Positions 1-64,000 of a stretch of DNA of 64,000 nt are shown piece after piece; the first letter of the stretch is position 1; every line of letters begins with the position of its first letter. The position numbers and the translations under genes were made by a program. The stretch is taken from contig NZ_JAPWGL010000001.1 in NCBI RefSeq assembly GCF_027213645.1, positions 744,001-808,000 on the forward strand. The letters are read 5' to 3'. A model generated the notes under the pieces. It was not told the DNA's origin, ran no database searches, and saw only the letters and a list, made by a program, of their open reading frames with translations. Source of the stretch: Pedobacter rhodius (lineage in GTDB: Bacteria; Bacteroidota; Bacteroidia; Sphingobacteriales; Sphingobacteriaceae).

Positions 1-844
1 TTCCGGTATAATCCTGATGCATTTGATTAGGAAATCTTGTTGCCTGTAATTCAAAAGTTATTTTAGGAATATAATCATCGAGGGTTGTGATAAAAGCTTC
101 GTCTTTTAAAGCAGGAACATTTTCGGCGGTATACTGGTCGTGCATAGCATTAGAGGCCACACCATTTACATAAGTTGCACTTTCACTTTGATGTAAGGTA
201 TGTGTAATGGCATAATAGCCACTTAGATCTGTTTTATAAGAAAGGTATTCGGGAATGCTGACATTATATTCTGAATACAATGTCGGGATGTCTGTCTGAA
301 ACCGCCAGCCTCGCAGTGTGAAAATAAAGTCTGATTTAATTTTGTATTTAAATTCAATGATTGAGCCTTCTTTTACGTTTGGTAAAGCAAATTTTTTAAA
401 TACATAATTTTTATTAAACTCTTCTGTAAATTTAGCATCCTTGTTAAGCTTGCTGGTTACCATTTTACCATCAACCATATTATAGGTCGCGGCATCCATA
501 TAATTTAAATCTTCTTTTGAAGAATTACTGCTTTTATAAAGCTCTATTTTAAAATTGGCTAAATCATAACCGTTTTTATTTAATATTTTATACCTGATGT
601 GCCGCTCAAAAACATATATAAAACCGCCCGATGTAGGACTGATGTCAAAATAGCAATTGCCAACATCAAATAATTTAATAGCAGCAGCTGATGAATCTTT
701 TCCAGTTGCCTTAGCGTTAAATTCCGTTGGTAAAACTTTACCGAATTTAAATTCTTTTTTTTCAGTTGATTTTGTTTGAGCGCTGACATTTAGTACCCAA
801 ATGCATAGCACAAGCGACACCAGTGCGAGAACGTTTTTTTGCAT
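1..844 (-). CDS. DUF3857 / transglutaminase-like exported protein (partial)
   Basis: The frame opens at an ATG at 844 and runs off the left window edge, giving the first 281 residues. A signal peptide is visible (LVSLVLCIWVLNVSAQ). The mature part reads like a DUF3857 beta-sandwich: a conserved ERHIRYKILN stretch, then KKFALPNVKEGSIIEFKYKI, then RGWRFQTDIPTLYSEYNVSIPEY. In this family DUF3857 is normally followed by a transglutaminase-like domain, which would lie outside the window. Such proteins are periplasmic or surface-associated and their reaction is generally not established. The gene is divergent from guaB across about 217 bp. Confidence 0.85.
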   Translation of the reverse strand, partial: MQKNVLALVSLVLCIWVLNVSAQTKSTEKKEFKFGKVLPTEFNAKATGKDSSAAAIKLFDVGNCYFDISPTSGGFIYVFERHIRYKILNKNGYDLANFKIELYKSSNSSKEDLNYMDAATYNMVDGKMVTSKLNKDAKFTEEFNKNYVFKKFALPNVKEGSIIEFKYKIKSDFIFTLRGWRFQTDIPTLYSEYNVSIPEYLSYKTDLSGYYAITHTLHQSESATYVNGVASNAMHDQYTAENVPALKDEAFITTLDDYIPKITFELQATRFPNQMHQDYTG

Positions 845-869
845 GAATTTTTTAGTTGTTTGGTTATTG

Positions 870-899
870 CAATAATAGAAACATTCTTTTAATATCAAA
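870..899 (-). promoter_or_regulatory. Putative promoter of the DUF3857 gene
   Basis: On the minus strand TTTG (899-896) is followed 18 bp later by TATTATTG (877-870), one mismatch from the Bacteroidota TAnnTTTG -7 element. It lies about 25 bp upstream of the ATG at 844. Confidence 0.5.
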
Positions 900-1021
900 A
901 CACTTTGTAAGATTTAATTTACGTTGTAGCTGTTTATTGAAATTTAATCATTTCTATTTGTCAGCACAACTCAATATTTATCCATTTTTAGCTTTGCACT
1001 TTTATTTTCCTGGTTTTTTTG

Positions 1022-1029
1022 TATCTTTG
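1022..1029 (+). promoter_or_regulatory. -7 promoter element of guaB
   Basis: TATCTTTG is a perfect TAnnTTTG box 32 bp before the guaB start. The nearest TTTG (993-996) is 25 bp away, rather far for a -33 element, so only the -7 box is claimed. No purine riboswitch-like structure was recognised in the leader. Confidence 0.55.
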
Positions 1030-1061
1030 CCTGGCAAATAATAAATCGTAATTTATTTGCT

Positions 1062-2531
1062 ATGCAACTCGACTCCACAAAATTTATTGCTACAGGATTA
1101 ACTTATGACGATGTACTTTTAGTACCGGCATATTCCGAAATTCTGCCTCGCGATGTAAATACAGCCACTTTCTTAACAAAAAAAATTAAGCTCAATGTTC
1201 CATTGATTTCTGCAGCAATGGATACCGTAACCGAAGCTGAACTGGCAATTGCCATTGCACAAAACGGCGGTATCGGTATGTTGCATAAAAACATGACCAT
1301 CGACAGGCAGGCAGAAGAAGTTAGGAAGGTAAAACGTTCGGAAAGCGGAATGATTCAAGACCCGGTTACCTTATTGGAAACTGCGGTGGTTGCCGATGCT
1401 TTCAAAATCATGAAAGAACATAGAATTGGTGGTATTCCGGTAGTAAGTAGTGATAATAAATTAGTTGGCATTATAACCAACCGCGATTTGCGTTTCCAGA
1501 AAAATATGGCAAGACCAATTGCCGAGGTAATGACGAAAGAAAATCTGATTACAGCGCCGGAGGGAACAAACCTTATACAAGCCGAAGAAATTCTTCAAAA
1601 TCATAAAATTGAAAAATTACCGGTGGTTTCAAAAGACGGCTATCTAAGTGGTTTAATTACTTTTAAAGACATTTCAAAGGTTAAAAACTATCCCGCTGCC
1701 TGTAAAGATGAGCGTGGTCGTTTACGCGTGGGCGCTGCGGTAGGGGTAACCGCCGATACTTTACAACGTGTTGATGCTTTAGTTCATGCAGGCGTTGATG
1801 TAATTACGATTGATACTGCTCACGGCCACTCTAAGGGCGTAGTCGATAAATTAAAAGAAGTAAAGGCAAAATATCCTGATTTACAGGTTATTGTTGGTAA
1901 CATTGCAACCGGTGCAGCAGCTAAATTTTTAGCTGAAGCCGGTGCTGATGCCGTTAAAGTCGGTATTGGTCCGGGTTCAATTTGTACAACCAGAATTATT
2001 GCCGGTGTTGGGGTTCCTCAGTTATACGCCGTTTACGAATGTGCTAAAGCATTAAAGGGCACAGGCGTTCCTGTCATTGCCGATGGCGGCATTAAGCATA
2101 CGGGGGATATTGCTAAAGCTATTGCATCTGGCGCCAGTACAGTAATGGCCGGTTCATTATTCGCCGGTGTTGAAGAATCGCCGGGTGAAACCATTATCTA
2201 CGAAGGACGAAAATTTAAATCTTACCGTGGTATGGGTTCTATCGAGGCGATGGAGCAGGGTTCTAAAGATCGTTATTTCCAGGATGTGGAAGATGATATC
2301 AAAAAATTAGTTCCTGAAGGGATTGTTGGCCGTGTGCCTTTCAAAGGTACTTTGGCTGAAGTTATGTATCAGTATATTGGTGGTTTACGTGCAAGTATGG
2401 GATACTGTGGCGCCGCAAATATAGAGGCTTTACAGGAAGCACAATTTGTTCAGATTACAGCAGCCGGTATGCGTGAAAGCCATCCTCATGATATTACAAT
2501 TACGAAAGAAGCACCAAATTATACGAGATAA
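1062..2531 (+). CDS. guaB: Inosine-5'-monophosphate dehydrogenase
   Basis: This enzyme catalyses the NAD-dependent oxidation of IMP to XMP, the committed step of guanine nucleotide synthesis, in the cytoplasm. The 489-residue length is standard. The N-terminal [19 protein letters not shown] is characteristic. Two CBS domains lie at about residues 95-215 (GGIPVV...[13 protein letters not shown] and [19 protein letters not shown]). The catalytic loop GPGSICTTR carries the active-site Cys near residue 308. The phosphate-binding [18 protein letters not shown] and the flap GSKDRYFQ follow. The gene appears monocistronic, with its own -7 box upstream and an intrinsic terminator at 2581-2618. Confidence 0.98.
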
Positions 2532-2580
2532 CTCAATCACCCGTCGTTTCGAGAAACGAAGCAATCTAATTAAAAAGCTA

Positions 2581-2618
2581 AAAGCGAGGTATCGGTTAAG
2601 ATTACCTCGCTTTTTTTT
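2581..2618 (+). terminator. Intrinsic terminator of guaB
   Basis: AAAGCGAGGTA pairs with TACCTCGC, followed by eight T. It lies 50 bp after the guaB stop. Confidence 0.88.
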
Positions 2619-2626
2619 GAAATTAA

Positions 2627-2650
2627 ATTCTAAAAGCTAACTTTTAGAAT
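2627..2650. repeat. Perfect 10-bp inverted repeat
   Basis: ATTCTAAAAG, a 4-base loop, then CTTTTAGAAT: a perfect but AT-rich hairpin directly behind the guaB terminator. Role unknown; it may be a back-up structure or a remnant of a repeat. Confidence 0.5.
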
Positions 2651-2683
2651 AAGAGGCTAATAGCTTGTCATTCAATCATATTA

Positions 2684-2716
2684 AGATTCCCGCCTGCGTG
2701 GGAAAGACGGGTTGAA
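2684..2716. repeat. Dispersed repeat, copy 1
   Basis: The segment ATTAAGATTCCCGCCTGCG...GGGAAAGACGG matches a second copy at 56606-56636. The core CCCGCCTGCGTGGGA can form a small GC hairpin in an otherwise AT-rich spacer. It looks like a chromosome-wide intergenic repeat. Confidence 0.55.
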
Positions 2717-2828
2717 GGAGAATTATTCTATATGCATTATTTAACCTCAAATCTTCCTTGTTGATCTGTGTTTCTGAGACAATAAACCCTAACGCTTCAT
2801 TCTAAAAATTAAATTATACAAAATAAAA

Positions 2829-2858
2829 TTTGGCAAATACTTTTTTTTAATATATTTG
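2829..2858 (+). promoter_or_regulatory. Consensus promoter for the leader ORF and TonB receptor
   Basis: TTTG at 2829-2832, an 18-bp spacer, and TATATTTG at 2851-2858 match the Bacteroidota consensus exactly. Transcription would start near 2863, giving a leader of about 148 nt before the TonB receptor that contains the short ORF at 2891-2974. Confidence 0.75.
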
Positions 2859-2890
2859 TCGACTAAATCTATAGATTTAATATAATTAAG

Positions 2891-2974
2891 ATGAAACATA
2901 ATATTGAAATCCTGTTAAACAGCTGTTGTAGCGGTCAAAATTCACTAATAAAACAATTCCGAACGAGGCCATAA
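2891..2974 (+). CDS. 27-residue Cys-Cys leader peptide ORF
   Basis: An ATG at 2891 opens a 27-codon frame ending in TAA, wholly inside the predicted leader between the promoter (2829-2858) and the TonB receptor start (3011). The peptide contains LLNSCCSGQNS in its middle and a basic tail (KQFRTRP). It has no signal peptide. Tandem Cys codons in a short upstream ORF resemble cysteine-sensing leader peptides known from actinobacteria, but I do not know a named family for this one. No terminator hairpin follows, so any effect would be through translation or RNA structure. A chance ORF cannot be excluded. Confidence 0.5.
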   Translation: MKHNIEILLNSCCSGQNSLIKQFRTRP

Positions 2975-3010
2975 TTTAAAATATCTAAACCCAATACATT
3001 AAAAACAATC

Positions 3011-5590
3011 ATGAAACAAAGTTTACTCATTTTATTCTCTTTAATACTTTCTACAGGTTCTGTATTCGCTCAAAATATAGTAACAGGTGTAGTTAAAGGT
3101 GCCAACAATGTTAATATTCCGGGTGCAACCATAACTGTAAGGGGCGCAAATATTGCGACGGTTACAGATGCCAATGGCGCTTTTACCATTGATGCAAAAC
3201 AACAACCGCCATTTTATATCCGGATCAGTTATGTGGGCTATAAACCACAGGATTTTCAAATTTTAAAATTACAGGATACGCCTGTTGAACTTACTTTAGT
3301 TGAAGATACGCAGCTTGATGAAATCGTGGTAACATCAAGACGCCGATCGGAAGTGCTGCAGGATGTACCTATTCCGATTACCGTTATTGGCGGGCAGGCG
3401 GCTGAAAACGCAGGTGCCTTCAATGTAAACCGCTTAAAAGAACTGGTTCCGTCCGTACAATTATATGCTTCAAATGCCAGAAATACGACTTTAAATATCA
3501 GGGGCCTGGGTTCTACATTTGGTTTAACTAATGACGGGATCGACCCGGGCGTAGGATTTTATGTCGACGGCGTTTATCACGCCCGTCCGGCAGCCACATC
3601 TACAGATTTTCTTGATATCGAACAAATCGAAGTTATCCGCGGTCCGCAGGGTACACTATTCGGTAAAAATACGACTGCCGGGGCCTTTAACATCACAACG
3701 ACAAAGCCAACACAAACACCAACGGCTAAAGTTGAAATGAGTGTCGGAAATTATAACTTTCTTCAGGCAAAGGCATCTGTTTCCGGCGGACTGGCTAAAA
3801 ACCTCGCTGCGAAAATATCGTTATCAGGAACACAACGTGATGGTACAATCTGGAATACCAGAGAAGAGCGCAGATACAGCGGACAAAACAACCTTGGTTT
3901 TAAAGGTCAGCTATATTTCACGCCATCCGATAAATTAAAAATTTTATTAAGTGGCGATGTGAGTGTTCAACATCCGGCAGGTTATCCGTTGGTTATTGCA
4001 GGTGTTGCAACCACAGAAAGAAGTGCTTACCGTCAGTATGCCAGGATAATTTCTGATTTAGGTTATCAACAACCAAAAATAGACCCCTTTTCAAGGGAAA
4101 TAAATACCAACACCCCATGGAAACATAACCAATCAATAGGAGGCATATCCTTAAATGTTGATTATAAAATTGGCAACGGAACACTGACCTCTACTACAGC
4201 ATGGAGATTCTGGAACTGGGATCCGACTAACGACAGGGATTTCTCTGAATTATCTGCACTGACTAAATCTCAGGGTAATTCCCGCCACGACCAATACTCA
4301 CAGGAAATCAGGTATGCAGGTAATATAACTGAAAAATTGAGTGGTGTAATCGGCATATTTGCGCTTGCTCAGGATTTAAAAGGTTTAGACCAGACAGAAG
4401 AAGTAGGTAAAGACCAATGGCGATTTGTTCAAACCAGTAATACAGGCACGCAGGCATTATATTCAACACCCGGTTTATTAGATGGATTTGGTATTAAAAC
4501 AAATTCAACCATTAAATCGCTTAGTGCTGCAGTTTTTGGTCAGGTGGATTGGGAAGTTGTAGAACATCTGCATGTTTTACCAGGTTTACGATTTACATAT
4601 GATAAAAAAGATGTTGATTACAATAGAAATACTTATGGCGGTTTGCAAACAGCAGATGCCACGCTATTGGCGCTCAAAGCTGCTGTTTACAGCAATCAGC
4701 AATTCAATACAAGCACTAATAATAACAATCTTTCGGGAAATATTACGCTTTCCTATCGTCCAACGCCCAGGTTAAATGCTTATGGAACTTTTTCTACAGC
4801 TTATAAACCAGTTGGTGTAAACGTAGGTGGTTTGCCAACAACTTCTACCGGTGCAGCTGATTTATCTTTAGCCGTCGTAAAACCAGAATATGTAGAACAT
4901 TATGAATTAGGGGTTAAAACAAAACCTTTTAAAGGCGCCATATTAAATGTTACGGCTTTCAATACCGACATAAAAGATTACCAAACGAATGTTCAATCGC
5001 CGCAACTGGGTGTAAATAGAGGCTACCTTGCAAATGCGGAGAAAGTAAATGTTAAAGGTTTAGAAATTGACGGAACCTATCAACTGGAAAGATTTTTGAG
5101 TTTAAATGCTGCTTTATCCTATCTAGAAGGTAAATATGTCACTTTTACGAATGCTCCTTTGCCATTAGAAGAAACCGGACATACGGAAACGATTAATGGT
5201 GTGGCCACTCAGGTCGCTTTTAAAGATGCTTCGGGAGGCAGGTTACCAGGGATTTCTAAATGGAATATTTCCGGCGGTTCCGAATTCAGTACGCCGGGTA
5301 ATCTGGCCACAAAAGCCGGCCGGTATTTTATAGCCGGTGATGTTAGCTACCGTTCAGACTATTCTTCAAACGCAACTCCATCCGCTGTGCTGAATGTTGC
5401 CGGCTATGCTTTATTTAATGCCAGATTAGGATTCAGGTCTGAAAAATTCTCAGCCTTTATTTGGAGCAGAAATATTGGAGATAAGAATTATTATGAACAA
5501 TTGCAGGCTGCTGCAGGTAATTCCGGCTTGTATGCAGGCGTACTTGGCGACCCGAGGACGTATGGCGCAACTTTAAGGTTTTCCTTTTAA
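3011..5590 (+). CDS. TonB-dependent receptor with N-terminal CarboxypepD_reg domain
   Basis: An outer-membrane, energy-coupled importer of 859 residues. It has a signal peptide (LLILFSLILSTGSVFAQ), a CarboxypepD_reg-like beta-sandwich (about 22-105, GVVKGANNVNIPGATITVRG), a TonB-box-like stretch (QLDEIVVTSRRR), and a plug domain (DVPIPITVIGG to VIRGPQGTLFGKNTTAGAFNITT). A 22-strand type barrel follows, ending in a C-terminal aromatic (LRFSF). There is no SusD partner next to it, so a FecA/FepA-like small-molecule receptor is more likely than a polysaccharide locus. The substrate is unknown. The Cys-Cys leader ORF in its 5' region hints at sulfur-related control. A terminator follows at 5633. 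Confidence 0.93.
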   Translation: MKQSLLILFSLILSTGSVFAQNIVTGVVKGANNVNIPGATITVRGANIATVTDANGAFTIDAKQQPPFYIRISYVGYKPQDFQILKLQDTPVELTLVEDTQLDEIVVTSRRRSEVLQDVPIPITVIGGQAAENAGAFNVNRLKELVPSVQLYASNARNTTLNIRGLGSTFGLTNDGIDPGVGFYVDGVYHARPAATSTDFLDIEQIEVIRGPQGTLFGKNTTAGAFNITTTKPTQTPTAKVEMSVGNYNFLQAKASVSGGLAKNLAAKISLSGTQRDGTIWNTREERRYSGQNNLGFKGQLYFTPSDKLKILLSGDVSVQHPAGYPLVIAGVATTERSAYRQYARIISDLGYQQPKIDPFSREINTNTPWKHNQSIGGISLNVDYKIGNGTLTSTTAWRFWNWDPTNDRDFSELSALTKSQGNSRHDQYSQEIRYAGNITEKLSGVIGIFALAQDLKGLDQTEEVGKDQWRFVQTSNTGTQALYSTPGLLDGFGIKTNSTIKSLSAAVFGQVDWEVVEHLHVLPGLRFTYDKKDVDYNRNTYGGLQTADATLLALKAAVYSNQQFNTSTNNNNLSGNITLSYRPTPRLNAYGTFSTAYKPVGVNVGGLPTTSTGAADLSLAVVKPEYVEHYELGVKTKPFKGAILNVTAFNTDIKDYQTNVQSPQLGVNRGYLANAEKVNVKGLEIDGTYQLERFLSLNAALSYLEGKYVTFTNAPLPLEETGHTETINGVATQVAFKDASGGRLPGISKWNISGGSEFSTPGNLATKAGRYFIAGDVSYRSDYSSNATPSAVLNVAGYALFNARLGFRSEKFSAFIWSRNIGDKNYYEQLQAAAGNSGLYAGVLGDPRTYGATLRFSF

Positions 5591-5632
5591 TTTATACTTT
5601 TTTTAATCTTTTCTCTCTTTTATATTTGGTTA

Positions 5633-5661
5633 AAAGGCGTCGGGTTATCCGGCGCTTTTTT
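5633..5661 (+). terminator. Intrinsic terminator of the TonB receptor
   Basis: AAGGCGTCGG pairs with CCGGCGCTT (one bulge, one G-T pair), loop of about 4-5 bases, followed by a T-rich run. Confidence 0.75.
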
Positions 5662-5760
5662 GTTTTTAATTTGCAGGTTTTTAAAACCTTTAAGGTTTAT
5701 TTTTTTTAAAAATTTAAGGAAAGCCGATAAAGTATTAACTTCGGTAAATTTTTAATCTAA

Positions 5761-6354
5761 ATGAATAAGCTTAAAGCAGTTTGTGTGTATTGCGGTTCAA
5801 ATTTTAACGGCGATGTGCAATTGCGTAAGGCCATAAAACAGCTGGCAGAAACACTTGTAAAAGAAGAAATCAGGTTAGTTTACGGCGGTGGCAGTGTTGG
5901 CGTGATGGGTGTTTTGGCCAATGACGTTTTGGAATTGGGTGGTTTAGTTACCGGTGTAATTCCCCAATTTTTGATGGATAAAGAAGTAGGACACAAAGGT
6001 GTTACTGAAATGCTTGTGACCGAAAATATGCATCAGCGCAAGCAAAAAATGGCCGATTTAAGTGATGGTTTCGTAATTCTTCCGGGTGGTTTCGGTACAC
6101 TAGAAGAATTTTTTGAAGTACTTACCTGGTTGCAATTAGGGCTACATAATAAACCAATTGGTGTATTAAATATAAATGGTTTTTACGATCCGTTGTTTGC
6201 GCAGATGGAAATGATGGTTCAAAGTAAATTTCTGAAACCGGCTAACCGGGACTTGGTTTTTAATGAGGCAGACGCCGGAACCTTAATCGATAAAATGGAT
6301 AATTTTTCCGCAATACCGGATGAAGTCTGGTTTAAAGAAAGAAACTTAACTTAA
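5761..6354 (+). CDS. LOG family protein (cytokinin riboside 5'-monophosphate phosphoribohydrolase type)
   Basis: A 197-residue Rossmann-like protein of the TIGR00730/LOG family. The motif PGGFGTLEEFFE (from about residue 108) is the diagnostic PGGxGTxxE nucleotide-binding and catalytic motif; RLVYGGGSVGVMG and the MHQRKQKM segment also fit. Family members hydrolyse nucleoside 5'-monophosphates, releasing the base and ribose 5-phosphate. In bacteria without cytokinin signalling the physiological substrate is usually AMP-like and poorly defined. It stands alone, 78 bp ahead of the MaoC gene in the same direction. Confidence 0.9.
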   Translation: MNKLKAVCVYCGSNFNGDVQLRKAIKQLAETLVKEEIRLVYGGGSVGVMGVLANDVLELGGLVTGVIPQFLMDKEVGHKGVTEMLVTENMHQRKQKMADLSDGFVILPGGFGTLEEFFEVLTWLQLGLHNKPIGVLNINGFYDPLFAQMEMMVQSKFLKPANRDLVFNEADAGTLIDKMDNFSAIPDEVWFKERNLT

Positions 6355-6432
6355 TTCAGGGATGGCAATTTTCGGTTTGCTAAACAGACAAATTAACAAT
6401 ACAACAATTCAGTAATCAATCATTTCATAAAA

Positions 6433-6897
6433 ATGCAAATCATTACTTCTCACGCAGAATTTGAACAACATTTAGGTAAAGAGTTAGGTGTATCTTCATG
6501 GCACACCATTACCCAGGAACAAATCAACAAATTTGCAGATGCAACGTTAGATTATCAGTGGATTCATACCGATGAGGAAAAAGCAAAAAATGAGGGACCA
6601 TTCGGTTCTACGATTGCTCATGGTTATTTAACGCTGTCGTTAATCCCTTATTTATGGAAAGAAATTGTTGATATCCAGAACCTGAAAATGGAAATCAATT
6701 ATGGTATTGAAAGCTTAAGATTTGCACAACCGGTAATTGTAAACAGCAAAATCAGACTGAAAGCAAAACTGGCCTCGATCGTGAACTTGCGTGGTGTTAC
6801 TAAAGTACATATGGGTATTGAAATGGAAATTGAAGGCCAGAAGAAACCTGCTTTTACCGGCGAGGTCGTATTCTTATATCACTTTATCACAGCTTAA
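6433..6897 (+). CDS. MaoC family dehydratase
   Basis: A 154-residue single hot-dog domain. The hydratase-2 signature is present: D-x4-HTDEEKAKNEGPFGSTIAHGYLTLSL, with the Asp/His pair expected for enoyl-CoA hydratase chemistry. Members such as NodN-like and R-hydratase proteins hydrate trans-2-enoyl-CoA to (R)-3-hydroxyacyl-CoA. The substrate chain length cannot be read from sequence. It is probably transcribed alone or with the LOG gene upstream. Confidence 0.88.
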   Translation: MQIITSHAEFEQHLGKELGVSSWHTITQEQINKFADATLDYQWIHTDEEKAKNEGPFGSTIAHGYLTLSLIPYLWKEIVDIQNLKMEINYGIESLRFAQPVIVNSKIRLKAKLASIVNLRGVTKVHMGIEMEIEGQKKPAFTGEVVFLYHFITA

Positions 6898-6970
6898 TAT
6901 TTTATGATATAGGAATATAAGCTTTCGTGTAAACATTAAGCTTTCTTAAATGCCTTATATGATATATTTT

Positions 6971-7414
6971 TTAATCTTTCTTAAATTTCTTTTTAATTAA
7001 TCCGCCCAGCGATTCATCTTCTAAATCTTCGAGTGTACTTAGCTCGAGTTCTAATGCTTTTGTGCTAATCTGAATTTCTATAAGGGAGATAATCAGCGAA
7101 ATCATAAAGAATATCAAACTTAAAGCGAATAAAATTTCTGCTATTGTTTTCAAATCCAGGTAAATAAAGAACATGCAGAATAAACATGCACAAAAGCTCA
7201 GCACACCGAAAGCCTGCATATTTTTGATTAATCTTAACCGGTAGCGGAGGTTTTTAATCTGATTCTGCAAGCCTATATTTTTTTCACCCTCTTCGTATTT
7301 CGCTTTTAAACTCCGTACTAAAGCAGCCAAAGCCAGAAAGCGATTGGTATAAGCCAGCATAATTAAGCTGATGGCAGGAAATAATAGTGCGGGGATATTA
7401 ACGGTTAACTCCAT
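6971..7414 (-). CDS. DUF2721 membrane protein
   Basis: A small inner-membrane protein. It has an N-terminal hydrophobic segment (PALLFPAISLIMLAYTNRFLALA), a basic amphipathic stretch (RSLKAKYEEGEKN...LRYRLRLIKN), and two further membrane segments (FGVLSFCACLFCMFFIYL and IAEILFALSLIFFMISLII), then an acidic/basic tail. This pattern fits DUF2721, whose function is unknown. I chose the ATG at 7414 (147 residues). A TTG six codons upstream would extend it to 7432, but the ATG places the hydrophobic segment close to the N terminus as in relatives. Confidence 0.8.
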   Translation of the reverse strand: MELTVNIPALLFPAISLIMLAYTNRFLALAALVRSLKAKYEEGEKNIGLQNQIKNLRYRLRLIKNMQAFGVLSFCACLFCMFFIYLDLKTIAEILFALSLIFFMISLIISLIEIQISTKALELELSTLEDLEDESLGGLIKKKFKKD

Positions 7415-7461
7415 TTGATGAGATTTGTTCAAAAATATTATTTTAAATGGATATCCGTTTA

Positions 7462-7977
7462 TTTAACCGCAAAGGGCGCTAAGTTTTTTCGCGAAGAACG
7501 CAAAGTTGGATGGTCAGATTAGTTTATTAAGAATTTACCACAGAGGGCACCGAGTTTGCACAGAGAAACACCGAGCCGGAAAAAATCTTTATGTGCTGTG
7601 ATTTTTCTTCGTGTGCTTTTTGGTTATTATTTAACAGGCATGCTTTTTTTCCACAGAGGGCACCGATTTTTCACAAAGAAACACCGAGCCGGAAAAAATC
7701 TTTGTGTGCTGTGATTTTTCTTCGTGTGCTTTGTGGTTATTATTTAACAGGCGTGCTTTTTTACCACAGAGGGCACCGATTTTTCACAAAGAAACACAAA
7801 GCTTGTAAAATCGGTTCATCATAATTTTTAATCAGTAAGTTAAATAATTATTATCGTGCCTCACAATGACATTGGCTTTATTAAAAACGTAAACTTATTA
7901 ATTATATAAAATTTTCTCCGTGGTACTTTGTGTATATTTCTTTGTGTCCTCTGTGGTTTAATTTCTTTGCGGTTAAA
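7462..7977. repeat. 516-bp non-coding element with 13-bp terminal inverted repeats and 113-bp tandem repeats
   Basis: The region starts with TTTAACCGCAAAG (7462-7474) and ends with its exact reverse complement (7965-7977). Inside lie two complete 113-bp units starting at 7538 and 7651 and a partial third at 7764. Each begins CCACAGAGGGCACCGA and contains a pair of opposed short arms (CACAGAG and CTTTGTGG types). A reverse-oriented CCTCTGTGG copy lies at 7948-7956. No convincing gene is present. Similar CACAGAG/GGCACCGAG repeats are scattered in many bacterial genomes. It occupies the gap between the DUF2721 and carboxylase genes, which are divergent, so their promoters must lie at its edges. 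Confidence 0.75.
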
Positions 7978-8044
7978 CAAACCAGTAGACCAGAAACCAA
8001 ATCAGTCTCCACGATTTTTATAAAATAAAATTTAAATTGCCTGC

Positions 8045-9673
8045 ATGAATATCGAATTCAATAAAAATGAGGATGTAAATAAACAGCTGGTTTACGAGCT
8101 GAAGACCAAACTCAAAAAGATTTATCAGGGCGGCGGCGAGAAAAATGCGGCTAAACAAAAAGAAAAAGGCAAACTTTTGGCTCGGGAACGCATTGCTTAC
8201 CTGATTGATAAGGGGACAGATTTTTTAGAAATCGGCGCTTTTACAGCTGATGGTATGTATGCTGAACAAGGTGGCTGCCCGTCTGCCGGCGTGATTTGCG
8301 GCATTGGCTACGTTAGTGGCAGGCAATGTATGATAGTGGCCAACGATGCAACTGTTAAAGCAGGTGCCTGGTTCCCGATGACCGCAAAGAAAAATCTCCG
8401 GGCACAGGAAATTGCGATGGAAAACCGATTGCCGGTGATTTATCTGGTTGATAGTGCCGGTGTTTATTTGCCGATGCAAGATGAGATTTTTCCTGATAAA
8501 GAGCATTTTGGCAGGATGTTTCGCAATAATGCAATGATGTCTTCAGAAGGAATTGTACAAATTTCAGCGATTATGGGTGCTTGTGTTGCTGGTGGCGCAT
8601 ACCTGCCGATAATGAGCGATGAAGCCATGATAGTCGATAAAACAGGTTCCGTTTTTCTGGCTGGTTCGTATCTGGTAAAATCCGCCATCGGCGAAGAAGT
8701 TGATAATGAAACACTAGGCGGCGCAACAACGCATTGCGAAATTTCCGGCGTTACCGATTATAAACATCCTAATGATGAGGCTTGTCTGGATAGTATCCGT
8801 AACATCATGGGTATGTTAGGGGCGCCTCAACATGCAGGTTTTGACAGAATTAAGTCAGCAAAGCCAAAAGAAAACGAAAAAGAATTGTATGGCATTATTC
8901 CGGAAAACCGGGACAAGCAATATGAGATCATGGACATCATCAGCCGTTTGGTTGATAACTCTGAATTCGAAGAATATAAACAAGGTTACGGACAAAGCAT
9001 CGTTTGTGGTTTAGGGCGTATTGATGGTTGGGCGGTTGGCATTGTGGCCAACCAGCGCAAGGTGGTAAAGTCGAAAAAAGGAGAGATGCAGTTTGGTGGT
9101 GTAATTTATTCTGATAGTGCAGATAAAGCGACACGTTTTATCATGAACTGCAACCAGAAAAAAATTCCCCTGGTTTTCTTGCAGGATGTAACGGGCTTTA
9201 TGGTTGGCAGTCGGTCGGAACATGGCGGTATTATAAAAGATGGTGCCAAAATGGTTAATGCTGTAGCTAATTCCGTTGTACCGAAGTTTACCATTATTAT
9301 TGGCAATTCCTATGGTGCCGGCAATTATGCCATGTGCGGCAAAGCTTACGACCCCAGATTAATTTACGCCTGGCCAACCGCAAAAATTGCCGTGATGGGC
9401 GGCGCACAGGCTGCGAAAACTTTATTGCAAATTCAGGAGGCATCTTTAAAGGCTAAAGGCGAAGTTATTACACCGGAAAAAGAAGCCGAACTTTTAAAAG
9501 AAATTACAGATAGATACGATAGCCAAACAACACCATATTACGCGGCATCGCGACTTTGGGTAGATGGAATTATTGACCCGTTAGAAACCAGAAAAGTAAT
9601 TTCTATGGGCATTGAAGCTGCAAATCAGTCGCCGGTTACACGGAAGTTTAATGTTGGTGTGATACAAACTTAA
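8045..9673 (+). CDS. Acyl-CoA carboxylase beta (carboxyltransferase) subunit
   Basis: A 542-residue biotin-dependent carboxyltransferase subunit with both crotonase-like halves. N-half: DFLEIGAFTADGMY, GGCPSAGVICGIGYVSGRQCMIVANDATVKAGAWFPMT, and the oxyanion stretch GACVAGGAYLPIMSDEAMIV. C-half: GGVIYSDSADKATRFIMNCNQKKIPLVFLQDVTGFMVG, then GNSYGAGNYAMCGKAYDPR. Length and the GAGNYAM motif favour methylcrotonyl-CoA carboxylase beta (leucine degradation) over propionyl-CoA carboxylase, but substrate is inference. No biotin carboxylase/BCCP gene is adjacent. A degenerate copy of its own 3' end lies just downstream. Confidence 0.92.
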   Translation: MNIEFNKNEDVNKQLVYELKTKLKKIYQGGGEKNAAKQKEKGKLLARERIAYLIDKGTDFLEIGAFTADGMYAEQGGCPSAGVICGIGYVSGRQCMIVANDATVKAGAWFPMTAKKNLRAQEIAMENRLPVIYLVDSAGVYLPMQDEIFPDKEHFGRMFRNNAMMSSEGIVQISAIMGACVAGGAYLPIMSDEAMIVDKTGSVFLAGSYLVKSAIGEEVDNETLGGATTHCEISGVTDYKHPNDEACLDSIRNIMGMLGAPQHAGFDRIKSAKPKENEKELYGIIPENRDKQYEIMDIISRLVDNSEFEEYKQGYGQSIVCGLGRIDGWAVGIVANQRKVVKSKKGEMQFGGVIYSDSADKATRFIMNCNQKKIPLVFLQDVTGFMVGSRSEHGGIIKDGAKMVNAVANSVVPKFTIIIGNSYGAGNYAMCGKAYDPRLIYAWPTAKIAVMGGAQAAKTLLQIQEASLKAKGEVITPEKEAELLKEITDRYDSQTTPYYAASRLWVDGIIDPLETRKVISMGIEAANQSPVTRKFNVGVIQT

Positions 9674-9679
9674 AAAATC

Positions 9680-9735
9680 ACCACCTAAGGTACCTTAGGA
9701 TTTCGAACTAATAACTAAGGTGTCTCAGGTGGTAA
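9680..9735. repeat. Imperfect inverted repeat after the carboxylase gene
   Basis: ACCACCTAAGGTACCTTAGG faces CTAAGGTGTCTCAGGTGGT, making a stem of about 18 bp with three mismatches. No U-tract follows on the plus strand. It separates the intact 3' end from the decayed duplicate and may be a repeat element that took part in the rearrangement, or a weak terminator. Confidence 0.5.
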
Positions 9736-9747
9736 TAAAAATCAGAT

Positions 9748-9893
9748 GACGCCATATTTTACTACCTTCGCGGCTTTGGGTAGATGGAATTATCAATCAA
9801 TTAGAAACCAGAAAAGTAATTTATACGGGCATTGAGGCTGCAAATCAGTTGCCGGTTATGAAGAAATTTAATTTAGGGGTGATCCAAAAGTAA
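9748..9893 (+). pseudogene. Decayed duplicate of the acyl-CoA carboxylase 3' end
   Basis: This segment repeats the last ~143 bp of the carboxylase gene (9531-9673). From LWVDGII to the stop it reads in frame with several substitutions: LETRKVI-TGIEAANQ-PV-KFN-GVIQ is preserved, ending in TAA at 9891-9893. Upstream, similarity fades with small indels around 9748-9775. There is no start and no N-terminal part. Because many changes keep the protein sequence sensible, the copy probably descends from a once-functional paralogue most of which was deleted. Confidence 0.85.
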
Positions 9894-9921
9894 GAAGAAT
9901 TACGAAATATCATTATTGGCG

Positions 9922-10026
9922 ATGGACCGGTTGGCGGAGCAAGCCAACTCAAAAAAACGCAAAATTTCCTTAGAGGAAATGCGAAAGCACGCCTCAGAAT
10001 TAAAAAATAAGAGTATTTCAAAATGA
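9922..10026 (+). CDS. Possible 34-residue basic peptide
   Basis: An ATG at 9922 opens a 34-codon frame rich in Lys, Arg and Glu that contains KISLEEMRKHASELK, a plausible amphipathic helix. It resembles the C-terminal part of small antitoxin-type proteins, but I cannot assign a family, and no toxin gene lies beside it. The frame stays open upstream into the duplicated scar, so it may be a fragment of a larger lost gene. No promoter was recognised. Weak call. Confidence 0.3.
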   Translation: MDRLAEQANSKKRKISLEEMRKHASELKNKSISK

Positions 10027-10165
10027 AGAAACAGCGTTTTCAGACGCTTATTAATTTTTACGCGACTAAATCAAATATTGCTGTCTCCGCATGAAACGCT
10101 TAGCGCCATGCGCCATGCCTTTCTAACGCACATTGTTAATAAGTAAACTATGTTGACAATGCCCA

Positions 10166-10197
10166 CTTGCCAACAAATATTTAAAGCATTAAATTTG
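10166..10197 (+). promoter_or_regulatory. Promoter of trxB
   Basis: CTTG (10166-10169), a 20-bp spacer and TAAATTTG (10190-10197), a perfect TAnnTTTG box. The start codon is 34 bp downstream of the box. Confidence 0.65.
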
Positions 10198-10231
10198 CTT
10201 TTCAATTAATGAATTTCAAACACACTAGGTA

Positions 10232-11188
10232 ATGTCACAAGAAAACGAACACGTTCAGTGTTTAATTATAGGTTCTGGTCCGGCAGGTTATACTGCAGCA
10301 ATTTACGCAGCAAGGGCAGATTTAAAGCCAATTATGTATACGGGTATGCAAGCTGGTGGTCAGCTAACACAAACAACTGATGTAGAAAACTTTCCTGGTT
10401 ATCCGCAAGGGATTATGGGGCCTGAAATGATGGAAGATTTTCGTAAGCAGGCAGAACGTTTTGGTACAGATATCCGTTTTGGTTATGTAAGTTCGGTCGA
10501 TTTTTCTTCCGCTCCGCATAAAATTGTAGTAGATGAAATAAAAACCATTACCGCTGATACCGTAATTATCGCGACCGGTGCAACCGCGAAATGGCTGGGT
10601 TTGCCAAGTGAGCAACAATATAACGGTTTTGGTGTTTCGGCTTGTGCGGTTTGTGATGGTTTCTTTTTCAAAGGACAAGATGTTGCAATCGTAGGTGCAG
10701 GTGATACCGCTGCTGAAGAGGCAACTTATTTAGCTAAACTTTGTAAAACCGTTCATTTATTGGTTCGCAGAGATGAATTCCGGGCATCGAAAGCCATGGT
10801 GAGCCGTGTTTTAGCTACGCCGAATATTATAGTGCATTATAATACCGAAACGCAGGAGATTTTAGGTAATGGCAAAAATGTAACGGCAGTTAAAGTCGTA
10901 AATAATAAAACCAATGAAGAAACGGATATCGCTGTTGAAGGTTTCTTTGTGGCAATAGGCCATAAACCAAATACCGATATTTTTAAAGGTCAGCTGGATA
11001 TGGATGAAACTGGTTATTTATTAACAAAACCGGGTTCTACATTAACCAATATCGAAGGTGTTTTTGCCTGTGGTGATGTTCAGGATATGTATTACCGCCA
11101 GGCGGTTACGGCTGCAGGTTCGGGTTGTATGGCAGCTTTAGATGCCGAACGATATTTAGCAGCTAAAGAGCATCCTGTAGAAGCATAA
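10232..11188 (+). CDS. trxB: Thioredoxin-disulfide reductase
   Basis: This FAD/NADPH flavoenzyme reduces thioredoxin in the cytoplasm. At 318 residues it has the usual low-Mr length. It shows the FAD site GSGPAGYTAAIYAARA at the N terminus, the redox-active CAVC (Cys about 138 and 141, in SACAVCDGFFF), the NADPH site GAGDTAAEEATYL, and the closing FAD motif EGVFACGDVQD. A good Bacteroidota promoter lies 35-66 bp upstream and a strong terminator 20 bp downstream, so it is monocistronic. Confidence 0.97.
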   Translation: MSQENEHVQCLIIGSGPAGYTAAIYAARADLKPIMYTGMQAGGQLTQTTDVENFPGYPQGIMGPEMMEDFRKQAERFGTDIRFGYVSSVDFSSAPHKIVVDEIKTITADTVIIATGATAKWLGLPSEQQYNGFGVSACAVCDGFFFKGQDVAIVGAGDTAAEEATYLAKLCKTVHLLVRRDEFRASKAMVSRVLATPNIIVHYNTETQEILGNGKNVTAVKVVNNKTNEETDIAVEGFFVAIGHKPNTDIFKGQLDMDETGYLLTKPGSTLTNIEGVFACGDVQDMYYRQAVTAAGSGCMAALDAERYLAAKEHPVEA

Positions 11189-11208
11189 TTTAAGCTAAAA
11201 TAATATTG

Positions 11209-11245
11209 AAAATCGCACTGATTAATTTCTGAGCGATTTTTTTTT
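11209..11245 (+). terminator. Intrinsic terminator of trxB
   Basis: AAAATCGC pairs with GCGATTTT around a 16-base loop, followed by T-rich sequence. Confidence 0.75.
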
Positions 11246-11372
11246 GTGCGCTGATAGGTAAATGCAAACGTTTGATATGAATTGTAACAAAAATGTGGGA
11301 TTTAGAATCTTTGTATAATCTCTATCTTAGGCTAATTTAAACAAAAAAGATATTCTAATTTAAAAAACCATC

Positions 11373-13283
11373 ATGAACAAAGTATTATCGATTTTTATTG
11401 GCGTATTAATAAGCACCAGCGTCTTCGCGCAGCGTGATCCTAATCTTGGAATCATACCGGCACCGGTATCCGTTACAAGAGCCAATGGTAATTTCATTTT
11501 AGATAAAACAACTGTTTTAATTAATCAAAGTATCGATGGTGCGAAGTCAGCTGATTTATTAAATGCATTTATTGTTACAAAAGCTGGTTTTGCTTTAAGA
11601 GAAACTAAAATTGCCCAGCCAAATCAAAAGAGCATTCTTTTGACATCGGTTGGTGCAGATGTATTGCCTGCAGAGGGTTATACCATAAAAGTTACGCCAA
11701 ACCAAATTATTCTTACCGGAAAAGGAGCAGGCTTATTTTATGCGATACAATCAGTAATGCAGATGATGCCTGATAAAATTGCGGATAAAATAATCATCCC
11801 CGCAGTTGATATAAATGATTATCCGCGTTTCACTTATCGTGGAACAATGCTCGACGTTGGCCGCCATTTCTTTCCGATTTCATTTATCAAAAAGTACATC
11901 GATCAATTAGCCTATTACAAAATAAACACCTTTCACTGGCATTTAACTGATGACCAGGGCTGGAGATTAGAAATAAAAAAATACCCTAAATTAACTTCAG
12001 TTGGCTCTGTCAGAAATGGTACTATAATTGGACATTATCCAGGAGATGGAAATTATTTAACAGAAGTAAAGGGCTTTTACACACAAAACGAAGCCAAAGA
12101 AATTGTTAAATATGCAGCGGAACGTTACATTACGGTTATCCCTGAAATTGAATTGCCGGGCCATGCTTCTGCAGCAATCGCAGCCTATCCCGAATTAAGT
12201 TGTTTTCCGGACAGAGATACTTTTATAAGCGATAAAACACCTTGGTCGGGTAGCAGAAAAGGAAAACAGGTGCAACAAACCTGGGGCGTTTTTGACGATA
12301 TTTTTGTGCCTTCAGAAAACACATTCAATTTCTTAAATAATATTCTGGATGAGGTGATTGCTGTTTTTCCTTCAAAGTATATACATATTGGTGGAGATGA
12401 AGCACCTAAAACGTATTGGAAAGAATCTCCGTTTTGCCAGGCTTTGATGAAAGAAAAAGGATTGAAAGATGAGCATGAATTACAAAGTTATTTCATTCAG
12501 ACTATTGAAAAGCACGTAAATGCAAAAGGCCGTTCTATTATTGGTTGGGATGAGATTCTAGAAGGCGGATTAGCACCAAATGCGACCGTAATGAGCTGGA
12601 GGGGAGAAGCTGGTGGAATTGCTGCTGCTCAGCAAAATCACGATGTAATTATGACACCAGGTTCGATGGGTTTATATATCGATCATAAACAATCAAATTC
12701 ACCTGATGAACCAGTAACGATTGGCGGTTTTGCACCTTATCAAAAAATTTATGCTTATGATCCGATTCCAAAAGTGCTTACAGATGATCAAAGAAAATAC
12801 ATAAAAGGCGTGCAAGCCAACTTGTGGTCGGAATATATTAAAACCCCTGAAAAAGCAGAAAATCATGCTTTCCCGAGGTTGTTAGCACTTTCTGAAATCG
12901 CCTGGTCGCCGGTTGATCGTAAAGATTTAAAAAACTTTTCTGAAGAGCGTTTACCTGTTCACTTGGCTCGTTTGGATAAGATGAACATTAATTTATGGGT
13001 ACCTACTCCAATTGGACAAAGCGATAAAACCTTAACAGGCGGCGATTTTACTATCGACTTGAAAGTACCGGTTACCGGAGGTAAAATATATTATTCACTG
13101 GACGAGTCGCGTCCTTCTGAAAATGCATTTTTGTATACCGCACCAGTTAAAATTACTGTTCCTAAAGGCGAAAAGAGAACATTGAAAACAATTGTTATTG
13201 CGCCAAGTGGCAGAAGGAGTGTAACAAACGAAACAATATTAAACAATGGTGCGCCTGATGTTAAAACAGAGGTGAAAAAATAA
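11373..13283 (+). CDS. Beta-N-acetylhexosaminidase (GH20)
   Basis: A 636-residue exported enzyme that removes terminal GlcNAc/GalNAc from chitooligosaccharides or glycoconjugates. It has a signal peptide (MNKVLSIFIGVLISTSVFAQ), the GH20b domain (about 25-145), and the GH20 TIM barrel beginning at YRGTMLDVGRHFFP with FHWHLTDDQGWRLEIKKYPKLT. The catalytic pair is in HIGGDEAPKTYW, Asp-Glu near residues 341-342, as needed for substrate-assisted catalysis. The C terminus (from about 550) is a chitobiase-type beta-sandwich. A terminator lies upstream at 11209; the short lipoprotein gene follows 60 bp downstream. Confidence 0.95.
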   Translation: MNKVLSIFIGVLISTSVFAQRDPNLGIIPAPVSVTRANGNFILDKTTVLINQSIDGAKSADLLNAFIVTKAGFALRETKIAQPNQKSILLTSVGADVLPAEGYTIKVTPNQIILTGKGAGLFYAIQSVMQMMPDKIADKIIIPAVDINDYPRFTYRGTMLDVGRHFFPISFIKKYIDQLAYYKINTFHWHLTDDQGWRLEIKKYPKLTSVGSVRNGTIIGHYPGDGNYLTEVKGFYTQNEAKEIVKYAAERYITVIPEIELPGHASAAIAAYPELSCFPDRDTFISDKTPWSGSRKGKQVQQTWGVFDDIFVPSENTFNFLNNILDEVIAVFPSKYIHIGGDEAPKTYWKESPFCQALMKEKGLKDEHELQSYFIQTIEKHVNAKGRSIIGWDEILEGGLAPNATVMSWRGEAGGIAAAQQNHDVIMTPGSMGLYIDHKQSNSPDEPVTIGGFAPYQKIYAYDPIPKVLTDDQRKYIKGVQANLWSEYIKTPEKAENHAFPRLLALSEIAWSPVDRKDLKNFSEERLPVHLARLDKMNINLWVPTPIGQSDKTLTGGDFTIDLKVPVTGGKIYYSLDESRPSENAFLYTAPVKITVPKGEKRTLKTIVIAPSGRRSVTNETILNNGAPDVKTEVKK

Positions 13284-13343
13284 AACACTTTGTTTTAAAA
13301 TGCTATTTTCTTACTTTGGTGCAAACATAAATGCCCCAAAAGA

Positions 13344-13946
13344 ATGAAAAAAAAGAACTATACTTTACAGCATCTTTTGCTTTTAGCAGGGATGCTGTTT
13401 TGTTTTGCATGTACCGAAGAAAAGCCGGCAGAAGTTAAAATTGAAAAAACTAAAATCGAAAAAAATCCATTTCGGTTTTATAAAGATATTGAAGTGAAAC
13501 CCGGATTAAATTTTGAAATATTAAGTTGGGGAAAAGGTGCAGATTCTATAGGAGGGTACCAGATTTTGATGTCTGATTCGGTTAAAAATAATTATAAATC
13601 AGCTGCTGTTGAACGTAAAGGTATCATGACAGATGCCTGGAATATGGATTTGGATAACGACGGAAACCCGGAATTATATATCCAGTTGTTAAGCAAGAAA
13701 AATACTTCCGATTTAAATGTTTTTGAATATGCCGGAAATAACTTTAATAAAATCAGCTTTCCTTCGTTAACTTCTAATCAGAAAAAGGGTTATGCAGGCA
13801 ATGATAAGTTTTTTATTAAAAACGGCGATTTGTTTCGTTCTTTCCCTGCTAAAGATGCGGAGGACACGACCAAAACAATTGCCAAAACCTATCAATACAA
13901 ACTAAGCGGAAACAGCTTTTCGACCAGTGAGGTAAAACCTGAGTAA
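13344..13946 (+). CDS. Putative lipoprotein, function unknown
   Basis: A 200-residue protein with a hydrophobic leader ending AGMLFCFACTEE; the Cys after it is a plausible lipidation site. After a Lys/Glu-rich linker comes a small domain containing KGIMTDAWNMDLDNDGNPELYIQL. The DxDxDGxxEL string is seen in VCBS/FG-GAP-like proteins and in PliI-type lysozyme inhibitors, so a PliI-like fold is possible but not shown. It follows the GH20 gene by 60 bp in the same direction and may be cotranscribed. Confidence 0.65.
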   Translation: MKKKNYTLQHLLLLAGMLFCFACTEEKPAEVKIEKTKIEKNPFRFYKDIEVKPGLNFEILSWGKGADSIGGYQILMSDSVKNNYKSAAVERKGIMTDAWNMDLDNDGNPELYIQLLSKKNTSDLNVFEYAGNNFNKISFPSLTSNQKKGYAGNDKFFIKNGDLFRSFPAKDAEDTTKTIAKTYQYKLSGNSFSTSEVKPE

Positions 13947-14008
13947 TGTTAACTTACCAATTTGAAATTTTAAACCAGCCTGGGCCAATTAGTTGCCAAT
14001 AGATATTA

Positions 14009-14528
14009 GCCACAGATTAACAGATTAAAATTGAAAGAATTAACAACGGCTATTAAAATAAATTAACGACTAATCTGTAGGAATACTGGCATCTATACTG
14101 ATCTAAAAATGGCTAAAATTTATAATCAAGATGAAACCTACAGAATTATTGGTATTGCTATGGAGATTCATAGAATGTTAGGCAAAGGATTGTTAGAAGT
14201 TGTATATAAAGACGCTCTTGAATATGAACTGATCAAGAGAAATATACCATATCAACTTGAAAAAGAATGTATTATAAAATATAAAGATACTATCTTACCA
14301 CATAAATTTTATGTCGATTTTTTAGTTTATAATCAAATAATTGTTGAAATAAAATCAAAGGCTGGAATTATTGAATAACATTATGCTCAAGTAATTAATT
14401 ATCTAGGTATAACAAAATTAGAAGTTGGTTTAATTATCAATTTCAATGAGAAATCTTTAAAATATAAAAGGGTAATAAATAATTAACAGATGTTAACTTC
14501 AATTAAAAAAAATCTGTTAATCTGTGGC
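14009..14528. mobile_element. 520-bp element with 18-bp perfect terminal inverted repeats, carrying a GxxExxY gene
   Basis: GCCACAGATTAACAGATT at 14009-14026 is exactly inverted at 14511-14528, and similarity continues a few bases inward (a TTCAATT side on both arms). The only content is the interrupted GxxExxY gene. No transposase is present. The architecture (terminal inverted repeats, one small nuclease-fold gene, intergenic location) suggests a repeat-borne mobile unit. Its size and design resemble the gene-less element at 7462-7977. Confidence 0.6.
14109..14486 (+). pseudogene. GxxExxY protein gene interrupted by an in-frame TAA
   Basis: The frame starts at an ATG at 14109 and reads the typical family N terminus: RIIGIAMEIHRMLGKGLLEVVYKDALEYEL, containing G-LLEVVY, the GxxExxY motif. 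It then reads HKFYVDFLVYNQIIVEIKSKAGIIE. A TAA at 14376-14378 stops it at 89 residues. The same frame continues for 35 codons with the expected family C terminus: HYAQVINYLG, LEVGLIINF, SLKYKR, to a TAA at 14486. A single nonsense change (perhaps GAA to TAA) therefore splits a gene of about 125 codons. The family has a PD-(D/E)XK-like fold with DFLV and EIKS as likely metal-site strands; its role is unknown. The 89-residue product could still be made. Confidence 0.8.
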
Positions 14529-14597
14529 AAGTTGATAATATTTGATTTTTTCTGGTAGAAATCAATTATAATTAGAATCAGTTTTTATATCTCATAA

Positions 14598-14969
14598 ATG
14601 GAAGAAAATCAGAAATTTTCAATTATTGCCAGACTTAAAAGCTTTAAATACGCTTTTAACGGATTAAAGCTGTTTTTTATAAATGAACATAATGCAAGAA
14701 TACATTTCATTGCTGCGGTTTTAGCAATTGCACTAGCAGTTTATTTACAGCTTTCGCCTTTAGAATGGGTTGCAATACTGGCTGTTATTTCAGCAGTTTT
14801 TGTTGCCGAAATACTAAATTCATCAATAGAAAAATTAGCTGATGTGGTTGCTCCGGAAATTCATCCTAAAATAAAAATGGTTAAAGATTTAGCCGCCGGG
14901 GCAGTTTTGGTTACGGCCTTATTGGCGCTGGCAACCGGTGCACTTATTTTTCTGCCAAAGCTATTTTGA
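14598..14969 (+). CDS. dgkA: Diacylglycerol/undecaprenol kinase family protein
   Basis: A 123-residue integral membrane kinase of the prokaryotic DgkA type. It has an N-terminal amphipathic helix (LKSFKYAFNGLKLFF) and three membrane helices. The signature VAEILNSSIEKLADVV...HPKIKMVKDLAAGAVL contains the conserved Glu, Asn and the Lys-Asp-Ala-Ala motif. It phosphorylates diacylglycerol or undecaprenol for lipid recycling; which one is not readable here. Its last 9 bp overlap the convergent DUF922 gene. It lies just outside the inverted-repeat element. Confidence 0.92.
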   Translation: MEENQKFSIIARLKSFKYAFNGLKLFFINEHNARIHFIAAVLAIALAVYLQLSPLEWVAILAVISAVFVAEILNSSIEKLADVVAPEIHPKIKMVKDLAAGAVLVTALLALATGALIFLPKLF

Positions 14970-15518
14970 ATTACTGGCCGCAATCGACTCTTCCATTTTA
15001 TCGCTTATAATCCGATCCCATTCCGCCTGCATTTTGTGATTACTGCCATGCTCGGTTTCTTCATCATAGTTTTTTTGCATGGTATCGAAATAATTGCTGA
15101 TCTCGTTAGCCAGTTGAGAAATTTGCGTCTTATAAGTTTTAACTGAATAGTTTCTGTTTTTTAAAACTCTGTCTGCCTCCAGGTATAAAATGTACTGAAT
15201 ATTAACATGGCCCTGTTCATGATGCAAGAGATTTTGTCGGCCCTCTTCAGTTCTAACTTTATCAAGTTTAACCCATGAACGGTTTCTATCAATGCTGATT
15301 TCGTTTTGTAATTTTATTTCAACCCGGTTTCTGTAAACGGTGGAAGCATAACTGTACTTCCAGGTCATTGCGGTCAGGGCATAAAAAGGTGAGTTATTAT
15401 CCGGTTTTCCTTTAAAATGAATCGCCCAGTCTAACTGCTCAGGTTCTTTAAAATCCTGCCTGAACGACAATAAAGGCATAACAATTAATAAACTTAGAAT
15501 AATGAACAGTGTTTTCAT
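14961..15518 (-). CDS. DUF922 putative secreted metallopeptidase
   Basis: A 185-residue exported protein (signal peptide MKTLFIILSLLIVMPLLSFRQ). The motif HHEQGHVNI is a HExxH zinc-peptidase signature and the flanking pattern (WVKLDKVRTEEGRQNLL before it, AN-I-YFD after it) fits DUF922. Activity is inferred. It is the last gene of a likely three-gene unit: 32 bp after the membrane protein that overlaps the ECF sigma gene. It overlaps the convergent dgkA by 9 bp. Confidence 0.8.
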   Translation of the reverse strand: MKTLFIILSLLIVMPLLSFRQDFKEPEQLDWAIHFKGKPDNNSPFYALTAMTWKYSYASTVYRNRVEIKLQNEISIDRNRSWVKLDKVRTEEGRQNLLHHEQGHVNIQYILYLEADRVLKNRNYSVKTYKTQISQLANEISNYFDTMQKNYDEETEHGSNHKMQAEWDRIISDKMEESIAASNSK

Positions 15519-15550
15519 AAGCAGAAGTGAATGAAAAAACCGTGCCTAAA

Positions 15551-16150
15551 TTATTCTAAAGCTGCAAATTGGCCGCTGATACGCTCAAACTTTTCGATAA
15601 GTAATGCTATTCGCTCTTTTTCACGTTTGATAACGGCTTTCCTTAAAATTGTTGAACAGAAAGTTATCCAGATGGCCGTTAAACCAACAGCAATTATTTT
15701 TTGAATTGTGTTAAAGTGTGTTAGAATTTCTACGAAATAAAAAATAAGTCCTAACGACAAAGCCACAACATAGAACCAATAAAGCGAATTATAAAGCTTA
15801 TATCTGTTTAATTGATAGGTTTTTAAACTGCGAAGGTATTCGTTAGGATGGACGGTATAATCACTTTTTGCAATTAACCTGTGGTCGCGATATAAAATTA
15901 AGGTATAAACGCCAATCGCAATCATAGTAATGCTAATTCCAACATGTGTTGTCCAGGATTCAAAGTGATAATAAATCCAAATTGCCGCTATTGCCAAAAA
16001 GGAAGCTGTCATACCCAAAATGTTTAAGGTAGATTTAAGCTTCAACCCATTAACTTCCTTTTTAGCCTGTTGCAGCATCTCATCAGCAGAAACTTTAACT
16101 TCTACCTCGTGCTTTTGCCACAACTCCTGTATTTGATCAAACGCTTGCAT
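15551..16150 (-). CDS. Membrane protein, probable partner (anti-sigma-like) of the ECF sigma factor
   Basis: A 199-residue protein with a short cytoplasmic N terminus (about 45 residues, helical, with ELWQKHEVEVKVSADEMLQQAKK). Two pairs of membrane helices follow (LGMTASFLAIAAIWIYY/HVGISITMIAIGVYTLILY and LYWFYVVALSLGLIFYF/IIAVGLTAIWITFCSTIL), then a basic helical tail. It overlaps the sigma gene by 14 bp, the usual arrangement for a sigma factor and its regulator. No zinc anti-sigma motif is present, so the anti-sigma role is inference from position. Confidence 0.72.
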   Translation of the reverse strand: MQAFDQIQELWQKHEVEVKVSADEMLQQAKKEVNGLKLKSTLNILGMTASFLAIAAIWIYYHFESWTTHVGISITMIAIGVYTLILYRDHRLIAKSDYTVHPNEYLRSLKTYQLNRYKLYNSLYWFYVVALSLGLIFYFVEILTHFNTIQKIIAVGLTAIWITFCSTILRKAVIKREKERIALLIEKFERISGQFAALE

Positions 16151-16634
16151 ACTGGTTATATAGTTCTGTTAATTTTTGTTTTATACGGTGAATTTTTACC
16201 CTTAAGTTGCCTTCACTGATGCCAGAGATATCAGCAATTTCATGGTACGGTAATTCATCCAAAACCATAGTGATGATTAAGCGATCGTTTTCTTCAAGTT
16301 TTGAAATACAGGTATATAATAAGGCTACCTGTTCATTTTTTTCAGAAAACTCTTCAATTTTATTTTCAATTATATTATCAGTTAATTCATCTTTTGCCTG
16401 GCGTTTCTCGGAGCGCAAATAGGTTAAGCAGGTATTCACGGCAATTCTGTATATCCAGGTAGATATTAAAGACTTGTTCCTGAACTTATCCAGGTTCTGC
16501 CAGACTTTTAAAAAAGTTTCCTGTAAAAGATCATTTGCTGCATCGGTATCACCTGTATAACCATAACATAAATGGAATATTTTTTTGGAATTCGAATCGA
16601 AGATTTGCTTAAATAACTTGTCTTTTTGTTCCAT
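16137..16634 (-). CDS. ECF-type RNA polymerase sigma factor
   Basis: A 165-residue sigma-70 family protein. Region 2 covers IFHLCYGYTGDTDAANDLLQETFLKVWQNLDKFRN-STWIYRIAVNTCLTYLR. After an acidic linker, region 4 covers LEENDRLIITMVLDELPYHEIADISGISEGNLRVKIHRIKQKL, a clear helix-turn-helix. It heads a probable operon with the four-helix membrane protein and the DUF922 peptidase. It is divergent from the symporter gene across a 160-bp spacer. Confidence 0.93.
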   Translation of the reverse strand: MEQKDKLFKQIFDSNSKKIFHLCYGYTGDTDAANDLLQETFLKVWQNLDKFRNKSLISTWIYRIAVNTCLTYLRSEKRQAKDELTDNIIENKIEEFSEKNEQVALLYTCISKLEENDRLIITMVLDELPYHEIADISGISEGNLRVKIHRIKQKLTELYNQYASV

Positions 16635-16731
16635 TTAACGGGTTATAATTACTTTTTAGATGGTCGGTAATATTTTTTGTTACAGGGAAAATCAAAAATA
16701 GATTAATTTTTCATTACCAGAAAAATCAAAA

Positions 16732-16762
16732 TTTGTTACAAGCGCTAAATATCGTAGTTTTA
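16732..16762 (+). promoter_or_regulatory. Putative promoter of the symporter gene
   Basis: TTTG (16732-16735), 19-bp spacer, TAGTTTTA (16755-16762), one mismatch from TAnnTTTG. The ATG is 32 bp further on. Confidence 0.55.
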
Positions 16763-16794
16763 CCAAATTAAAAGAGCCATCAACTTAATTATTC

Positions 16795-18171
16795 ATGAAG
16801 AAAAACAAACTCACGCTTTTTATTTTTATAGCGCTGATTGCAGGTATTGCTTTGGGCTACATTTTAAATGTTAATTCTATTGATGTTTATAATCAGAATA
16901 TACTTAATGCCGACGCCAAGGTTAAAAGCATTGAAGTTAATATTGCTAAAACGACCGATACAACTACGGTTACCTATGCTCAATTAAAGGCAGATAAAAA
17001 AGTAAACTCAAAAATTAAAAGAGAAAACGAAGAAATCCGGGAAAAAAAGCTCGAATATTTTACTTTGCTAAGTGATATTTTTCTTCGACTGATAAAAATG
17101 ATTGTTGCACCTTTAGTATTTACCACGCTTGTTGTAGGCGTGGCTAAAGTTGGCGATATAAAGGCGGTTGGCCGGATTGGCGGTAAAACCTTGGGTTGGT
17201 TTGTGGCCATGTCGTTGATGTCGCTGGTTCTTGGATTAATCCTGGTTAACTTGTTCGAGCCTGGGAAACACATGAAGTTAACCTTACCTGACCAATTGGT
17301 TAACACCGGCATTCAAAAAACGGCCATGAGTGTTAAAGATTTTATTGCCCATGTTTTTCCGAAAAGCATAGCCGAATCTATGGCAACAAACGAGATCCTG
17401 CAGATTGTTGTATTTTCTTTATTTTTTGGTGTGGCTACAGCAGCAATCGGCGATTTAGGTCAGGTCGTAATTAAAGCATTTGATGCAATTGCACATGTTA
17501 TTTTAAAAATGACAGGTTATGTAATGAACTTTGCACCGCTTGCGGTTTTCGGCGCCATGACTGCAATTGTAGCTAAACAGGGTTTGAACGTTTTAAATAC
17601 GTATGCCATATTTATAGGCGAGTTTTATTTCGGCTTGGCTATCCTTTGGACAATGCTTATTTTCCTAGGGTTTTTAGTGCTGAAGAAACGAATTTTTCGT
17701 TTAGTAGGTGATATGAAAGAACCTGCTTTACTGGCATTCAGTACAGCAAGCAGCGAGGCGGCATATCCAAAAACAATGATGCTTTTAGAGCGTTTCGGCT
17801 GTAAGGATAAAATTGTAAGTTTTGTTTTACCATTGGGTTATTCCTTTAATCTGGATGGTTCGATGATGTATATGACTTTCGCTTCCTTATTTATAGCACA
17901 GGCCTACGGTATACATTTAGGTTTTGAACAGCAAATATCTATGCTTTTAATCTTAATGTTAACCAGTAAAGGCATCGCAGGTGTTCCACGGGCATCGCTC
18001 GTTGTAATTGCAGGTACAATTGCCAGTTTTAACATTCCCGAAGCTGGCTTAGCCTTGTTAATCGGTATCGATCCATTATTGGATATGGGTCGCTCGGCAA
18101 CAAATGTTGTGGGTAATAGCATTGCTACGGCCGTAGTTAGTAAATGGGAGGGTGAACTTAAAGAGGGCTAG
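16795..18171 (+). CDS. Dicarboxylate/amino acid:cation symporter (DAACS family)
   Basis: A 458-residue inner-membrane transporter of the GltP/DctA/EAAT type. An unusual first helix and ~60-residue hydrophilic loop (DAKVKSIEVNIAKTTDTTTV...) precede the conserved core. Conserved parts include MIVAPLVFTTLVVGVAKVGD, the hairpin HP1 AFSTASSEAAYPKTM, VLPLGYSFNLDGSMMYMTFA, HP2 SKGIAGVPRASLVVIAGT and DPLLDMGRSATNVVGNSIATAVV. It probably imports glutamate/aspartate or C4-dicarboxylates with H+ or Na+. The extra loop between the first helices is typical of Bacteroidota members. Confidence 0.93.
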   Translation: MKKNKLTLFIFIALIAGIALGYILNVNSIDVYNQNILNADAKVKSIEVNIAKTTDTTTVTYAQLKADKKVNSKIKRENEEIREKKLEYFTLLSDIFLRLIKMIVAPLVFTTLVVGVAKVGDIKAVGRIGGKTLGWFVAMSLMSLVLGLILVNLFEPGKHMKLTLPDQLVNTGIQKTAMSVKDFIAHVFPKSIAESMATNEILQIVVFSLFFGVATAAIGDLGQVVIKAFDAIAHVILKMTGYVMNFAPLAVFGAMTAIVAKQGLNVLNTYAIFIGEFYFGLAILWTMLIFLGFLVLKKRIFRLVGDMKEPALLAFSTASSEAAYPKTMMLLERFGCKDKIVSFVLPLGYSFNLDGSMMYMTFASLFIAQAYGIHLGFEQQISMLLILMLTSKGIAGVPRASLVVIAGTIASFNIPEAGLALLIGIDPLLDMGRSATNVVGNSIATAVVSKWEGELKEG

Positions 18172-18318
18172 GATTTTAGGATTGTATTCTGATCAAATTA
18201 TTTTGATTTTAAGATGTCATGATAATCAATAAAATTTTTAAGCTTTGCATTGTTTTTGAAGAAACCGTTGCTTATCCATTCATTCAAAATTCAATTACTC
18301 AATAATTAAAAAAGAACT

Positions 18319-18819
18319 GTGTCAAATAAAGGAAAAAAGATCTTCTTGGCGTTAACCATCATCGTACCGATGATAATTTACTGTTACATTTATTACAAAC
18401 CAATTATTCAGAATGCACCATTTCGTAAGAACGATTTCGTGTCTATGAATTACAAATGGGGGGTAAAAGATACTTTAGAAAATCAGTATGATTCTAAAAC
18501 CGGTGCCTATCAGTATGTAAACAGTCAGGATTCTACCATTAAAAAGAAAGTGTTTTTTAATAACGATGATGTCCTTTATATACATGGTAAAGCAAATGAA
18601 ATAGGCCTGTGGAATTTTCCGGATACGATAGGTAAGAAAAGTGCCAAATCTATGGCGGTGCCGCGTTACGATATGTTCTTCAAATACAAAGAGAAATCAA
18701 AGCATGTTGTAATTTATGGTGATTTTGATGGAAATCCTAAACTTTTAGATGCTGCAATGCAGATGAGAAAGGTTATCGAAGAAACGATAAATCAAGCGGA
18801 GAAAAGAAGCGGTAAGTAA
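18319..18819 (+). CDS. Single-pass membrane protein of unknown function
   Basis: A 166-residue protein starting at a GTG (18319). A short basic N terminus (SNKGKK) precedes one membrane anchor (IFLALTIIVPMIIYCYIYY), then a mostly hydrophilic exported domain with KWGVKDTLENQYDSKTG, NNDDVLYIHGKANEIGLWNFPD and KHVVIYGDFDGNPKLLDAAMQM. No family recognised. The GTG start is preferred because the next Met lies inside the membrane segment. A long perfect terminator hairpin follows. Confidence 0.7.
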   Translation: MSNKGKKIFLALTIIVPMIIYCYIYYKPIIQNAPFRKNDFVSMNYKWGVKDTLENQYDSKTGAYQYVNSQDSTIKKKVFFNNDDVLYIHGKANEIGLWNFPDTIGKKSAKSMAVPRYDMFFKYKEKSKHVVIYGDFDGNPKLLDAAMQMRKVIEETINQAEKRSGK

Positions 18820-18846
18820 AGTAATCTTCTTCCGAAATAAGTTCCG

Positions 18847-18892
18847 GGCTTTAATAAAATGTAATGATAAACATTTTATTAAAGCCTTTTTT
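18847..18892 (+). terminator. Strong intrinsic terminator with a 16-bp perfect stem
   Basis: GGCTTTAATAAAATGT pairs exactly with ACATTTTATTAAAGCC across an 8-base loop and is followed by six T. The T-run also supplies the TTTG of the blaI promoter (18890-18893), so one gene's terminator and the next promoter abut. Confidence 0.9.
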
Positions 18893-18917
18893 GGTTTAAA
18901 GTTATTTCGTATATTTA
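18890..18917 (+). promoter_or_regulatory. blaI-M56 promoter
   Basis: TTTG (18890-18893), 16-bp spacer, TATATTTA (18910-18917), one mismatch from TAnnTTTG. The spacer length and both boxes match the GLPGLI promoter at 24469-24496. The -7 box lies inside the operator. Confidence 0.7.
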
Positions 18918-18930
18918 CGATATATTCGTA
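18906..18930 (+). promoter_or_regulatory. Putative BlaI operator, copy 1
   Basis: Three half sites with fixed spacing: TCGTA (18907-18911), 4 bp, TACGA (18916-18920), 5 bp, TCGTA (18926-18930). The first two make an inverted repeat over the -7 box; the third ends 5 bp before the blaI start. An almost identical site lies at 24465-24489. Confidence 0.72.
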
Positions 18931-18935
18931 ATTAA

Positions 18936-19298
18936 ATGGAGAAATTAACCTTACAGGAAGAAGAGGCAATGCTTGCGGTTTGGCAAATAAAAAAGGGCTT
19001 TATAAAAGATTTTATGGATGTTTTGCCTGAACCAAAACCACCCTATACAACTTTAGCCTCAACCGTAAAAAACCTGGAGCGTAAAGGTTATTTAATAAGC
19101 GAGCGGTTCGCAAATGCTAATCGCTACAGTGCAAAGGTTAAAGAAGCAGATTATAAAAAGCGTTTCATGAGTGGTTTTGTAGATAACTATTTCAAAAGCT
19201 CTTATAAAGAATTGGTTGCTTTTTTTGCAAAAGACAAAAAGATTAGTGCCGAAGAGTTGAAAGAGATAATTCACCTTATCGAAAATCCTGAAAAGTAA
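18936..19298 (+). CDS. BlaI/MecI/CopY family transcriptional repressor
   Basis: A 120-residue winged-helix repressor. LTLQEEEAMLAVWQIKKGFIKDFMD, then PPYTTLASTVKNLERKGYLISERFANANRYSAKVKEADYKKRFMS, is the BlaI signature, including the recognition helix and wing. A C-terminal dimerisation helix follows (SAEELKEIIHLIENP). In the known systems the M56 protease partner inactivates the repressor on sensing a signal. The M56 gene starts 4 bp after its stop. It very probably regulates itself and the GLPGLI operon, given the duplicated operator. Confidence 0.93.
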   Translation: MEKLTLQEEEAMLAVWQIKKGFIKDFMDVLPEPKPPYTTLASTVKNLERKGYLISERFANANRYSAKVKEADYKKRFMSGFVDNYFKSSYKELVAFFAKDKKISAEELKEIIHLIENPEK

Positions 19299-19302
19299 TG
19301 TT

Positions 19303-20778
19303 ATGCCACATTTCTTTATCATTCTATTCAAAATAAATCTGGTTTTGGTGCTTTTTGCAGCAGCTTACTACCTGGTGCTTCGAAGGCTAACTTTTTATGT
19401 TATCAACCGCATTTTTTTATTGTTTGGAATTTTATTTTCTACCCTTTATCCTTTCATAAATTTAACCGGGTTCTTCAACAGTTTCAAGTCTGCCCCGGCT
19501 TTTTTACCTCAATTAAATCAAAACGTTAATCAATTTGTGCAGCAAGAATCCATTTCTTTTTTCTGGCAAATTTTGACTTTTGTTTTTTATGCAGGTGTGC
19601 TTTTTATGGCTTCAAGATTAACGATCCAGTTTATTTCTCTGCGCCGTGTGCATAAAAATTCAAATCCGGGGCGGGTTGATGAATTTGATGTACGCATTCT
19701 GAATGATGAGGTAAGTCCGTTTTCCTTTTGGCAAACCATTTACGTTAATCCGCTTTTGCATAAAAAAGAAGATTTGAAAAATATCATCGAGCACGAAAGC
19801 GTGCATGTGGAGGAGTGGCATACATTAGATATCATCCTCGCAGAAATAAGCCTGGTTTTTTACTGGTTTAACCCTGGCGTTTGGTTAATGAAAAAAGCTG
19901 TTCGCGAAAATATTGAATTCATTACCGACGCTAAAATTTTAAAAAAAGGTATTGATAAAAAAGCTTATCAGTATAGTTTATTAGGCGTTGGCGCCTTAAA
20001 CCCATCTGTAGCGATTGTAAATAATTTCAATCTTTCCGATCTTAAAAAAAGAATTAAAATGATGAATGCCAGGCGTTCATCCAATATTAATCTGGCCAGG
20101 TATTTATTTATTTTACCAATTTTGTTGATAACAACTTTAGCTTTTACTATTGATAAAAAGGATGTAGAGAAAAGTTTGATGCCATTAAAAACAATTGTTG
20201 ACAAGGTAATTCCTGAAAAAAAACCAGAACCGTTGAGGATTCAGGTAAATCAGTTAAAAAAGCCTGTAAAAAAGGTTTTGCAAAAACCAAAGTTTGTAGA
20301 TACGACAAAAAACATAACCTTAATTTTAAATCAAGATATACGCGACAGCAATTCAGTACATAAAATTCTGAACTTGTTTCTGAAAGATAAGAATGATAAA
20401 GCGCCTGCAAAGTTCAAAGCTGACCGCAAAATTTTTATAAGCAATTTTGTGTTTAATGACACGGTAAAAAATGGTGAAACACCTGAAGTCAGGAATATTA
20501 AAATCACAATGAATACCGATAAAGACAGTCAGTATTCGTTTTCAGATGGTAAAAGGATCATCAATGTGGTTAAAGTTGTTGAAACAGGTAATAGCAGACA
20601 AGATTCTTTAACTAAACCGGATACAAAGAAGCATTTTTTCTTTACTCAATCTACCTCATATTCTTTGGATGGGAACAAAGTTTCTGCTGCGGATTTAAGC
20701 AGGTTAGATGCAAAACAAATAGAAAATATCATCATTTCTCATGGTGGCATGATGGATATAAAAACCAAACAAAAATAA
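19303..20778 (+). CDS. M56 (BlaR1-like) membrane metallopeptidase
   Basis: A 491-residue protein. The N-terminal membrane helices and the zinc-peptidase motif HESVHVEEWHTLD (HExxH near residue 165) are followed by another helix pair (IILAEISLVFYWFNPGVWLM) and the conserved RENIEFITDAKILKKG. After the last helix (YLFILPILLITTLAFTI) comes about 200 residues of low-complexity, Lys-rich periplasmic sequence. There is no penicillin-binding sensor domain, so it is not a beta-lactam sensor of the classical kind. The natural signal is unknown. It is translated from the blaI transcript. Confidence 0.88.
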   Translation: MPHFFIILFKINLVLVLFAAAYYLVLRRLTFYVINRIFLLFGILFSTLYPFINLTGFFNSFKSAPAFLPQLNQNVNQFVQQESISFFWQILTFVFYAGVLFMASRLTIQFISLRRVHKNSNPGRVDEFDVRILNDEVSPFSFWQTIYVNPLLHKKEDLKNIIEHESVHVEEWHTLDIILAEISLVFYWFNPGVWLMKKAVRENIEFITDAKILKKGIDKKAYQYSLLGVGALNPSVAIVNNFNLSDLKKRIKMMNARRSSNINLARYLFILPILLITTLAFTIDKKDVEKSLMPLKTIVDKVIPEKKPEPLRIQVNQLKKPVKKVLQKPKFVDTTKNITLILNQDIRDSNSVHKILNLFLKDKNDKAPAKFKADRKIFISNFVFNDTVKNGETPEVRNIKITMNTDKDSQYSFSDGKRIINVVKVVETGNSRQDSLTKPDTKKHFFFTQSTSYSLDGNKVSAADLSRLDAKQIENIIISHGGMMDIKTKQK

Positions 20779-20781
20779 GCT

Positions 20782-20813
20782 AAACCTCATCCAATGTCGG
20801 ATGAGGTTTTTTT
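20782..20813. terminator. Terminator between convergent operons
   Basis: AAACCTCATCC pairs with GGATGAGGTTT, loop of 6, followed by seven T on the plus strand. It sits between the M56 gene (+) and the outer-membrane barrel gene (-), with only two bases to the latter's stop. Confidence 0.85.
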
Positions 20814-20814
20814 A

Positions 20815-23481
20815 TTAAAAATTAAATCTTGCCCTTAGCATTGCTACTCTTCCGGGAATGTAGTAAGTGCCGGTTGTTAATGAATTGGCAGAAAGGTATA
20901 TGGCATCGAAAGTCTTAATGTTTGCTAAATTCGTTATGCCAAATTCCAAATCTGTTTTAAGTTTGACTATTTTGTATTTTACATTGGCATCGGCAAAAAG
21001 GTAATTTAAATTTGGCTGCGTTGATTGATGTGTAAACAAATGTTCTGCAGAGAGGTTTACATAAACGTTTTTAACGGTTGTAAAAGACAAAGCAGATTGC
21101 TGCCTTAATTGCTGAAAATTGGTTTTAATGGCATTTTCTGTTTGAGTTTTATTGTTTGTTATTGAATAAGTGGCATTGTACGACCAATTTATAAAGCTAG
21201 TTAACTTGGCATCAATTCCGGCTTTATAGGTAATGGTTTGGGTATTTATCGGCAGCAAATCATTGTTCTGAAGTTGCTGATAGTCGCTTTGAGCAAAACT
21301 CACACCGGCATTAACCGTGCTTCTGAAGTTAAACAGGTATTTACTGGCGTTGGCAGTTAACGATAAACTTTTAACATGGTTTGATAAAGGCAATACAACC
21401 CTTTGCTGAATATTGTTCGTTAGCGTATAGGATGAAATTGTATTTAATTCGGCATCGCTGTATCCGGCATTTACATTAATAAATAACATTTGCATCGCTT
21501 TTCTAAAGTTAAACCCTGCGCCAATTGAATGTATTTTACTTTCTGAGATGGGGGCATCGTTGGCGAAAAGCGAACGGTAGTTACGCAGAACAGTTCCTTT
21601 GTAAACATCATCAATCCCGCCTAAATCATTTTTAAAAGAATAGTTGGCCGAAACATAGTTTTCCGGGCTGGTTTGATATTTAAGATTCATTGATGGATTA
21701 ACAAAAAATCTTACTAAGCTTTTATCCAAATTGTTTCCCCGGTCTTCATAGTTTATCAGATTATAACTTAAAGGCAAGGAAAGGTTAACTTTTAGTTTAT
21801 CTCCGGTAAAGTCATAGCTGCCTTCCGTGTAAAATTTCGTTTTAAGCCAGTCTAAATCATTTACCGCATTTTGCGATACCAACTCAATCGTATGATTGTT
21901 CTGAATTTTGTATAACTCGGCGTTTAAATTCTGACTTTGAACATTAAAACCAACCCTGTAAGTTTGCATAAATTTGTTGCTAAACAATGCGTAGGAGATA
22001 TAATTGTTTGTGTAAGAAGTTGGCAGCTTCGTGTATTGATTTAAGCCTGCATAGGCTTGCCCGTTGTTCAGGATATCTGCATTTAAACCCGGAGTAATAT
22101 TTAAACTTTCGGGCTGCGTTGTGCGATTTAGGTAGGAATAAAAGTTTAAGACATCGTCAGATTTGAGTTTCTTCCGGTAGCTGAATTCGTTTGAAACATC
22201 AAGCGTTTCTTGCTTGAGGATTTGATAAGCAGGTATACTATTAATCACTATTCCTGAATTTGTTTTGAAAGGAACATAGTCCAATACAAAATTGTTATTC
22301 AGGTAGTACTTATCCGCATTGCCATTTAAATTAAATTGTGCCCGTAATTTTTGCGGATTGACAGCATTGCTTTGAATTTCTGTATACTTTACCGTTTCCG
22401 TAGGTAAATACGTTTTTGAAAACTTATTGTATTGTTGGGTTCGTTCATCATACAAATAGTAGAGATTGGCTCGCAGCTGTAAATCATCATTAAATTTATA
22501 GAGGTTGTTCAGGTTGATTAAACCTGCTTTATTAAACAGATACCGGCTTTGAGGTAACGATGGAACGCCTGCGGCACCTGTAGAAAGTAATCCGGATGGT
22601 TTGTCGTTATCCAGTCTTTTCAGGTAATCAGAAAAATTATGTGAGGTTAAGTCAATTCCGGGGTCGATGCCAATATTATTGCCTTTAATATTATTGATGA
22701 ATTTCAATTTTTTGTTGAATAACATTGCTGTTAAATTTTCATCAAAGCGGTTGGGTGTGCCGGCACCAACAGTTGCATCGCCCATCACTTTAAGCTTAGC
22801 CTCATCCTTCAATACCAGATTAAGTGCAACATCATCACTGGTGTTGTTTTTGCGCATCATCTTAATGGGTTGGTCGTTCTGAATTACCTGTACTTTATCA
22901 ACGGCACCCTGCGGAATACTTTTAGTGCCGATGTTGTATTTATCATCGAGGAGGTTATCACCATCTACATATAAATTTGAAATTGCCTTTCCGTTGTAGC
23001 TCACTTTTCCGTCTTCGGCAACTTCAATTCCCGGCATTTTCTTCAGAACATCGCCAATGCTTCTGTCTTGCTTATCTGCAAAATCCGATGGCCTGTAATT
23101 TAACGTGTCGCCGTTGGATGTTAATTTTGGCCGGTTTTTAACCGTTACGGTTTCAAGGTTAATTTCTCCGTTTTGAAGGACTAAATCGTAGCTTTTGTTT
23201 ACATCATCTATTTTGACAGCTGTTTTTTTATAACCGATGCTGGATGCTTCAAGGTTATAATTAATAACATTTTCATTTTTAAGGCTGATTGAAAAATCGC
23301 CCTTGCTATCTGACCGGTTAAAGCTTACGATATTACCTTCCGTATCTTTTAAAGTAACGTTAACTGATGAAATTCCCTTGCCCGAAATGTCCTTAACCTT
23401 TCCTTTCAATTGTTTTTGCCCGAATACTGCAGTAAAGCTTAGCAATGCTGAACATATAATTATTGCAGATAGTCCTCTCAT
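20815..23481 (-). CDS. TonB-receptor-like outer-membrane barrel, partner of the GLPGLI protein
   Basis: An 888-residue exported protein. It has a signal peptide (IIICSALLSFTAVFGQ), a CarboxypepD_reg domain (QLKGKVKDISGKGISSVNVTLKDTEGNIVSF), and a plug-like segment (SIGDVLKKMPGIEVAEDGKVSYNGKAISNLYVDGDNLLDDKYNIGTKSIPQGAVDKVQVIQN). A long beta-barrel follows, ending in Phe (LRARFNF). It lacks the standard RGPxGxLFG plug signature of true nutrient receptors, so it may be a non-importing or atypical barrel. It overlaps the upstream GLPGLI gene by 4 bp and is almost certainly cotranscribed with it. Confidence 0.88.
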   Translation of the reverse strand: MRGLSAIIICSALLSFTAVFGQKQLKGKVKDISGKGISSVNVTLKDTEGNIVSFNRSDSKGDFSISLKNENVINYNLEASSIGYKKTAVKIDDVNKSYDLVLQNGEINLETVTVKNRPKLTSNGDTLNYRPSDFADKQDRSIGDVLKKMPGIEVAEDGKVSYNGKAISNLYVDGDNLLDDKYNIGTKSIPQGAVDKVQVIQNDQPIKMMRKNNTSDDVALNLVLKDEAKLKVMGDATVGAGTPNRFDENLTAMLFNKKLKFINNIKGNNIGIDPGIDLTSHNFSDYLKRLDNDKPSGLLSTGAAGVPSLPQSRYLFNKAGLINLNNLYKFNDDLQLRANLYYLYDERTQQYNKFSKTYLPTETVKYTEIQSNAVNPQKLRAQFNLNGNADKYYLNNNFVLDYVPFKTNSGIVINSIPAYQILKQETLDVSNEFSYRKKLKSDDVLNFYSYLNRTTQPESLNITPGLNADILNNGQAYAGLNQYTKLPTSYTNNYISYALFSNKFMQTYRVGFNVQSQNLNAELYKIQNNHTIELVSQNAVNDLDWLKTKFYTEGSYDFTGDKLKVNLSLPLSYNLINYEDRGNNLDKSLVRFFVNPSMNLKYQTSPENYVSANYSFKNDLGGIDDVYKGTVLRNYRSLFANDAPISESKIHSIGAGFNFRKAMQMLFINVNAGYSDAELNTISSYTLTNNIQQRVVLPLSNHVKSLSLTANASKYLFNFRSTVNAGVSFAQSDYQQLQNNDLLPINTQTITYKAGIDAKLTSFINWSYNATYSITNNKTQTENAIKTNFQQLRQQSALSFTTVKNVYVNLSAEHLFTHQSTQPNLNYLFADANVKYKIVKLKTDLEFGITNLANIKTFDAIYLSANSLTTGTYYIPGRVAMLRARFNF

Positions 23482-24440
23482 TTTTTCTCAGGAAGTTCGA
23501 TTGGATTATTAATGGTTGTTTTTGACAATGAAGTTATGCCGCCGGATGGTCGGGGCGCTGTCGATGTTTTAAATGAACCTTGCATACCGCTTGCGGCCAT
23601 TTGTGCCTGCATAAAACCCTGAGGATCTTTATCTCTTGCTTCTTTCAGCCTGTCGAATTCTTTTTTTGTGGTTTTTATGGCATCGGCAGGGAGTTTAATT
23701 TCAGATTCGAAATAAGGATTTCCGATATCCATGCCAACAATTTTAACCGTACCAACAGCACCATTTGGCATGGTTAGTTTTGGCTCGCCATTTTCTGTTG
23801 CTTTCGCAGCTTCTTCTTTAACGTTTTCCAGACCTGCGAATTCAAATTTTACTTCTTTTTTTTCATCATAAGCCTCGATAATTAAGCCTGGCAAACCATT
23901 TAATTTCCATGGGCCACTTTGAAAAGGAATTTCGGTGGCAAACCAGGCTATCCAGTTTCTACCCTTGAAGTGCGTGGTCGCTTTCTGGCAATGAATTCCT
24001 GAAAAACTTGTCGTGTCTTTTAGTATTTTCCAGTCTATAACTGGTGCGGTTTCCTCGATAAGGTAATTATTAAACAAGCGCTCTTTAGTTATTAATTTAT
24101 GTTCAGCAGCGAAGTAAAAATAATCAGATTGTGTTAACGGGCCTTTAGTTTCGCTTTTTATATTGATGGTAAAGTTGTTGCTGCCGGCTTGATTTTTCAT
24201 TTGTTCCTGCATTTGTTTCTGCATGTTCATGCTCTGATTAATCTTGTCGTAACTTGTATATACCGATGCATTATTACCGGTAACGAGCAGCATGTTCTCT
24301 TTTGCGGGTTTATCTTTTTGCGTGGTATCCTGAATGTGGGTGAAGGTGTACCGAACCCGGGCCAGTGCTTTATCGGGTTTTTGTGCATGAATGGTTAATG
24401 ACAGCATGGCTGCACAGCAGGTTGTTAAAATAGTTTTCAT
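23478..24440 (-). CDS. GLPGLI family protein
   Basis: A 320-residue exported protein with the name-giving motif in WKLNGLPGLIIEAYDEK. It starts with a signal peptide (MKTILTTCCAAMLSLTIHAQ). The family (TIGR01200) is found in Bacteroidota, usually next to outer-membrane barrels, and has no known activity. Other conserved features seen: VIDWKILKDTTSFSGIHCQKATTHFKGRNWIAWFATEIPFQSGPW. A Met/Gln-rich linker (SMNMQKQMQEQMKNQ) near residue 70 is unusual. Expression is probably controlled by the BlaI-like operator 25-49 bp upstream. Confidence 0.92.
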   Translation of the reverse strand: MKTILTTCCAAMLSLTIHAQKPDKALARVRYTFTHIQDTTQKDKPAKENMLLVTGNNASVYTSYDKINQSMNMQKQMQEQMKNQAGSNNFTINIKSETKGPLTQSDYFYFAAEHKLITKERLFNNYLIEETAPVIDWKILKDTTSFSGIHCQKATTHFKGRNWIAWFATEIPFQSGPWKLNGLPGLIIEAYDEKKEVKFEFAGLENVKEEAAKATENGEPKLTMPNGAVGTVKIVGMDIGNPYFESEIKLPADAIKTTKKEFDRLKEARDKDPQGFMQAQMAASGMQGSFKTSTAPRPSGGITSLSKTTINNPIELPEKK

Positions 24441-24464
24441 AATACTTATTTAGATTATTTAATT

Positions 24465-24489
24465 TTCGTAAATCTACGAAATATTCGTA
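24465..24489 (-). promoter_or_regulatory. Putative BlaI operator, copy 2
   Basis: TCGTA (24466-24470), 4 bp, TACGA (24475-24479), 5 bp, TCGTA (24485-24489): the same half sites and spacings as at 18906-18930. The first pair covers the -7 box of the GLPGLI promoter on the minus strand. Confidence 0.72.
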
Positions 24490-24496
24490 ATACAAA
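24469..24496 (-). promoter_or_regulatory. GLPGLI operon promoter
   Basis: On the minus strand TTTG (24496-24493), 16-bp spacer, TAGATTTA (24476-24469). Spacer length and both boxes parallel the blaI promoter. Confidence 0.68.
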
Positions 24497-24616
24497 AATG
24501 CTTTAACATTTTTTAACAACGAGGTACCGCCTGAATTTTTTTGAGCTTCAGATTAACCGGGTGGAGGGGAAGCTGCCGAAATTTTGAAATGCCGGCCTGC
24601 GTAAAATAAACCTGAT

Positions 24617-24675
24617 GGTAATGGAAAGCCCGGAGCGTAGCGAGGAATGGAATGAACAGCAGGGCAGGAATTACC
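24617..24675. repeat. Hairpin-forming intergenic repeat upstream of rplU
   Basis: GGTAAT (24617-24622) and GCCC (24628-24631) pair with GGGC (24662-24665) and ATTACC (24670-24675), enclosing GGAGCGTAGCGAGGAATGG. A second AATTACC follows at 24680-24686, so alternative pairing is possible. A further small inverted repeat (CTAAAATC / GATTTTAG) lies at about 24723-24769. The 421-bp gap otherwise holds only the two divergent promoters. It looks like a dispersed structured repeat; a non-coding RNA cannot be excluded. Confidence 0.45.
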
Positions 24676-24789
24676 TAAGAATTACCAGACCTAGCTTTTC
24701 AAAAATAGCATGTAAAATGATCCTAAAATCTTTAAATCCTAGTAACCAAGGTTCCGGAGGATTTTAGTGAAAAATATTTTCAGTATGTG

Positions 24790-24821
24790 TTTGTGTGTTA
24801 ACTGAATTTGTTCTATATTTG
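24790..24821 (+). promoter_or_regulatory. rplU-rpmA promoter
   Basis: TTTG (24790-24793), 20-bp spacer, TATATTTG (24814-24821), a perfect -7 box. The leader to rplU is about 36 nt. Confidence 0.78.
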
Positions 24822-24861
24822 CACCTCGTTAAATAAAAATTAAAAAACTAATATTTAAACA

Positions 24862-25173
24862 ATGTACGCAATAGTAAATATAGCAGGACAGCAATTTAAG
24901 GTTGCTAAAGACCAGCACCTTTTTGTACACAGGTTACAAGGAGATGAAGGCGCTAGTATTGAATTTGATAACGTATTGTTGGTTGATAATGGTGGTGCAA
25001 TCACTGTAGGTGCTCCTGCGGTTAAAGGTGCTAAAGTTTCAGCTACTATCGTATCTCATTTAAAAGGTGATAAAGTAATTATTTTCCACAAAAAACGTAG
25101 AAAAGGTTACAAAAAGAAAAATGGTCACCGCCAGTTTTTCACAAAGATTCAGATTTCTGACATCACGCTATAA
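24862..25173 (+). CDS. rplU: 50S ribosomal protein L21
   Basis: A 103-residue protein with the family N terminus [25 protein letters not shown] and the closing signature [28 protein letters not shown], which binds 23S rRNA near L20. It is cotranscribed with rpmA (52-bp gap), the universal bacterial order. Confidence 0.98.
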
Positions 25174-25225
25174 TTAATTTGTTAACCCAATAATTCGCTT
25201 TTAGCGAGTTAAAAAATATAAAATC

Positions 25226-25642
25226 ATGGCACACAAAAAAGGAGCCGGTAGTTCGAAAAACGGACGTGAATCGCATAGTAAGCGTTTAGGTATTAAAATT
25301 TTCGGTGGTCAGGAAGCTATCGCCGGAAATATCTTAGTACGTCAACGCGGAACCAAACACCACCCGGATAAAGGTGTTGGTATTGGTAAAGACCACACTT
25401 TATTTGCTTTAGTTGATGGTACTGTTATTTTCAAAAAGAAACAAGATAACAAATCTTATGTTTCTGTACTTCCTGCAGTAGCTAAAGCTGAGGTTGTTGA
25501 GCAAGTAGCTAAAGCACCGGCTGTTAAAAAAGAAGCTGTAGCTAAAGAAGTTGTTGAAGAAGCACCAGTGAAGAAAGCGCCTGCTAAAAAAGCAACAGCA
25601 AAAAAAGAAGAATCTGCTGAAGAAGCTGCACTTGCAGAATAA
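25226..25642 (+). CDS. rpmA: 50S ribosomal protein L27 with C-terminal extension
   Basis: The first ~86 residues are standard L27: [65 protein letters not shown], and then VIFKKK. The N-terminal tail reaches the peptidyl transferase centre in known ribosomes. Typical L27 ends near residue 85-95; here another ~50 residues rich in Ala, Lys, Glu and Val follow ([14 protein letters not shown]). The tail is low-complexity and probably disordered. A strong terminator follows at 25662. Confidence 0.97.
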
Positions 25643-25661
25643 TTAGTAATTAACTTATATT

Positions 25662-25693
25662 AAAAAGCTCCCGGATGTATTCGGGAGCTTTTT
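25662..25693 (+). terminator. Intrinsic terminator of rplU-rpmA
   Basis: AAAAAGCTCCCG pairs with CGGGAGCTTTTT around a short loop, with a T-run. Confidence 0.92.
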
Positions 25694-25781
25694 GCGTTTA
25701 ATGATTTTTAACAGCGTTAAACTCTGTTAAATAACATTTTTTAACAATTCATCGGGATAAATTAGCACAAAATATAGCACG

Positions 25782-26633
25782 ATGAACGTTAAAATTGTAA
25801 ACTTGTTTGCATTTGCTATTCTTCTGACAAGCTTTTCTTTGAAGGCACAAAATGTTGAAGAAAATATCCGGATGGTAAAACCATTTAAAGCAGATGGCTT
25901 ATCTAATGAATGGGAAGAGCCGCTTAATCAATACAACGATGCGACAAAGCTCGCTTTCGCATTAGCTAATGATGATACAAACCTTTACATTATTATAGAG
26001 TCGCTGGATCCTCAAACAACCTTCAGTGTTTTGCGTGGCGGGATAACGCTGAACATTAATACCCAGGGCAAAAAGAAAGATGGTATCAAATTGATTTTTC
26101 CATTGATTGAAAGGCCGCCAATGCTCAAAGACGGTGAAATGCCTGAAGGCAAAGATGGTGCTCCGCCGCAGTGGCAGGAAGACAGAAGTGGTGAGCAGCC
26201 CGTAATGAAAAGTATTAAAATTTTCGGCTTTAAGAATATTAAGGATGGTAACCTGCCTGTTGTGAATGAAGAAGGTATTGAAACCGGCATGGGTATTCGG
26301 CCAAACAAAGACCTTACTTACGAACTGAGCATACCACTGGCGCAATTAGAAGTAAGTTTAGATATGAAGACACCTTTGGTTTATAACATAAAAATTAACC
26401 AGCCTAACAGGCCTGATTTTAAGAAAGGTGGCGATAGACCGGAAGGCGAGGGCAGGCCCGGAAGCAGAGGCGGAATGGGTGGTGGTGGAATGGGCGGCGG
26501 ACGTGGCGGTATGGAGCGCAGCGTCGGAAAAATGGGCGGTGGAAGTGGTGGCAGACCTCCCGGAGCGGGTATGGATGGACCGGAAAATAGAAAGTCTGAT
26601 TTCTGGATAAAATATAAACTTGTAAAAGCTTAA
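25782..26633 (+). CDS. Exported protein with CBM9/DOMON-like domain and Gly-rich tail
   Basis: A 283-residue protein with a signal peptide (LFAFAILLTSFSLKAQ). Residues about 30-200 (FKADGLSNEWEEPLNQYNDATKLAFALANDDTNLYIIIES) resemble the beta-sandwich of carbohydrate-binding family 9-like domains. Residues about 215-265 are extremely rich in Gly, Met and Arg (GGMGGGGMGGGRGGM). The end is DFWIKYKLVKA. The function is unknown; a surface or binding role is inference. It stands alone between two terminators. Confidence 0.7.
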   Translation: MNVKIVNLFAFAILLTSFSLKAQNVEENIRMVKPFKADGLSNEWEEPLNQYNDATKLAFALANDDTNLYIIIESLDPQTTFSVLRGGITLNINTQGKKKDGIKLIFPLIERPPMLKDGEMPEGKDGAPPQWQEDRSGEQPVMKSIKIFGFKNIKDGNLPVVNEEGIETGMGIRPNKDLTYELSIPLAQLEVSLDMKTPLVYNIKINQPNRPDFKKGGDRPEGEGRPGSRGGMGGGGMGGGRGGMERSVGKMGGGSGGRPPGAGMDGPENRKSDFWIKYKLVKA

Positions 26634-26649
26634 CCCAATAAATACAGTT

Positions 26650-26681
26650 AAAAAAGCCGGTTTTAATTAACCGGCTTTTTT
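26650..26681. terminator. Bidirectional terminator
   Basis: AAAAAGCCGGTT pairs with AACCGGCTTTTT. A-run and T-run on both sides fit termination from both the Gly-rich protein gene (+) and the polyprenyl synthase gene (-). Confidence 0.88.
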
Positions 26682-27654
26682 AGTGCTGACGAGCCATTAA
26701 CTGATTTGTTAAATTTAAAATATTGGCTTTGGCTTCGTTGCTGACATTAATTTGTGCCATTAATGCAAGGGCTTTATCCATGTAATTATCCATGGTTTCC
26801 ATTGCAATGTTTCGAATATTTAAGGCGTCATAAACCTGTTTAACAGCATTAACTTTCTCTTTAACATCAAATGTTTCGTAGTTGGTCCAGGTTTGAAGCG
26901 ACTGAAGATTATCTTTTTCAGCGAGTTCAAAAGCTTTTAGTAAAAGGAAAGTTTTTTTATTTGCAATAATATCTCCGCCAACCTGCTTACCAAATTTTTC
27001 AGGATCGGCATAAACATCCAGAATATCGTCCTGAAGCTGAAAAGCAATTCCTATATTTTCACCAAACTGATATATTAAATCGGCATCTTTTGCTGAAGCT
27101 TCCGCGATAATGGCGCCAAGTTTTAAGGCACCGCCCAGCAAAACAGCCGTTTTTAACCTTATCATATCAATGTATTCTGCAATGGTTACATCATCCCGGT
27201 CTTCAAATTCCATATCGAGTTGCTGACCTTCACATACTCCTTGAGCGGTCGAATTGAAGGTTTCAAGCACATCTTTTAAAAAGATTGGATTAACTTTAGC
27301 TAAGTTTTTATTTGCCTCTACCATCATTACATCACCACTTAAAATAGCCGTATTTGTGCTCCATTTTTCATGAACAGTCGCTTTGCCCCTGCGCAGCGGT
27401 GCATTATCCATGATGTCATCGTGAACCAGTGTAAAGTTATGAAATACCTCAATTGCCATAGCAGCATGAATGGCATCGTTCGGATTTTTACCAAATAATT
27501 CGGTCGACATTAATACAAGCAGCGGGCGAATTCTTTTGCCACCAAGATTAATAATGTATGTTATCGGATCGTAAAGTTGTTTTGGATTTTCAGGAAACTT
27601 TAAATTCTTAATGGCCGTTTCTAAAATTTCCTGTAACTGTAATATGTCAGACAT
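26680..27654 (-). CDS. Polyprenyl (isoprenyl) diphosphate synthase
   Basis: A 324-residue trans-prenyltransferase. It has the first Asp-rich motif in LVHDDIMDNAPLRRGKATVHEKW and the second in GIAFQLQDDILDVYADPEKFGKQVGGDIIANKKTFLL. GGKRIRPLLVLMSTELFG is also diagnostic. It extends allylic diphosphates with IPP; the chain length (farnesyl, geranylgeranyl or longer for menaquinone) is not certain from sequence. It is the last gene of the rnr operon, 8 bp after the preceding gene. Confidence 0.92.
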   Translation of the reverse strand: MSDILQLQEILETAIKNLKFPENPKQLYDPITYIINLGGKRIRPLLVLMSTELFGKNPNDAIHAAMAIEVFHNFTLVHDDIMDNAPLRRGKATVHEKWSTNTAILSGDVMMVEANKNLAKVNPIFLKDVLETFNSTAQGVCEGQQLDMEFEDRDDVTIAEYIDMIRLKTAVLLGGALKLGAIIAEASAKDADLIYQFGENIGIAFQLQDDILDVYADPEKFGKQVGGDIIANKKTFLLLKAFELAEKDNLQSLQTWTNYETFDVKEKVNAVKQVYDALNIRNIAMETMDNYMDKALALMAQINVSNEAKANILNLTNQLMARQH

Positions 27655-27662
27655 TTTTTGTT

Positions 27663-28862
27663 TTATGGGTTAATCATTGTGCCAAAGGCATTCTGGCCTT
27701 CCATCATCTTGCTGAATTTATCTTCAAGCGATGTTTGCTTAACAATCGGATTATTTTGCCAAAAATCGGCATTATATTTTATAGATTCTACTACATTTTT
27801 ATCTTTGGTATCTCTTCTTACATTTTGAAAACTTTCATTTTGCAAAGTGTTATCTTCCTGATAAACGGTTAGTAAGGAACTTATAATAGCGCTTAAATCA
27901 TTAGCGCGCATTCTATCCATATAACTTACGGCCAAATACATCTTAGTTGATATGCTTTCCAGTATGTTAATATCAGTTGATCCACTTTTAAAAGTGGCAA
28001 TTGTTTTTACAATAGGTGGATATTTAAAAACCGCTCCGGCAGCTAAATCCATAGGCAGGTTCAGGATATTATTTTCTACCCTGTAGATTTTAAGATCCTT
28101 AGTGCCAACATAAAAAGCAGAATTTGCATAAAATTGATTTTTCCCGGCCTTTTTTATGGTACAGGTAACAACTGCAATATCCTGATCAGCTTGTTCAATA
28201 TAACGTTCAATTTCAATCGTATACTTGTCGAGGGTTTTTTCAGTAACAAAGGTGCCTGAATTTGGGACGGTAAGGTATCCGCTCGAACTGAACGTAAAAT
28301 ACGACTGATTGCTTAAATCAAAACCAGACTGATTTTTACTTTCGGCAAACCGGGTTTGTCTGGCAATCCAGCCCGAAGTACGGGTAACATTCCATTTAAT
28401 ATCATAAAAAATCTCATGGATTTTAGTCGGGTTATTGTTTACGGAAGTTAATTGCCTGTAAAAGGCTTTTAGATAATGGTTATCATCTTTATATTTAGCG
28501 GCCTTTTCAAAAGCGCTTTTTAATAACTTTTTTCCCTGATAGGGATCTACCGTTATTTCGGCTAAATTGATGGCTGCTTGTTTAAGCTTAATGATTAAGT
28601 TATCCGAAGCATTTTTTACTTCCGTTTCATCGCTCAGATAACTTACATGGCTAAACTTTAATTTTACCGGAAGCGTAGCAGCTTTAATTACGAAATCCCC
28701 GTTTTCATTTGTAATTGAAGTAGTTTGTGTGCCGATAATCATTAAAGAGACAAAAGGTATTGGCTCACCGGAAACTTCGTCTATAACTTTGCCTTGTATG
28801 GTTTGCGAATGGCTTTTTACCGCACAAGAAAAAAGTATAAACAGGATAATATTTTTTATCAT
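27663..28862 (-). CDS. Exported CarboxypepD_reg-like domain protein
   Basis: A 399-residue exported protein with a signal peptide (NIILFILFSCAVKSHSQ). Residues about 22-105 form a CarboxypepD_reg-like domain (TIQGKVIDEVSGEPIPFVSLMIIGTQTTSITNENGDFVIKA), as in TonB receptors. The rest (KKLLKSAFEKAAKYKDDNHYLKAFYRQL...) is a conserved Bacteroidota region of unknown function without a barrel signature. It starts immediately after the rnr stop codon with no spacer and is 8 bp upstream of the prenyl synthase, so the three genes are one operon. Confidence 0.8.
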   Translation of the reverse strand: MIKNIILFILFSCAVKSHSQTIQGKVIDEVSGEPIPFVSLMIIGTQTTSITNENGDFVIKAATLPVKLKFSHVSYLSDETEVKNASDNLIIKLKQAAINLAEITVDPYQGKKLLKSAFEKAAKYKDDNHYLKAFYRQLTSVNNNPTKIHEIFYDIKWNVTRTSGWIARQTRFAESKNQSGFDLSNQSYFTFSSSGYLTVPNSGTFVTEKTLDKYTIEIERYIEQADQDIAVVTCTIKKAGKNQFYANSAFYVGTKDLKIYRVENNILNLPMDLAAGAVFKYPPIVKTIATFKSGSTDINILESISTKMYLAVSYMDRMRANDLSAIISSLLTVYQEDNTLQNESFQNVRRDTKDKNVVESIKYNADFWQNNPIVKQTSLEDKFSKMMEGQNAFGTMINP

Positions 28863-30992
28863 TTATAAAACTAACGAAAAATCTATTTGTCGTTTAGCAA
28901 GATCCACTTTTTTAACTTTTATTGTCACTTCATCACCTAATTGATACTTTTTCTTCTTGCGTTGCCCGACAATACAGTAATTCTTTTCATCGAGTACATA
29001 AAAATCATCTGAAATTTCACGCAGGCGAACCATACCTTCGCATTTATTTTCTTCAATTTCTACATACATACCCCATTCTGTAACACCGGTAATAATACCC
29101 TGGTAAATGTTTCCGACATTTTCTTCCAGGTATTCGGCTTGTTTATACTTTATGGAGGCACGTTCTGCTTCGGCGGCTCTTTTTTCCATTGCAGATGAAT
29201 GCGCACTTGCTACTTCGTAAAATTCAGCGTCGGCAGATTTTTCTCCGGCCAGATAATCCTGCAATAAGCGATGTACCATAACATCCGGATAACGACGGAT
29301 AGGTGAGGTGAAGTGGGTATAATAGTCAAAAGCTAACCCATAATGACTGGTTTTCTTGGTTGTATAAATCGCTTTAGCCATCGAGCGAATAGCTAAAGAA
29401 GTTAATACATTTTGTTCTTTTTTACCTTCAACATCGGCCATTAAATGGTTTAAGGATTTCGCAATTTCTTTATCAGATTTTGTGTTGATTTTATAGCCGA
29501 AACGCGATGCGAAATTCGCGAAGGTATTCAGGGTTTCCATATTCGGAGAATCGTGAACCCGGTAAACAAATGTTAGTTTATTTTTTCCTTTCAGTTTTGT
29601 GGCAATAAATTCGGCTACTTTTCTGTTGGCCAAAAGCATATAATCTTCGATAAGTTTGTGCGCATCTTTTCGTTCCTTAACATATACACCTATCGGTTTA
29701 CCATTTTCATCGAGTTTAAATTTAACTTCGGTACTTTCAAAACTGATGGCGCCGTTTTTAAATTTCCTTTCACGAAGAATATGAGCCAGTTCATTTAATT
29801 TAAGTATTTCGGTAGCATAATCGCCGGCTTTGTTTTCTATAACTTCCTGAGCTTCTTCATAACTGAAACGTCTGTCGGAGTGAATAGCTGTTTTTCCATA
29901 CCATTCAGATTTAATGTTTGCCTGGTCATCTACTTCAAAAACAGCGGCAAAGCATAATTTATCTTCATGCGGACGTAATGAGCATACACCGTTACTTAAC
30001 CTTTCAGGAAGCATCGGAATAACCCTGTCGACCAGGTAAACCGATGTAGCACGACTATAAGCTTCCTTATCCAGCTCAGTTCCCCGGATAACATAATGAG
30101 AGACATCAGCAATATGAACACCAATTTCGTGATTTCCATTGGGTAATTTCCGGTAAGAAATGGCATCATCGAAATCTTTCGCATCAGCAGGGTCTATGGT
30201 AAAAGTTAATACATTACGAAAATCTCTGCGTTTGGCAATTTCAGTTTCCGAAATTTCTTCCGGAATTGCATTGGCTTCTTTTTCTACGGCAGGAGGGAAT
30301 GATAACGGGAAGCCATATTGCGCCAGAATTGCATTCATTTCAGTATTATTCTCACCTTGGTCGCCCAGCACATGCTTCACCGTTCCGATTGGGTTCTTAG
30401 CTCCTTCAGGCCAGTCGGTTAAACCCACCAAAACCCTTTGTCCGTTTTTAGCGCCTAACGTATCCGATAGCGGCACAAAAATATCGTGCATCATCTTTTT
30501 ATCATCAGCAATTACAAAGGCAAAACGTTCGGATATTTTTATAACACCCGTGAAGTCAGATTTTGCTCTCTTAATGATTTCAACAACTTCGCCATCATTT
30601 TTGCGGCCGTTCTTTTTAGCAAAAACATAAACCTTTACCAAATCGCCATGTAAGGCGTTTTTAAGTTTACGTGGCGCAACAAAAACATCTTTTTCAAATT
30701 CATCATCAGGAATAATGTAGGCTGAACCATCCGCCGTCATATCTACACGACCTGTCAGAAAGTTTTGTAATTCTTTTAACTTGAATTTTCCTTTTTCCGG
30801 TTCCAGAAATATTCCGGCACTTTTTCCTTCTTTTAAAACTTCGAGAATGGTGTCGCGGGATTTCTGATCGTTGAGGTTTAATTTGGCTGAAACCTGTTTA
30901 TAATTTAGTGTTTGATTACTGTTTTTTTCGAAGACATCACTAACCAGTTGATTCAGAACCAATTTTATATTTGCGGATTTCTTTTTTGCCAT
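28863..30992 (-). CDS. rnr: Ribonuclease R
   Basis: A 709-residue 3'-5' exoribonuclease of the RNB family. It has N-terminal cold-shock/winged-helix parts and the catalytic RNB domain with FTIDPADAKDFDDAISYRKL (the metal-binding Asp cluster), GVHIADVSHYV, LPERLSNGVCSLRPHEDKL and HYGLAFDYYTHFTSPIRRYPDVMVHRLL. A C-terminal S1 domain follows (YQGIITGVTEWGMYVEIEENKCEGMVRL). It degrades structured RNA and assists rRNA/tmRNA processing. It is the first gene of a three-gene unit. Confidence 0.96.
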   Translation of the reverse strand: MAKKKSANIKLVLNQLVSDVFEKNSNQTLNYKQVSAKLNLNDQKSRDTILEVLKEGKSAGIFLEPEKGKFKLKELQNFLTGRVDMTADGSAYIIPDDEFEKDVFVAPRKLKNALHGDLVKVYVFAKKNGRKNDGEVVEIIKRAKSDFTGVIKISERFAFVIADDKKMMHDIFVPLSDTLGAKNGQRVLVGLTDWPEGAKNPIGTVKHVLGDQGENNTEMNAILAQYGFPLSFPPAVEKEANAIPEEISETEIAKRRDFRNVLTFTIDPADAKDFDDAISYRKLPNGNHEIGVHIADVSHYVIRGTELDKEAYSRATSVYLVDRVIPMLPERLSNGVCSLRPHEDKLCFAAVFEVDDQANIKSEWYGKTAIHSDRRFSYEEAQEVIENKAGDYATEILKLNELAHILRERKFKNGAISFESTEVKFKLDENGKPIGVYVKERKDAHKLIEDYMLLANRKVAEFIATKLKGKNKLTFVYRVHDSPNMETLNTFANFASRFGYKINTKSDKEIAKSLNHLMADVEGKKEQNVLTSLAIRSMAKAIYTTKKTSHYGLAFDYYTHFTSPIRRYPDVMVHRLLQDYLAGEKSADAEFYEVASAHSSAMEKRAAEAERASIKYKQAEYLEENVGNIYQGIITGVTEWGMYVEIEENKCEGMVRLREISDDFYVLDEKNYCIVGQRKKKKYQLGDEVTIKVKKVDLAKRQIDFSLVL

Positions 30993-31095
30993 GTGTTAAA
31001 TGTATTTTACCGAAGATACAGAAAAGAAAGAAATGAAGGTTAGGAAGTAGCCGGAAAATGTGATAGCAATGATGTTGTTGCTATTAAAAAATCTT

Positions 31096-32154
31096 TTAAT
31101 CGATTAACAATTCTACGTATTTAATCTTTTTTCGAAGCGAGGTATAACTAAGGTGAATGTGGTCATTTATACCTTGGATTATTGCCGGATAGCTGTATTC
31201 GCCTTCTGTGTGATTTTCCAATGTGTAAATGTCTTTCCAGTTTTTTCCGTCATCAGAAATTGCTAATTTTAAAACTGAACGACCCTCCCACCAGTTTTTT
31301 CCAGCTTCTAAAGGGTTATAAATGAGTAATTGCCTACCGCTTCTTAAGGTTACGGCGTCGCTACCAGAATTTGGATTAGGTAAATTCGTTTTGGAGAGTT
31401 TTGACCAGGTTTCGCCATTATCATCAGACCAGCTTTGAACAATAACATTTTGCCTGCTCCGGCACAGCAGCTGAAGTGTTCCATTGGGATAGGTCAAAAT
31501 GGATGGCTGAATTACGCCAAAAGTATCGCAATCAATCTCGATTTTTTTCCAATTATGTCCATTCTTGTCCGATTGTTCGATGTGAATTAACCATTTCTTT
31601 TCATCTAAACTTTCAGTACTCGATGGGTAGAGGATATTGCCATTTGCAAGTTGAACAGGTTTATTTTTTATCGGACCTAAAAATCCGTCGGGTAATTTCT
31701 TTGCTGCTGACCATGTTTTTCCGTTATCGGATGAAGTTTTGTATTCAGCCCACCACGATCTCGGGTTGGGGCCTACTTTGTAGTGCAGGTACAATACACC
31801 GTTTATGGCTTTAAACAATACCGGATTCCAACAAGGATAGCGTAAACTATCATTTTGTATGCCGTTGGCAATTTCCACCGGTTTGGACCATTTGTTATCG
31901 GATCTGGTTGAAGACCAAATGGAAACGTCTTTACTGCCTTCAAATTTACCTCCGAACCAGGCACACCTAATTTTATTGTCTGTTAAAATTACTAGTGTTG
32001 ATGCATGGCAAGCTGCAAAAGGAGCGTTATCAAAAATAAACCCGGATTGAATTAATTTAATTGGTTTTACTTGTGCTTTTGAATCGGCTGAAGAGACCAA
32101 TAGTAGAAGCACTAAATAAGTAGATGTTAATTTTTTAATTGCCAGGAATTGCAT
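31096..32154 (-). CDS. Sialidase/BNR-repeat superfamily protein
   Basis: A 352-residue exported protein with a signal peptide (LTSTYLVLLLLVSSADSKAQ). Several Asp-boxes are visible (SSDNGKTW, SDDNGETW, SDDGKNW), the hallmark of six-bladed sialidase propellers. RCAWFGGKFEGSKDVSIW and RYPCWNPVLF match the Bacteroidota 'exo-alpha-sialidase family' group, whose true substrates are often not sialic acid. I chose the ATG at 32154; a TTG one codon upstream is possible. It overlaps the end of the ABC ATPase gene by 20 bp. Confidence 0.82.
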   Translation of the reverse strand: MQFLAIKKLTSTYLVLLLLVSSADSKAQVKPIKLIQSGFIFDNAPFAACHASTLVILTDNKIRCAWFGGKFEGSKDVSIWSSTRSDNKWSKPVEIANGIQNDSLRYPCWNPVLFKAINGVLYLHYKVGPNPRSWWAEYKTSSDNGKTWSAAKKLPDGFLGPIKNKPVQLANGNILYPSSTESLDEKKWLIHIEQSDKNGHNWKKIEIDCDTFGVIQPSILTYPNGTLQLLCRSRQNVIVQSWSDDNGETWSKLSKTNLPNPNSGSDAVTLRSGRQLLIYNPLEAGKNWWEGRSVLKLAISDDGKNWKDIYTLENHTEGEYSYPAIIQGINDHIHLSYTSLRKKIKYVELLID

Positions 32155-33838
32155 CAATTAATTTTTTAGTATAAGCCGCTTTTGGTGAATTAAATATGTA
32201 ATCGGGAAAACCCTCTTCTTCAATTTTTCCTTTGTTCATCACTAAAATACGGTCGGAAATGTGTTTTACCACGGCTAAATCGTGAGAAATGAAAATATAG
32301 GTTAAGCCAAATTCGCGTTGCAAATCTTTGATCAGATTTAACACCTGTGCCTGTACGGAAACATCCAAGGCCGAAACAGATTCATCGCAAATGATAAACT
32401 TTGGTTCTAAAGCGAGGGCTCTGGCAATAACGACACGCTGGCGTTGCCCACCACTAAATTCGTGCGGGTAACGGTTGTAATGTTCTTCTTTTAAACCAAC
32501 TTTATTCAATAATTCCAAAACTTTTGCTTTTCTTTCAGTTTCATTTTTGAAGAGACTGTGTACTGTTAAAGGTTCAAGGATTGATTGACCAATAGTTAGT
32601 TTTGGATTAAGTGAGGCGTAGGGATCCTGAAAAATGATTTGAATATCTTTTCTTAATTTTCTCATTTCAGCCTTGCTGACATGGGTGATGTCTTTCCCAT
32701 CGAAAATAATATTGCCTGATGTTGGTTGAATCAAGCGTAAAATACTCCGGCCTAAAGTGGTTTTTCCACAACCGGATTCCCCAACCAAGCCCAGGGTTTC
32801 GCCAGGAAAAACATCAAAATTAATCTGGTCTACAGCTTTAACATATTCTTTATTCTTACTGAAAAAACCATTGTTTATTGGGTACCATGTAGATAAATTC
32901 TTTATTTCAAGCAATGGTTTTTTAGCGTATAATGAACTGCGCCTGGCCTGCGTTTCTGCTGCTGTTATTTGATTAGACGGATTTAAATGAGCCAACGCAT
33001 CGTCGACTATACCTGTCAGGAAATCGGCTACTACAGGTAATTTTTTTAACTGTAATGCTGGTGACGGCCGGCAAGCCAGTAAGCCTTTTGTATACGGATG
33101 CTGAGGATTTTGAAAGATTGATTTTGCATTTCCTTGTTCCACGATTTCGCCTTTATACATTACAGCAACCTCATCCGCAATTTCGTGTACCACACCTAAA
33201 TCGTGCGAGATGAAAATCATCGCCATATCGCGTTCTTCTTTAAGCTTCAGAAGTAATTGTAAGATGGTTTTCTGAACAGTAACATCTAACGCAGTGGTTG
33301 GTTCATCAGCGATTAAAAGCTTTGGATTACAACTCAAAGCCATCGCAATCATCACACGCTGTTTCTGTCCGCCAGAAATTTGATGCGGGTAACTTTCAAA
33401 TATCTTTTCCGGTCGGGGCAATTGGACTTCTTTAAAAAGTTCTATTGTCTGGCGTTTTGCTTCTTCTTTAGCAACTTTTTGATGCAGAATAATTGCCTCA
33501 GCAACCTGATAACCGCAAGTGAACACCGGGTTAAGTGAGGTCATCGGCTCCTGAAAAATCATCGAAATTTGATTCCCACGGTATTGCCTGATTTCGTTGG
33601 CATTTAAATTAAGTAAACTTATGCTATCGAAATCCACCTGGCCGGTTATTTTGGCCAAACGTTCATCGTGTAAACGCATAATCGAAAAAGAAGTTACCGA
33701 TTTTCCCGAACCCGATTCACCGACAATTCCGAGAACAGTTCCTTTTTTTACATGGAAACTTATCTGTTTTACAGCTTTGAACCAGGTTTTTTCATCCTGA
33801 TTGAAGAAATCGATAGTTAAATTTTCTACGTTTAGCAT
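32135..33838 (-). CDS. Oligopeptide-type ABC transporter ATP-binding protein, two fused ATPase domains
   Basis: A 567-residue protein with two complete ABC domains in tandem, like GsiA/YejF or fused DppD-DppF. Domain 1 has Walker A GESGSGKS, signature [14 protein letters not shown] and Walker [13 protein letters not shown]. Domain 2 has [28 protein letters not shown] and [12 protein letters not shown]. Each ends in the oligopeptide-type segment after the H-loop ([28 protein letters not shown]). It energises uptake of peptides or similar solutes; the permease and binding protein are not in the window. Its ATG overlaps the exonuclease stop by one base. Confidence 0.95.
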
Positions 33839-34551
33839 CAGGTTACAATTGTAATGTTTTCTGGCGGAATTATATTCATGCCTTTAAATTTTAACAGCAC
33901 CTGAGCGGTAGTAATTACATCTTTCTGGCAATAGGTTACAATGCGCGGTAAGTTTTTTTCTTCATAATAAACCTGTCGTACCATACTTCCGTCGATGTCG
34001 TCTTTTGGTGTTGGTACATTTAAAATGGCCGCAAGCAGATTTAATGAAGTATAATGTTTATAATCGCCGAATTTCCAGAGTTCCATTGTATCCAGATGGT
34101 TTATTTCCCAGGGTTTTTTGCCTGAAATTTGAAGCTGAACCGGGATTTCAATACCATTAATTAATAAACGTCTGCACAGATAAGGAAAATCAAATTCTTT
34201 ACCGTTATGTGCACAAAACATTAATGTTGATAACTGCTTTTCCAGCACAGTGGCAAAATCTTTCAAAATCTCTTTTTCATCGTTTCCATAAATTGATTTT
34301 ACCCGTAGATATTGATTTTTATCCTGTGTGTAAAAAATGCCCATGCTTATACAGATTATTTTGCCAAATTCTGCCAGTATACCGGCCCGCTCGTAAAAAT
34401 CGTCGGGACTTTGTTCCGGCTTTCGCTGATAATGCGTTTTTTGTTCCCAAAGATCCTGTAAATGAGGCGGCAATTCGTCGTAAAATGCATATTGAGGCAC
34501 AGTTTCGATATCGATAACCATAACCTGATTGAGATCGACCGTTTTTAGCAT
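33838..34551 (-). CDS. DnaQ-like/PolB-type 3'-5' exonuclease
   Basis: A 237-residue nuclease of the RNase H fold. The three exonuclease motifs are in order: VIDIETVP (Exo I), FCAHNGKEFDFPYLCRRL (Exo II) and RIVTYCQKDVITTAQVLLK (Exo III, YxxxD). This fits a DEDDy exonuclease of the predicted PolB-related group. The biological role (repair or RNA turnover) is unknown. I start it at the ATG at 34551; a longer frame to 34614 adds residues that do not match the fold. Its stop overlaps the ABC ATPase start (TGATG). Confidence 0.85.
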   Translation of the reverse strand: MLKTVDLNQVMVIDIETVPQYAFYDELPPHLQDLWEQKTHYQRKPEQSPDDFYERAGILAEFGKIICISMGIFYTQDKNQYLRVKSIYGNDEKEILKDFATVLEKQLSTLMFCAHNGKEFDFPYLCRRLLINGIEIPVQLQISGKKPWEINHLDTMELWKFGDYKHYTSLNLLAAILNVPTPKDDIDGSMVRQVYYEEKNLPRIVTYCQKDVITTAQVLLKFKGMNIIPPENITIVT

Positions 34552-34638
34552 AAAACAATATACGGAAATACTTTTTAGTTCGCAATTTTCAATTTCATTG
34601 CGACAATAAATCAATTTAACAATCTGACAATATTTTTT

Positions 34639-34646
34639 TAAGTTTG
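34639..34646 (+). promoter_or_regulatory. -7 box 4 bp before the DUF1579 start codon
   Basis: TAAGTTTG is a perfect TAnnTTTG box ending at 34646; the ATG begins at 34651. With the usual distance to the start site the transcript would be leaderless or nearly so. No clear TTTG at -33. Confidence 0.55.
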
Positions 34647-34650
34647 ATAT

Positions 34651-35151
34651 ATGGCAAAAAGCAAATTTGAAATATCCTTGGAAGAAGGTTCACACAAAAT
34701 TCTATCGGGTTTGATAGGAGATTGGGAAGGTACATCTAAAACCTGGTTTGAAAAAGACGTGCTCGCTGATGAATCAGCGGCGAAGGGCGTATTTTCTTCA
34801 ATTTTAGGGAGCAGGTTTGTTTCTTATGATTACAAGGGAAGTCTGGATGGTAAACCTTTAGCAGGAAAAATGATCATTGGCTTTGATATTCCATACCAGC
34901 GATTTACAAGCAGCTGGATGGATAGCTTCCACATGGGTACACAAATTATGCTTTCCAGCGGAGTTGCTACTGATAAAGGGTTTTCAATATTAGGAACTTA
35001 TGGAAGTCCTGAATATGGTGAACAGCTCTGGGGATGGCGAACAGCTTTAGAAATCTTAAACGATAATGAAATTATAATTTCTGCTTATAATATTTCGCCT
35101 GAAGGGGAAGAGGCTAAGGCAACTGAAACGGTTTTGAAAAGAATTTTATAA
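34651..35151 (+). CDS. DUF1579 protein
   Basis: A 166-residue cytoplasmic protein of the DUF1579 family. It shows SGLIGDWEGTSKTWFE near the start, then GSRFVSYDYKGSLDGKPLAGKMIIGFDIPYQRFTSSWMDSFHMG, the diagnostic core. The fold is a calycin-like barrel in relatives; function unknown. A perfect -7 promoter box ends only 4 bp before the ATG. A 20-bp inverted repeat lies 10 bp after the stop. Confidence 0.85.
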   Translation: MAKSKFEISLEEGSHKILSGLIGDWEGTSKTWFEKDVLADESAAKGVFSSILGSRFVSYDYKGSLDGKPLAGKMIIGFDIPYQRFTSSWMDSFHMGTQIMLSSGVATDKGFSILGTYGSPEYGEQLWGWRTALEILNDNEIIISAYNISPEGEEAKATETVLKRIL

Positions 35152-35161
35152 CAGTTATTCT

Positions 35162-35218
35162 GTCATGTTGAGCTTGTCGAAACATCTTCTTTAAGTTCTT
35201 CGACAAGCTCAGAATGAC
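35162..35218. repeat. Inverted-repeat element (TGAGCTTGTCGAA family)
   Basis: Arms of 20 bp (35162-35181 and 35199-35218) with two mismatches, core TTGAGCTTGTCGAA / TTCGACAAGCTCA, loop of 17. A related copy with diverged arms is at 45158-45231. It sits between convergent genes (DUF1579 and DUF72), so it may also serve as a terminator; no T-run follows. Confidence 0.7.
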
Positions 35219-35225
35219 AATATTA

Positions 35226-36128
35226 TTAAAATAAAGTTGGCGATTGTGCAGAACCATTTGCCATAACCGGAATTTTTAAATCTGTACCAATGGCTTTATT
35301 TAACTTTTCTGTAAAATAGGCAGAAAATAATGGCGATGAAAGCTCCACATTTTGGTGAACAAAAAAGTATAGGTTTTCGAGGCCTTGCTTTTTCCATTCC
35401 ACTATTCTTTCAACCCAGTCATCTAAACGTTTTTTATCAATTGCATCGTCATTTGCACCGACAAAGCGGATAAAGGCGTTAGGAGAGGTTAACCGCATGT
35501 GGAGCATATCTCTTCTGCCCGAAGTGTCTACAATAATGTTTGCAATACCGTTTTCTTCAAATAATGTGGCAAACTCGTTTGCAATTGCGGGGTTTGAAAA
35601 CCATTCTTCGTTTCTAACTTCAACAGCTAAAGGAATCACCTTTGGAAATTCTTTTACAACGATTTTAAGTCGTTCGAAATCTTTTGGCTTAAAATTATCA
35701 TGCAGCTGAAGAAAAGCCATGCCTAACTTATCTTCAAAATTGCTGATGGCATCACAATATTGTTCAACAGGTTCTTTAACATTGATTAATCTTTTAAAGT
35801 GACTTATCGTATTGGTGAGTTTCGGAAAGAACTTGAAATCAGCCGGTGTTTTTTGAGTCCAGGTGATTACCTGTTCGCTGCTTGGCATTCCGTAAAAAGT
35901 CGCATTCAGTTCAATTGAATTAAACTGCGTAGCATAATAAGTTAATTCATCTTTGGTACCTTTCGGATAAAAACCTTTCAAATCCGCTTTGTTCCATTTG
36001 GCACAACCTACATAAGCCCGGAAATTCTGTTTGGGTTTATTGGCCTTTAAAATAGCTTCCGTTTGCGGCGCATCTGCCGGAAGAGTGAAATCTATTATCG
36101 AAGGGTCTTCTACTTTACCGAATTGCAT
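35226..36128 (-). CDS. DUF72 protein
   Basis: A 300-residue TIM-barrel-like protein of the DUF72 family. Conserved parts: AYVGCAKWNKADLKGFYPKGTKDELTYYATQFNSIELNATFYGMPS, TPADFKFFPKLTNTISH, VIPLAVEVRNEEWF and IIVDTSGRRDMLHMRLTSPNAFIRFVG, and LYFFVHQN near the end. The biochemical role is not established. It is preceded by a non-coding repeat element and is convergent with DUF1579. Confidence 0.92.
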   Translation of the reverse strand: MQFGKVEDPSIIDFTLPADAPQTEAILKANKPKQNFRAYVGCAKWNKADLKGFYPKGTKDELTYYATQFNSIELNATFYGMPSSEQVITWTQKTPADFKFFPKLTNTISHFKRLINVKEPVEQYCDAISNFEDKLGMAFLQLHDNFKPKDFERLKIVVKEFPKVIPLAVEVRNEEWFSNPAIANEFATLFEENGIANIIVDTSGRRDMLHMRLTSPNAFIRFVGANDDAIDKKRLDDWVERIVEWKKQGLENLYFFVHQNVELSSPLFSAYFTEKLNKAIGTDLKIPVMANGSAQSPTLF

Positions 36129-36138
36129 ATGATGTTAT

Positions 36139-36400
36139 TTAACTAACCGCTAAGTTAGCAAAGAAAATTGCGCAAAGAAACACAAAGGAAATATTTGCAC
36201 CATCATTTCATCTGACAGCTATCGGAAGCGAGGCACGGCGCAATCTTAATGCGGCAGACAGGTTCGATACATTACTATAGTTGTAAGATAGCCTGTCTGC
36301 GTTGGGCAGGCTTCTTGCCTCGCAATAGCGGATTTAAAAAAAAGGCGCCAAGTATAAACCCGGCGCGCTTTGCGAAAAACTTTGTGCCCTTTGCGGTTAA
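36139..36400. repeat. Non-coding structured element between DUF72 and arginine decarboxylase genes
   Basis: The edges are TTAACTAACCGCTAAG-like on the left and CTTTGCGGTTAA on the right, a diverged version of the 7462-7977 terminal repeats, with AAAGAAACACAAAG inside. The centre folds as nested stems: GCGAGGCA (36228-36235) with TGCCTCGC (36316-36323), and GCAGACAGG (36254-36262) with CCTGTCTGC (36292-36300). No gene is seen. Confidence 0.6.
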
Positions 36401-36402
36401 TC

Positions 36403-37791
36403 TCAGTAACCCAGAATTTTTAAAACCTGTTTACTATTTTGTTCCTCTCCAAAAACCTCAAAATTGAAGCTTTCATCGCGGTTTCTACGGATTAAAACAT
36501 GTTTGGGACTCGGCAATAAGCAATGGTGAATGCCTCCGTAACCACTTAAAACCTCCTGGTAAGCACCTGTGTGGAAGAAACCTAAATATTGTACTTTACG
36601 TGTTTTCGGCATGAACACACTATTCATATGCGCTTCCTGGTTGTAATAATCCTGACCATCACATGTAATGCCACCTAAGTTAACACGCTCGTATTCAGCG
36701 TCCCAATTGTTAATTGGTAATAAAATATATTTTTGGTTCAATGCCCAGACATCTGGCAGGTTGGTAATGAAAGAACCATCTAACATTAACCAGCGTTCAC
36801 GGTCGTTTTGTTGTTTACGCCCTAAAACTTTGTATAAAATACCCGATGCTTCAGCAACTGTATATTTACCGAATTCAGTAATAATATCAGGCTCCATTAC
36901 ATCGTGGATGGCGCAGATTTCTTTGATCCTTTTTACAATTTCGTTTACCATGTACTCGTAATCGAAATCGAAAACCAATGAATCTTTAAACGGCATGCCG
37001 CCACCGATATCCAAAGTATCTAAATCTGGATTAATTTTCTTGAACTTGCAGTAAAGCGTTACATATTTCTCCAGCTCGTTCCAATAATATGGCGAATCGG
37101 TAATACCTGAGTTTATGAAAAAGTGTAATAATTTTACACGGAAATTCGGGTTATGAACAATTTTATTATTATAAAAATCAATAATATCTTCCATACGAAC
37201 ACCTAAGCGTGAGGTGTAAAACTGAGAATCTGGTTGTTCCTCTGCTGCAATACGGATACCTAAATTACAAGGTGTATCGATATCAACCTCATCATCAAAA
37301 AGGTTAAACTCTTCTTTATTATCCAGTACCGGGATGATGTTTTTATAACCATCATGCAACATATCAATAATATATTGCTTGTACTGGTAGGTTTTAAAAC
37401 CATTGCAGATGATGGTTGTATCTTTAGTTAAATGTCCTTTTTTTTCTAAAGCATCAACCATTGGCATATCAAAAGCTGAAGAAGTTTCCAGGTGGATGTT
37501 ATTCTTCAATGCTTCTTCTACAATATGCCGGAAGTGCGAGCTTTTTGTACAGTAACAATATTTATAGTCACCACGATAATTGTTCTTTAAAATGGCAGTC
37601 TGGAAAAGAATTTTCGCTTGCTGAATTTTCTTACTTACCATAGGCAAGTAGGTGAAACGTAGGGGAGTACCATAAGTTTCAATCATTTCCATCAGGTTTA
37701 AATCCTGAAAATATAATTCATCATCTATAACATCAAAGCCATCTTGCGGAAAGCCAACGCTTAGATCGAGAAATTCTGAGTAACTCTGCAT
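36403..37791 (-). CDS. speA: Arginine decarboxylase (fold type III PLP enzyme)
   Basis: A 462-residue PLP enzyme of the alanine racemase-like fold. YCYCTKSSHFRHIVEEAL carries the PLP Lys near residue 82; HLETSSAFDMPM, LDTLDIGGGMPFKDS (Gly-rich phosphate site) and DITGE-like EFGKYTVAEASG follow. Length and sequence match the Bacteroidota enzyme annotated as arginine decarboxylase, which makes agmatine for polyamine synthesis. The arginine context (ctlX, deiminase, argS) supports this. Other basic amino acid decarboxylases of the same fold cannot be fully excluded. Confidence 0.82.
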   Translation of the reverse strand: MQSYSEFLDLSVGFPQDGFDVIDDELYFQDLNLMEMIETYGTPLRFTYLPMVSKKIQQAKILFQTAILKNNYRGDYKYCYCTKSSHFRHIVEEALKNNIHLETSSAFDMPMVDALEKKGHLTKDTTIICNGFKTYQYKQYIIDMLHDGYKNIIPVLDNKEEFNLFDDEVDIDTPCNLGIRIAAEEQPDSQFYTSRLGVRMEDIIDFYNNKIVHNPNFRVKLLHFFINSGITDSPYYWNELEKYVTLYCKFKKINPDLDTLDIGGGMPFKDSLVFDFDYEYMVNEIVKRIKEICAIHDVMEPDIITEFGKYTVAEASGILYKVLGRKQQNDRERWLMLDGSFITNLPDVWALNQKYILLPINNWDAEYERVNLGGITCDGQDYYNQEAHMNSVFMPKTRKVQYLGFFHTGAYQEVLSGYGGIHHCLLPSPKHVLIRRNRDESFNFEVFGEEQNSKQVLKILGY

Positions 37792-37943
37792 TTACTTTTA
37801 AATAATTTTTGCAAAAATGTAATTTTAAATCGAGAATTAATCTTTATTGAAAATATTTTTACGGTAGGGAAACGCTTTAAAGGTGAACGATTTGGTTTTC
37901 CGCAGATTTTTTCGTGCCTTGCAACGGAGAAGTAATACATTAT

Positions 37944-38855
37944 TTACTTCACCGGCAAATGAATTTCAGCCAGCATACACCTTGCACTACCACCGCCATT
38001 TTTTTCGATGGTGTAAATCGGTGCATAAATGATTCTGCTATGCTTTTCCAATTTAGCCAGCTGTTCAGCATTTAGTGACAAATATGCCTGCTCAGACATC
38101 ACCAATAAACTTTCGCCTTTATTATTAGCCACTTGCAGCATGTTACCGGCAAAGCGGTTCATTTGTTCAAGCGATAGCTCAATAATTTCTTTTCCGCTAT
38201 TTATTAAACTTAAAGCAACTTTTTCCTTTTCTTCAGGGTCTGGAATCGACTCCATACAAATCACTGCAAATTTATCGCCAACACACATCATCACGTTAGT
38301 GTGGTAAATCGGGAATTTAGAGCCGTCAACTGCCTGAAAAGAAACCGGCTGATAACCTGTAAGCATACAAAAGTTGTTTAATACTTCCTCATCGGTACGA
38401 ACACTTAAGCAGGCATAGGCGATTTTATTAATTCTATCCAGAACCATACTTCCGGTTCCTTCCAGAAAGGCGTACTGCTGTTCGTAAAAACTTATATCGC
38501 TGATATGGCTAACCAGAAACTTATCTTTTAATCCATCCAATATCTCATGCCGACGTTCCTGCCTGCGGTTTTCAGAAAACATCGGGTATAGAAAAACAGA
38601 ACCATCCTCGTGAAAAGAAACCCAGTTATTCGGAAAAACAGAATCGGGTGTTTCAGGTTGCAAAGTATCGTCGACAACAGTTACATCAACCTCGTTTTTT
38701 CTCAACATCGAAACAAAGCCGTCAAACTCCTGTAAAGCCTGTGCCTGTACATTCCTTTCTGCTGATGCAACCTGGAATTTATTATTGCCTGCGGTTTGTT
38801 CGTTGAACTTAAAATTAACCGGGCGTATCATTAAGATGTGGTTGGTTGTTTGCAT
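37944..38855 (-). CDS. ctlX: Citrulline utilisation hydrolase CtlX / arginine deiminase-related protein
   Basis: A 303-residue amidinotransferase/deiminase-superfamily protein. Typical elements: ILMIRPVNFKFNEQTAGNNKFQ at the N terminus, DSVFPNNWVSFHEDGSVFLYPM (substrate site), FLEGTGSMVLDR, and the closing NGGGSARCMLAEIHLP with the catalytic Cys. These fit CtlX, named for citrulline use. Whether it acts on citrulline, arginine or another guanidino compound here is inference. Its 5' region consists of heptamer arrays, and it sits between the arginine decarboxylase and deiminase genes. Confidence 0.85.
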   Translation of the reverse strand: MQTTNHILMIRPVNFKFNEQTAGNNKFQVASAERNVQAQALQEFDGFVSMLRKNEVDVTVVDDTLQPETPDSVFPNNWVSFHEDGSVFLYPMFSENRRQERRHEILDGLKDKFLVSHISDISFYEQQYAFLEGTGSMVLDRINKIAYACLSVRTDEEVLNNFCMLTGYQPVSFQAVDGSKFPIYHTNVMMCVGDKFAVICMESIPDPEEKEKVALSLINSGKEIIELSLEQMNRFAGNMLQVANNKGESLLVMSEQAYLSLNAEQLAKLEKHSRIIYAPIYTIEKNGGGSARCMLAEIHLPVK

Positions 38856-38858
38856 TTT

Positions 38859-39103
38859 AGTATCAAGTAGTTAGTATCAAGTATCGAGTATTTAGTATCA
38901 AGTATTGAGTATCAAGTATCAAGTTAGAGTGGGCCGCCTGCTATAATCCATCGTCCATCTTACCTTCTCCATATTAGAGTATCAAGTATCAAGTAGTTAG
39001 TATCAAGTATCGAGTATCAAGTTAGAGTGGGCGGACAACTATAATCCATCATCCATTTTACTTTTTCCATATTAGAGTATTAAGTATCGAGTATCAAGTA
39101 TCA
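38859..39103 (+). repeat. Heptanucleotide arrays, cluster 1 (three subarrays)
   Basis: Tandem 7-bp units of consensus AGTATCA (variants AGTAGTT, AGTATCG, AGTATTT, AGTATTG) form subarrays of 9 units (38859-38921), 6 units (38978-39019) and 4 units (39076-39103). The spacers between them are both exactly 56 bp and near-identical. They contain TTAGAGTGGGC, CTATAATCCATC and a TCCAT-CTTACCTT stretch that is the reverse complement of the GATGGAA units of cluster 3. The cluster fills the gap between the deiminase stop and the ctlX start. Confidence 0.88.
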
Positions 39104-39156
39104 AGATAGAGAGGTGATCAAGCCATTATCCATCAACCATCTTACCTTTTACATTC

Positions 39157-40602
39157 CTATAAATCATCTCTTAAAATTGGTAAACTCATACAATGGAAAC
39201 CGCCGCGGGCACGGGATAATTCAGCAGAAGGCATCAAAATCAAGGTATCGGTTATGGTTTCTGCATCTGCTTTGCCGCTTTCTAAATCCTGAATTAAATC
39301 TTTCACATCAACAATTGCAAAACCGGCGTTTTTAAATGCATCAACGGTTTTATCATTTCTGTCGTAACCTAAAACAACGCCTTCCTTAATGGCCAGCAGG
39401 TTGCAGGAGTCTGTCCACTGTTCTCTCGAATCGTAAGGGAAAGTGTTGTTTCCGCTATAAATAATCCTGGTTGGTTCGGTGCTTTTTAAATCGTTCTGAC
39501 TAATATCATTTAATAAGGCCTCAACATGTTCGAAATGTTTAGGCTCCTGCGGATTGGCTTTTGTGAATTGGATTGCTGTTGTTGCCTCCAGTTTTTCAGG
39601 CTCCTTTAAAAAATTAATCGGCTCATACGGATTGTATTTCGGCGAATGTGCAATAGAATTTAAGATGACCCAGGTATTGCGCTTAACCTGCGTAAAAACA
39701 GTATCCAGGTGCATATAATCACGTTTACTAGGGATTTTTACAACGGTTACTTTTTCCACTACATCATTATCGAACAATAATTTAATGGCTTCATTTGCAC
39801 CATGTTCTGATGTTCTTTCGCTGCAACCAATAAGCACGTGGTTCGGACTTACCATCATTACATCGCCACCTTCCAAAGTTGTGCTGAATGCCGGTTCATC
39901 GCCCGGGCGCAAAAAGTGCATCGTAACATCGGGAATTTCCAGAATGTTATCGCGATAGCCTTCGAAAAGCGGGTGGTTAAAGAAAATATAACGCATTAAA
40001 AGTGTTTCGCGAACGCGGGCCTTTTTCGCGGGTTTATTTAATAAAATATGGTTATTTATGGTGATGCCGACATCCCGGGTAAAAATTAAATTTGGGATGG
40101 GTGGAAAAATCATGGTATCGTTTGCCAGGGTTCCGGAGATAAAAATTTCAGCCAGTTCTTTTGGGTCGGTGTTTGTTAACGCCATTTGAACCTTATAAGT
40201 ACAACCCTCAATTGCACAAACTGCAGCAACCAGTTTTTTACGGATGGATTCATTTTCAAGCATTTCGCTTAATAGATTCTGAATCTCAATTACAGCGGTA
40301 GAATTATGAAAATCCGGGTGATTTGGTTTATAAAAATTACGGTTATCTTCTTCCGAATCTATTTTGGCAAGCTTGCCCTTAATTCTTTCAGGGTCGAGGA
40401 AGTACATCAGTAATTTGATGTAGTAATCGTATTCATCCTTACGAATGGTATCCAAATGTACAATATCTTCAAAAAGCCAGTCCTGCGCTTTTGATGGAAC
40501 AACTTTACCCAAACCACTGTCTGGACTATGGATTAACAACTTACGCAATCTGCCGATCTCGGTTTTTACGTTGACTTTAAAATTTTGATTCTGTCCGCTC
40601 AT
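39157..40602 (-). CDS. Arginine deiminase family protein
   Basis: A 481-residue deiminase. All family active-site motifs are visible: LIFTRDVGITIN (Asp), LEGGDVMMVSPNHVLIGCSERTSEHG, the His motif in RDYMHLDTVFTQVKRNTWV, and the catalytic Cys in RARGGFHCMSLPI near the C terminus. It hydrolyses L-arginine to citrulline and ammonia, or acts on a close analogue. No carbamate kinase or ornithine carbamoyltransferase is nearby, so a full ADI energy pathway is not shown. A heptamer array lies in its 5' region. Confidence 0.88.
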   Translation of the reverse strand: MSGQNQNFKVNVKTEIGRLRKLLIHSPDSGLGKVVPSKAQDWLFEDIVHLDTIRKDEYDYYIKLLMYFLDPERIKGKLAKIDSEEDNRNFYKPNHPDFHNSTAVIEIQNLLSEMLENESIRKKLVAAVCAIEGCTYKVQMALTNTDPKELAEIFISGTLANDTMIFPPIPNLIFTRDVGITINNHILLNKPAKKARVRETLLMRYIFFNHPLFEGYRDNILEIPDVTMHFLRPGDEPAFSTTLEGGDVMMVSPNHVLIGCSERTSEHGANEAIKLLFDNDVVEKVTVVKIPSKRDYMHLDTVFTQVKRNTWVILNSIAHSPKYNPYEPINFLKEPEKLEATTAIQFTKANPQEPKHFEHVEALLNDISQNDLKSTEPTRIIYSGNNTFPYDSREQWTDSCNLLAIKEGVVLGYDRNDKTVDAFKNAGFAIVDVKDLIQDLESGKADAETITDTLILMPSAELSRARGGFHCMSLPILRDDL

Positions 40603-40640
40603 AAATAAGTTAGATGTACAAAGCTATTAGAATTTCATGG

Positions 40641-40745
40641 AGTATCAAGTGGTAAGTAGCAAGTATCGAGTAGCGAGTAGTGAGTAGCAAGTATCAAGTA
40701 GTGAGTATCAAGTAGCAAGTATCAAGTAAGGAGTGGCAAATATCA
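40641..40745 (+). repeat. Heptanucleotide array, cluster 2
   Basis: Fifteen tandem 7-bp units of consensus AGTA-(T/G)-(C/T)-(A/G), such as AGTATCA, AGTAGCA, AGTAGTG and AGTATCG, lie in the divergent spacer between the arginine deiminase gene (-) and argS (+). It lacks the GATGGAA-type spacer seen in clusters 1 and 3. Confidence 0.88.
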
Positions 40746-40818
40746 AGATAAGCCTTTATGCTTTGGTTTCTGGAATTGAACCTTCAACATCGGACCTGTG
40801 ACTTTCGGACTTTTTCAC

Positions 40819-40826
40819 TATTTTTG
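40819..40826 (+). promoter_or_regulatory. -7 box 3 bp before the argS start codon
   Basis: TATTTTTG, a perfect TAnnTTTG box, ends at 40826 and the ATG begins at 40830. This implies a leaderless or near-leaderless argS mRNA and supports the start at 40830 over the longer frame. Confidence 0.55.
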
Positions 40827-40829
40827 GCC

Positions 40830-42602
40830 ATGAATTTTATTATTACTGCAACGCTTGATGCCATTAAACAACTTTACAATGAAGAAGTAGCTGAAAGCGT
40901 AATCAACATACAAGAAACCCGTAAAGAATTTGAAGGCCAGGTAACAATTGTTGTTTTTCCGATTACAAAAATCTCTAAGAAATCGCCTGAGCAGACCGCA
41001 CAAGCGATTGGCGAATATTTGGTGGACAAAGTTGAAGATGTAACTGCTTTTAATGTTGTTAAAGGTTTCTTAAACCTGAGTATTGCGGAAAGTTATTTCC
41101 TTAGCCAATTTAATGCGGAAATTTTAGCACCTGAATTTGGTGTTTACCAGCCAAATGGCAAAAAGGTTATGGTTGAATATTCTTCACCCAACACCAACAA
41201 ACCGCTTCACTTAGGTCACGTTCGTAATAATTTATTAGGTTATTCGGTTGCTGAATTACTGAAAGCATATGGTTATGAGGTAACAAAAGTGAATCTGGTA
41301 AACGACAGGGGCATTCACATTTGTAAATCGATGCTGGCCTGGCAAAAGTGGGGTAATGGTGAAACACCGGAAAGTTCGGGCTTAAAAGGCGATCACCTGG
41401 TTGGCAAGTATTATGTCATTTTTGATAAGGAATACAAGAAAGAAATTGATGTTTTAAAGGCGGAAGGGCAAACCGAAGAAGAAGCTAAAAAAAATGCACC
41501 ACTGATTAAAGAGGCGCAAGTTATGCTTCAGCAGTGGGAAGCTGGTGATGAAGCGGTTGTTTCGCTTTGGAAAACCATGAATGGCTGGGTTTACGATGGT
41601 TTTGCGATTACCTATAAAAACCTCGGTGTAGATTTCGATAAGTTTTATTACGAAAGCAATACTTATTTGTTAGGAAAAGATACCGTTGAAGAAGGTCTGG
41701 AAAAAGGGGTTTTCTTTAAAAAAGAAGATGGCTCGGTCTGGATAGATTTAACGGCTGATGGTTTAGATCAAAAACTGGTTTTACGTGCCGATGGGACCTC
41801 GGTTTACATTACGCAGGATTTGGGAACGGCCAAAATGAAATTTGATGACTTCGGAATGGATGAATCGATTTATGTGGTCGGAAACGAGCAGGATTACCAT
41901 TTTAAAGTTTTATTTTTAATTCTGGAGAAACTAGGTAAAAGCTGGGCGAAAGGCCTTTATCATTTATCCTACGGGATGGTTGATTTACCTAACGGAAAGA
42001 TGAAAAGCCGCGAAGGAACCGTTGTTGACGCAGATGAATTAATTGCTGATATGATCGCCACGGCTCAGGAAAAAACCGAAGAATTGGGTAAAACAAATGA
42101 TTTTACCGTTGCAGACAAAGCTGAGTTGTACAGGAATATCGGTTTAGGTGCTTTAAAATACTTCCTTTTAAAAGTAGAACCGAAAAAACGTTTATTATTT
42201 GATCCTAATGAAAGTATTGATTTTCAAGGTAATACAGGTCCGTTCATACAATATACCCATGCACGTATAAGATCATTATTGAGCAAAGCAGGTTACCAGT
42301 TTGCAGTTACCGGTAATCAGTTTTCAGGAATTTCAGCTGTTGAGCTGGAAATGATTATGCAGCTGGCTAAATTTCCTTCGGAAATAGAAATTGCCGCTAA
42401 AGCACACAGCCCTGCAAGTTTGGCTAATTATTTATATGAGCTCGCTAAGCTATTCAACAAGTTTTACCACGAAGTTCCGCCGATTGTAAAAACCGAAGCA
42501 GGCGACGCTAAACAATTCCGTTTAAACCTGAGCAAAAAAACAGCGGATATTATTCATAAAGGTATGTTGATTCTGGGTATTACTTCGCCGGAGAGAATGT
42601 AG
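40830..42602 (+). CDS. argS: Arginyl-tRNA synthetase
   Basis: A 590-residue class I synthetase that charges tRNA-Arg. The Add1 N-terminal domain is followed by VEYSSPNTNKPLHLGHVRNNLLGYSVAELL, where HLGH is the HIGH motif, and by PNGKMKSREGTVVDADEL, the KMSKS-equivalent. The C-terminal anticodon-binding helices include FIQYTHARIRSLLSKAGY. I chose the ATG at 40830: an upstream extension to 40758 is non-conserved, and a perfect -7 box (40819-40826) lies inside it. It completes the arginine-related gene block. Confidence 0.96.
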   Translation: MNFIITATLDAIKQLYNEEVAESVINIQETRKEFEGQVTIVVFPITKISKKSPEQTAQAIGEYLVDKVEDVTAFNVVKGFLNLSIAESYFLSQFNAEILAPEFGVYQPNGKKVMVEYSSPNTNKPLHLGHVRNNLLGYSVAELLKAYGYEVTKVNLVNDRGIHICKSMLAWQKWGNGETPESSGLKGDHLVGKYYVIFDKEYKKEIDVLKAEGQTEEEAKKNAPLIKEAQVMLQQWEAGDEAVVSLWKTMNGWVYDGFAITYKNLGVDFDKFYYESNTYLLGKDTVEEGLEKGVFFKKEDGSVWIDLTADGLDQKLVLRADGTSVYITQDLGTAKMKFDDFGMDESIYVVGNEQDYHFKVLFLILEKLGKSWAKGLYHLSYGMVDLPNGKMKSREGTVVDADELIADMIATAQEKTEELGKTNDFTVADKAELYRNIGLGALKYFLLKVEPKKRLLFDPNESIDFQGNTGPFIQYTHARIRSLLSKAGYQFAVTGNQFSGISAVELEMIMQLAKFPSEIEIAAKAHSPASLANYLYELAKLFNKFYHEVPPIVKTEAGDAKQFRLNLSKKTADIIHKGMLILGITSPERM

Positions 42603-42605
42603 TTT

Positions 42606-42744
42606 GATGGAAGAGGTAAGATGGAAGATGGAAGAGGTATGATGGAAGAGGTAAGATGGAAGATGTAAGATGGAAGATGGAAGAGGTAAGATGGATAAAG
42701 ACTCATTCAGTCCTCTTGATACTTTATACTAAATACTTGATACT
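42606..42744 (-). repeat. Heptanucleotide array, cluster 3 (inverted composite)
   Basis: Thirteen units of GATGGAA/GAGGTAA (42606-42696), a 20-bp linker, then four units TGATACT, TTATACT, AAATACT, TGATACT (42717-42744). The last four are the reverse complement of the AGTATCA units. Read on the minus strand it has the same order as cluster 1: AGTATCA array, linker, TTCCATC array. So the composite is inverted here, between argS and the glycosylase gene. Further diverged GATGGA traces continue to about 42780. Confidence 0.88.
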
Positions 42745-42860
42745 TTGACATGGAAGAGGTAGGATGGAGATGGAAAGTCGGGCAGATAGAAGTGCTGAAA
42801 TGAAAAATAGAATGAATAGCTTTACTCCTCTTAAAACCTTATCCTCTTAAAATCTTATCT

Positions 42861-43511
42861 ATGTTTGAGGTTTTTAGTAAAGAGAATTTTCATCAGATTT
42901 GTGATAGGCTTGCGGAAAAAGATGAGGCGCTTAAGCATGTCATCAATCTGTTTGGTTACCCGCCATTCTGGTCGAGGCCAAATACTTTCGAGTCGCTTGT
43001 TCATATTATTCTGGAACAACAGGTTTCTCTGGCTTCTGCATTGGCTGCCCTGAATAAACTCAGAGCTAAAATAGTTGATATCACACCTGAAAATTTCTTG
43101 TTGCTTACAGACGAAGAGCTAAGGGCTTGCTATTTCAGTCGTCAAAAAACCATTTATGTCAGGCATCTTGCTAAAAGTATGGTTGCGGGAGAAATCGTTT
43201 TGGAATCGCTGGTTTCGAAGGATGATGCTGAAATAAGGACTTCTTTAACAAAAATTAAAGGTATAGGTAATTGGACCGTAGATATTTACCTAATTTTTAT
43301 CCTTCATCATTGTGATGTTTTTCCGTTGGGCGATTTGGCAGCGGTTAATGCATTAAAGAAAATAAAAAGGCTGGATATACGGACAGCACCAGAAATCATG
43401 TTAGAGACCATTTCTCATTGGAAGCCTTATCGTACAATTGGCACTATGCTGCTATGGCATTATTACCTTGAAGAAAGAAAGCCTTCAGCTAAATTGAAAG
43501 GCATATTTTAG
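42861..43511 (+). CDS. AlkA-type DNA-3-methyladenine glycosylase (HhH-GPD)
   Basis: A 216-residue base-excision repair glycosylase. LVHIILEQQVSLASALAALNKL marks the N-terminal helical part. The helix-hairpin-helix is in LTKIKGIGNWTVDIYLIFILHHCDVFPLGDLAAVNAL, with the catalytic Asp in the FPLGDLA position. WKPYRTIGTMLLWHYY closes the fold, as in AlkA. It removes alkylated bases. A terminator lies directly after the stop. Confidence 0.92.
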   Translation: MFEVFSKENFHQICDRLAEKDEALKHVINLFGYPPFWSRPNTFESLVHIILEQQVSLASALAALNKLRAKIVDITPENFLLLTDEELRACYFSRQKTIYVRHLAKSMVAGEIVLESLVSKDDAEIRTSLTKIKGIGNWTVDIYLIFILHHCDVFPLGDLAAVNALKKIKRLDIRTAPEIMLETISHWKPYRTIGTMLLWHYYLEERKPSAKLKGIF

Positions 43512-43514
43512 CAT

Positions 43515-43552
43515 AAAAAAAGCACTTTTGGCTTAAACCAAAAGTGCTTTTT
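43515..43552. terminator. Intrinsic terminator, probably bidirectional
   Basis: AAAAAAAGCACTTTTGG pairs with CCAAAAGTGCTTTTT around a 6-base loop. It serves the glycosylase gene (+) and possibly the small membrane protein gene (-), which ends at 43579. Confidence 0.88.
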
Positions 43553-43578
43553 CGTTTCGTAATTAGTAACGAATAACC

Positions 43579-43779
43579 CTAAATTCCTAAATCATCTTTA
43601 GCATAAGATGCCCTGGTTTCGAATTCGCTTTTATAATCTTTAGCTTTTTCCATCCATTCAGGTGCTTTGTCCTTTAAATCATCCACGACCGATTTACCTG
43701 TAATCGGATCTTTCTTTGTGATATATTTGATGCCTGCATAAATCGCAGCACCAACAATTGCTGTTTTTAATAGTCCCAT
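43579..43779 (-). CDS. Small YtxH-like protein
   Basis: A 66-residue protein: a short hydrophobic N terminus (GLLKTAIVGAAIYAGIKYI) followed by a charged helical tail (DDLKDKAPEWMEKAKDYKSEFETRASYAKDD). This resembles YtxH-type gas-vesicle-like or stress proteins, but the match is loose. It lies 66 bp downstream of the AI-2E permease gene on the same strand and may share its transcript. Confidence 0.65.
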   Translation of the reverse strand: MGLLKTAIVGAAIYAGIKYITKKDPITGKSVVDDLKDKAPEWMEKAKDYKSEFETRASYAKDDLGI

Positions 43780-43845
43780 TTTTATAATTTTTATATTAAC
43801 AGAACACCAGACCCTGTTGAATGGTTTTAATTTTTAAAGGATAAA

Positions 43846-44970
43846 TTATCCTTTTTCGATTCCGGATTTTACAGGTACAGGCTTTTTCTTTCTGAAGCTT
43901 GGGAAATTCATGGGGCTGCGGGCAGGTCGCTCATCGCCCAATAAGGCACCCCATTGTTTAAATGATTCTGTACGGTCGAAAATTACTTTTAAAACAGCTA
44001 CAATAGGTAAAGCCAGGAACATTCCCGAAATTCCGGCAATGCTTCCGCCTATAAATACACCAAGAATTGCAAACAGTGCATTTATCTTCACTTTAGAACC
44101 CACGATACGGGGCATTAAAATATTATTATCTAAAAACTGAACAAAAGCAATAACACCCAATACGGTGATAACCGGCCATAATTCCTGAGAAGAAGTTAAA
44201 GTTAACAGAACGCCTATCAGGTTTCCGATTAAGGCACCAACGTAAGGAATCAGGTTAAGGATCGCGAATACAACACCAATCAAAAGCGCATGTTTTATGC
44301 CTATCAGCATTAAAATTCCGCCCAATAAGATGGTCATATAGGTAACCTGAATAAGCAGTCCAATCAGATAACTTTTTATAATGGATTCTGTTTCATAAAT
44401 GGCTTCTTTTACTTTAGGGTGGTCGTTCGATGTAAACCACATAAAGATAAATCTTAGTAATATATCCTTATAAAAAAGCATTAAATAAATGTAAATCGGC
44501 AGTAAACCGATAAATACAAATATTCCGCTTAACGTTACCGCTGCTCCACCGGCAAGCGAAGTCCCCATATTCATTAAGTCCTCGCTTTTATCCTGAATAA
44601 AAGCCTTTTGCTGTTTATCGTCATAATGTGTTATCCGGCTTATCCAATCGCTTAACGAATTTATATGTTGTGTTACATTGTTTTTTATCTGTGGAAAATC
44701 TTTAACCAGCATGCCAATCTGATTGGAAAAGAACCAGACAATCAAGGCGACAAAAAGTGCAACCAGTAAAATTGCAAGGATGATGGACAAGGTTTCCGGC
44801 ACCTTTCTTTTTTTCAGAAACCGGTAAACCGGAAGCAACACAATACTGATGAAAAATGCCATTAAGAGCGGCATGATGATATCTCGGCCAATAACGATTA
44901 CGGTTACAAGGGCAATTAGTCCAAGTAATTCAATAGATCTTTTTACGGTGAGGGGTAAATTATTAATCAT
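43846..44970 (-). CDS. AI-2E family transporter (paralogue 1)
   Basis: A 374-residue permease of the AI-2E/PF01594 family. About eight membrane helices are seen: LLGLIALVTVIVIGRDIIMPLLMAFFISIVLLPVY at the start, a central hydrophilic region (KQQKAFIQDKSEDLMN), then the conserved GVVFAILNLIPYVGALIGNLIGVLLTL and FVQFLDNNILMPRIVGSKVKINALFAILGVFIGG. Substrates vary in the family (export of AI-2 or antiport of ions) and are not known here. A second copy lies at 54597-55697. Confidence 0.9.
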   Translation of the reverse strand: MINNLPLTVKRSIELLGLIALVTVIVIGRDIIMPLLMAFFISIVLLPVYRFLKKRKVPETLSIILAILLVALFVALIVWFFSNQIGMLVKDFPQIKNNVTQHINSLSDWISRITHYDDKQQKAFIQDKSEDLMNMGTSLAGGAAVTLSGIFVFIGLLPIYIYLMLFYKDILLRFIFMWFTSNDHPKVKEAIYETESIIKSYLIGLLIQVTYMTILLGGILMLIGIKHALLIGVVFAILNLIPYVGALIGNLIGVLLTLTSSQELWPVITVLGVIAFVQFLDNNILMPRIVGSKVKINALFAILGVFIGGSIAGISGMFLALPIVAVLKVIFDRTESFKQWGALLGDERPARSPMNFPSFRKKKPVPVKSGIEKG

Positions 44971-45412
44971 AGTTTTCCGGTTTTCAGATTAAACATGCTT
45001 CAGCCGTAAATGTTTTAGGAATGAAGTAAAATTGGTAAACCCCATCCGCCCAACTGCACCTTCGTTCTTGAATAGGAAGGTCCAAGAGCGGGGGATAAGC
45101 GCCCTCCTTCATTTCAAGGAGGGGTTGAGGCAATTCATTAACTTAAGCATTAATGTTGTCAGTCTGAGTTTGTCGAAGACCATTTAATGAAAAAATAAAA
45201 AATATTTGTTTTCCGACAGGCTCAGGATGACCGTATTTTTATGTTTTTTTGCTTAAGTTAGTGACATTGGAGGCGGTTCTTTCCTTTATTTTCTCTAAAC
45301 CTCCATCCACCTGCCGGCACGTTTCTCAAAGGAGAAGGATTCAAGAGCAGGATTTAACAAAGGGCATGACAAAAAATTACCTCGTACTAGTAATATACCG
45401 GGGGATTAACTT
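44971..45412. repeat. Repeat-rich intergenic region between AI-2E and mnmE genes
   Basis: No gene is convincing in this stretch. It holds a GC-rich block (45036-45135, CCTCCTTCATTTCAAGGAGGGG can form a hairpin), an inverted-repeat element with arms 45158-45177 (GTCAGTCTGAGTTTGTCGAA) and 45211-45231 that belongs to the same family as 35162-35218, and a second GC-rich part (45297-45355, CTCCATCCACCTGCC...CTCAAAGGAGAAGG). These look like scattered intergenic repeats. Confidence 0.55.
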
Positions 45413-45420
45413 TATTTTTG
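45413..45420 (+). promoter_or_regulatory. -7 promoter element of mnmE
   Basis: TATTTTTG, a perfect TAnnTTTG box, ends 19 bp before the mnmE ATG. No clear -33 TTTG. Confidence 0.5.
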
Positions 45421-45439
45421 CGCTTTCGACAACATCAAC

Positions 45440-46798
45440 ATGAACAATCAGGATACTATTATTGCTTTGTCTACGCCTCCGGGCTCGGGTGCTATTGGCG
45501 TTATCCGCCTTTCCGGACCGGATGCAATTACTCTAACCAACTCAGTTTTTGCGGGTAAGGATTTAGAAAAGCAGGCTTCGCATACTTTACATTTCGGATT
45601 GATAAAGGATGGCGAACAAATTGTTGACGAAGTTGTCGCAGGATTATTTGTTGCGCCAAAATCTTATACTAAAGAAAACGTGGTGGAAATATCCTGTCAT
45701 GGTTCAAATTACATCATTCAGCAAGTTATTAATTTATTAATCAGCAAAGGGGCAAGGTCAGCTAAACCCGGTGAATTTACCTTACGTGCTTTTTTAAACG
45801 GTGCTTTTGATTTGAGTCAGGCCGAAGCGGTTGCCGATTTAATTGCTTCTAACTCTAAAGCTTCGCATGATGTAGCCATGCAGCAAATGCGTGGTGGTTT
45901 TGCCAACGAGTTAAAAGCGCTGCGGGAGCAGCTGATTCATTTTGCCTCGATGATTGAACTGGAACTGGATTTTGCAGAAGAAGACGTCGAATTTGCAAAC
46001 CGGGAACAATTGCGAAACCTGGTGACTAAAATTAACCGGGTGCTGAATCGCCTGATTTCATCTTTCGAACTGGGTAATGTAATCAAAAATGGTGTGCCGG
46101 TTGTAATCGCAGGTAAGCCTAACGTAGGTAAATCGACCTTACTCAATGCTTTATTGAATGAGGAACGGGCAATCGTTTCTGACATCGCCGGAACCACCCG
46201 CGATACGATTGAAGATGAACTAACCATTGGTGGCATTGTTTTCCGTTTTATTGATACGGCAGGGATTCGCGATACCGCTGACGTAATTGAAGCCCTGGGG
46301 GTAGAGCGTACGCTGGAGAAAATGAAGCTGGCAAAGCTGATTATATACATGGCCGATGCAGCCCAAAGTACAAGCGAAATTGAAGAACAGGTGAGGGGTT
46401 TGGCAAAGCTCGACATTCCATACCTGATTTTATTGAACAAAGCGGATTTACTATCACCGGATAAACGCAATGCCTTTGCGAAATTGAATGTCGTTTTTAT
46501 CTCTGCAAAGGAAAAACTGGGCATTGATGAATTGAAGGAAACGCTTTTAGAACAGGTTAACCTGCACCACATCAACACCAGCGAAACCCTGGTTACGAAC
46601 ATCCGGCATGTGGAAGCATTGAAGCAAACTGAAAACGCCTTAAAGCGTGTACTGGATAACGTTGACAATCCGGTTACTTCCGATTTCCTGGCTATGGATA
46701 TTAAGCAAGCGCTCCATTACCTGGGCGAAATTACCGGAACGGTAACAACTGATGATTTGCTTGAGAATATTTTTACGAAGTTTTGTATCGGGAAGTAA
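45440..46798 (+). CDS. mnmE: tRNA modification GTPase MnmE
   Basis: A 452-residue GTPase that works with MnmG to modify wobble U34 of tRNAs. The N-terminal folate-binding domain reads IALSTPPGSGAIGVIRLSGPDA. The helical domain contains the G domain: GKPNVGKSTLLNALLNEERAIVSDIAGTTRDTIEDE (P-loop and switch), DTAGIRDT (G3), LLNKADL (G4). The C terminus IFTKFCIGK carries the catalytic Cys. It stands alone with its own -7 box 20-27 bp upstream. Confidence 0.97.
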   Translation: MNNQDTIIALSTPPGSGAIGVIRLSGPDAITLTNSVFAGKDLEKQASHTLHFGLIKDGEQIVDEVVAGLFVAPKSYTKENVVEISCHGSNYIIQQVINLLISKGARSAKPGEFTLRAFLNGAFDLSQAEAVADLIASNSKASHDVAMQQMRGGFANELKALREQLIHFASMIELELDFAEEDVEFANREQLRNLVTKINRVLNRLISSFELGNVIKNGVPVVIAGKPNVGKSTLLNALLNEERAIVSDIAGTTRDTIEDELTIGGIVFRFIDTAGIRDTADVIEALGVERTLEKMKLAKLIIYMADAAQSTSEIEEQVRGLAKLDIPYLILLNKADLLSPDKRNAFAKLNVVFISAKEKLGIDELKETLLEQVNLHHINTSETLVTNIRHVEALKQTENALKRVLDNVDNPVTSDFLAMDIKQALHYLGEITGTVTTDDLLENIFTKFCIGK

Positions 46799-46874
46799 CT
46801 TAATTTATTCATTGTATTGATTATTTTCCTTGCCGTCTATAATCAATAAAATAAGGCTGTTACAGGCCTTCAAA

Positions 46875-47096
46875 TTACTCCATCTTTTTCTCGCCACCCG
46901 GCATTCTCGGTGCATTCGTAGTACTATCTGGAAAACCCTTTGTATTAACACTGTCTTTACCGGTCGTATCAACCGTTGCTTTATTGGTATCTGTATACTG
47001 GTACATGCTGTCTGCATTTTCTTTATCGGCTTTATTGCCCGAGCAGCCAAAGGTTGCTGAAGCCGCCAGGGCCATAACGATTATTATTTTTCTCAT
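46875..47096 (-). CDS. Small lipoprotein
   Basis: A 73-residue protein with a lipoprotein signal (IIIVMALAASATFGCSGNK, lipid Cys at 18). The mature part is short, polar and rich in Thr, Asp and Lys (TDTNKATVDTTGKDSVNTKGFPD), ending GGEKKME. It is probably a disordered outer-membrane-attached peptide; function unknown. Two other frames overlap this region but lack a signal peptide and are rejected. Confidence 0.72.
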   Translation of the reverse strand: MRKIIIVMALAASATFGCSGNKADKENADSMYQYTDTNKATVDTTGKDSVNTKGFPDSTTNAPRMPGGEKKME

Positions 47097-47407
47097 GTTG
47101 TGTCAGTTTTATAGTTATAATCTTTTTTTTAAATAATTGTTTGAATTATTAACTATCCGGCAAGATATTTAGTAAATTAGATAGGTAATTCAATTCCTGA
47201 ATTGTTTAAAATTGAATTATTCGAAAAGGCCTTAAACAAATAGTTTTTTAAAATTTTGAGTTCCTGTATTTCCTGATTAAATAGATAAGTGATTGATTTC
47301 ATATTTTTTACGAAAAAAGTACTTTTCCAGTATTGTAAATAAATCACGAAGGTTTAGCCCGGAGCGTCTCAGTTAATGCTTTAAGATCTCACAATAAAAT
47401 TTCAGAC

Positions 47408-47620
47408 ATGAGAACAGGTATTATTTTATCTATAAATCGGGTTGCAGGCGTGGGTATTCTGAAAGATTTTAACAATCAAACCATCAGGTTTTATGTGGAA
47501 GATTCAGAGAAAAACATTTGCAGGGGAGATACGGTAAACTTCGATATTTTTTTTAAACAACGTGGTTTGGTCGCAGTTAATATCCGGAAATGTATCATGA
47601 ATGACAATATTGATGTTTAG
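47408..47620 (+). CDS. Cold-shock-domain-like small protein
   Basis: A 70-residue protein whose whole length fits one OB fold: TGIILSINRVAGVGILKDFNNQTIRFYVEDSEKNICRGDTVNFDIFFKQRGLVAVNI. The order G-I-(GVG)-I-D-F-V-GD-V-F-AVNI follows the cold-shock domain plan, but the RNP motifs with aromatic residues are weak. It may bind nucleic acid. The 311-bp spacer upstream (47097-47407) has no gene; no clear promoter was found in it, so a long 5' leader is possible. Confidence 0.6.
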   Translation: MRTGIILSINRVAGVGILKDFNNQTIRFYVEDSEKNICRGDTVNFDIFFKQRGLVAVNIRKCIMNDNIDV

Positions 47621-47690
47621 TTCTCAATTACGACTTCATTTATATTGATGTTCTGAGTTGCTTCGTTATTCTTCCTCGCAAGGAGAGCGT

Positions 47691-48743
47691 TTATTTTGGT
47701 TTCTGGCCGGCACGTCTTACGTTAACAAGTTTAGACATCAAATCGAACCAAAATGGTGCGCCCATCGAAATTCCTGCTGCGCCAATGAGTAATCCGGTTA
47801 TCATTAACAAGAAATCGACCGGGGTTTTGTTTACGGTTTTTCCTGTAACGGGATCTATTTTTTTAAAGGGTTGGCATTCCCAGTTAAAGGGTAAATCCTT
47901 GCTCCGGATTTCTTCCAGGTATTCTTTTTTTATGGAGTTGAGCTTATCCTCATAGGCAATGGCTAGTTTTAATTGTTCCGCTTCTTTTTCCTTTTTTAAG
48001 GTTTCTTTTATCGTAGGGCTGGTGGTTGAGTCGGCCAGTTTATCGGCATATTTTTTATTCAGGGCAGTTGTATCGCTCACATAATTGGTGTTATACAGGG
48101 TAGCCGTTGTGCCGGCACTGGTCACTTTTCGTTCTGCGATTTCGTTTAATGAAATGCGAAGGGCAGAATTGGTAAAAATCTCCTGAGTAATGGCGATCAT
48201 ATTGAGGTTAAAAACCAAGGCAACGCCTATGGCAATTAGCCGGGTTATCCATGTATTGTTATTTTTATACCAACCGGAAACCCGCTCCATGTATTCATTA
48301 AACCATTTTTCGATTTCAAGTTGCAGGGTTTGGATGTTATTTGAATTTGCATAGATGCTGCTCAATATGGTTTCGAGATTTGGGTTTGTGGTTTTAAGGT
48401 TTTGCAATCCGGCCTGGAACCCGGCAAAGGTAGGTCCCGTATTTATGCCAGCCTGTTTACAAACTAAATCAATAATAGCCATGGAAAAATTAGCCGCCGG
48501 GATATAGGAAGTAAGGCTTTTAGTCGTTTTATTCAGGGTTTCTATCTGGGGGTGACTGAGCAGTGAGGTGGTAAAGGCTGTTAGGCCGCCTTTAGCCTCG
48601 ATTAGCTGCTGAATTGATTTTTTCAGCAGCTTGCCTCTCAATTGCAGGTTAATGGCGATTAATTCCTGAAAGATATAGGCTACGGTACTGAATACAAAAA
48701 AGATAAGGGCAATGGCAATACCTGTTTCTAAATAGTTGTTCAT
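47691..48743 (-). CDS. Multi-pass membrane protein of unknown function
   Basis: A 350-residue protein with three membrane regions: N-terminal (TGIAIALIFFVFSTVAYIFQELIAI), central (WITRLIAIGVALVFNLNMIAI) and C-terminal (FLLMITGLLIGAAGISMGAPFWFDLMS). Between the last two is a long charged, helical, probably coiled-coil region (KYADKLADSTTSPTIKETLKKEKEAEQLKLAIAYEDKL). I do not recognise a family. Directly upstream on the same strand is a relic of a peptidoglycan-binding domain, so the pair may once have been an operon. Confidence 0.75.
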   Translation of the reverse strand: MNNYLETGIAIALIFFVFSTVAYIFQELIAINLQLRGKLLKKSIQQLIEAKGGLTAFTTSLLSHPQIETLNKTTKSLTSYIPAANFSMAIIDLVCKQAGINTGPTFAGFQAGLQNLKTTNPNLETILSSIYANSNNIQTLQLEIEKWFNEYMERVSGWYKNNNTWITRLIAIGVALVFNLNMIAITQEIFTNSALRISLNEIAERKVTSAGTTATLYNTNYVSDTTALNKKYADKLADSTTSPTIKETLKKEKEAEQLKLAIAYEDKLNSIKKEYLEEIRSKDLPFNWECQPFKKIDPVTGKTVNKTPVDFLLMITGLLIGAAGISMGAPFWFDLMSKLVNVRRAGQKPK

Positions 48744-48782
48744 ATTTAATTGCTTAATAGAAATTAATGCATGTTAAAAGTT

Positions 48783-48959
48783 TTAGTTAAGCTCAGCGAG
48801 TGTAATTGGTCCGGCCACGCCATCTACTACTTCTTTTCCAAAAGCACTTTGCTGGACATTGATTACAGCTTTATGTGTTCTGTCGCCAAAATCACCATCA
48901 TAAATTATTTTGAGGTAAAAAAAGTTTACCGGGCTTAAGTAATTGTTGGTTAATGCAAT
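48783..48959 (-). pseudogene. Relic of a peptidoglycan-binding domain gene (C-terminal part)
   Basis: The minus-strand frame ending at 48783 reads a clear domain end: DGDFGDRTHKAVINVQQ, then VVDGVAGPITLAELN, stop. This is the GxFGxxTxxAV...DGxxGPxT pattern of PG_binding_1/3 domains as found in GH108-type muramidases and related lysins. It opens after a stop at 48960-48962 and has no start codon. The 584-bp gap (48744-49327) also has a second open stretch on the same strand at 49102-49218 (ELFEKNASIKIPEGARITIYV, stop) that may be another piece. No intact gene remains. Confidence 0.6.
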
Positions 48960-49327
48960 TTAAAGATTCGGAAAGGCGTATAAAATACTTAGTTTTAAGT
49001 ATTTTTAACAGAAAAGGATTGTTTGTTAATTAGCTTTAGTTTGGTAAAACCTTAATCTCTTTGTCTGGATAGCATGGTAGAAACCTATATTTTTTGCGGA
49101 TTTATACGTAAATGGTTATTCTTGCGCCTTCGGGAATTTTAATGCTGGCATTCTTTTCAAATAGCTCGTCCGTTAACGATGTAATATTTGTGTTCGCATC
49201 CCTTTGGTTAATATGAATTTAACATAGGGTGATTACATTTGAATGTAGTTCGATAGAAAATGACGGGTGTTTATTACAGGTGTCCTGAAATCGTGCTTCA
49301 AACCAATTCACAATATAAATATTTACC

Positions 49328-51766
49328 ATGATAAAGTATCTTTTTACTTTAATAGCGACATGCCTGATGCATAATGCGTTTGCACAATGGCCGGGTACAA
49401 TTAAAGAAACCAAACAGATTTTGTTACCCAATGGGTGGAAGCTTAGTCCGGCTGGGCATTCCGTTCAGCTTGGCGATTTGCCGCTGAATATGCAGCCGAG
49501 TTCATCGGGAAAATATATTGCGGTTACGAATAACGGACAAAGCACACAATCTGTTCAACTTATTGATACACGTACGGAACAAATCCTGGATGAGAAAATC
49601 TTAAAAAAATCCTGGTATGGACTGGCTTTCAGTAAAGATGAAAAACACCTTTATGTATCCGGTGGGAATGATAATATCATTATCAATTTTAAAATTACAG
49701 CAAATAAACTCGCAGCAAGTGATACGATAAAACTGGGCGAAGTTTGGCCGAAAGGTAAAATCAGTCCTGCGGGAATTGCAGTGAATAAGGCAAATAATAA
49801 ACTTTTCACGGTAACAAAGGAGGATAGCAGTCTTTACGTGATTGATCCGATAGAAAAAAGAATTATAAAAAAGATTCAGCTTCCGGCAATTGCTTACAGT
49901 TGTGTACTTTCTCCCGATGAAAATCAATTATATGTATCGCTCTGGGGCGGGCGTGCAGTTGCAATTATAAATTTAGCAGAAGAGAAAATAGGCAGTCTTA
50001 TACCGGTAGGCGATCATCCGAACGAACTGTTGTTAAATAAGAAAGGTACTTGCCTTTTTGTTGCAAATGCGAATGATAACACGGTTTCGGTTATCAATAC
50101 CACTACTAATAAGGTTATTGAAACCATTGCCACAACCTTATATGCCACGCAATTAACAGGTTCCACAACAAACGGGCTTGCCTTGAGCACCAATGAGAAA
50201 ACCTTATACATCGCCAATGCAGATAACAATTGCCTGGCTGTTTTCGATGTAAGTACCCCGGGAACCAGCCAGAGCCAGGGTTTTATTCCGGTAGGCTGGT
50301 ATCCGACCAGCGTGAAGGTAGCCGGTTCTAAAATATTAGTTACGAATGGGAAGGGCAATACGTCTATGGCCAACCCACAGGGGCCGCAACCGATATCAAA
50401 AGCGGATAACAGCGGCTACCAGATGGGCAGTACCGCAAATAATAGATTACAATATATTGCCGGATTGTTTAAGGGAACCCTATCTTTTATTGATGTACCC
50501 AAACCGGAGCAATTAAAAACATATACCAGCCAGGTTTATGCCAATACACCGTTTACCGATAAACGAACGGTAACTGCCGATGGTGAGGAGGGCAACCCGA
50601 TTCCCAGGAAGCAGGGTGAAAAATCGCCGATAAAGCATGTGTTTTATATCATTAAGGAGAACAGAACTTACGACCAGGTACTCGGCGATGTAGCTAAGGG
50701 TAACGGCGATTCTACTTTAACGCTTTTCGGTAAAAAGATTACACCTAACCAGCATGCTTTTGCTGAAAATTATGTGTTGCTTGATAATTTTTATGTTGAT
50801 GCGGAGGTAAGTGCCGACGGGCACAACTGGAGTATGGCCGCATATGCGACTGATGTAGTGGAGAAAACCTGGCCAACAAGTTATGGTTCACGGGGTGGAA
50901 CAACTAATTATGAAGGTGGACGACCGGTGACCTATCCTAAGGATGGTTTTATCTGGGATTATTGCCAGCGGGCAGGAATTTCTTACCGCAGTTATGGCGA
51001 ATTCGGCGATTATGGCAAGGCGAATATTAAATCGTTACAAGGGCATATGTGTCCGAATTCACCGGGTTTTGATATGGATATTCCAGATCAGGTTCGGGCA
51101 GATGCCTGGATAAATGATTTTGATTCCTTATTGGTTGTGAACGCTGTTCCGCAATTCAGCACGTTAAGGGTATCTAACGATCATACCAGCGGACAGAAAA
51201 AAGGGAAAGTTTCACCACAATCGGCTGTTGCGGATAATGATTTAGCCGTTGGACGGATATTAGACAAACTTTCTCACAGCCCGATATGGAAAGAATCGGT
51301 GGTATTTATTCTGGAAGATGATGCCCAGAACGGCCCTGACCATGTTGATGCGCACCGTTCGCCCGCCTATGTTGTAGGGCCTTATGTAAAAAGAAATGCT
51401 GCCATACACACGATGTATTCTACTTCTGGTTTTCTGCGAACAATGGAACTGATTTTAGGCTTACCGCCAATGAGTCAATATGATGCTGCGGCAATTCCGT
51501 TATTTGAATGTTTTACGAACAAGCCCGATTTTACACCTTATAACGTGATTAAGCCTTCAATAAACCTGAATAACCGAAATGTAGCGGTTAATGAAAGCAG
51601 TAAGCGTTCGGAACTTTTTAATTTTGCAAAGGAAGATTCGGCACCTGATTTAGATTTGAATGAAGTGGTCTGGAAATCGGTTAAGGGTGAAAATTCAATT
51701 ATGCCAGCTCCAAAAAGAAGCGCTTTTGTGATACTGGAGAAGAAGAAAAAGGATGATGACGATTAG
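49328..51766 (+). CDS. YncE-like beta-propeller fused to an alkaline phosphatase-family phosphoesterase
   Basis: An 812-residue exported fusion. After the signal peptide (IKYLFTLIATCLMHNAFAQ) comes a seven-blade YncE/40-residue-repeat propeller (about 25-390: KYIAVTNNGQSTQSVQLIDTRTEQ, CLFVANANDNTVSVINTTTNKVI, and similar repeats). A phosphoesterase domain of PF04185 type follows (about 425-745: IKHVFYIIKENRTYDQVLGDV, ADGHNWSMAAYATD, FILEDDAQNGPDHVDAHRSPAYVVGPYVK). The metal-binding Asp/His/Glu residues of that superfamily are present. The substrate is unknown. It is 26 bp upstream of the Tat-type phosphoesterase gene and probably cotranscribed. Confidence 0.92.
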   Translation: MIKYLFTLIATCLMHNAFAQWPGTIKETKQILLPNGWKLSPAGHSVQLGDLPLNMQPSSSGKYIAVTNNGQSTQSVQLIDTRTEQILDEKILKKSWYGLAFSKDEKHLYVSGGNDNIIINFKITANKLAASDTIKLGEVWPKGKISPAGIAVNKANNKLFTVTKEDSSLYVIDPIEKRIIKKIQLPAIAYSCVLSPDENQLYVSLWGGRAVAIINLAEEKIGSLIPVGDHPNELLLNKKGTCLFVANANDNTVSVINTTTNKVIETIATTLYATQLTGSTTNGLALSTNEKTLYIANADNNCLAVFDVSTPGTSQSQGFIPVGWYPTSVKVAGSKILVTNGKGNTSMANPQGPQPISKADNSGYQMGSTANNRLQYIAGLFKGTLSFIDVPKPEQLKTYTSQVYANTPFTDKRTVTADGEEGNPIPRKQGEKSPIKHVFYIIKENRTYDQVLGDVAKGNGDSTLTLFGKKITPNQHAFAENYVLLDNFYVDAEVSADGHNWSMAAYATDVVEKTWPTSYGSRGGTTNYEGGRPVTYPKDGFIWDYCQRAGISYRSYGEFGDYGKANIKSLQGHMCPNSPGFDMDIPDQVRADAWINDFDSLLVVNAVPQFSTLRVSNDHTSGQKKGKVSPQSAVADNDLAVGRILDKLSHSPIWKESVVFILEDDAQNGPDHVDAHRSPAYVVGPYVKRNAAIHTMYSTSGFLRTMELILGLPPMSQYDAAAIPLFECFTNKPDFTPYNVIKPSINLNNRNVAVNESSKRSELFNFAKEDSAPDLDLNEVVWKSVKGENSIMPAPKRSAFVILEKKKKDDDD

Positions 51767-51792
51767 TCTTATTAAATTATAAAAAAATACGT

Positions 51793-52635
51793 ATGTCGGA
51801 TAGGAGGTTTTTTATAAAAAGTGGTTTGGCTTCGGTAATTATGGCCAGCCTTGCTCCAATGGTTTCAATTGCCGGTGAAAAGCCCGGTGGCATTTTATCA
51901 AATGGTAACAAGGCCAAATTGCGTTTTGCAATTGCTTCTGATGGTCATTACGGTCAGCCGGGAACAGATTTTAAGAAAGACCATGAAAACATTGTGCGCT
52001 GGCTTAATGAGGCACATACAAAAACACCGCTTGATTTTGTAATTATTAATGGCGATTTGGTTCACGATCGCCCTGAATTGTTGAGCGAGGTTAAAAAAGA
52101 TTATTATGATAGATTAAAGGTTCCATTTTATGCGATACCGGGTAATCATGACCATGCGGATGCTAAAATATGGAAGTCGGTTTTTGGTTATGAGGATAAT
52201 TTTTCTTTTGAAAAGAATGGAATCGGTTTTGTATTGGCAAATACCTCTGATACCAAGGGTACCTACCGCTGCCCGGACAATAAATTTTTAAAGCAGGAAT
52301 TTGATAAGTTTAAGGGCCTTAATACTGTTTTTGTAATCTTACATATCCCGCCGCATTTCTGGGTACCGGAAAGTCCTTTTGTCGAATGCCCGGATACTGT
52401 TGCGTTATTGCATGAGTACCCAAATATTAAGGCTGTGTTTCATGGTCATGATCACAGTCTGGATTCGATTTTTTACACCAATAAGCTCCCTCATTTTTTC
52501 GATTCACACATTGGCGGCAACTGGGGAACTGCCTATAAAGGCTATCGGATTGTGGAAATTTCTGAAGAAAATAAAATTTCTACCTACCAGGTTAATGCGA
52601 GTGATAGCCCGGTACTCAACGAGGTGAGGTTTTAG
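51793..52635 (+). CDS. Exported calcineurin-like metallophosphoesterase
   Basis: A 280-residue protein with a Tat-like signal (SDRRFFIKSGLASVIMASLAP). The metal-site motifs are complete: FAIASDGHYGQ (D-x-H), INGDLVHDRP (GD), PGNHDHADAK (GNHD), ILHIPPHFW (H) and FHGHDHS (GHxH). It hydrolyses phosphate mono- or diesters in the periplasm; the natural substrate is unknown. It lies 26 bp after the YncE/phosphatase fusion, which suggests a joint role in extracellular phosphate release. Confidence 0.9.
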   Translation: MSDRRFFIKSGLASVIMASLAPMVSIAGEKPGGILSNGNKAKLRFAIASDGHYGQPGTDFKKDHENIVRWLNEAHTKTPLDFVIINGDLVHDRPELLSEVKKDYYDRLKVPFYAIPGNHDHADAKIWKSVFGYEDNFSFEKNGIGFVLANTSDTKGTYRCPDNKFLKQEFDKFKGLNTVFVILHIPPHFWVPESPFVECPDTVALLHEYPNIKAVFHGHDHSLDSIFYTNKLPHFFDSHIGGNWGTAYKGYRIVEISEENKISTYQVNASDSPVLNEVRF

Positions 52636-52988
52636 GGGGTTAAATTTGCAGGAGGAGCCAGATAGTGTTATCAAAAGGAGTAAACAAAAAATATTGTGAA
52701 TCCTGAATTAGCTAGCACTGAGCGAAGCCGAAGTGAAGGACAATTATTTTTAATTGTAAAAAGGTATTCTACAAGCTACCATTAATGTATACAATGTTTG
52801 GTCAGATCGTCATCCGATTGCTTTCGGATCGAAAGGACGATTTTCTTAATTAACGCTATTTACATTGATTTTTATAAAATAAATTATCGCTCACTGACAT
52901 AACAATTAATTAATTTAAACCAAAGTTCAGAGCATTAAATTAAATTATTTTCAGCATACTAAATATTTAAAAAAAATTATATTTATTT

Positions 52989-53075
52989 GCATATAAAATT
53001 ATAATTTATTTTGTTTTTATACGTTTATGCATATAATTTTTTATTTTTGATTCAAATACGAGTAATTGCATATAA
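52989..53075 (+). promoter_or_regulatory. Three direct repeats, probable HipB operators
   Basis: GCATATAA occurs at 52989-52996, 53029-53036 and 53068-53075, each preceded by TT or TTAT. The spacings are 40 and 39 bp, close to four helical turns, so the copies face the same side of the DNA. The last copy includes the A of the hipB ATG. A TATTTTTG -7 box (53042-53049) lies between the second and third copy. The upstream gap (52636-52988) contains only scattered repeats, including a TCGTC / GACGA hairpin near 52809-52839. Confidence 0.6.
53042..53049 (+). promoter_or_regulatory. -7 promoter element of the hip operon
   Basis: TATTTTTG, perfect TAnnTTTG, 25 bp before the hipB ATG and flanked by two of the putative operators. 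Confidence 0.55.
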
Positions 53076-53281
53076 TGAAACACTTAGCTGAGTTCATCAA
53101 ACAAAAGAGAAAAGAAGAAAACCTAACTCAAGAACAATTTGCCGATAGGGCAGGTGTTGCCCTTACGGTAATACGTAAAATTGAGCAGGGAAAAGAAAAT
53201 CTCAATTTATCTAGCATTAACCAGGTGCTAAAGATGTTCGGCTATATACTTGCGCCCATTGAAGGGAGTGATGCATCATGA
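53075..53281 (+). CDS. hipB: HipB-like antitoxin, HTH (Xre family)
   Basis: A 68-residue DNA-binding protein: IKQKRKEENLTQEQFADRAGVALTVIRKIEQGKENLNLSSINQVLKMFGYIL, a typical lambda-repressor-like helix-turn-helix as in HipB. I take the ATG at 53075; a TTG at 53066 is possible. It overlaps the next gene by 4 bp (ATGA). It is expected to bind the toxin-antitoxin complex and repress its own promoter. Confidence 0.92.
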   Translation: MKHLAEFIKQKRKEENLTQEQFADRAGVALTVIRKIEQGKENLNLSSINQVLKMFGYILAPIEGSDAS

Positions 53282-53610
53282 GAAAGGCCGAAATTTTTTA
53301 TCAAGATATATTGGCAGGAATACTCATTGAAACAAATGACGGCGATTATACTTTCGAGTATGAAACCGATTATATAGAAAGCTATCCAAACCAATTTATT
53401 ACTTTCTCAATGCCTGTAATTAAAGGTAAATACAAAGAGAATAGATTGTTTCCATTTTTTGAGGGATTAATACCCGAAGGATGGCTTTTAGATATTGCAT
53501 CAAAAAATTGGAAGATTAATCCTAATGATAGAATGGGCTTACTTTTAGCTTGTTGCCAAAATTGCATAGGTGCCGTAAGTGTTAAACCTATAAGTACAGC
53601 AGATGAGTAA
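53278..53610 (+). CDS. HipS-like protein (HipA N-subdomain 1)
   Basis: A 110-residue protein equal to the N-terminal subdomain of HipA kinases: AEIFYQDILAGILIETNDGDYTFEYETDYIES, ENRLFPFFEGLIPEGWLLDIASKNW, DRMGLLLACCQNCIGAVSVKP. In HipBST systems this piece is a separate antitoxin for the HipT kinase. It overlaps hipB by 4 bp and the kinase gene by 8 bp, and all three are in one operon. The gene order B-S-T agrees with HipBST. Confidence 0.85.
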   Translation: MRKAEIFYQDILAGILIETNDGDYTFEYETDYIESYPNQFITFSMPVIKGKYKENRLFPFFEGLIPEGWLLDIASKNWKINPNDRMGLLLACCQNCIGAVSVKPISTADE

Positions 53611-54553
53611 GAACTGTTTATATTGTTATAATCAACTACCCCAAGAAACGAGCGGAGATTTCCACGAGCATTGCAGTTTAGATTTTTTTGGCACAAAAAA
53701 ACAGCCTGATTTTTCTTATTCTTTAGCGCAGATGGATGAATTAGCAAAGAATATAATAGAAAGAAGTATCGCTGTTCCTGGAGTGCAACCGAAATTGTCG
53801 TTAACTATGATTAATTCTGCTTTAGATGATGGTAAAAACGGTAGACTGACTGTTGTTGGTGCTTTGGGAGGTAATTATATCTTCAAACCACCTTCGTCAA
53901 TATTTCCAGAAATGCCGCAGAATGAACATGTAACCATGAGAATGGCTGAAGCTTTCGGGATGAAAACTGCTAAATCGAGTTTGATCCGTTTAAAATCTGG
54001 AGAACTTTCTTACATCACCAAAAGATTTGACCGAACCGATTTGGGCGAAAAGAAACACATGATCGATATGTTTCAGATTTTGGAAGCTTTTGATAAATAC
54101 AAAAGCTCAATGGAAAAGGTTGGTAAAGCTGTTGGGCAATATTCCAATCGCTCGGCATTTGATAAACTCTATTATTTTGAATTAACTGTTTTCAGTTTTT
54201 TAACTGGAAACAATGATATGCACCTCAAAAATTTCTCATTACTATTAGATAATGATAGGTGGAGTTTATCCCCAGCTTACGATTTGCTTAATGTTGCTAT
54301 TGTTAATCCTGAAGATAAAGAAGAACTGGCACTAACATTAGAAGGTAAAAAGAAAAAGCTAACACTTGGACATTTTAAGTGCTTAGGAACTAAACTGGAT
54401 CTTAATGATAAACAAATCAGACGAGTTTTTGAACGATTTAGTGATTTTCGTAAAAAGGCTCACCAATGGATAGACCATTCTTTTCTTTCAAAAGAATTTA
54501 AAGAAAAATATATCATTTTATTAGAAGAACGTTATAAAATCTTATATAAATAG
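53603..54553 (+). CDS. HipT-like serine/threonine kinase toxin (short HipA)
   Basis: A 316-residue HipA-family kinase without the N-terminal subdomain, which is the separate upstream gene. It has a Cys/His cluster at its start (CLYCYNQLP...FHEHCSLDFFG), the loop VPGVQPKLSL, the ATP Lys in NYIFKPP, and catalytic FLTGNNDMHLKNFSLL followed by LSPAYDLLN (metal-binding). HipA-type toxins phosphorylate aminoacyl-tRNA synthetases (GltX for HipA, TrpS for E. coli HipT). The target here is unknown. The three reading frames overlap cleanly and none has a stop, so this is not a frameshifted hipA. Confidence 0.88.
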   Translation: MSKNCLYCYNQLPQETSGDFHEHCSLDFFGTKKQPDFSYSLAQMDELAKNIIERSIAVPGVQPKLSLTMINSALDDGKNGRLTVVGALGGNYIFKPPSSIFPEMPQNEHVTMRMAEAFGMKTAKSSLIRLKSGELSYITKRFDRTDLGEKKHMIDMFQILEAFDKYKSSMEKVGKAVGQYSNRSAFDKLYYFELTVFSFLTGNNDMHLKNFSLLLDNDRWSLSPAYDLLNVAIVNPEDKEELALTLEGKKKKLTLGHFKCLGTKLDLNDKQIRRVFERFSDFRKKAHQWIDHSFLSKEFKEKYIILLEERYKILYK

Positions 54554-54596
54554 CTATTTTCTGGTATCTGCCATTTGTGCGGGTGTAACGACCAAA

Positions 54597-55697
54597 CTAA
54601 TTTTTCTCCGTACTGACGGTACTCTTTTTCCTGCGCATGCGTTTCAGCTGCCCCATGTGTTCTGTAGGCACGGTATCGCCCAATAATTTGCCCCATGGTT
54701 TCAGTCCATCTATTCTATCAAATATGATTTTAAGTACAGCAATAAACGGAATAGACAGGAACATTCCGGGAACACCCCAAAGTGCTGCGCCGAGCAAAAC
54801 AATTATAATAGAGATAAGTGCATTGATTTGAACCTTTGAAGAAACGATTCTGGGTACGAGGATATTGTTATCAATAAATTGTATTAACGCATAGGCGGCA
54901 ATAATAAGCAATTGTGTAGTATAGCCATCAGTTGTCAGGGTTGCCATTAATACCGGAAGCGCAATGGCAATGATACCACCGATGTAGGGTAGCAGGTTTA
55001 GGATCGCGCCAATAACACCTATCAGTATTGCATTTTGTACACCAAGTATTAGTAATGCAGTGGAATTTAAAACGGCAACAATCGAAGTTTCGATTAACAG
55101 GCCGATGATATAGCTTTGTATTGCAGCTTTTGTTTCAGTTAAAATTTCGGCCACTTTACGTGTATTTTCTTCTGAAAATACTTCGTATATAAAATTCAGA
55201 ATCAATGTTTTATACAACATGATCAGAAAAGTATAAACCGGTATCAGGAAAACAACACTTAAAATGCCAAGAACACCGGTCAGGGTTTGTCCAATCATTG
55301 CCTTACTGTTCTTTGCGGCCTCATTAAGCATTTCTACCTGTTTTTTATCGGTAATACCGAATTGATGTTCAAGCCATTGTTGTATGGTATGAAGCAGTTC
55401 GGTAAGCTTTTGACGCATCGCATCGACATTGTCGAAAAAGTGTGCAATTTGTGAAGATAAAAAGTACATAACGCCAAATAATACCAGAACAGCAATAAGC
55501 ATTGAAAGTATAATGCTTACGATTTTAGGTAAGCGACGTTCTAAACGATTGGAGAGCGGGTTAAGTAGTATGGCAATCAGCGCCGCGAAGGCGAGTGGTA
55601 TAAGAACATCTCTCAAAACACTCATTATAAATACCGTTATCACCAATCCTAAAAGGATTACCGGAACCTTAATGTAAAAGGGAAAGTTTTTAACCAT
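54597..55697 (-). CDS. AI-2E family transporter (paralogue 2)
   Basis: A 366-residue permease closely related to the one at 43846-44970. Shared features: KVPVILLGLVITVFIMSVLRDVLIPLAFAALIAILLNPLSNRLERRLP, GVIGAILNLLPYIGGIIAIALPVLMATL, and ALIQFIDNNILVPRIVSSKVQINALISIIIVLLGAALWGVPGMFLSIPFIAVLKIIFDRI. The gene lies 48 bp downstream of an ECF sigma gene on the same strand, which may drive it. The substrate is unknown. Confidence 0.9.
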   Translation of the reverse strand: MVKNFPFYIKVPVILLGLVITVFIMSVLRDVLIPLAFAALIAILLNPLSNRLERRLPKIVSIILSMLIAVLVLFGVMYFLSSQIAHFFDNVDAMRQKLTELLHTIQQWLEHQFGITDKKQVEMLNEAAKNSKAMIGQTLTGVLGILSVVFLIPVYTFLIMLYKTLILNFIYEVFSEENTRKVAEILTETKAAIQSYIIGLLIETSIVAVLNSTALLILGVQNAILIGVIGAILNLLPYIGGIIAIALPVLMATLTTDGYTTQLLIIAAYALIQFIDNNILVPRIVSSKVQINALISIIIVLLGAALWGVPGMFLSIPFIAVLKIIFDRIDGLKPWGKLLGDTVPTEHMGQLKRMRRKKSTVSTEKN

Positions 55698-55745
55698 TTT
55701 GATTTGACCTGACTGACTATTTTAGAATGCTTATTGGAATGATAA

Positions 55746-56276
55746 TTATGCCTGACCTTTTTTGTAATCGTATTTGGCGTATGTAACCAGGTAATTTTTA
55801 AGCAGTCCTCTTGCTACATGTATACGCGTTTTAACCGTGCCAATCGGGATGTTTAAATCTTCAGCAATTTCGTGGTATTTATAGCCTTCGAAGAAGCGTA
55901 CAAAGGGTTGCGCGTAAACTTCCGGTAAACTATCAATTGCTGTTTTAATGTCTTTCATGATAAAACTGCCCTCAGCATCATTTCGGGTAGCGCTGTTGGA
56001 TAGGTTCGCCGAACTTAACTCATCATTCTGAATAATAAGTGCATTTGTTTTAACACGTCTTCTGTAATCGTTTATAAATGTATTTTTCATTATGGTAAAG
56101 AGCCATCCCTTAAGGTTACTTCCCATTTCAAATTGCTGGTAATAGCGTATGGCTTTTACGAGGGTATCTTGTACAAGGTCATTTGCATCTTCAGCATCTT
56201 TCGTGAAATTCATGGCATAAGATTTAAGAAACGGCGCAAGAACAGAAGCCTGCATGGAAAATTCATTTTGTGTCAT
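55746..56276 (-). CDS. ECF-type RNA polymerase sigma factor
   Basis: A 176-residue sigma factor: region 2 in NFTKDAEDANDLVQDTLVKAIRYYQQFEMGSNLKGWLFTIMKNTFINDYRRR, region 4 in SLPEVYAQPFVRFFEGYKYHEIAEDLNIPIGTVKTRIHVARGLLKNYL. The GTVKTRIHVAR segment is the DNA-recognition helix. It belongs to a different subgroup than the sigma factor at 16137. No anti-sigma gene is adjacent; the downstream gene is an AI-2E permease. Confidence 0.93.
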   Translation of the reverse strand: MTQNEFSMQASVLAPFLKSYAMNFTKDAEDANDLVQDTLVKAIRYYQQFEMGSNLKGWLFTIMKNTFINDYRRRVKTNALIIQNDELSSANLSNSATRNDAEGSFIMKDIKTAIDSLPEVYAQPFVRFFEGYKYHEIAEDLNIPIGTVKTRIHVARGLLKNYLVTYAKYDYKKGQA

Positions 56277-56669
56277 AACATTGGGTTTTGATGGTGAATC
56301 CTTTATAACAAAATTGATACCATAAGCAGTAAATTTTCTGATGTGTTGTAATTAAAGTGAATACCCTGGCTTTGTATACGTCATAAGATTATCTGGAAGG
56401 CACTTTAAATAAGTTTTTATTTATCAACGCGGAGTTCCTTTAAATTCATAAAGTATTAATTTTTAGTTGTTATTGGTGTTTTTTGCATTAAAATGCCTGC
56501 ATTACCATGAAAAACGACCTATGGGCTTTATGAGCGTGCTACTTCAAGTCGTCATTCCCAACGTGGTTGGGCATCTTAAAACAGTGACTTTTGTATTTCC
56601 ATTGCATTAAGATTTCCGCCTGCGCGGGAAAGACGATTTGAGGAGATGATAAATTAGGGAGCACCGCAA
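56277..56669. repeat. Intergenic spacer with dispersed repeat, copy 2
   Basis: The 393-bp gap between the ECF sigma gene and the treY-malQ stop holds no gene. At 56549-56586 there is CGTCATTCCCAACGTGGTTGGG, and at 56606-56640 the segment CATTAAGATTTCCGCCTGCG...GGGAAAGACGATTTGAGGAG, matching the copy at 2684-2716. The rest is AT-rich without clear structure; the sigma gene promoter is expected near 56280-56340 but was not identified with confidence. Confidence 0.5.
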
Positions 56670-59600
56670 CTACGCTCTTCCATAAAGTTCAGTTTGAAAA
56701 CGCAGCCAGGAGCACACTTTTTTGTTAAGGGCTTCGGGTGTAAGTCTCCAGCTCCAGTTATTGCTGCCTGTTCCGGGAACATTCATTCTGGCATTACCGT
56801 CTAACTTCAAAACATCCTGAATAGGCAAGATGGCTAACCGGGCAACAGATGCGTAACATAGACGGATAATGACGCTGTTGATGTTTTTTTTTGTAACTAT
56901 CACTCCCGTGTATGCCGAAATCCGTTTACGCAATGTGGCGTTTGTTTCCGCTTCAAACCAGCCTTTAATGGTATTGTTATCATGTGTTCCCGAATATACA
57001 ATGCACTCGGGCGATTCGAAATTATGGGGGCTGTGGCTGGAACTGGCAACATGCTCATCAAAAGCAAATTGAAGAATTTTCATCCCCGGTAATTTAAATT
57101 CCTTAATTAATTCTTCAACTTCCTGAGCGCTTTCGCCCAAATCTTCTGCAATAAATGGCAGTTTGCCTAATCCGGCTTTGATGGTTTCAAAAAAAGCAGC
57201 ACCTGCACCTTTTTGCCAGGTTCCGTTAATTGCATCTTTATTTTCTGCGGGAACCTGCCAGTAGGAAGCAAATGCCCTGAAATGATCCAGCCGGAGCAGA
57301 TCATACAATTCCATATTTTTTTTCAGCCGGTTTAACCACCAGGAATAGTGGTCTGTTTTCATCAGTTCCCAGTTAAATATTGGCATGCCCCAAAGTTGGC
57401 CTTGTGTATTAAAATAATCGGGCGGTACACCGGCAACCTGCGTTTTATTCAGCTTTTCATCCAGAAGAAAATTTTCAGGAGATGACCATACCTCTACCGA
57501 ATCGTAATCGAGGTAAAAAGGCAAGTCACCGATTATCTGAATCCCTTTATTATTCGCATAATTTTTAATTTCATGCCACTGCCGAAAAAAAATGAACTGT
57601 TGCCATTTGATTTCTTCAATTTCCTTATGATGGGTTTTCTCAAAGTTTGTTAGGGTTTCGGTTGTCCGGTATTTAAATTTTTCCGGCCATTTATACCATT
57701 CCAAATAATTAAGGTGTTGCTTTAATGCCGTATAGATAGCGAAATTATCAAGCCAGTTGCTTTCTGTTATACAAAATGAATCGAATTCTTTTTGAAGATC
57801 ATCATTTTTGGTAATCGTAAAATTCAGGTATGCTTTTTTAAGCAATTTCCGTTTTACACGTTCTGCTTTTTTAAAATGAATGTGTTCTGTTATGGGTAAC
57901 TGCGCAGCTTTCAGCTGTTTCGCCGTGAGTAAGCCATCATCATATAAGCCTTCCGGACTGATTAACAAAATGTTACCGGCCATGGCAGAATTGCTGGAAT
58001 AGGGCGAATAACCATTTTCCGCTTTAGTCGGGTTAAGTGGTAAAAGTTGCCAGTATTTTTGTCTGGATTGCTGTAGGAAATCAATAAAACGAAATGCACT
58101 TGTACCCATATCCCCGATGCCAAAATCAGATGGTAAGGAACTGATGTGCATCAGGATTCCCGCAGAACGTGTGTTTTTTTTAGGAATTAGTTTTAAAATG
58201 GCCATCGGCAAGTCTTTAAAAAGCTGGATAACCGGTATCCCTTCCGCGTTTACATCTTTATGGCCACCTTTATCGTCCAGTAAATTTTTCCATTCTAAAG
58301 GTGCCTCGACAGGCAAAATCAACCGGGTATCTGCCCAATCTATATTTTCGACCGGTTTATTTTGAATTTCAGAAAGTTTTGCAAGCCCCAGTGGTACAAC
58401 CGTAATTATCCAGTCTTCCTTCAGCTGTCTGGCAAATGCAAAAACATAATCCGAAAATTTGCCTTTGATTTCCAAAGGAACGTAAGCGCCTGCTTCAAAA
58501 AGTTCTTGTTCTGTTTTTCTTATTTTAAATAAAACCTGTGTAAGCCAAAGTTTAATGTTCCCCAAAAATCTATCTGCCCAAAGTTTTTGTATGGATGTGT
58601 TTTTAATGGCTTTTAAACTGTTGGTTCTGAATTCATAATCTACAGGTCGCCTGTTGTCGGGGTCGACCAGGCTCAAATCCCAAAGTTCGGTTCCCTGGTA
58701 TACATCGGGTATGCCGGGACAGGTGAATTTTAAAGTTTGCTGGGCCAGACTGTTTATGACGGCAAAATCTGCAATTTTATTTAAGAAATTATTTATCAGC
58801 ATCCTGCTTTCCTGTTTTTTATCCAGTAAAACATGCGTGAATTTTTTTAATTTATTTTCATAGGCTTCATCCGGTTCGGCCCAATCCGAACGTTTTTTAG
58901 CTTCGCGTAATGCTTTTTGTATAAACTGTTCTAGCCGGTTATCAATATCATCTCTATCTTCTCCCGGAAAAGGCAGCGCACCGATAATGGTTTGAATGAT
59001 CAGGTAAATATCATTTTTATGCAGCAATCTGAAATCGGGATATGTTTTCTGAATTTTCGCTATAGCATTATTCAGCTTGGCGATGAATTTTATCCATTGT
59101 TCAGGAATATCAGAAAGAATATTTAACCTGGCACGTACATCTTCGCCTTTTTTAGTGTCGTGTGTAGAACTTCCATTCATTGTTAAGGGCCAGTGTTTTT
59201 GGCGCGCTATCATTTTATTGTGAAATGCTGCAGTACTGAATCCGAAAGCATGTGGGGCATCGCCAACCTCCGCATGGCCAACGAAACGATTGTAGGTAAA
59301 CATCAAGGTATCTTCCACACCTTTTGCCATCAATGGTCCGGTAAATTGCATGCACCGCTGATAAAACTTGCCCAACTTTTTATTGTAATTTAGGTTTGCT
59401 GTTGAAGGGTTTTCTATGAATACCTGATAAAGTACATGACCTGCAGCTGCTGTCTTCTTTTGATTAATGATTGGCAAAAGCAAGTGTTTAACTTTTTCGG
59501 TATCTTCATCACTCAAAGGAAAATTATAATTGTAATAGCGGTAAACAGGCATCCGAATTAAAAATTCCGCAAGGGCAGCTTTTAATTCTTCAGGATTAGT

Positions 59601-60722
59601 TTCTCCTGCATCTGTAAAACCGGAGGCAGAAAATAAATGGTAAAGGTTATCGAGTTCACCATGCATGTGGTTCAGCAAAATGGCTTTTTTCTTCTGATAA
59701 ATTAAATCTTCGGGATTGAGCTTTTTACCGATGATGTTCTGATAAAGTTTGCTGAATGGTTTTTCTGAATTTTGATTGGTGAACAGGTTATTCGCCATCG
59801 ACATAAAATCATATCCTGTATTTCCCTGGATATCCCAGTTTAAAGGCATATCTTCTCCTTCTTCAAGTATTTTCTCAATCACGATGTAGATATCATCTCC
59901 AACAGCTTTCCGTAACCGGGTTAAATATGCTTCAGGATCATACAGACCGTCGACATGGTCTATTCTCAACCCCTGAAATATACCTTTTTCAATAAGTTCG
60001 AAAATATATTTGTGGTATTGATTAAAAACTTCTTTTTGCTGAATGTTGAGGCAGATTAAACTGTTAACCGTAAAAAACCTGCGGTAATTTATTTTGCTGT
60101 TTGTTTCCTGCCAATTGCTTAGGCGATAATGTTGTGCAGCTATAATTTTTTTTAAAAAAGCAGGGTCATCATTTCTCTTTTTCAGGTTTTCTTTTGGTAA
60201 ATTTCGAGCAGTATTTTCATTTACCGGCCAATTGGCATCTCCCGTACTTAAAAAGAATTCCTTATTTATTTCTGTTAAGTGAACGGATTTGTTTTCAATA
60301 GCAGATGCTAAATCTTCACCCAAAAATGGCACCATTAACCGGCCATCCGCCTGGTTAAAATCAATATCAAAATAGGCGGCGAATGCCGATGCCTGACCTT
60401 TTTTTAATACATCCATGAGCAAGCTGTTTGCCGGATGAAAAGCCATGTGGTTAGGTACAATATCCTGGATCCAGCCGATTCCTGCACTTTTCAATTTTTC
60501 AGAAATTGCTGAAAGTTCTTCTTCAGTACCGATTTCAGGATTTATCCGCAGTGGATTTACAACATCATAGCCGTGAGTACTCCCCGGAATGGCTTCGAAA
60601 ATAGGAGAGGCATATAGCGTATCTATTCCTAAATCAATGAGATAAGGAATAATTTTATCAAAAGACTGAAAGTTAAAATCCTTATGAAACTGAATTCGAT
60701 AAGTGGAGGCAGGTTTATTCAT
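56670..60722 (-). CDS. Fused malto-oligosyltrehalose synthase (TreY) and 4-alpha-glucanotransferase (MalQ)
   Basis: A 1350-residue fusion. Residues 1 to about 845 are TreY (GH13): ASTYRIQFHKDFNFQSFDKIIPYL, SPIFEAIPGSTHGYDV, DIVPNHMAF, GLRIDHVDGLYDPEAYL (nucleophile), YIVIEKILEEGE and NGSSTHDTKKGEDVRARL. It isomerises the reducing end of maltooligosaccharides to trehalose. From about 850, a full-length GH77 MalQ follows: RSAGILMHISSLPSDFGIGDMGTSAFRFIDFL, PFYLDYDSVEVW, LLRLDHFRAFASYW, and IVYSGTHDNNTIKGW. MalQ would remodel maltodextrins into chains TreY can use. It overlaps the upstream treZ by 8 bp. Confidence 0.95.
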   Translation of the reverse strand: MNKPASTYRIQFHKDFNFQSFDKIIPYLIDLGIDTLYASPIFEAIPGSTHGYDVVNPLRINPEIGTEEELSAISEKLKSAGIGWIQDIVPNHMAFHPANSLLMDVLKKGQASAFAAYFDIDFNQADGRLMVPFLGEDLASAIENKSVHLTEINKEFFLSTGDANWPVNENTARNLPKENLKKRNDDPAFLKKIIAAQHYRLSNWQETNSKINYRRFFTVNSLICLNIQQKEVFNQYHKYIFELIEKGIFQGLRIDHVDGLYDPEAYLTRLRKAVGDDIYIVIEKILEEGEDMPLNWDIQGNTGYDFMSMANNLFTNQNSEKPFSKLYQNIIGKKLNPEDLIYQKKKAILLNHMHGELDNLYHLFSASGFTDAGETNPEELKAALAEFLIRMPVYRYYNYNFPLSDEDTEKVKHLLLPIINQKKTAAAGHVLYQVFIENPSTANLNYNKKLGKFYQRCMQFTGPLMAKGVEDTLMFTYNRFVGHAEVGDAPHAFGFSTAAFHNKMIARQKHWPLTMNGSSTHDTKKGEDVRARLNILSDIPEQWIKFIAKLNNAIAKIQKTYPDFRLLHKNDIYLIIQTIIGALPFPGEDRDDIDNRLEQFIQKALREAKKRSDWAEPDEAYENKLKKFTHVLLDKKQESRMLINNFLNKIADFAVINSLAQQTLKFTCPGIPDVYQGTELWDLSLVDPDNRRPVDYEFRTNSLKAIKNTSIQKLWADRFLGNIKLWLTQVLFKIRKTEQELFEAGAYVPLEIKGKFSDYVFAFARQLKEDWIITVVPLGLAKLSEIQNKPVENIDWADTRLILPVEAPLEWKNLLDDKGGHKDVNAEGIPVIQLFKDLPMAILKLIPKKNTRSAGILMHISSLPSDFGIGDMGTSAFRFIDFLQQSRQKYWQLLPLNPTKAENGYSPYSSNSAMAGNILLISPEGLYDDGLLTAKQLKAAQLPITEHIHFKKAERVKRKLLKKAYLNFTITKNDDLQKEFDSFCITESNWLDNFAIYTALKQHLNYLEWYKWPEKFKYRTTETLTNFEKTHHKEIEEIKWQQFIFFRQWHEIKNYANNKGIQIIGDLPFYLDYDSVEVWSSPENFLLDEKLNKTQVAGVPPDYFNTQGQLWGMPIFNWELMKTDHYSWWLNRLKKNMELYDLLRLDHFRAFASYWQVPAENKDAINGTWQKGAGAAFFETIKAGLGKLPFIAEDLGESAQEVEELIKEFKLPGMKILQFAFDEHVASSSHSPHNFESPECIVYSGTHDNNTIKGWFEAETNATLRKRISAYTGVIVTKKNINSVIIRLCYASVARLAILPIQDVLKLDGNARMNVPGTGSNNWSWRLTPEALNKKVCSWLRFQTELYGRA

Positions 60723-62586
60723 CTGTTTTCGAGAAGATTAGTATAGATTCGGGTGAAATATTAATTTGTCCGTTTGCTACAATGTGATGCTGATTTTGAC
60801 CGGTAAATTCGGGTACGGCAGAATCCATCAGCAATAGCCAGTGACCAGTAAAGTCGGCTGCGGGGATATTTTGCTTTTTATTTGAGAAATTTAAAACGAT
60901 AATCAGATGCTGACTTTTACCGTTACGTTTCAGTAGCACAATTTTTTGATCTGTAAGGGCTTCCGCATGGGTATTTATCCGGTCTAATGTGTTTAGCACA
61001 GGGTTTTCCTTTCTTAGCCGAATTAGTTTTTTATAGTAGCTGTGCATGATTTTGTGCTTGCCAGGTACAGTTTTTGTCCAATCTAATTTTGATTGATTAA
61101 ATGTTGATTCGGCCTGGGGATCGGGTGTTTCTTGTTCATTATGGAAGGCTGCAAATTCGGCTTTTCTGCCTTTCCGAACAGCTTCGATTAATTCCTGATC
61201 ACTGTGACTGATGAAGAATTGAAAGGGGTTGGTTTCAGCCCATTCTTCACCCATAAAAATTAGGGGTAAAAAAGGCGCACAAAAAACAGCACCCGCCATT
61301 AATTTCATCATTTCGAAGCTTACCAGTGTACTTGTGCGCTCGCCAAGCATCCGGTTGCCAACCTGATCGTGATTTTGGGAAAATACAATAAACTGTTCAC
61401 CAGGATTATTTTTTGCCGGAAGACCAAATTTTCGTTGCCGGTGCGCCGAATATTGCCCGTCGTATACATACGCATCGTTATACGATTTTGCCAGGTGTTC
61501 TACACCATTGAAATCGGCATAATAACCAGTTTGTTCCTGTCCGGCCGAAACCCTAAGCGCATGGTGGAATTCATCAATCCACTGCCCGTCCATTCCATAA
61601 CCACCCTGTAACTGTGAATTAATAAAACGGTTATCGTTTAAATCCAGTTCAGCGATTAGCTTGTACGGTTTACCGGTAAACTCAGAAAGTTTTTGGGTAT
61701 AGGTTTTTATTTCTGATAAAATATGGATAGGACTGAAATCCTTGATGGCATGTACAGCATCCAGGCGGAGTGCATCAACATGAAAATCGCGGAACCACAT
61801 CAATGCATTTTCGATGAAGAATGTCCTTACCGCATCGCAGCCCGCATCATCATAGTTAATTGCGCTGCCCCAGGGCGTATGGTACTTATCCGTAAAATAG
61901 GGGCCAAATTCGGTAAAGGAATTTCCTTCAGGACCAAAATGGTTGTATACCACATCTAAAATTACGGCTATTCCTTTTTGATGACAGCTGTTTACCAATT
62001 GTTGTAAGGCATTTGGCCCGCCATATGTGTTTTGAACGGCGAAAGGATATACACCGTCGTAGCCCCAGTTTCTGTTACCAGGGAACTGGGCCACCGGCAT
62101 AATTTCTATCGCGGTTATTCCTAAATCAACTAAATAATCGAGTTTGTTGATTATCGATGAAAAATTTCCATCCGCTGTAAAAGTCCCGGTATGCAGTTCA
62201 TAAATAATAAAATCTTTTAATTCGATGCCCTTCCAGTTCTGGTCGGTCCATTTAAAAGCTTTCAGATCGAAAGCGTTTGAGGGACCTGATACACCGTTAT
62301 TTTGCAGTAAGGATGCAGGGTCGGCCCAGGTTTGTGATTTCTTCTTTGTGTATTCTTGTTTTTCTGGAATTGGTATCAGTTCAAAAGAATATTCGTCAAG
62401 CGGACTTATCTTATCGGTTTGTAAAAACCAGTAACCAAGCTCTTGTTTAGACATTTCTAATGAATGCTTAAGTTTTTTAACATGAATTAGAATGGTTAAA
62501 AAATCTGGTGCCCAAAGCCATATTTCAGCCAGACCTTCCTCGTTAAAATTTAAACCAATTTTTCGTCGTTCTATATTTATCTGCAT
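60715..62586 (-). CDS. treZ: Malto-oligosyltrehalose trehalohydrolase
   Basis: A 623-residue GH13 enzyme releasing trehalose from maltooligosyltrehalose. It has an N-terminal beta-domain (RRKIGLNFNEEGLAEIWLWAPDFL), then IYELHTGTFTADGNFSSIINKLDYLVDLGITAIEIMPVAQFPGNRNWGYDG, the nucleophile in HVDALRLDAVHAIKDFS, the acid/base Glu in YKLIAELDLND, and VFSQNHDQVGNR. It forms an operon with the TreY-MalQ fusion. Together they make the TreYZ route of trehalose synthesis from glucans, giving osmotic or desiccation protection. A TreX debranching enzyme is not in the window. Confidence 0.95.
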   Translation of the reverse strand: MQINIERRKIGLNFNEEGLAEIWLWAPDFLTILIHVKKLKHSLEMSKQELGYWFLQTDKISPLDEYSFELIPIPEKQEYTKKKSQTWADPASLLQNNGVSGPSNAFDLKAFKWTDQNWKGIELKDFIIYELHTGTFTADGNFSSIINKLDYLVDLGITAIEIMPVAQFPGNRNWGYDGVYPFAVQNTYGGPNALQQLVNSCHQKGIAVILDVVYNHFGPEGNSFTEFGPYFTDKYHTPWGSAINYDDAGCDAVRTFFIENALMWFRDFHVDALRLDAVHAIKDFSPIHILSEIKTYTQKLSEFTGKPYKLIAELDLNDNRFINSQLQGGYGMDGQWIDEFHHALRVSAGQEQTGYYADFNGVEHLAKSYNDAYVYDGQYSAHRQRKFGLPAKNNPGEQFIVFSQNHDQVGNRMLGERTSTLVSFEMMKLMAGAVFCAPFLPLIFMGEEWAETNPFQFFISHSDQELIEAVRKGRKAEFAAFHNEQETPDPQAESTFNQSKLDWTKTVPGKHKIMHSYYKKLIRLRKENPVLNTLDRINTHAEALTDQKIVLLKRNGKSQHLIIVLNFSNKKQNIPAADFTGHWLLLMDSAVPEFTGQNQHHIVANGQINISPESILIFSKTDE

Positions 62587-62748
62587 CTGCTATTTTAGAA
62601 TCAACAAATAAAAAAGTGCAAAAGTTTGGCAAAACATTCTGAAAATGAGTTTCGGTCTGTGAGGCATAAACTCAGGACCTGGTCATCTAAATCTTTTGAA
62701 ACAATAAAGAAAAAACGATTTAGTAATACTCTAATTGCCTTTTTTCGT

Positions 62749-62780
62749 TTTGAACTTCAAAGTATTTTAATATATATTTG
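62749..62780 (+). promoter_or_regulatory. Promoter of the GH125 gene
   Basis: TTTG (62749-62752), 20-bp spacer, TATATTTG (62773-62780), a perfect -7 box. Transcription would start near 62785, leaving a leader of about 100 nt. The divergent treZ promoter must lie between 62590 and 62650. Confidence 0.72.
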
Positions 62781-62883
62781 TTTCAGCTCTAACCAGATTG
62801 ATGTTTGGATAAAATTAAAAAAGCTGATGGTTAGAATTTACGAAAGAATGCTTATCTAAAGAATACATAACATATAAATAATA

Positions 62884-64000
62884 ATGAAAAGGAGAACCTT
62901 TATACATAATACAGGCCTTTTAGGGGCTGGCCTGGTTGCTTCAAAGCTTTCTTTTGCTGCGGATTTAGTTTCGGAATTTCCTGTTGTAAGGGTTGCCGAA
63001 GGTAAAAGACATTTTAAAAGTAAAGCCGTTGATGATGCCATAAAAACGTTCCAGGCAAATGTGAAAAACCCTGAATTGAACTGGTTATTTGAAAACTGTT
63101 TTCCGAATACACTTGACACAACGGTTTATCATTCAGAAAAAAATGGCAGGCCTGATACTTATGTTATTACAGGCGATATTGATGCCATGTGGTTGCGGGA
63201 TAGTTCTGCGCAGGTTTGGCCTTATCTACAATTTGTAAATGAAGATGCCCCCCTTAAAAAACTTATTGCAGGTGTTATTATTCATCAAACACAATGCGTT
63301 TTAAAAGATCCCTATGCAAATGCTTTTTATGGAGATGAAAATAAAGTGGGGGAATGGAAAACCGATAAAACAGCGATGCAGCCGGGGGTTCACGAACGCA
63401 AATGGGAAATTGATTCCTTGTGTTATCCAATTCGTTTAGCCTACCACTACTGGAAAAAAACAGGTGATAAAATGCCCTTTGATGCAGATTGGAAAAAGGG
63501 AATTGAAGCGACATTAAAGACTTTTAAAGAACAGCAGCGCAAAACCGATAAAGGCCCTTATCATTTCGAAAGGGAAACAACGCACCCTACGGATAGTTTG
63601 CCTATGGGGGGGTATGGTTTTCCGGTAAATCCCGTTGGTTTAATTTGTTCGGCATTCCGCCCCAGCGATGATGCAACAATATTTCCATTTTTAATTCCTT
63701 CCAACTTTTTTGCAGTAAGCAGTTTAAAACAAGCGGCAGAAATGGTAAAAGCATTACAGCCTGATGCTGTATTAGAAAATAATTTATTAAACCTTGCTGA
63801 CGAGGTTAATGCAGCGATTCAAAAACATGCGATTGTAAATCACCCGAAATATGGTAAAATTTATGCTTTTGAGGTCGATGGTTTTGGAAGTTCCTATCTG
63901 ATGGATGATTCTAACGTACCGAGTTTACTGGCTTTGCCATATTTAGGTTCCGTTAAACTGAACGACCCGATTTACCAGAACACCCGAAAATTTGCACTTT
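62884..64000 (+). CDS. GH125 exo-alpha-1,6-mannosidase (partial)
   Basis: The gene opens at an ATG at 62884 and runs off the right window edge (372 complete codons seen). A twin-arginine-like signal (KRRTFIHNTGLLGAGLVASKLSFAA) leads the protein. The (alpha/alpha)6 barrel of GH125 (formerly DUF1237) is recognised by YVITGDIDAMWLRDSSAQVWPYL, DPYANAFYGDENK, KWEIDSLCYPIRLAYHYWKKTG, FERETTHPTDSLPMGGYGFPVNPVGLICSAFRPSDDATIFPFLIPSNFFAV and FEVDGFGSSYLMDDSNVPSLLALPYLG. GH125 enzymes remove terminal alpha-1,6-mannose from N-glycan-like substrates. Confidence 0.92.
   Translation, partial: MKRRTFIHNTGLLGAGLVASKLSFAADLVSEFPVVRVAEGKRHFKSKAVDDAIKTFQANVKNPELNWLFENCFPNTLDTTVYHSEKNGRPDTYVITGDIDAMWLRDSSAQVWPYLQFVNEDAPLKKLIAGVIIHQTQCVLKDPYANAFYGDENKVGEWKTDKTAMQPGVHERKWEIDSLCYPIRLAYHYWKKTGDKMPFDADWKKGIEATLKTFKEQQRKTDKGPYHFERETTHPTDSLPMGGYGFPVNPVGLICSAFRPSDDATIFPFLIPSNFFAVSSLKQAAEMVKALQPDAVLENNLLNLADEVNAAIQKHAIVNHPKYGKIYAFEVDGFGSSYLMDDSNVPSLLALPYLGSVKLNDPIYQNTRKFAL

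Follow-up and report, generated by a model that had tools for sequence, protein, structure and literature searches.

A BlaI-type repressor gene and its M56 protease partner lie in Pedobacter rhodius opposite an operon for a GLPGLI-family exported protein and an outer-membrane beta-barrel protein, and the question raised by this locus is whether a single repressor controls both operons. The first-pass annotation of the window (the whole stretch of 64,000 nucleotides that was analysed, to which all coordinates without a contig or locus label refer) had proposed this on account of two similar sites at the promoters.

Two mirror-image operators at convergent promoters

The locus comprises the following features:

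18890..18917, + strand: Bacteroidetes-type promoter of blaI-M56, seen in the sequence (TTTG 18890-18893, N16, TATATTTA 18910-18917)
18907..18930, + strand: operator 1, half-sites 18907-18911, 18916-18920 and 18926-18930, 5 bp before the blaI ATG
18936..19298, + strand: blaI, BlaI/MecI-family repressor, 120 aa (PF03965, 82.6 bits)
19303..20778, + strand: M56/BlaR1-type membrane zinc protease, 491 aa (PF05569, 49.3 bits)
20815..23481, - strand: outer-membrane beta-barrel protein with CarboxypepD-reg domain, 888 aa (PF13620/PF13715)
23478..24440, - strand: GLPGLI-family exported protein, 320 aa (TIGR01200), predicted LolA/RseB/NBL-type bowl
24466..24489, - strand: operator 2, half-sites 24485-24489, 24475-24479 and 24466-24470, with 25 bp between operator and GLPGLI ATG
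24469..24496, - strand: promoter of GLPGLI-barrel, seen in the sequence (TTTG 24496-24493, N16, TAGATTTA 24476-24469)

Operator 1 reads TCGTATATTTACGATATATTCGTA (18907-18930) and operator 2 TCGTAAATCTACGAAATATTCGTA (24466-24489). Both exhibit the pattern TCGTA-N4-TACGA-N5-TCGTA at the positions given by the first-pass annotation and with the identical spacings it described; the shared layout, however, measures 24 bp and not 25. Each operator overlaps a Bacteroidetes-type promoter, TTTG-N16-TANATTTA, so that the promoter pattern TTTG-N16-TA(T/G)ATTTA was recovered at both places, and in each of them the -7 box is covered by the TCGTA-N4-TACGA part, again as claimed. The blaI-M56 promoter fits the known -33/-7 layout of Bacteroidetes. 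A terminator-like inverted repeat with a T run after it (18840-18890) lies between the blaI promoter and the 166-aa gene upstream, and apparently separates the two transcription units.

On the + strand the two sites share one orientation, and the operons face each other. Read along each operon's own direction of transcription, the operators are consequently mirrored: the blaI copy has its third half-site downstream of the -7 box, the GLPGLI copy upstream. This arrangement was found without exception in Pedobacter, at 66 of 66 exact sites of blaI and 68 of 68 of GLPGLI genes.

The 4.68-Mb genome contains only two exact matches to the full pattern, namely these two sites, at an expectation from base composition of about 0.012, and the reversed control pattern gave no match in it. 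Thus, the concern that the pattern might be common at unrelated promoters proved unfounded. Within the 64-kb window, these two exact copies were accompanied by further matches to a total of six when up to three mismatches were allowed, a number reached by no shuffle. A third TCGTA-N4-TACGA (C4:676629, L143), situated between Asn-tRNA-synthetase-like and glutamate-synthase-like genes, is devoid of the third half-site and was treated as chance. Other exact dyads of the genome (C1:948117 plus two repeats, C4:368146, C6:169648) did not precede a GLPGLI, barrel or blaI gene where they were read, and the other GLPGLI homologs of the same genome (L151-L153) did not disclose such a dyad. The 10-base dyad alone occurs at 83 places versus 242 for its reversed control; since it is that common by chance, a lone dyad is not usable for calling regulon members in one genome.

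The operator accompanies the BlaI ortholog in Pedobacter

We searched 145 Pedobacter genomes for BlaI orthologs and, separately, scanned the same genomes by the DNA pattern alone. The orthologs form a group of 78-100% identity, with a wide gap to paralogs at about 43% or less. Ortholog and site occurred together in 75 genomes, the ortholog without the site in none and the site without the ortholog in one, while 69 genomes contained neither. Fisher's test gave p = 2.8e-41, a value that is nominal because the genomes are phylogenetically related. In all 69 blaI ortholog loci that were read, a palindromic operator, to which BlaI is predicted to bind, covers the gene's own promoter, 2-8 bp 5' of the ATG, and the operator bases are conserved and the flanks are not. 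The operator thus tracks BlaI-M56-GLPGLI loci, a check suggested by the first-pass annotation, and the lone exception is a deletion scar. In this genome (G006, L133 12241-12264) all four genes are missing, and a single hybrid site with the left flank of operator 1 and the right flank of operator 2 stands between the same flanking genes; the cassette was therefore apparently deleted precisely between the two directly repeated operators. Presence of the cassette is patchy within Pedobacter, and 29 other genomes without it that were read did not show a scar.

Operators at GLPGLI genes and in other genera

Out of 104 GLPGLI genes in the Pedobacter loci read, 87 possess a dyad of their own (at most one mismatch) and 16 follow another GLPGLI gene within an operon; the remaining one, a partial gene, shows neither feature. 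Across the loci, the principal GLPGLI gene is paired with the barrel gene. Divergent extra GLPGLI copies have their own dyad in 27 of 38 cases. The site also persists where the locus is rearranged: in G019 a distance of 149 kb separates blaI-M56 from GLPGLI-barrel, and the operator is kept at both, a lone GLPGLI gene on another contig carries it in G045, and seven tandem GLPGLI genes with several operators lie beside the cassette in G075 (L101 7500-14200). In other genera we found two loci (L177, L178) with all four genes co-directional behind one operator, and in G208 an unlinked barrel-GLPGLI operon (28-31% identical) with an operator, 14 kb from blaI. GLPGLI promoters of Mucilaginibacter exhibit the exact TACGA-N5-TCGTA in 10 of 16 loci, compared to none of 3200 shuffles; the dyad is absent from the remaining six, and blaI-M56 was not found within the flank of roughly 9 kb around the GLPGLI-barrel pair. 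Consequently, the description of the four genes as a self-contained cassette applies to most Pedobacter, but not to the split locus of G019 or to the trans cases in Mucilaginibacter, G208 and G776.

BlaI orthologs are present in 12 of the 25 genera of the family. In many genera blaI-M56 comes with the operator but no GLPGLI gene nearby, indicating that linkage to a GLPGLI target is not obligatory. In many Sphingobacteriaceae the exact site is confined to blaI. A scan of 395 genomes of the class by pattern alone yielded matches in 17, seven of them outside the family. Five of these seven lie at blaI promoters (G484, G502, G592, G766, G466), and a sixth, in G776, lies at that of a barrel gene. 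The match in G728, by an ArsR-like gene, was treated as chance or as belonging to an unrelated regulator. Judging from these sequences, the operator alphabet is conserved across several Bacteroidia families, whereby the regulon should become readable from genomes.

In G168, unlinked operators precede two genes of one secreted family (L210 8001-8834, L211 7136-8024). Their products are 33% identical to each other and 30% identical to that of the window ORF 25782-26633 near the cassette, which does not have an operator of its own.

The presumed binding unit

Outside Pedobacter, blaI frequently has a full palindromic array as its operator, TACGA-N5-TCGTA-N4-TACGA-N5-TCGTA, of which the promoters in the window hold three of the four half-sites. 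Degenerate sites retain the N5 dyad, and in Mucilaginibacter most GLPGLI promoters contain only this dyad, a second one being present in register but degenerate. These comparisons make TACGA-N5-TCGTA the probable true unit bound by a dimer, and this unit frequently occurs twice, giving four half-sites. BlaI sites of C. thermocellum, defined independently by DAP-seq, are composed of inverted repeats five nucleotides apart, two pairs of which accommodate four protomers (PMC8457756). A BlaI paralog with 25% identity (L142, upstream of 4576) is preceded by two TACGA-N6-TCGTA repeats, which have the same half-site at a spacing one base longer.

Properties of the encoded proteins

BlaI passes the curated cut-off of PF03965 (82.6 versus 22.6 bits) and is related to MecI/BlaI structures (E 4e-6 to 6e-5), including MecI (1sd6/1okr) at E 4e-6. 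Its mean column conservation is 0.91, and the recognition helix PYTTLAST is invariant among the orthologs. BlaI paralogs of the same genome, which likewise have an M56 partner, contain NTVST/NTISS instead of TTLAST and lack such an operator. The scissile Asn101-Phe102 of MecI/BlaI aligns with Phe-Phe, hence the cut site, if there is any, differs here. A CopY-type repressor was not indicated, as the protein contains no cysteine and thus no C-terminal CXC motif, and it reached 26.6 bits with the CopY equivalog at a cut-off of 121.95. Among the papers listed by literature searches on Pedobacter BlaI and on M56-BlaI of Bacteroidetes, none dealt with regulation or operators; P. gingivalis blaI was found only in a methylation/expression table.

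The M56 protein also exceeds its family cut-off (PF05569, 49.3 versus 31 bits). Its zinc motifs HESVH (residues 164-168) and ExxxD (205-209), in the sequence HESVH...ENIEFITD, are intact as HExxH and ExxxD in 27 of 27 homologs. They are followed by a variable periplasmic tail (about 300-450) and a short plug-like C-terminus. Mean column conservation, about 0.8 over much of the protease portion, drops to about 0.25-0.5 beyond residue 300, and the AF2 model (pLDDT 55 overall, too low for a fold search, and below 50 over 302-450) predicts a mostly disordered tail. Such a poorly conserved, mostly disordered tail is unusual for a ligand sensor and counts against the circuit proposed below. PF05569 was the only domain matched, a penicillin-binding sensor domain was not found on the protein, and the M56 sequence by itself retrieved no match from the PDB. 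By hhalign, the C-terminus matched Plug-bearing M56 orthologs (93%), of which L163 contains a Plug domain (PF07715, E 2.7e-13), whereas no link to the plug region of the barrel itself was obtained (probability 0.5%). Two M56 paralogs of the same genome (L141 8357-9913, L139 6360-8351) have varied periplasmic tails, with an N-acetylmuramoyl-L-alanine amidase domain fused in one and TonB_C plus Plug domains in the other.

The GLPGLI protein scores 167.1 bits with TIGR01200 (cut-off 50) and contains NGLPGLI at residues 181-187. Its AF2 model (pLDDT 81) resembles most closely the N-terminal domain of PNGF-II (Z 16.2), followed by LolA/EPDR/RseB (Z about 8-10); that PNGF-II domain has been described as unique, its function being unknown (PMC9522356). 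No function is known for the GLPGLI proteins, a family of Bacteroidetes with few mentions in the literature searched. Given the modelled fold, the GLPGLI-barrel pair might tentatively be assigned a role at the outer membrane, either in repair or in the handling of a hydrophobic cargo such as a lipid or lipoprotein.

A proposed regulatory circuit and its alternatives

We consider it very likely from the distribution of the sites that BlaI represses both the blaI-M56 and the GLPGLI-barrel operons through the two operators. The first-pass proposal of one repressor for both operons is thereby supported nearly as well as sequence comparison allows, on the one hand by the agreement between ortholog and operator in the 145 genomes, on the other hand by operators at unlinked GLPGLI-barrel genes in other genera. 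A BlaI dimer would bind TACGA-N5-TCGTA dyads, cooperatively where dyads stack at N4 spacing, and would repress two convergent operons, its own and that of the GLPGLI-barrel pair. Since the operators overlap the -7 box, bound BlaI may exclude the RNA polymerase by promoter occlusion. M56 would read a cue from the periplasm or envelope, its cytoplasm-facing zinc protease would thereby be activated, and BlaI would be cut. BlaR1 has been shown to cut BlaI directly (PMC9834060), and by analogy we infer that repression is relieved by M56 here as well; cleavage of BlaI by M56 is likely. Both operons would then be induced together, and autoregulation would limit the response. An unlikely, speculative extension starts from the long, fast-evolving tail, which ends in a minimal motif resembling a TonB-receptor plug: with this end as a decoy plug, M56 might read the outer membrane, sensing the state of TonB or of barrel/GLPGLI cargo, and, through the cut of BlaI, induce repair or uptake by GLPGLI-barrel.

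The operator might instead belong to another, unlinked regulator, with blaI as merely one of its targets, a view to which the GLPGLI pairs far from blaI would lend themselves. It is made highly improbable by the fact that the operator follows the BlaI ortholog genome by genome and marks blaI itself, both in further families and in every Pedobacter ortholog read; moreover, its geometry agrees with that of BlaI operators verified by DAP-seq, and a conserved recognition helix goes with a conserved operator. A repressor acting on its own operon only, the GLPGLI site being an inherited duplicate without regulatory effect, would account for the many Sphingobacteriaceae with the exact site at blaI alone. 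This we hardly believe, because at GLPGLI genes the operator bases are conserved and the flanks are not, and because the site recurs at divergent GLPGLI-barrel pairs in other genera, each time at a promoter.

Copies of the site at internal extra GLPGLI genes, at unlinked GLPGLI or barrel genes and at lone blaI-M56 of other genera likewise speak against the notion that the directly repeated 24-bp sites are att-like recombination ends of a mobile cassette rather than operators. Chromosomal direct repeats do flank exactly the four genes, whose patchy presence in the genus and whose loss in G006, leaving one hybrid site between the same flanking genes, would suit such ends. Single operators, however, were seen at non-flanking genes, every copy overlaps or adjoins a promoter, the 29 further cassette-less genomes are free of scars and the cassette contains no recombinase gene, which renders att-like ends extremely improbable.

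With repression of both operons by BlaI as the preferred reading, the GLPGLI/barrel proteins are tied to a named repressor, to a defined operator and, by prediction, to a signal relayed by a protease, which gives a regulatory handle on their function: once it is identified what derepresses BlaI, the function of GLPGLI should follow.

Comparison with known systems

The predicted GLPGLI fold resembles the NBL domain of PNGF-II and, more distantly, LolA and RseB, but GLPGLI is devoid of a glycosidase domain and is paired with an outer-membrane barrel. The copper repressors CopY/TcrY belong to the same Pfam family as the BlaI described here, which differs from them by the missing CXC metal site, another operator and the presence of an M56 partner. 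With BlaI of C. thermocellum (PMC8457756) it would share a small regulon, N5 inverted repeats (BlaI_0696) in two pairs for four protomers, and self-regulation together with BlaR1; the half-site there is GTCTAT/GACTAT, the host is a Firmicute, and the targets are different ones, which were read as a beta-lactam response.

Like BlaI-BlaR1 and MecI-MecR1 of Bacillus and Staphylococcus, the locus encodes a winged-helix repressor beside an M56 membrane protease with HExxH...ExxxD, has operators common to the regulatory and the effector operon, and is autoregulated by prediction. The classical operator TACA-N2-TGTA is replaced by TACGA-N5-TCGTA, with arrays at N4, and the operons are convergent instead of divergent. 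Neither the Asn-Phe cut site nor the penicillin-binding sensor of the classical systems was found. These regulate beta-lactamase and PBP2a; here the effector is the outer-membrane GLPGLI-barrel pair, and the operator-bearing targets are GLPGLI and barrel genes, none being a beta-lactamase or PBP. The locus differs from known BlaI-M56 systems in its operator, its effector and the beta-lactam sensor, which was not found, and would represent, as far as genome comparison indicates, a BlaI-M56 system working outside beta-lactam resistance.
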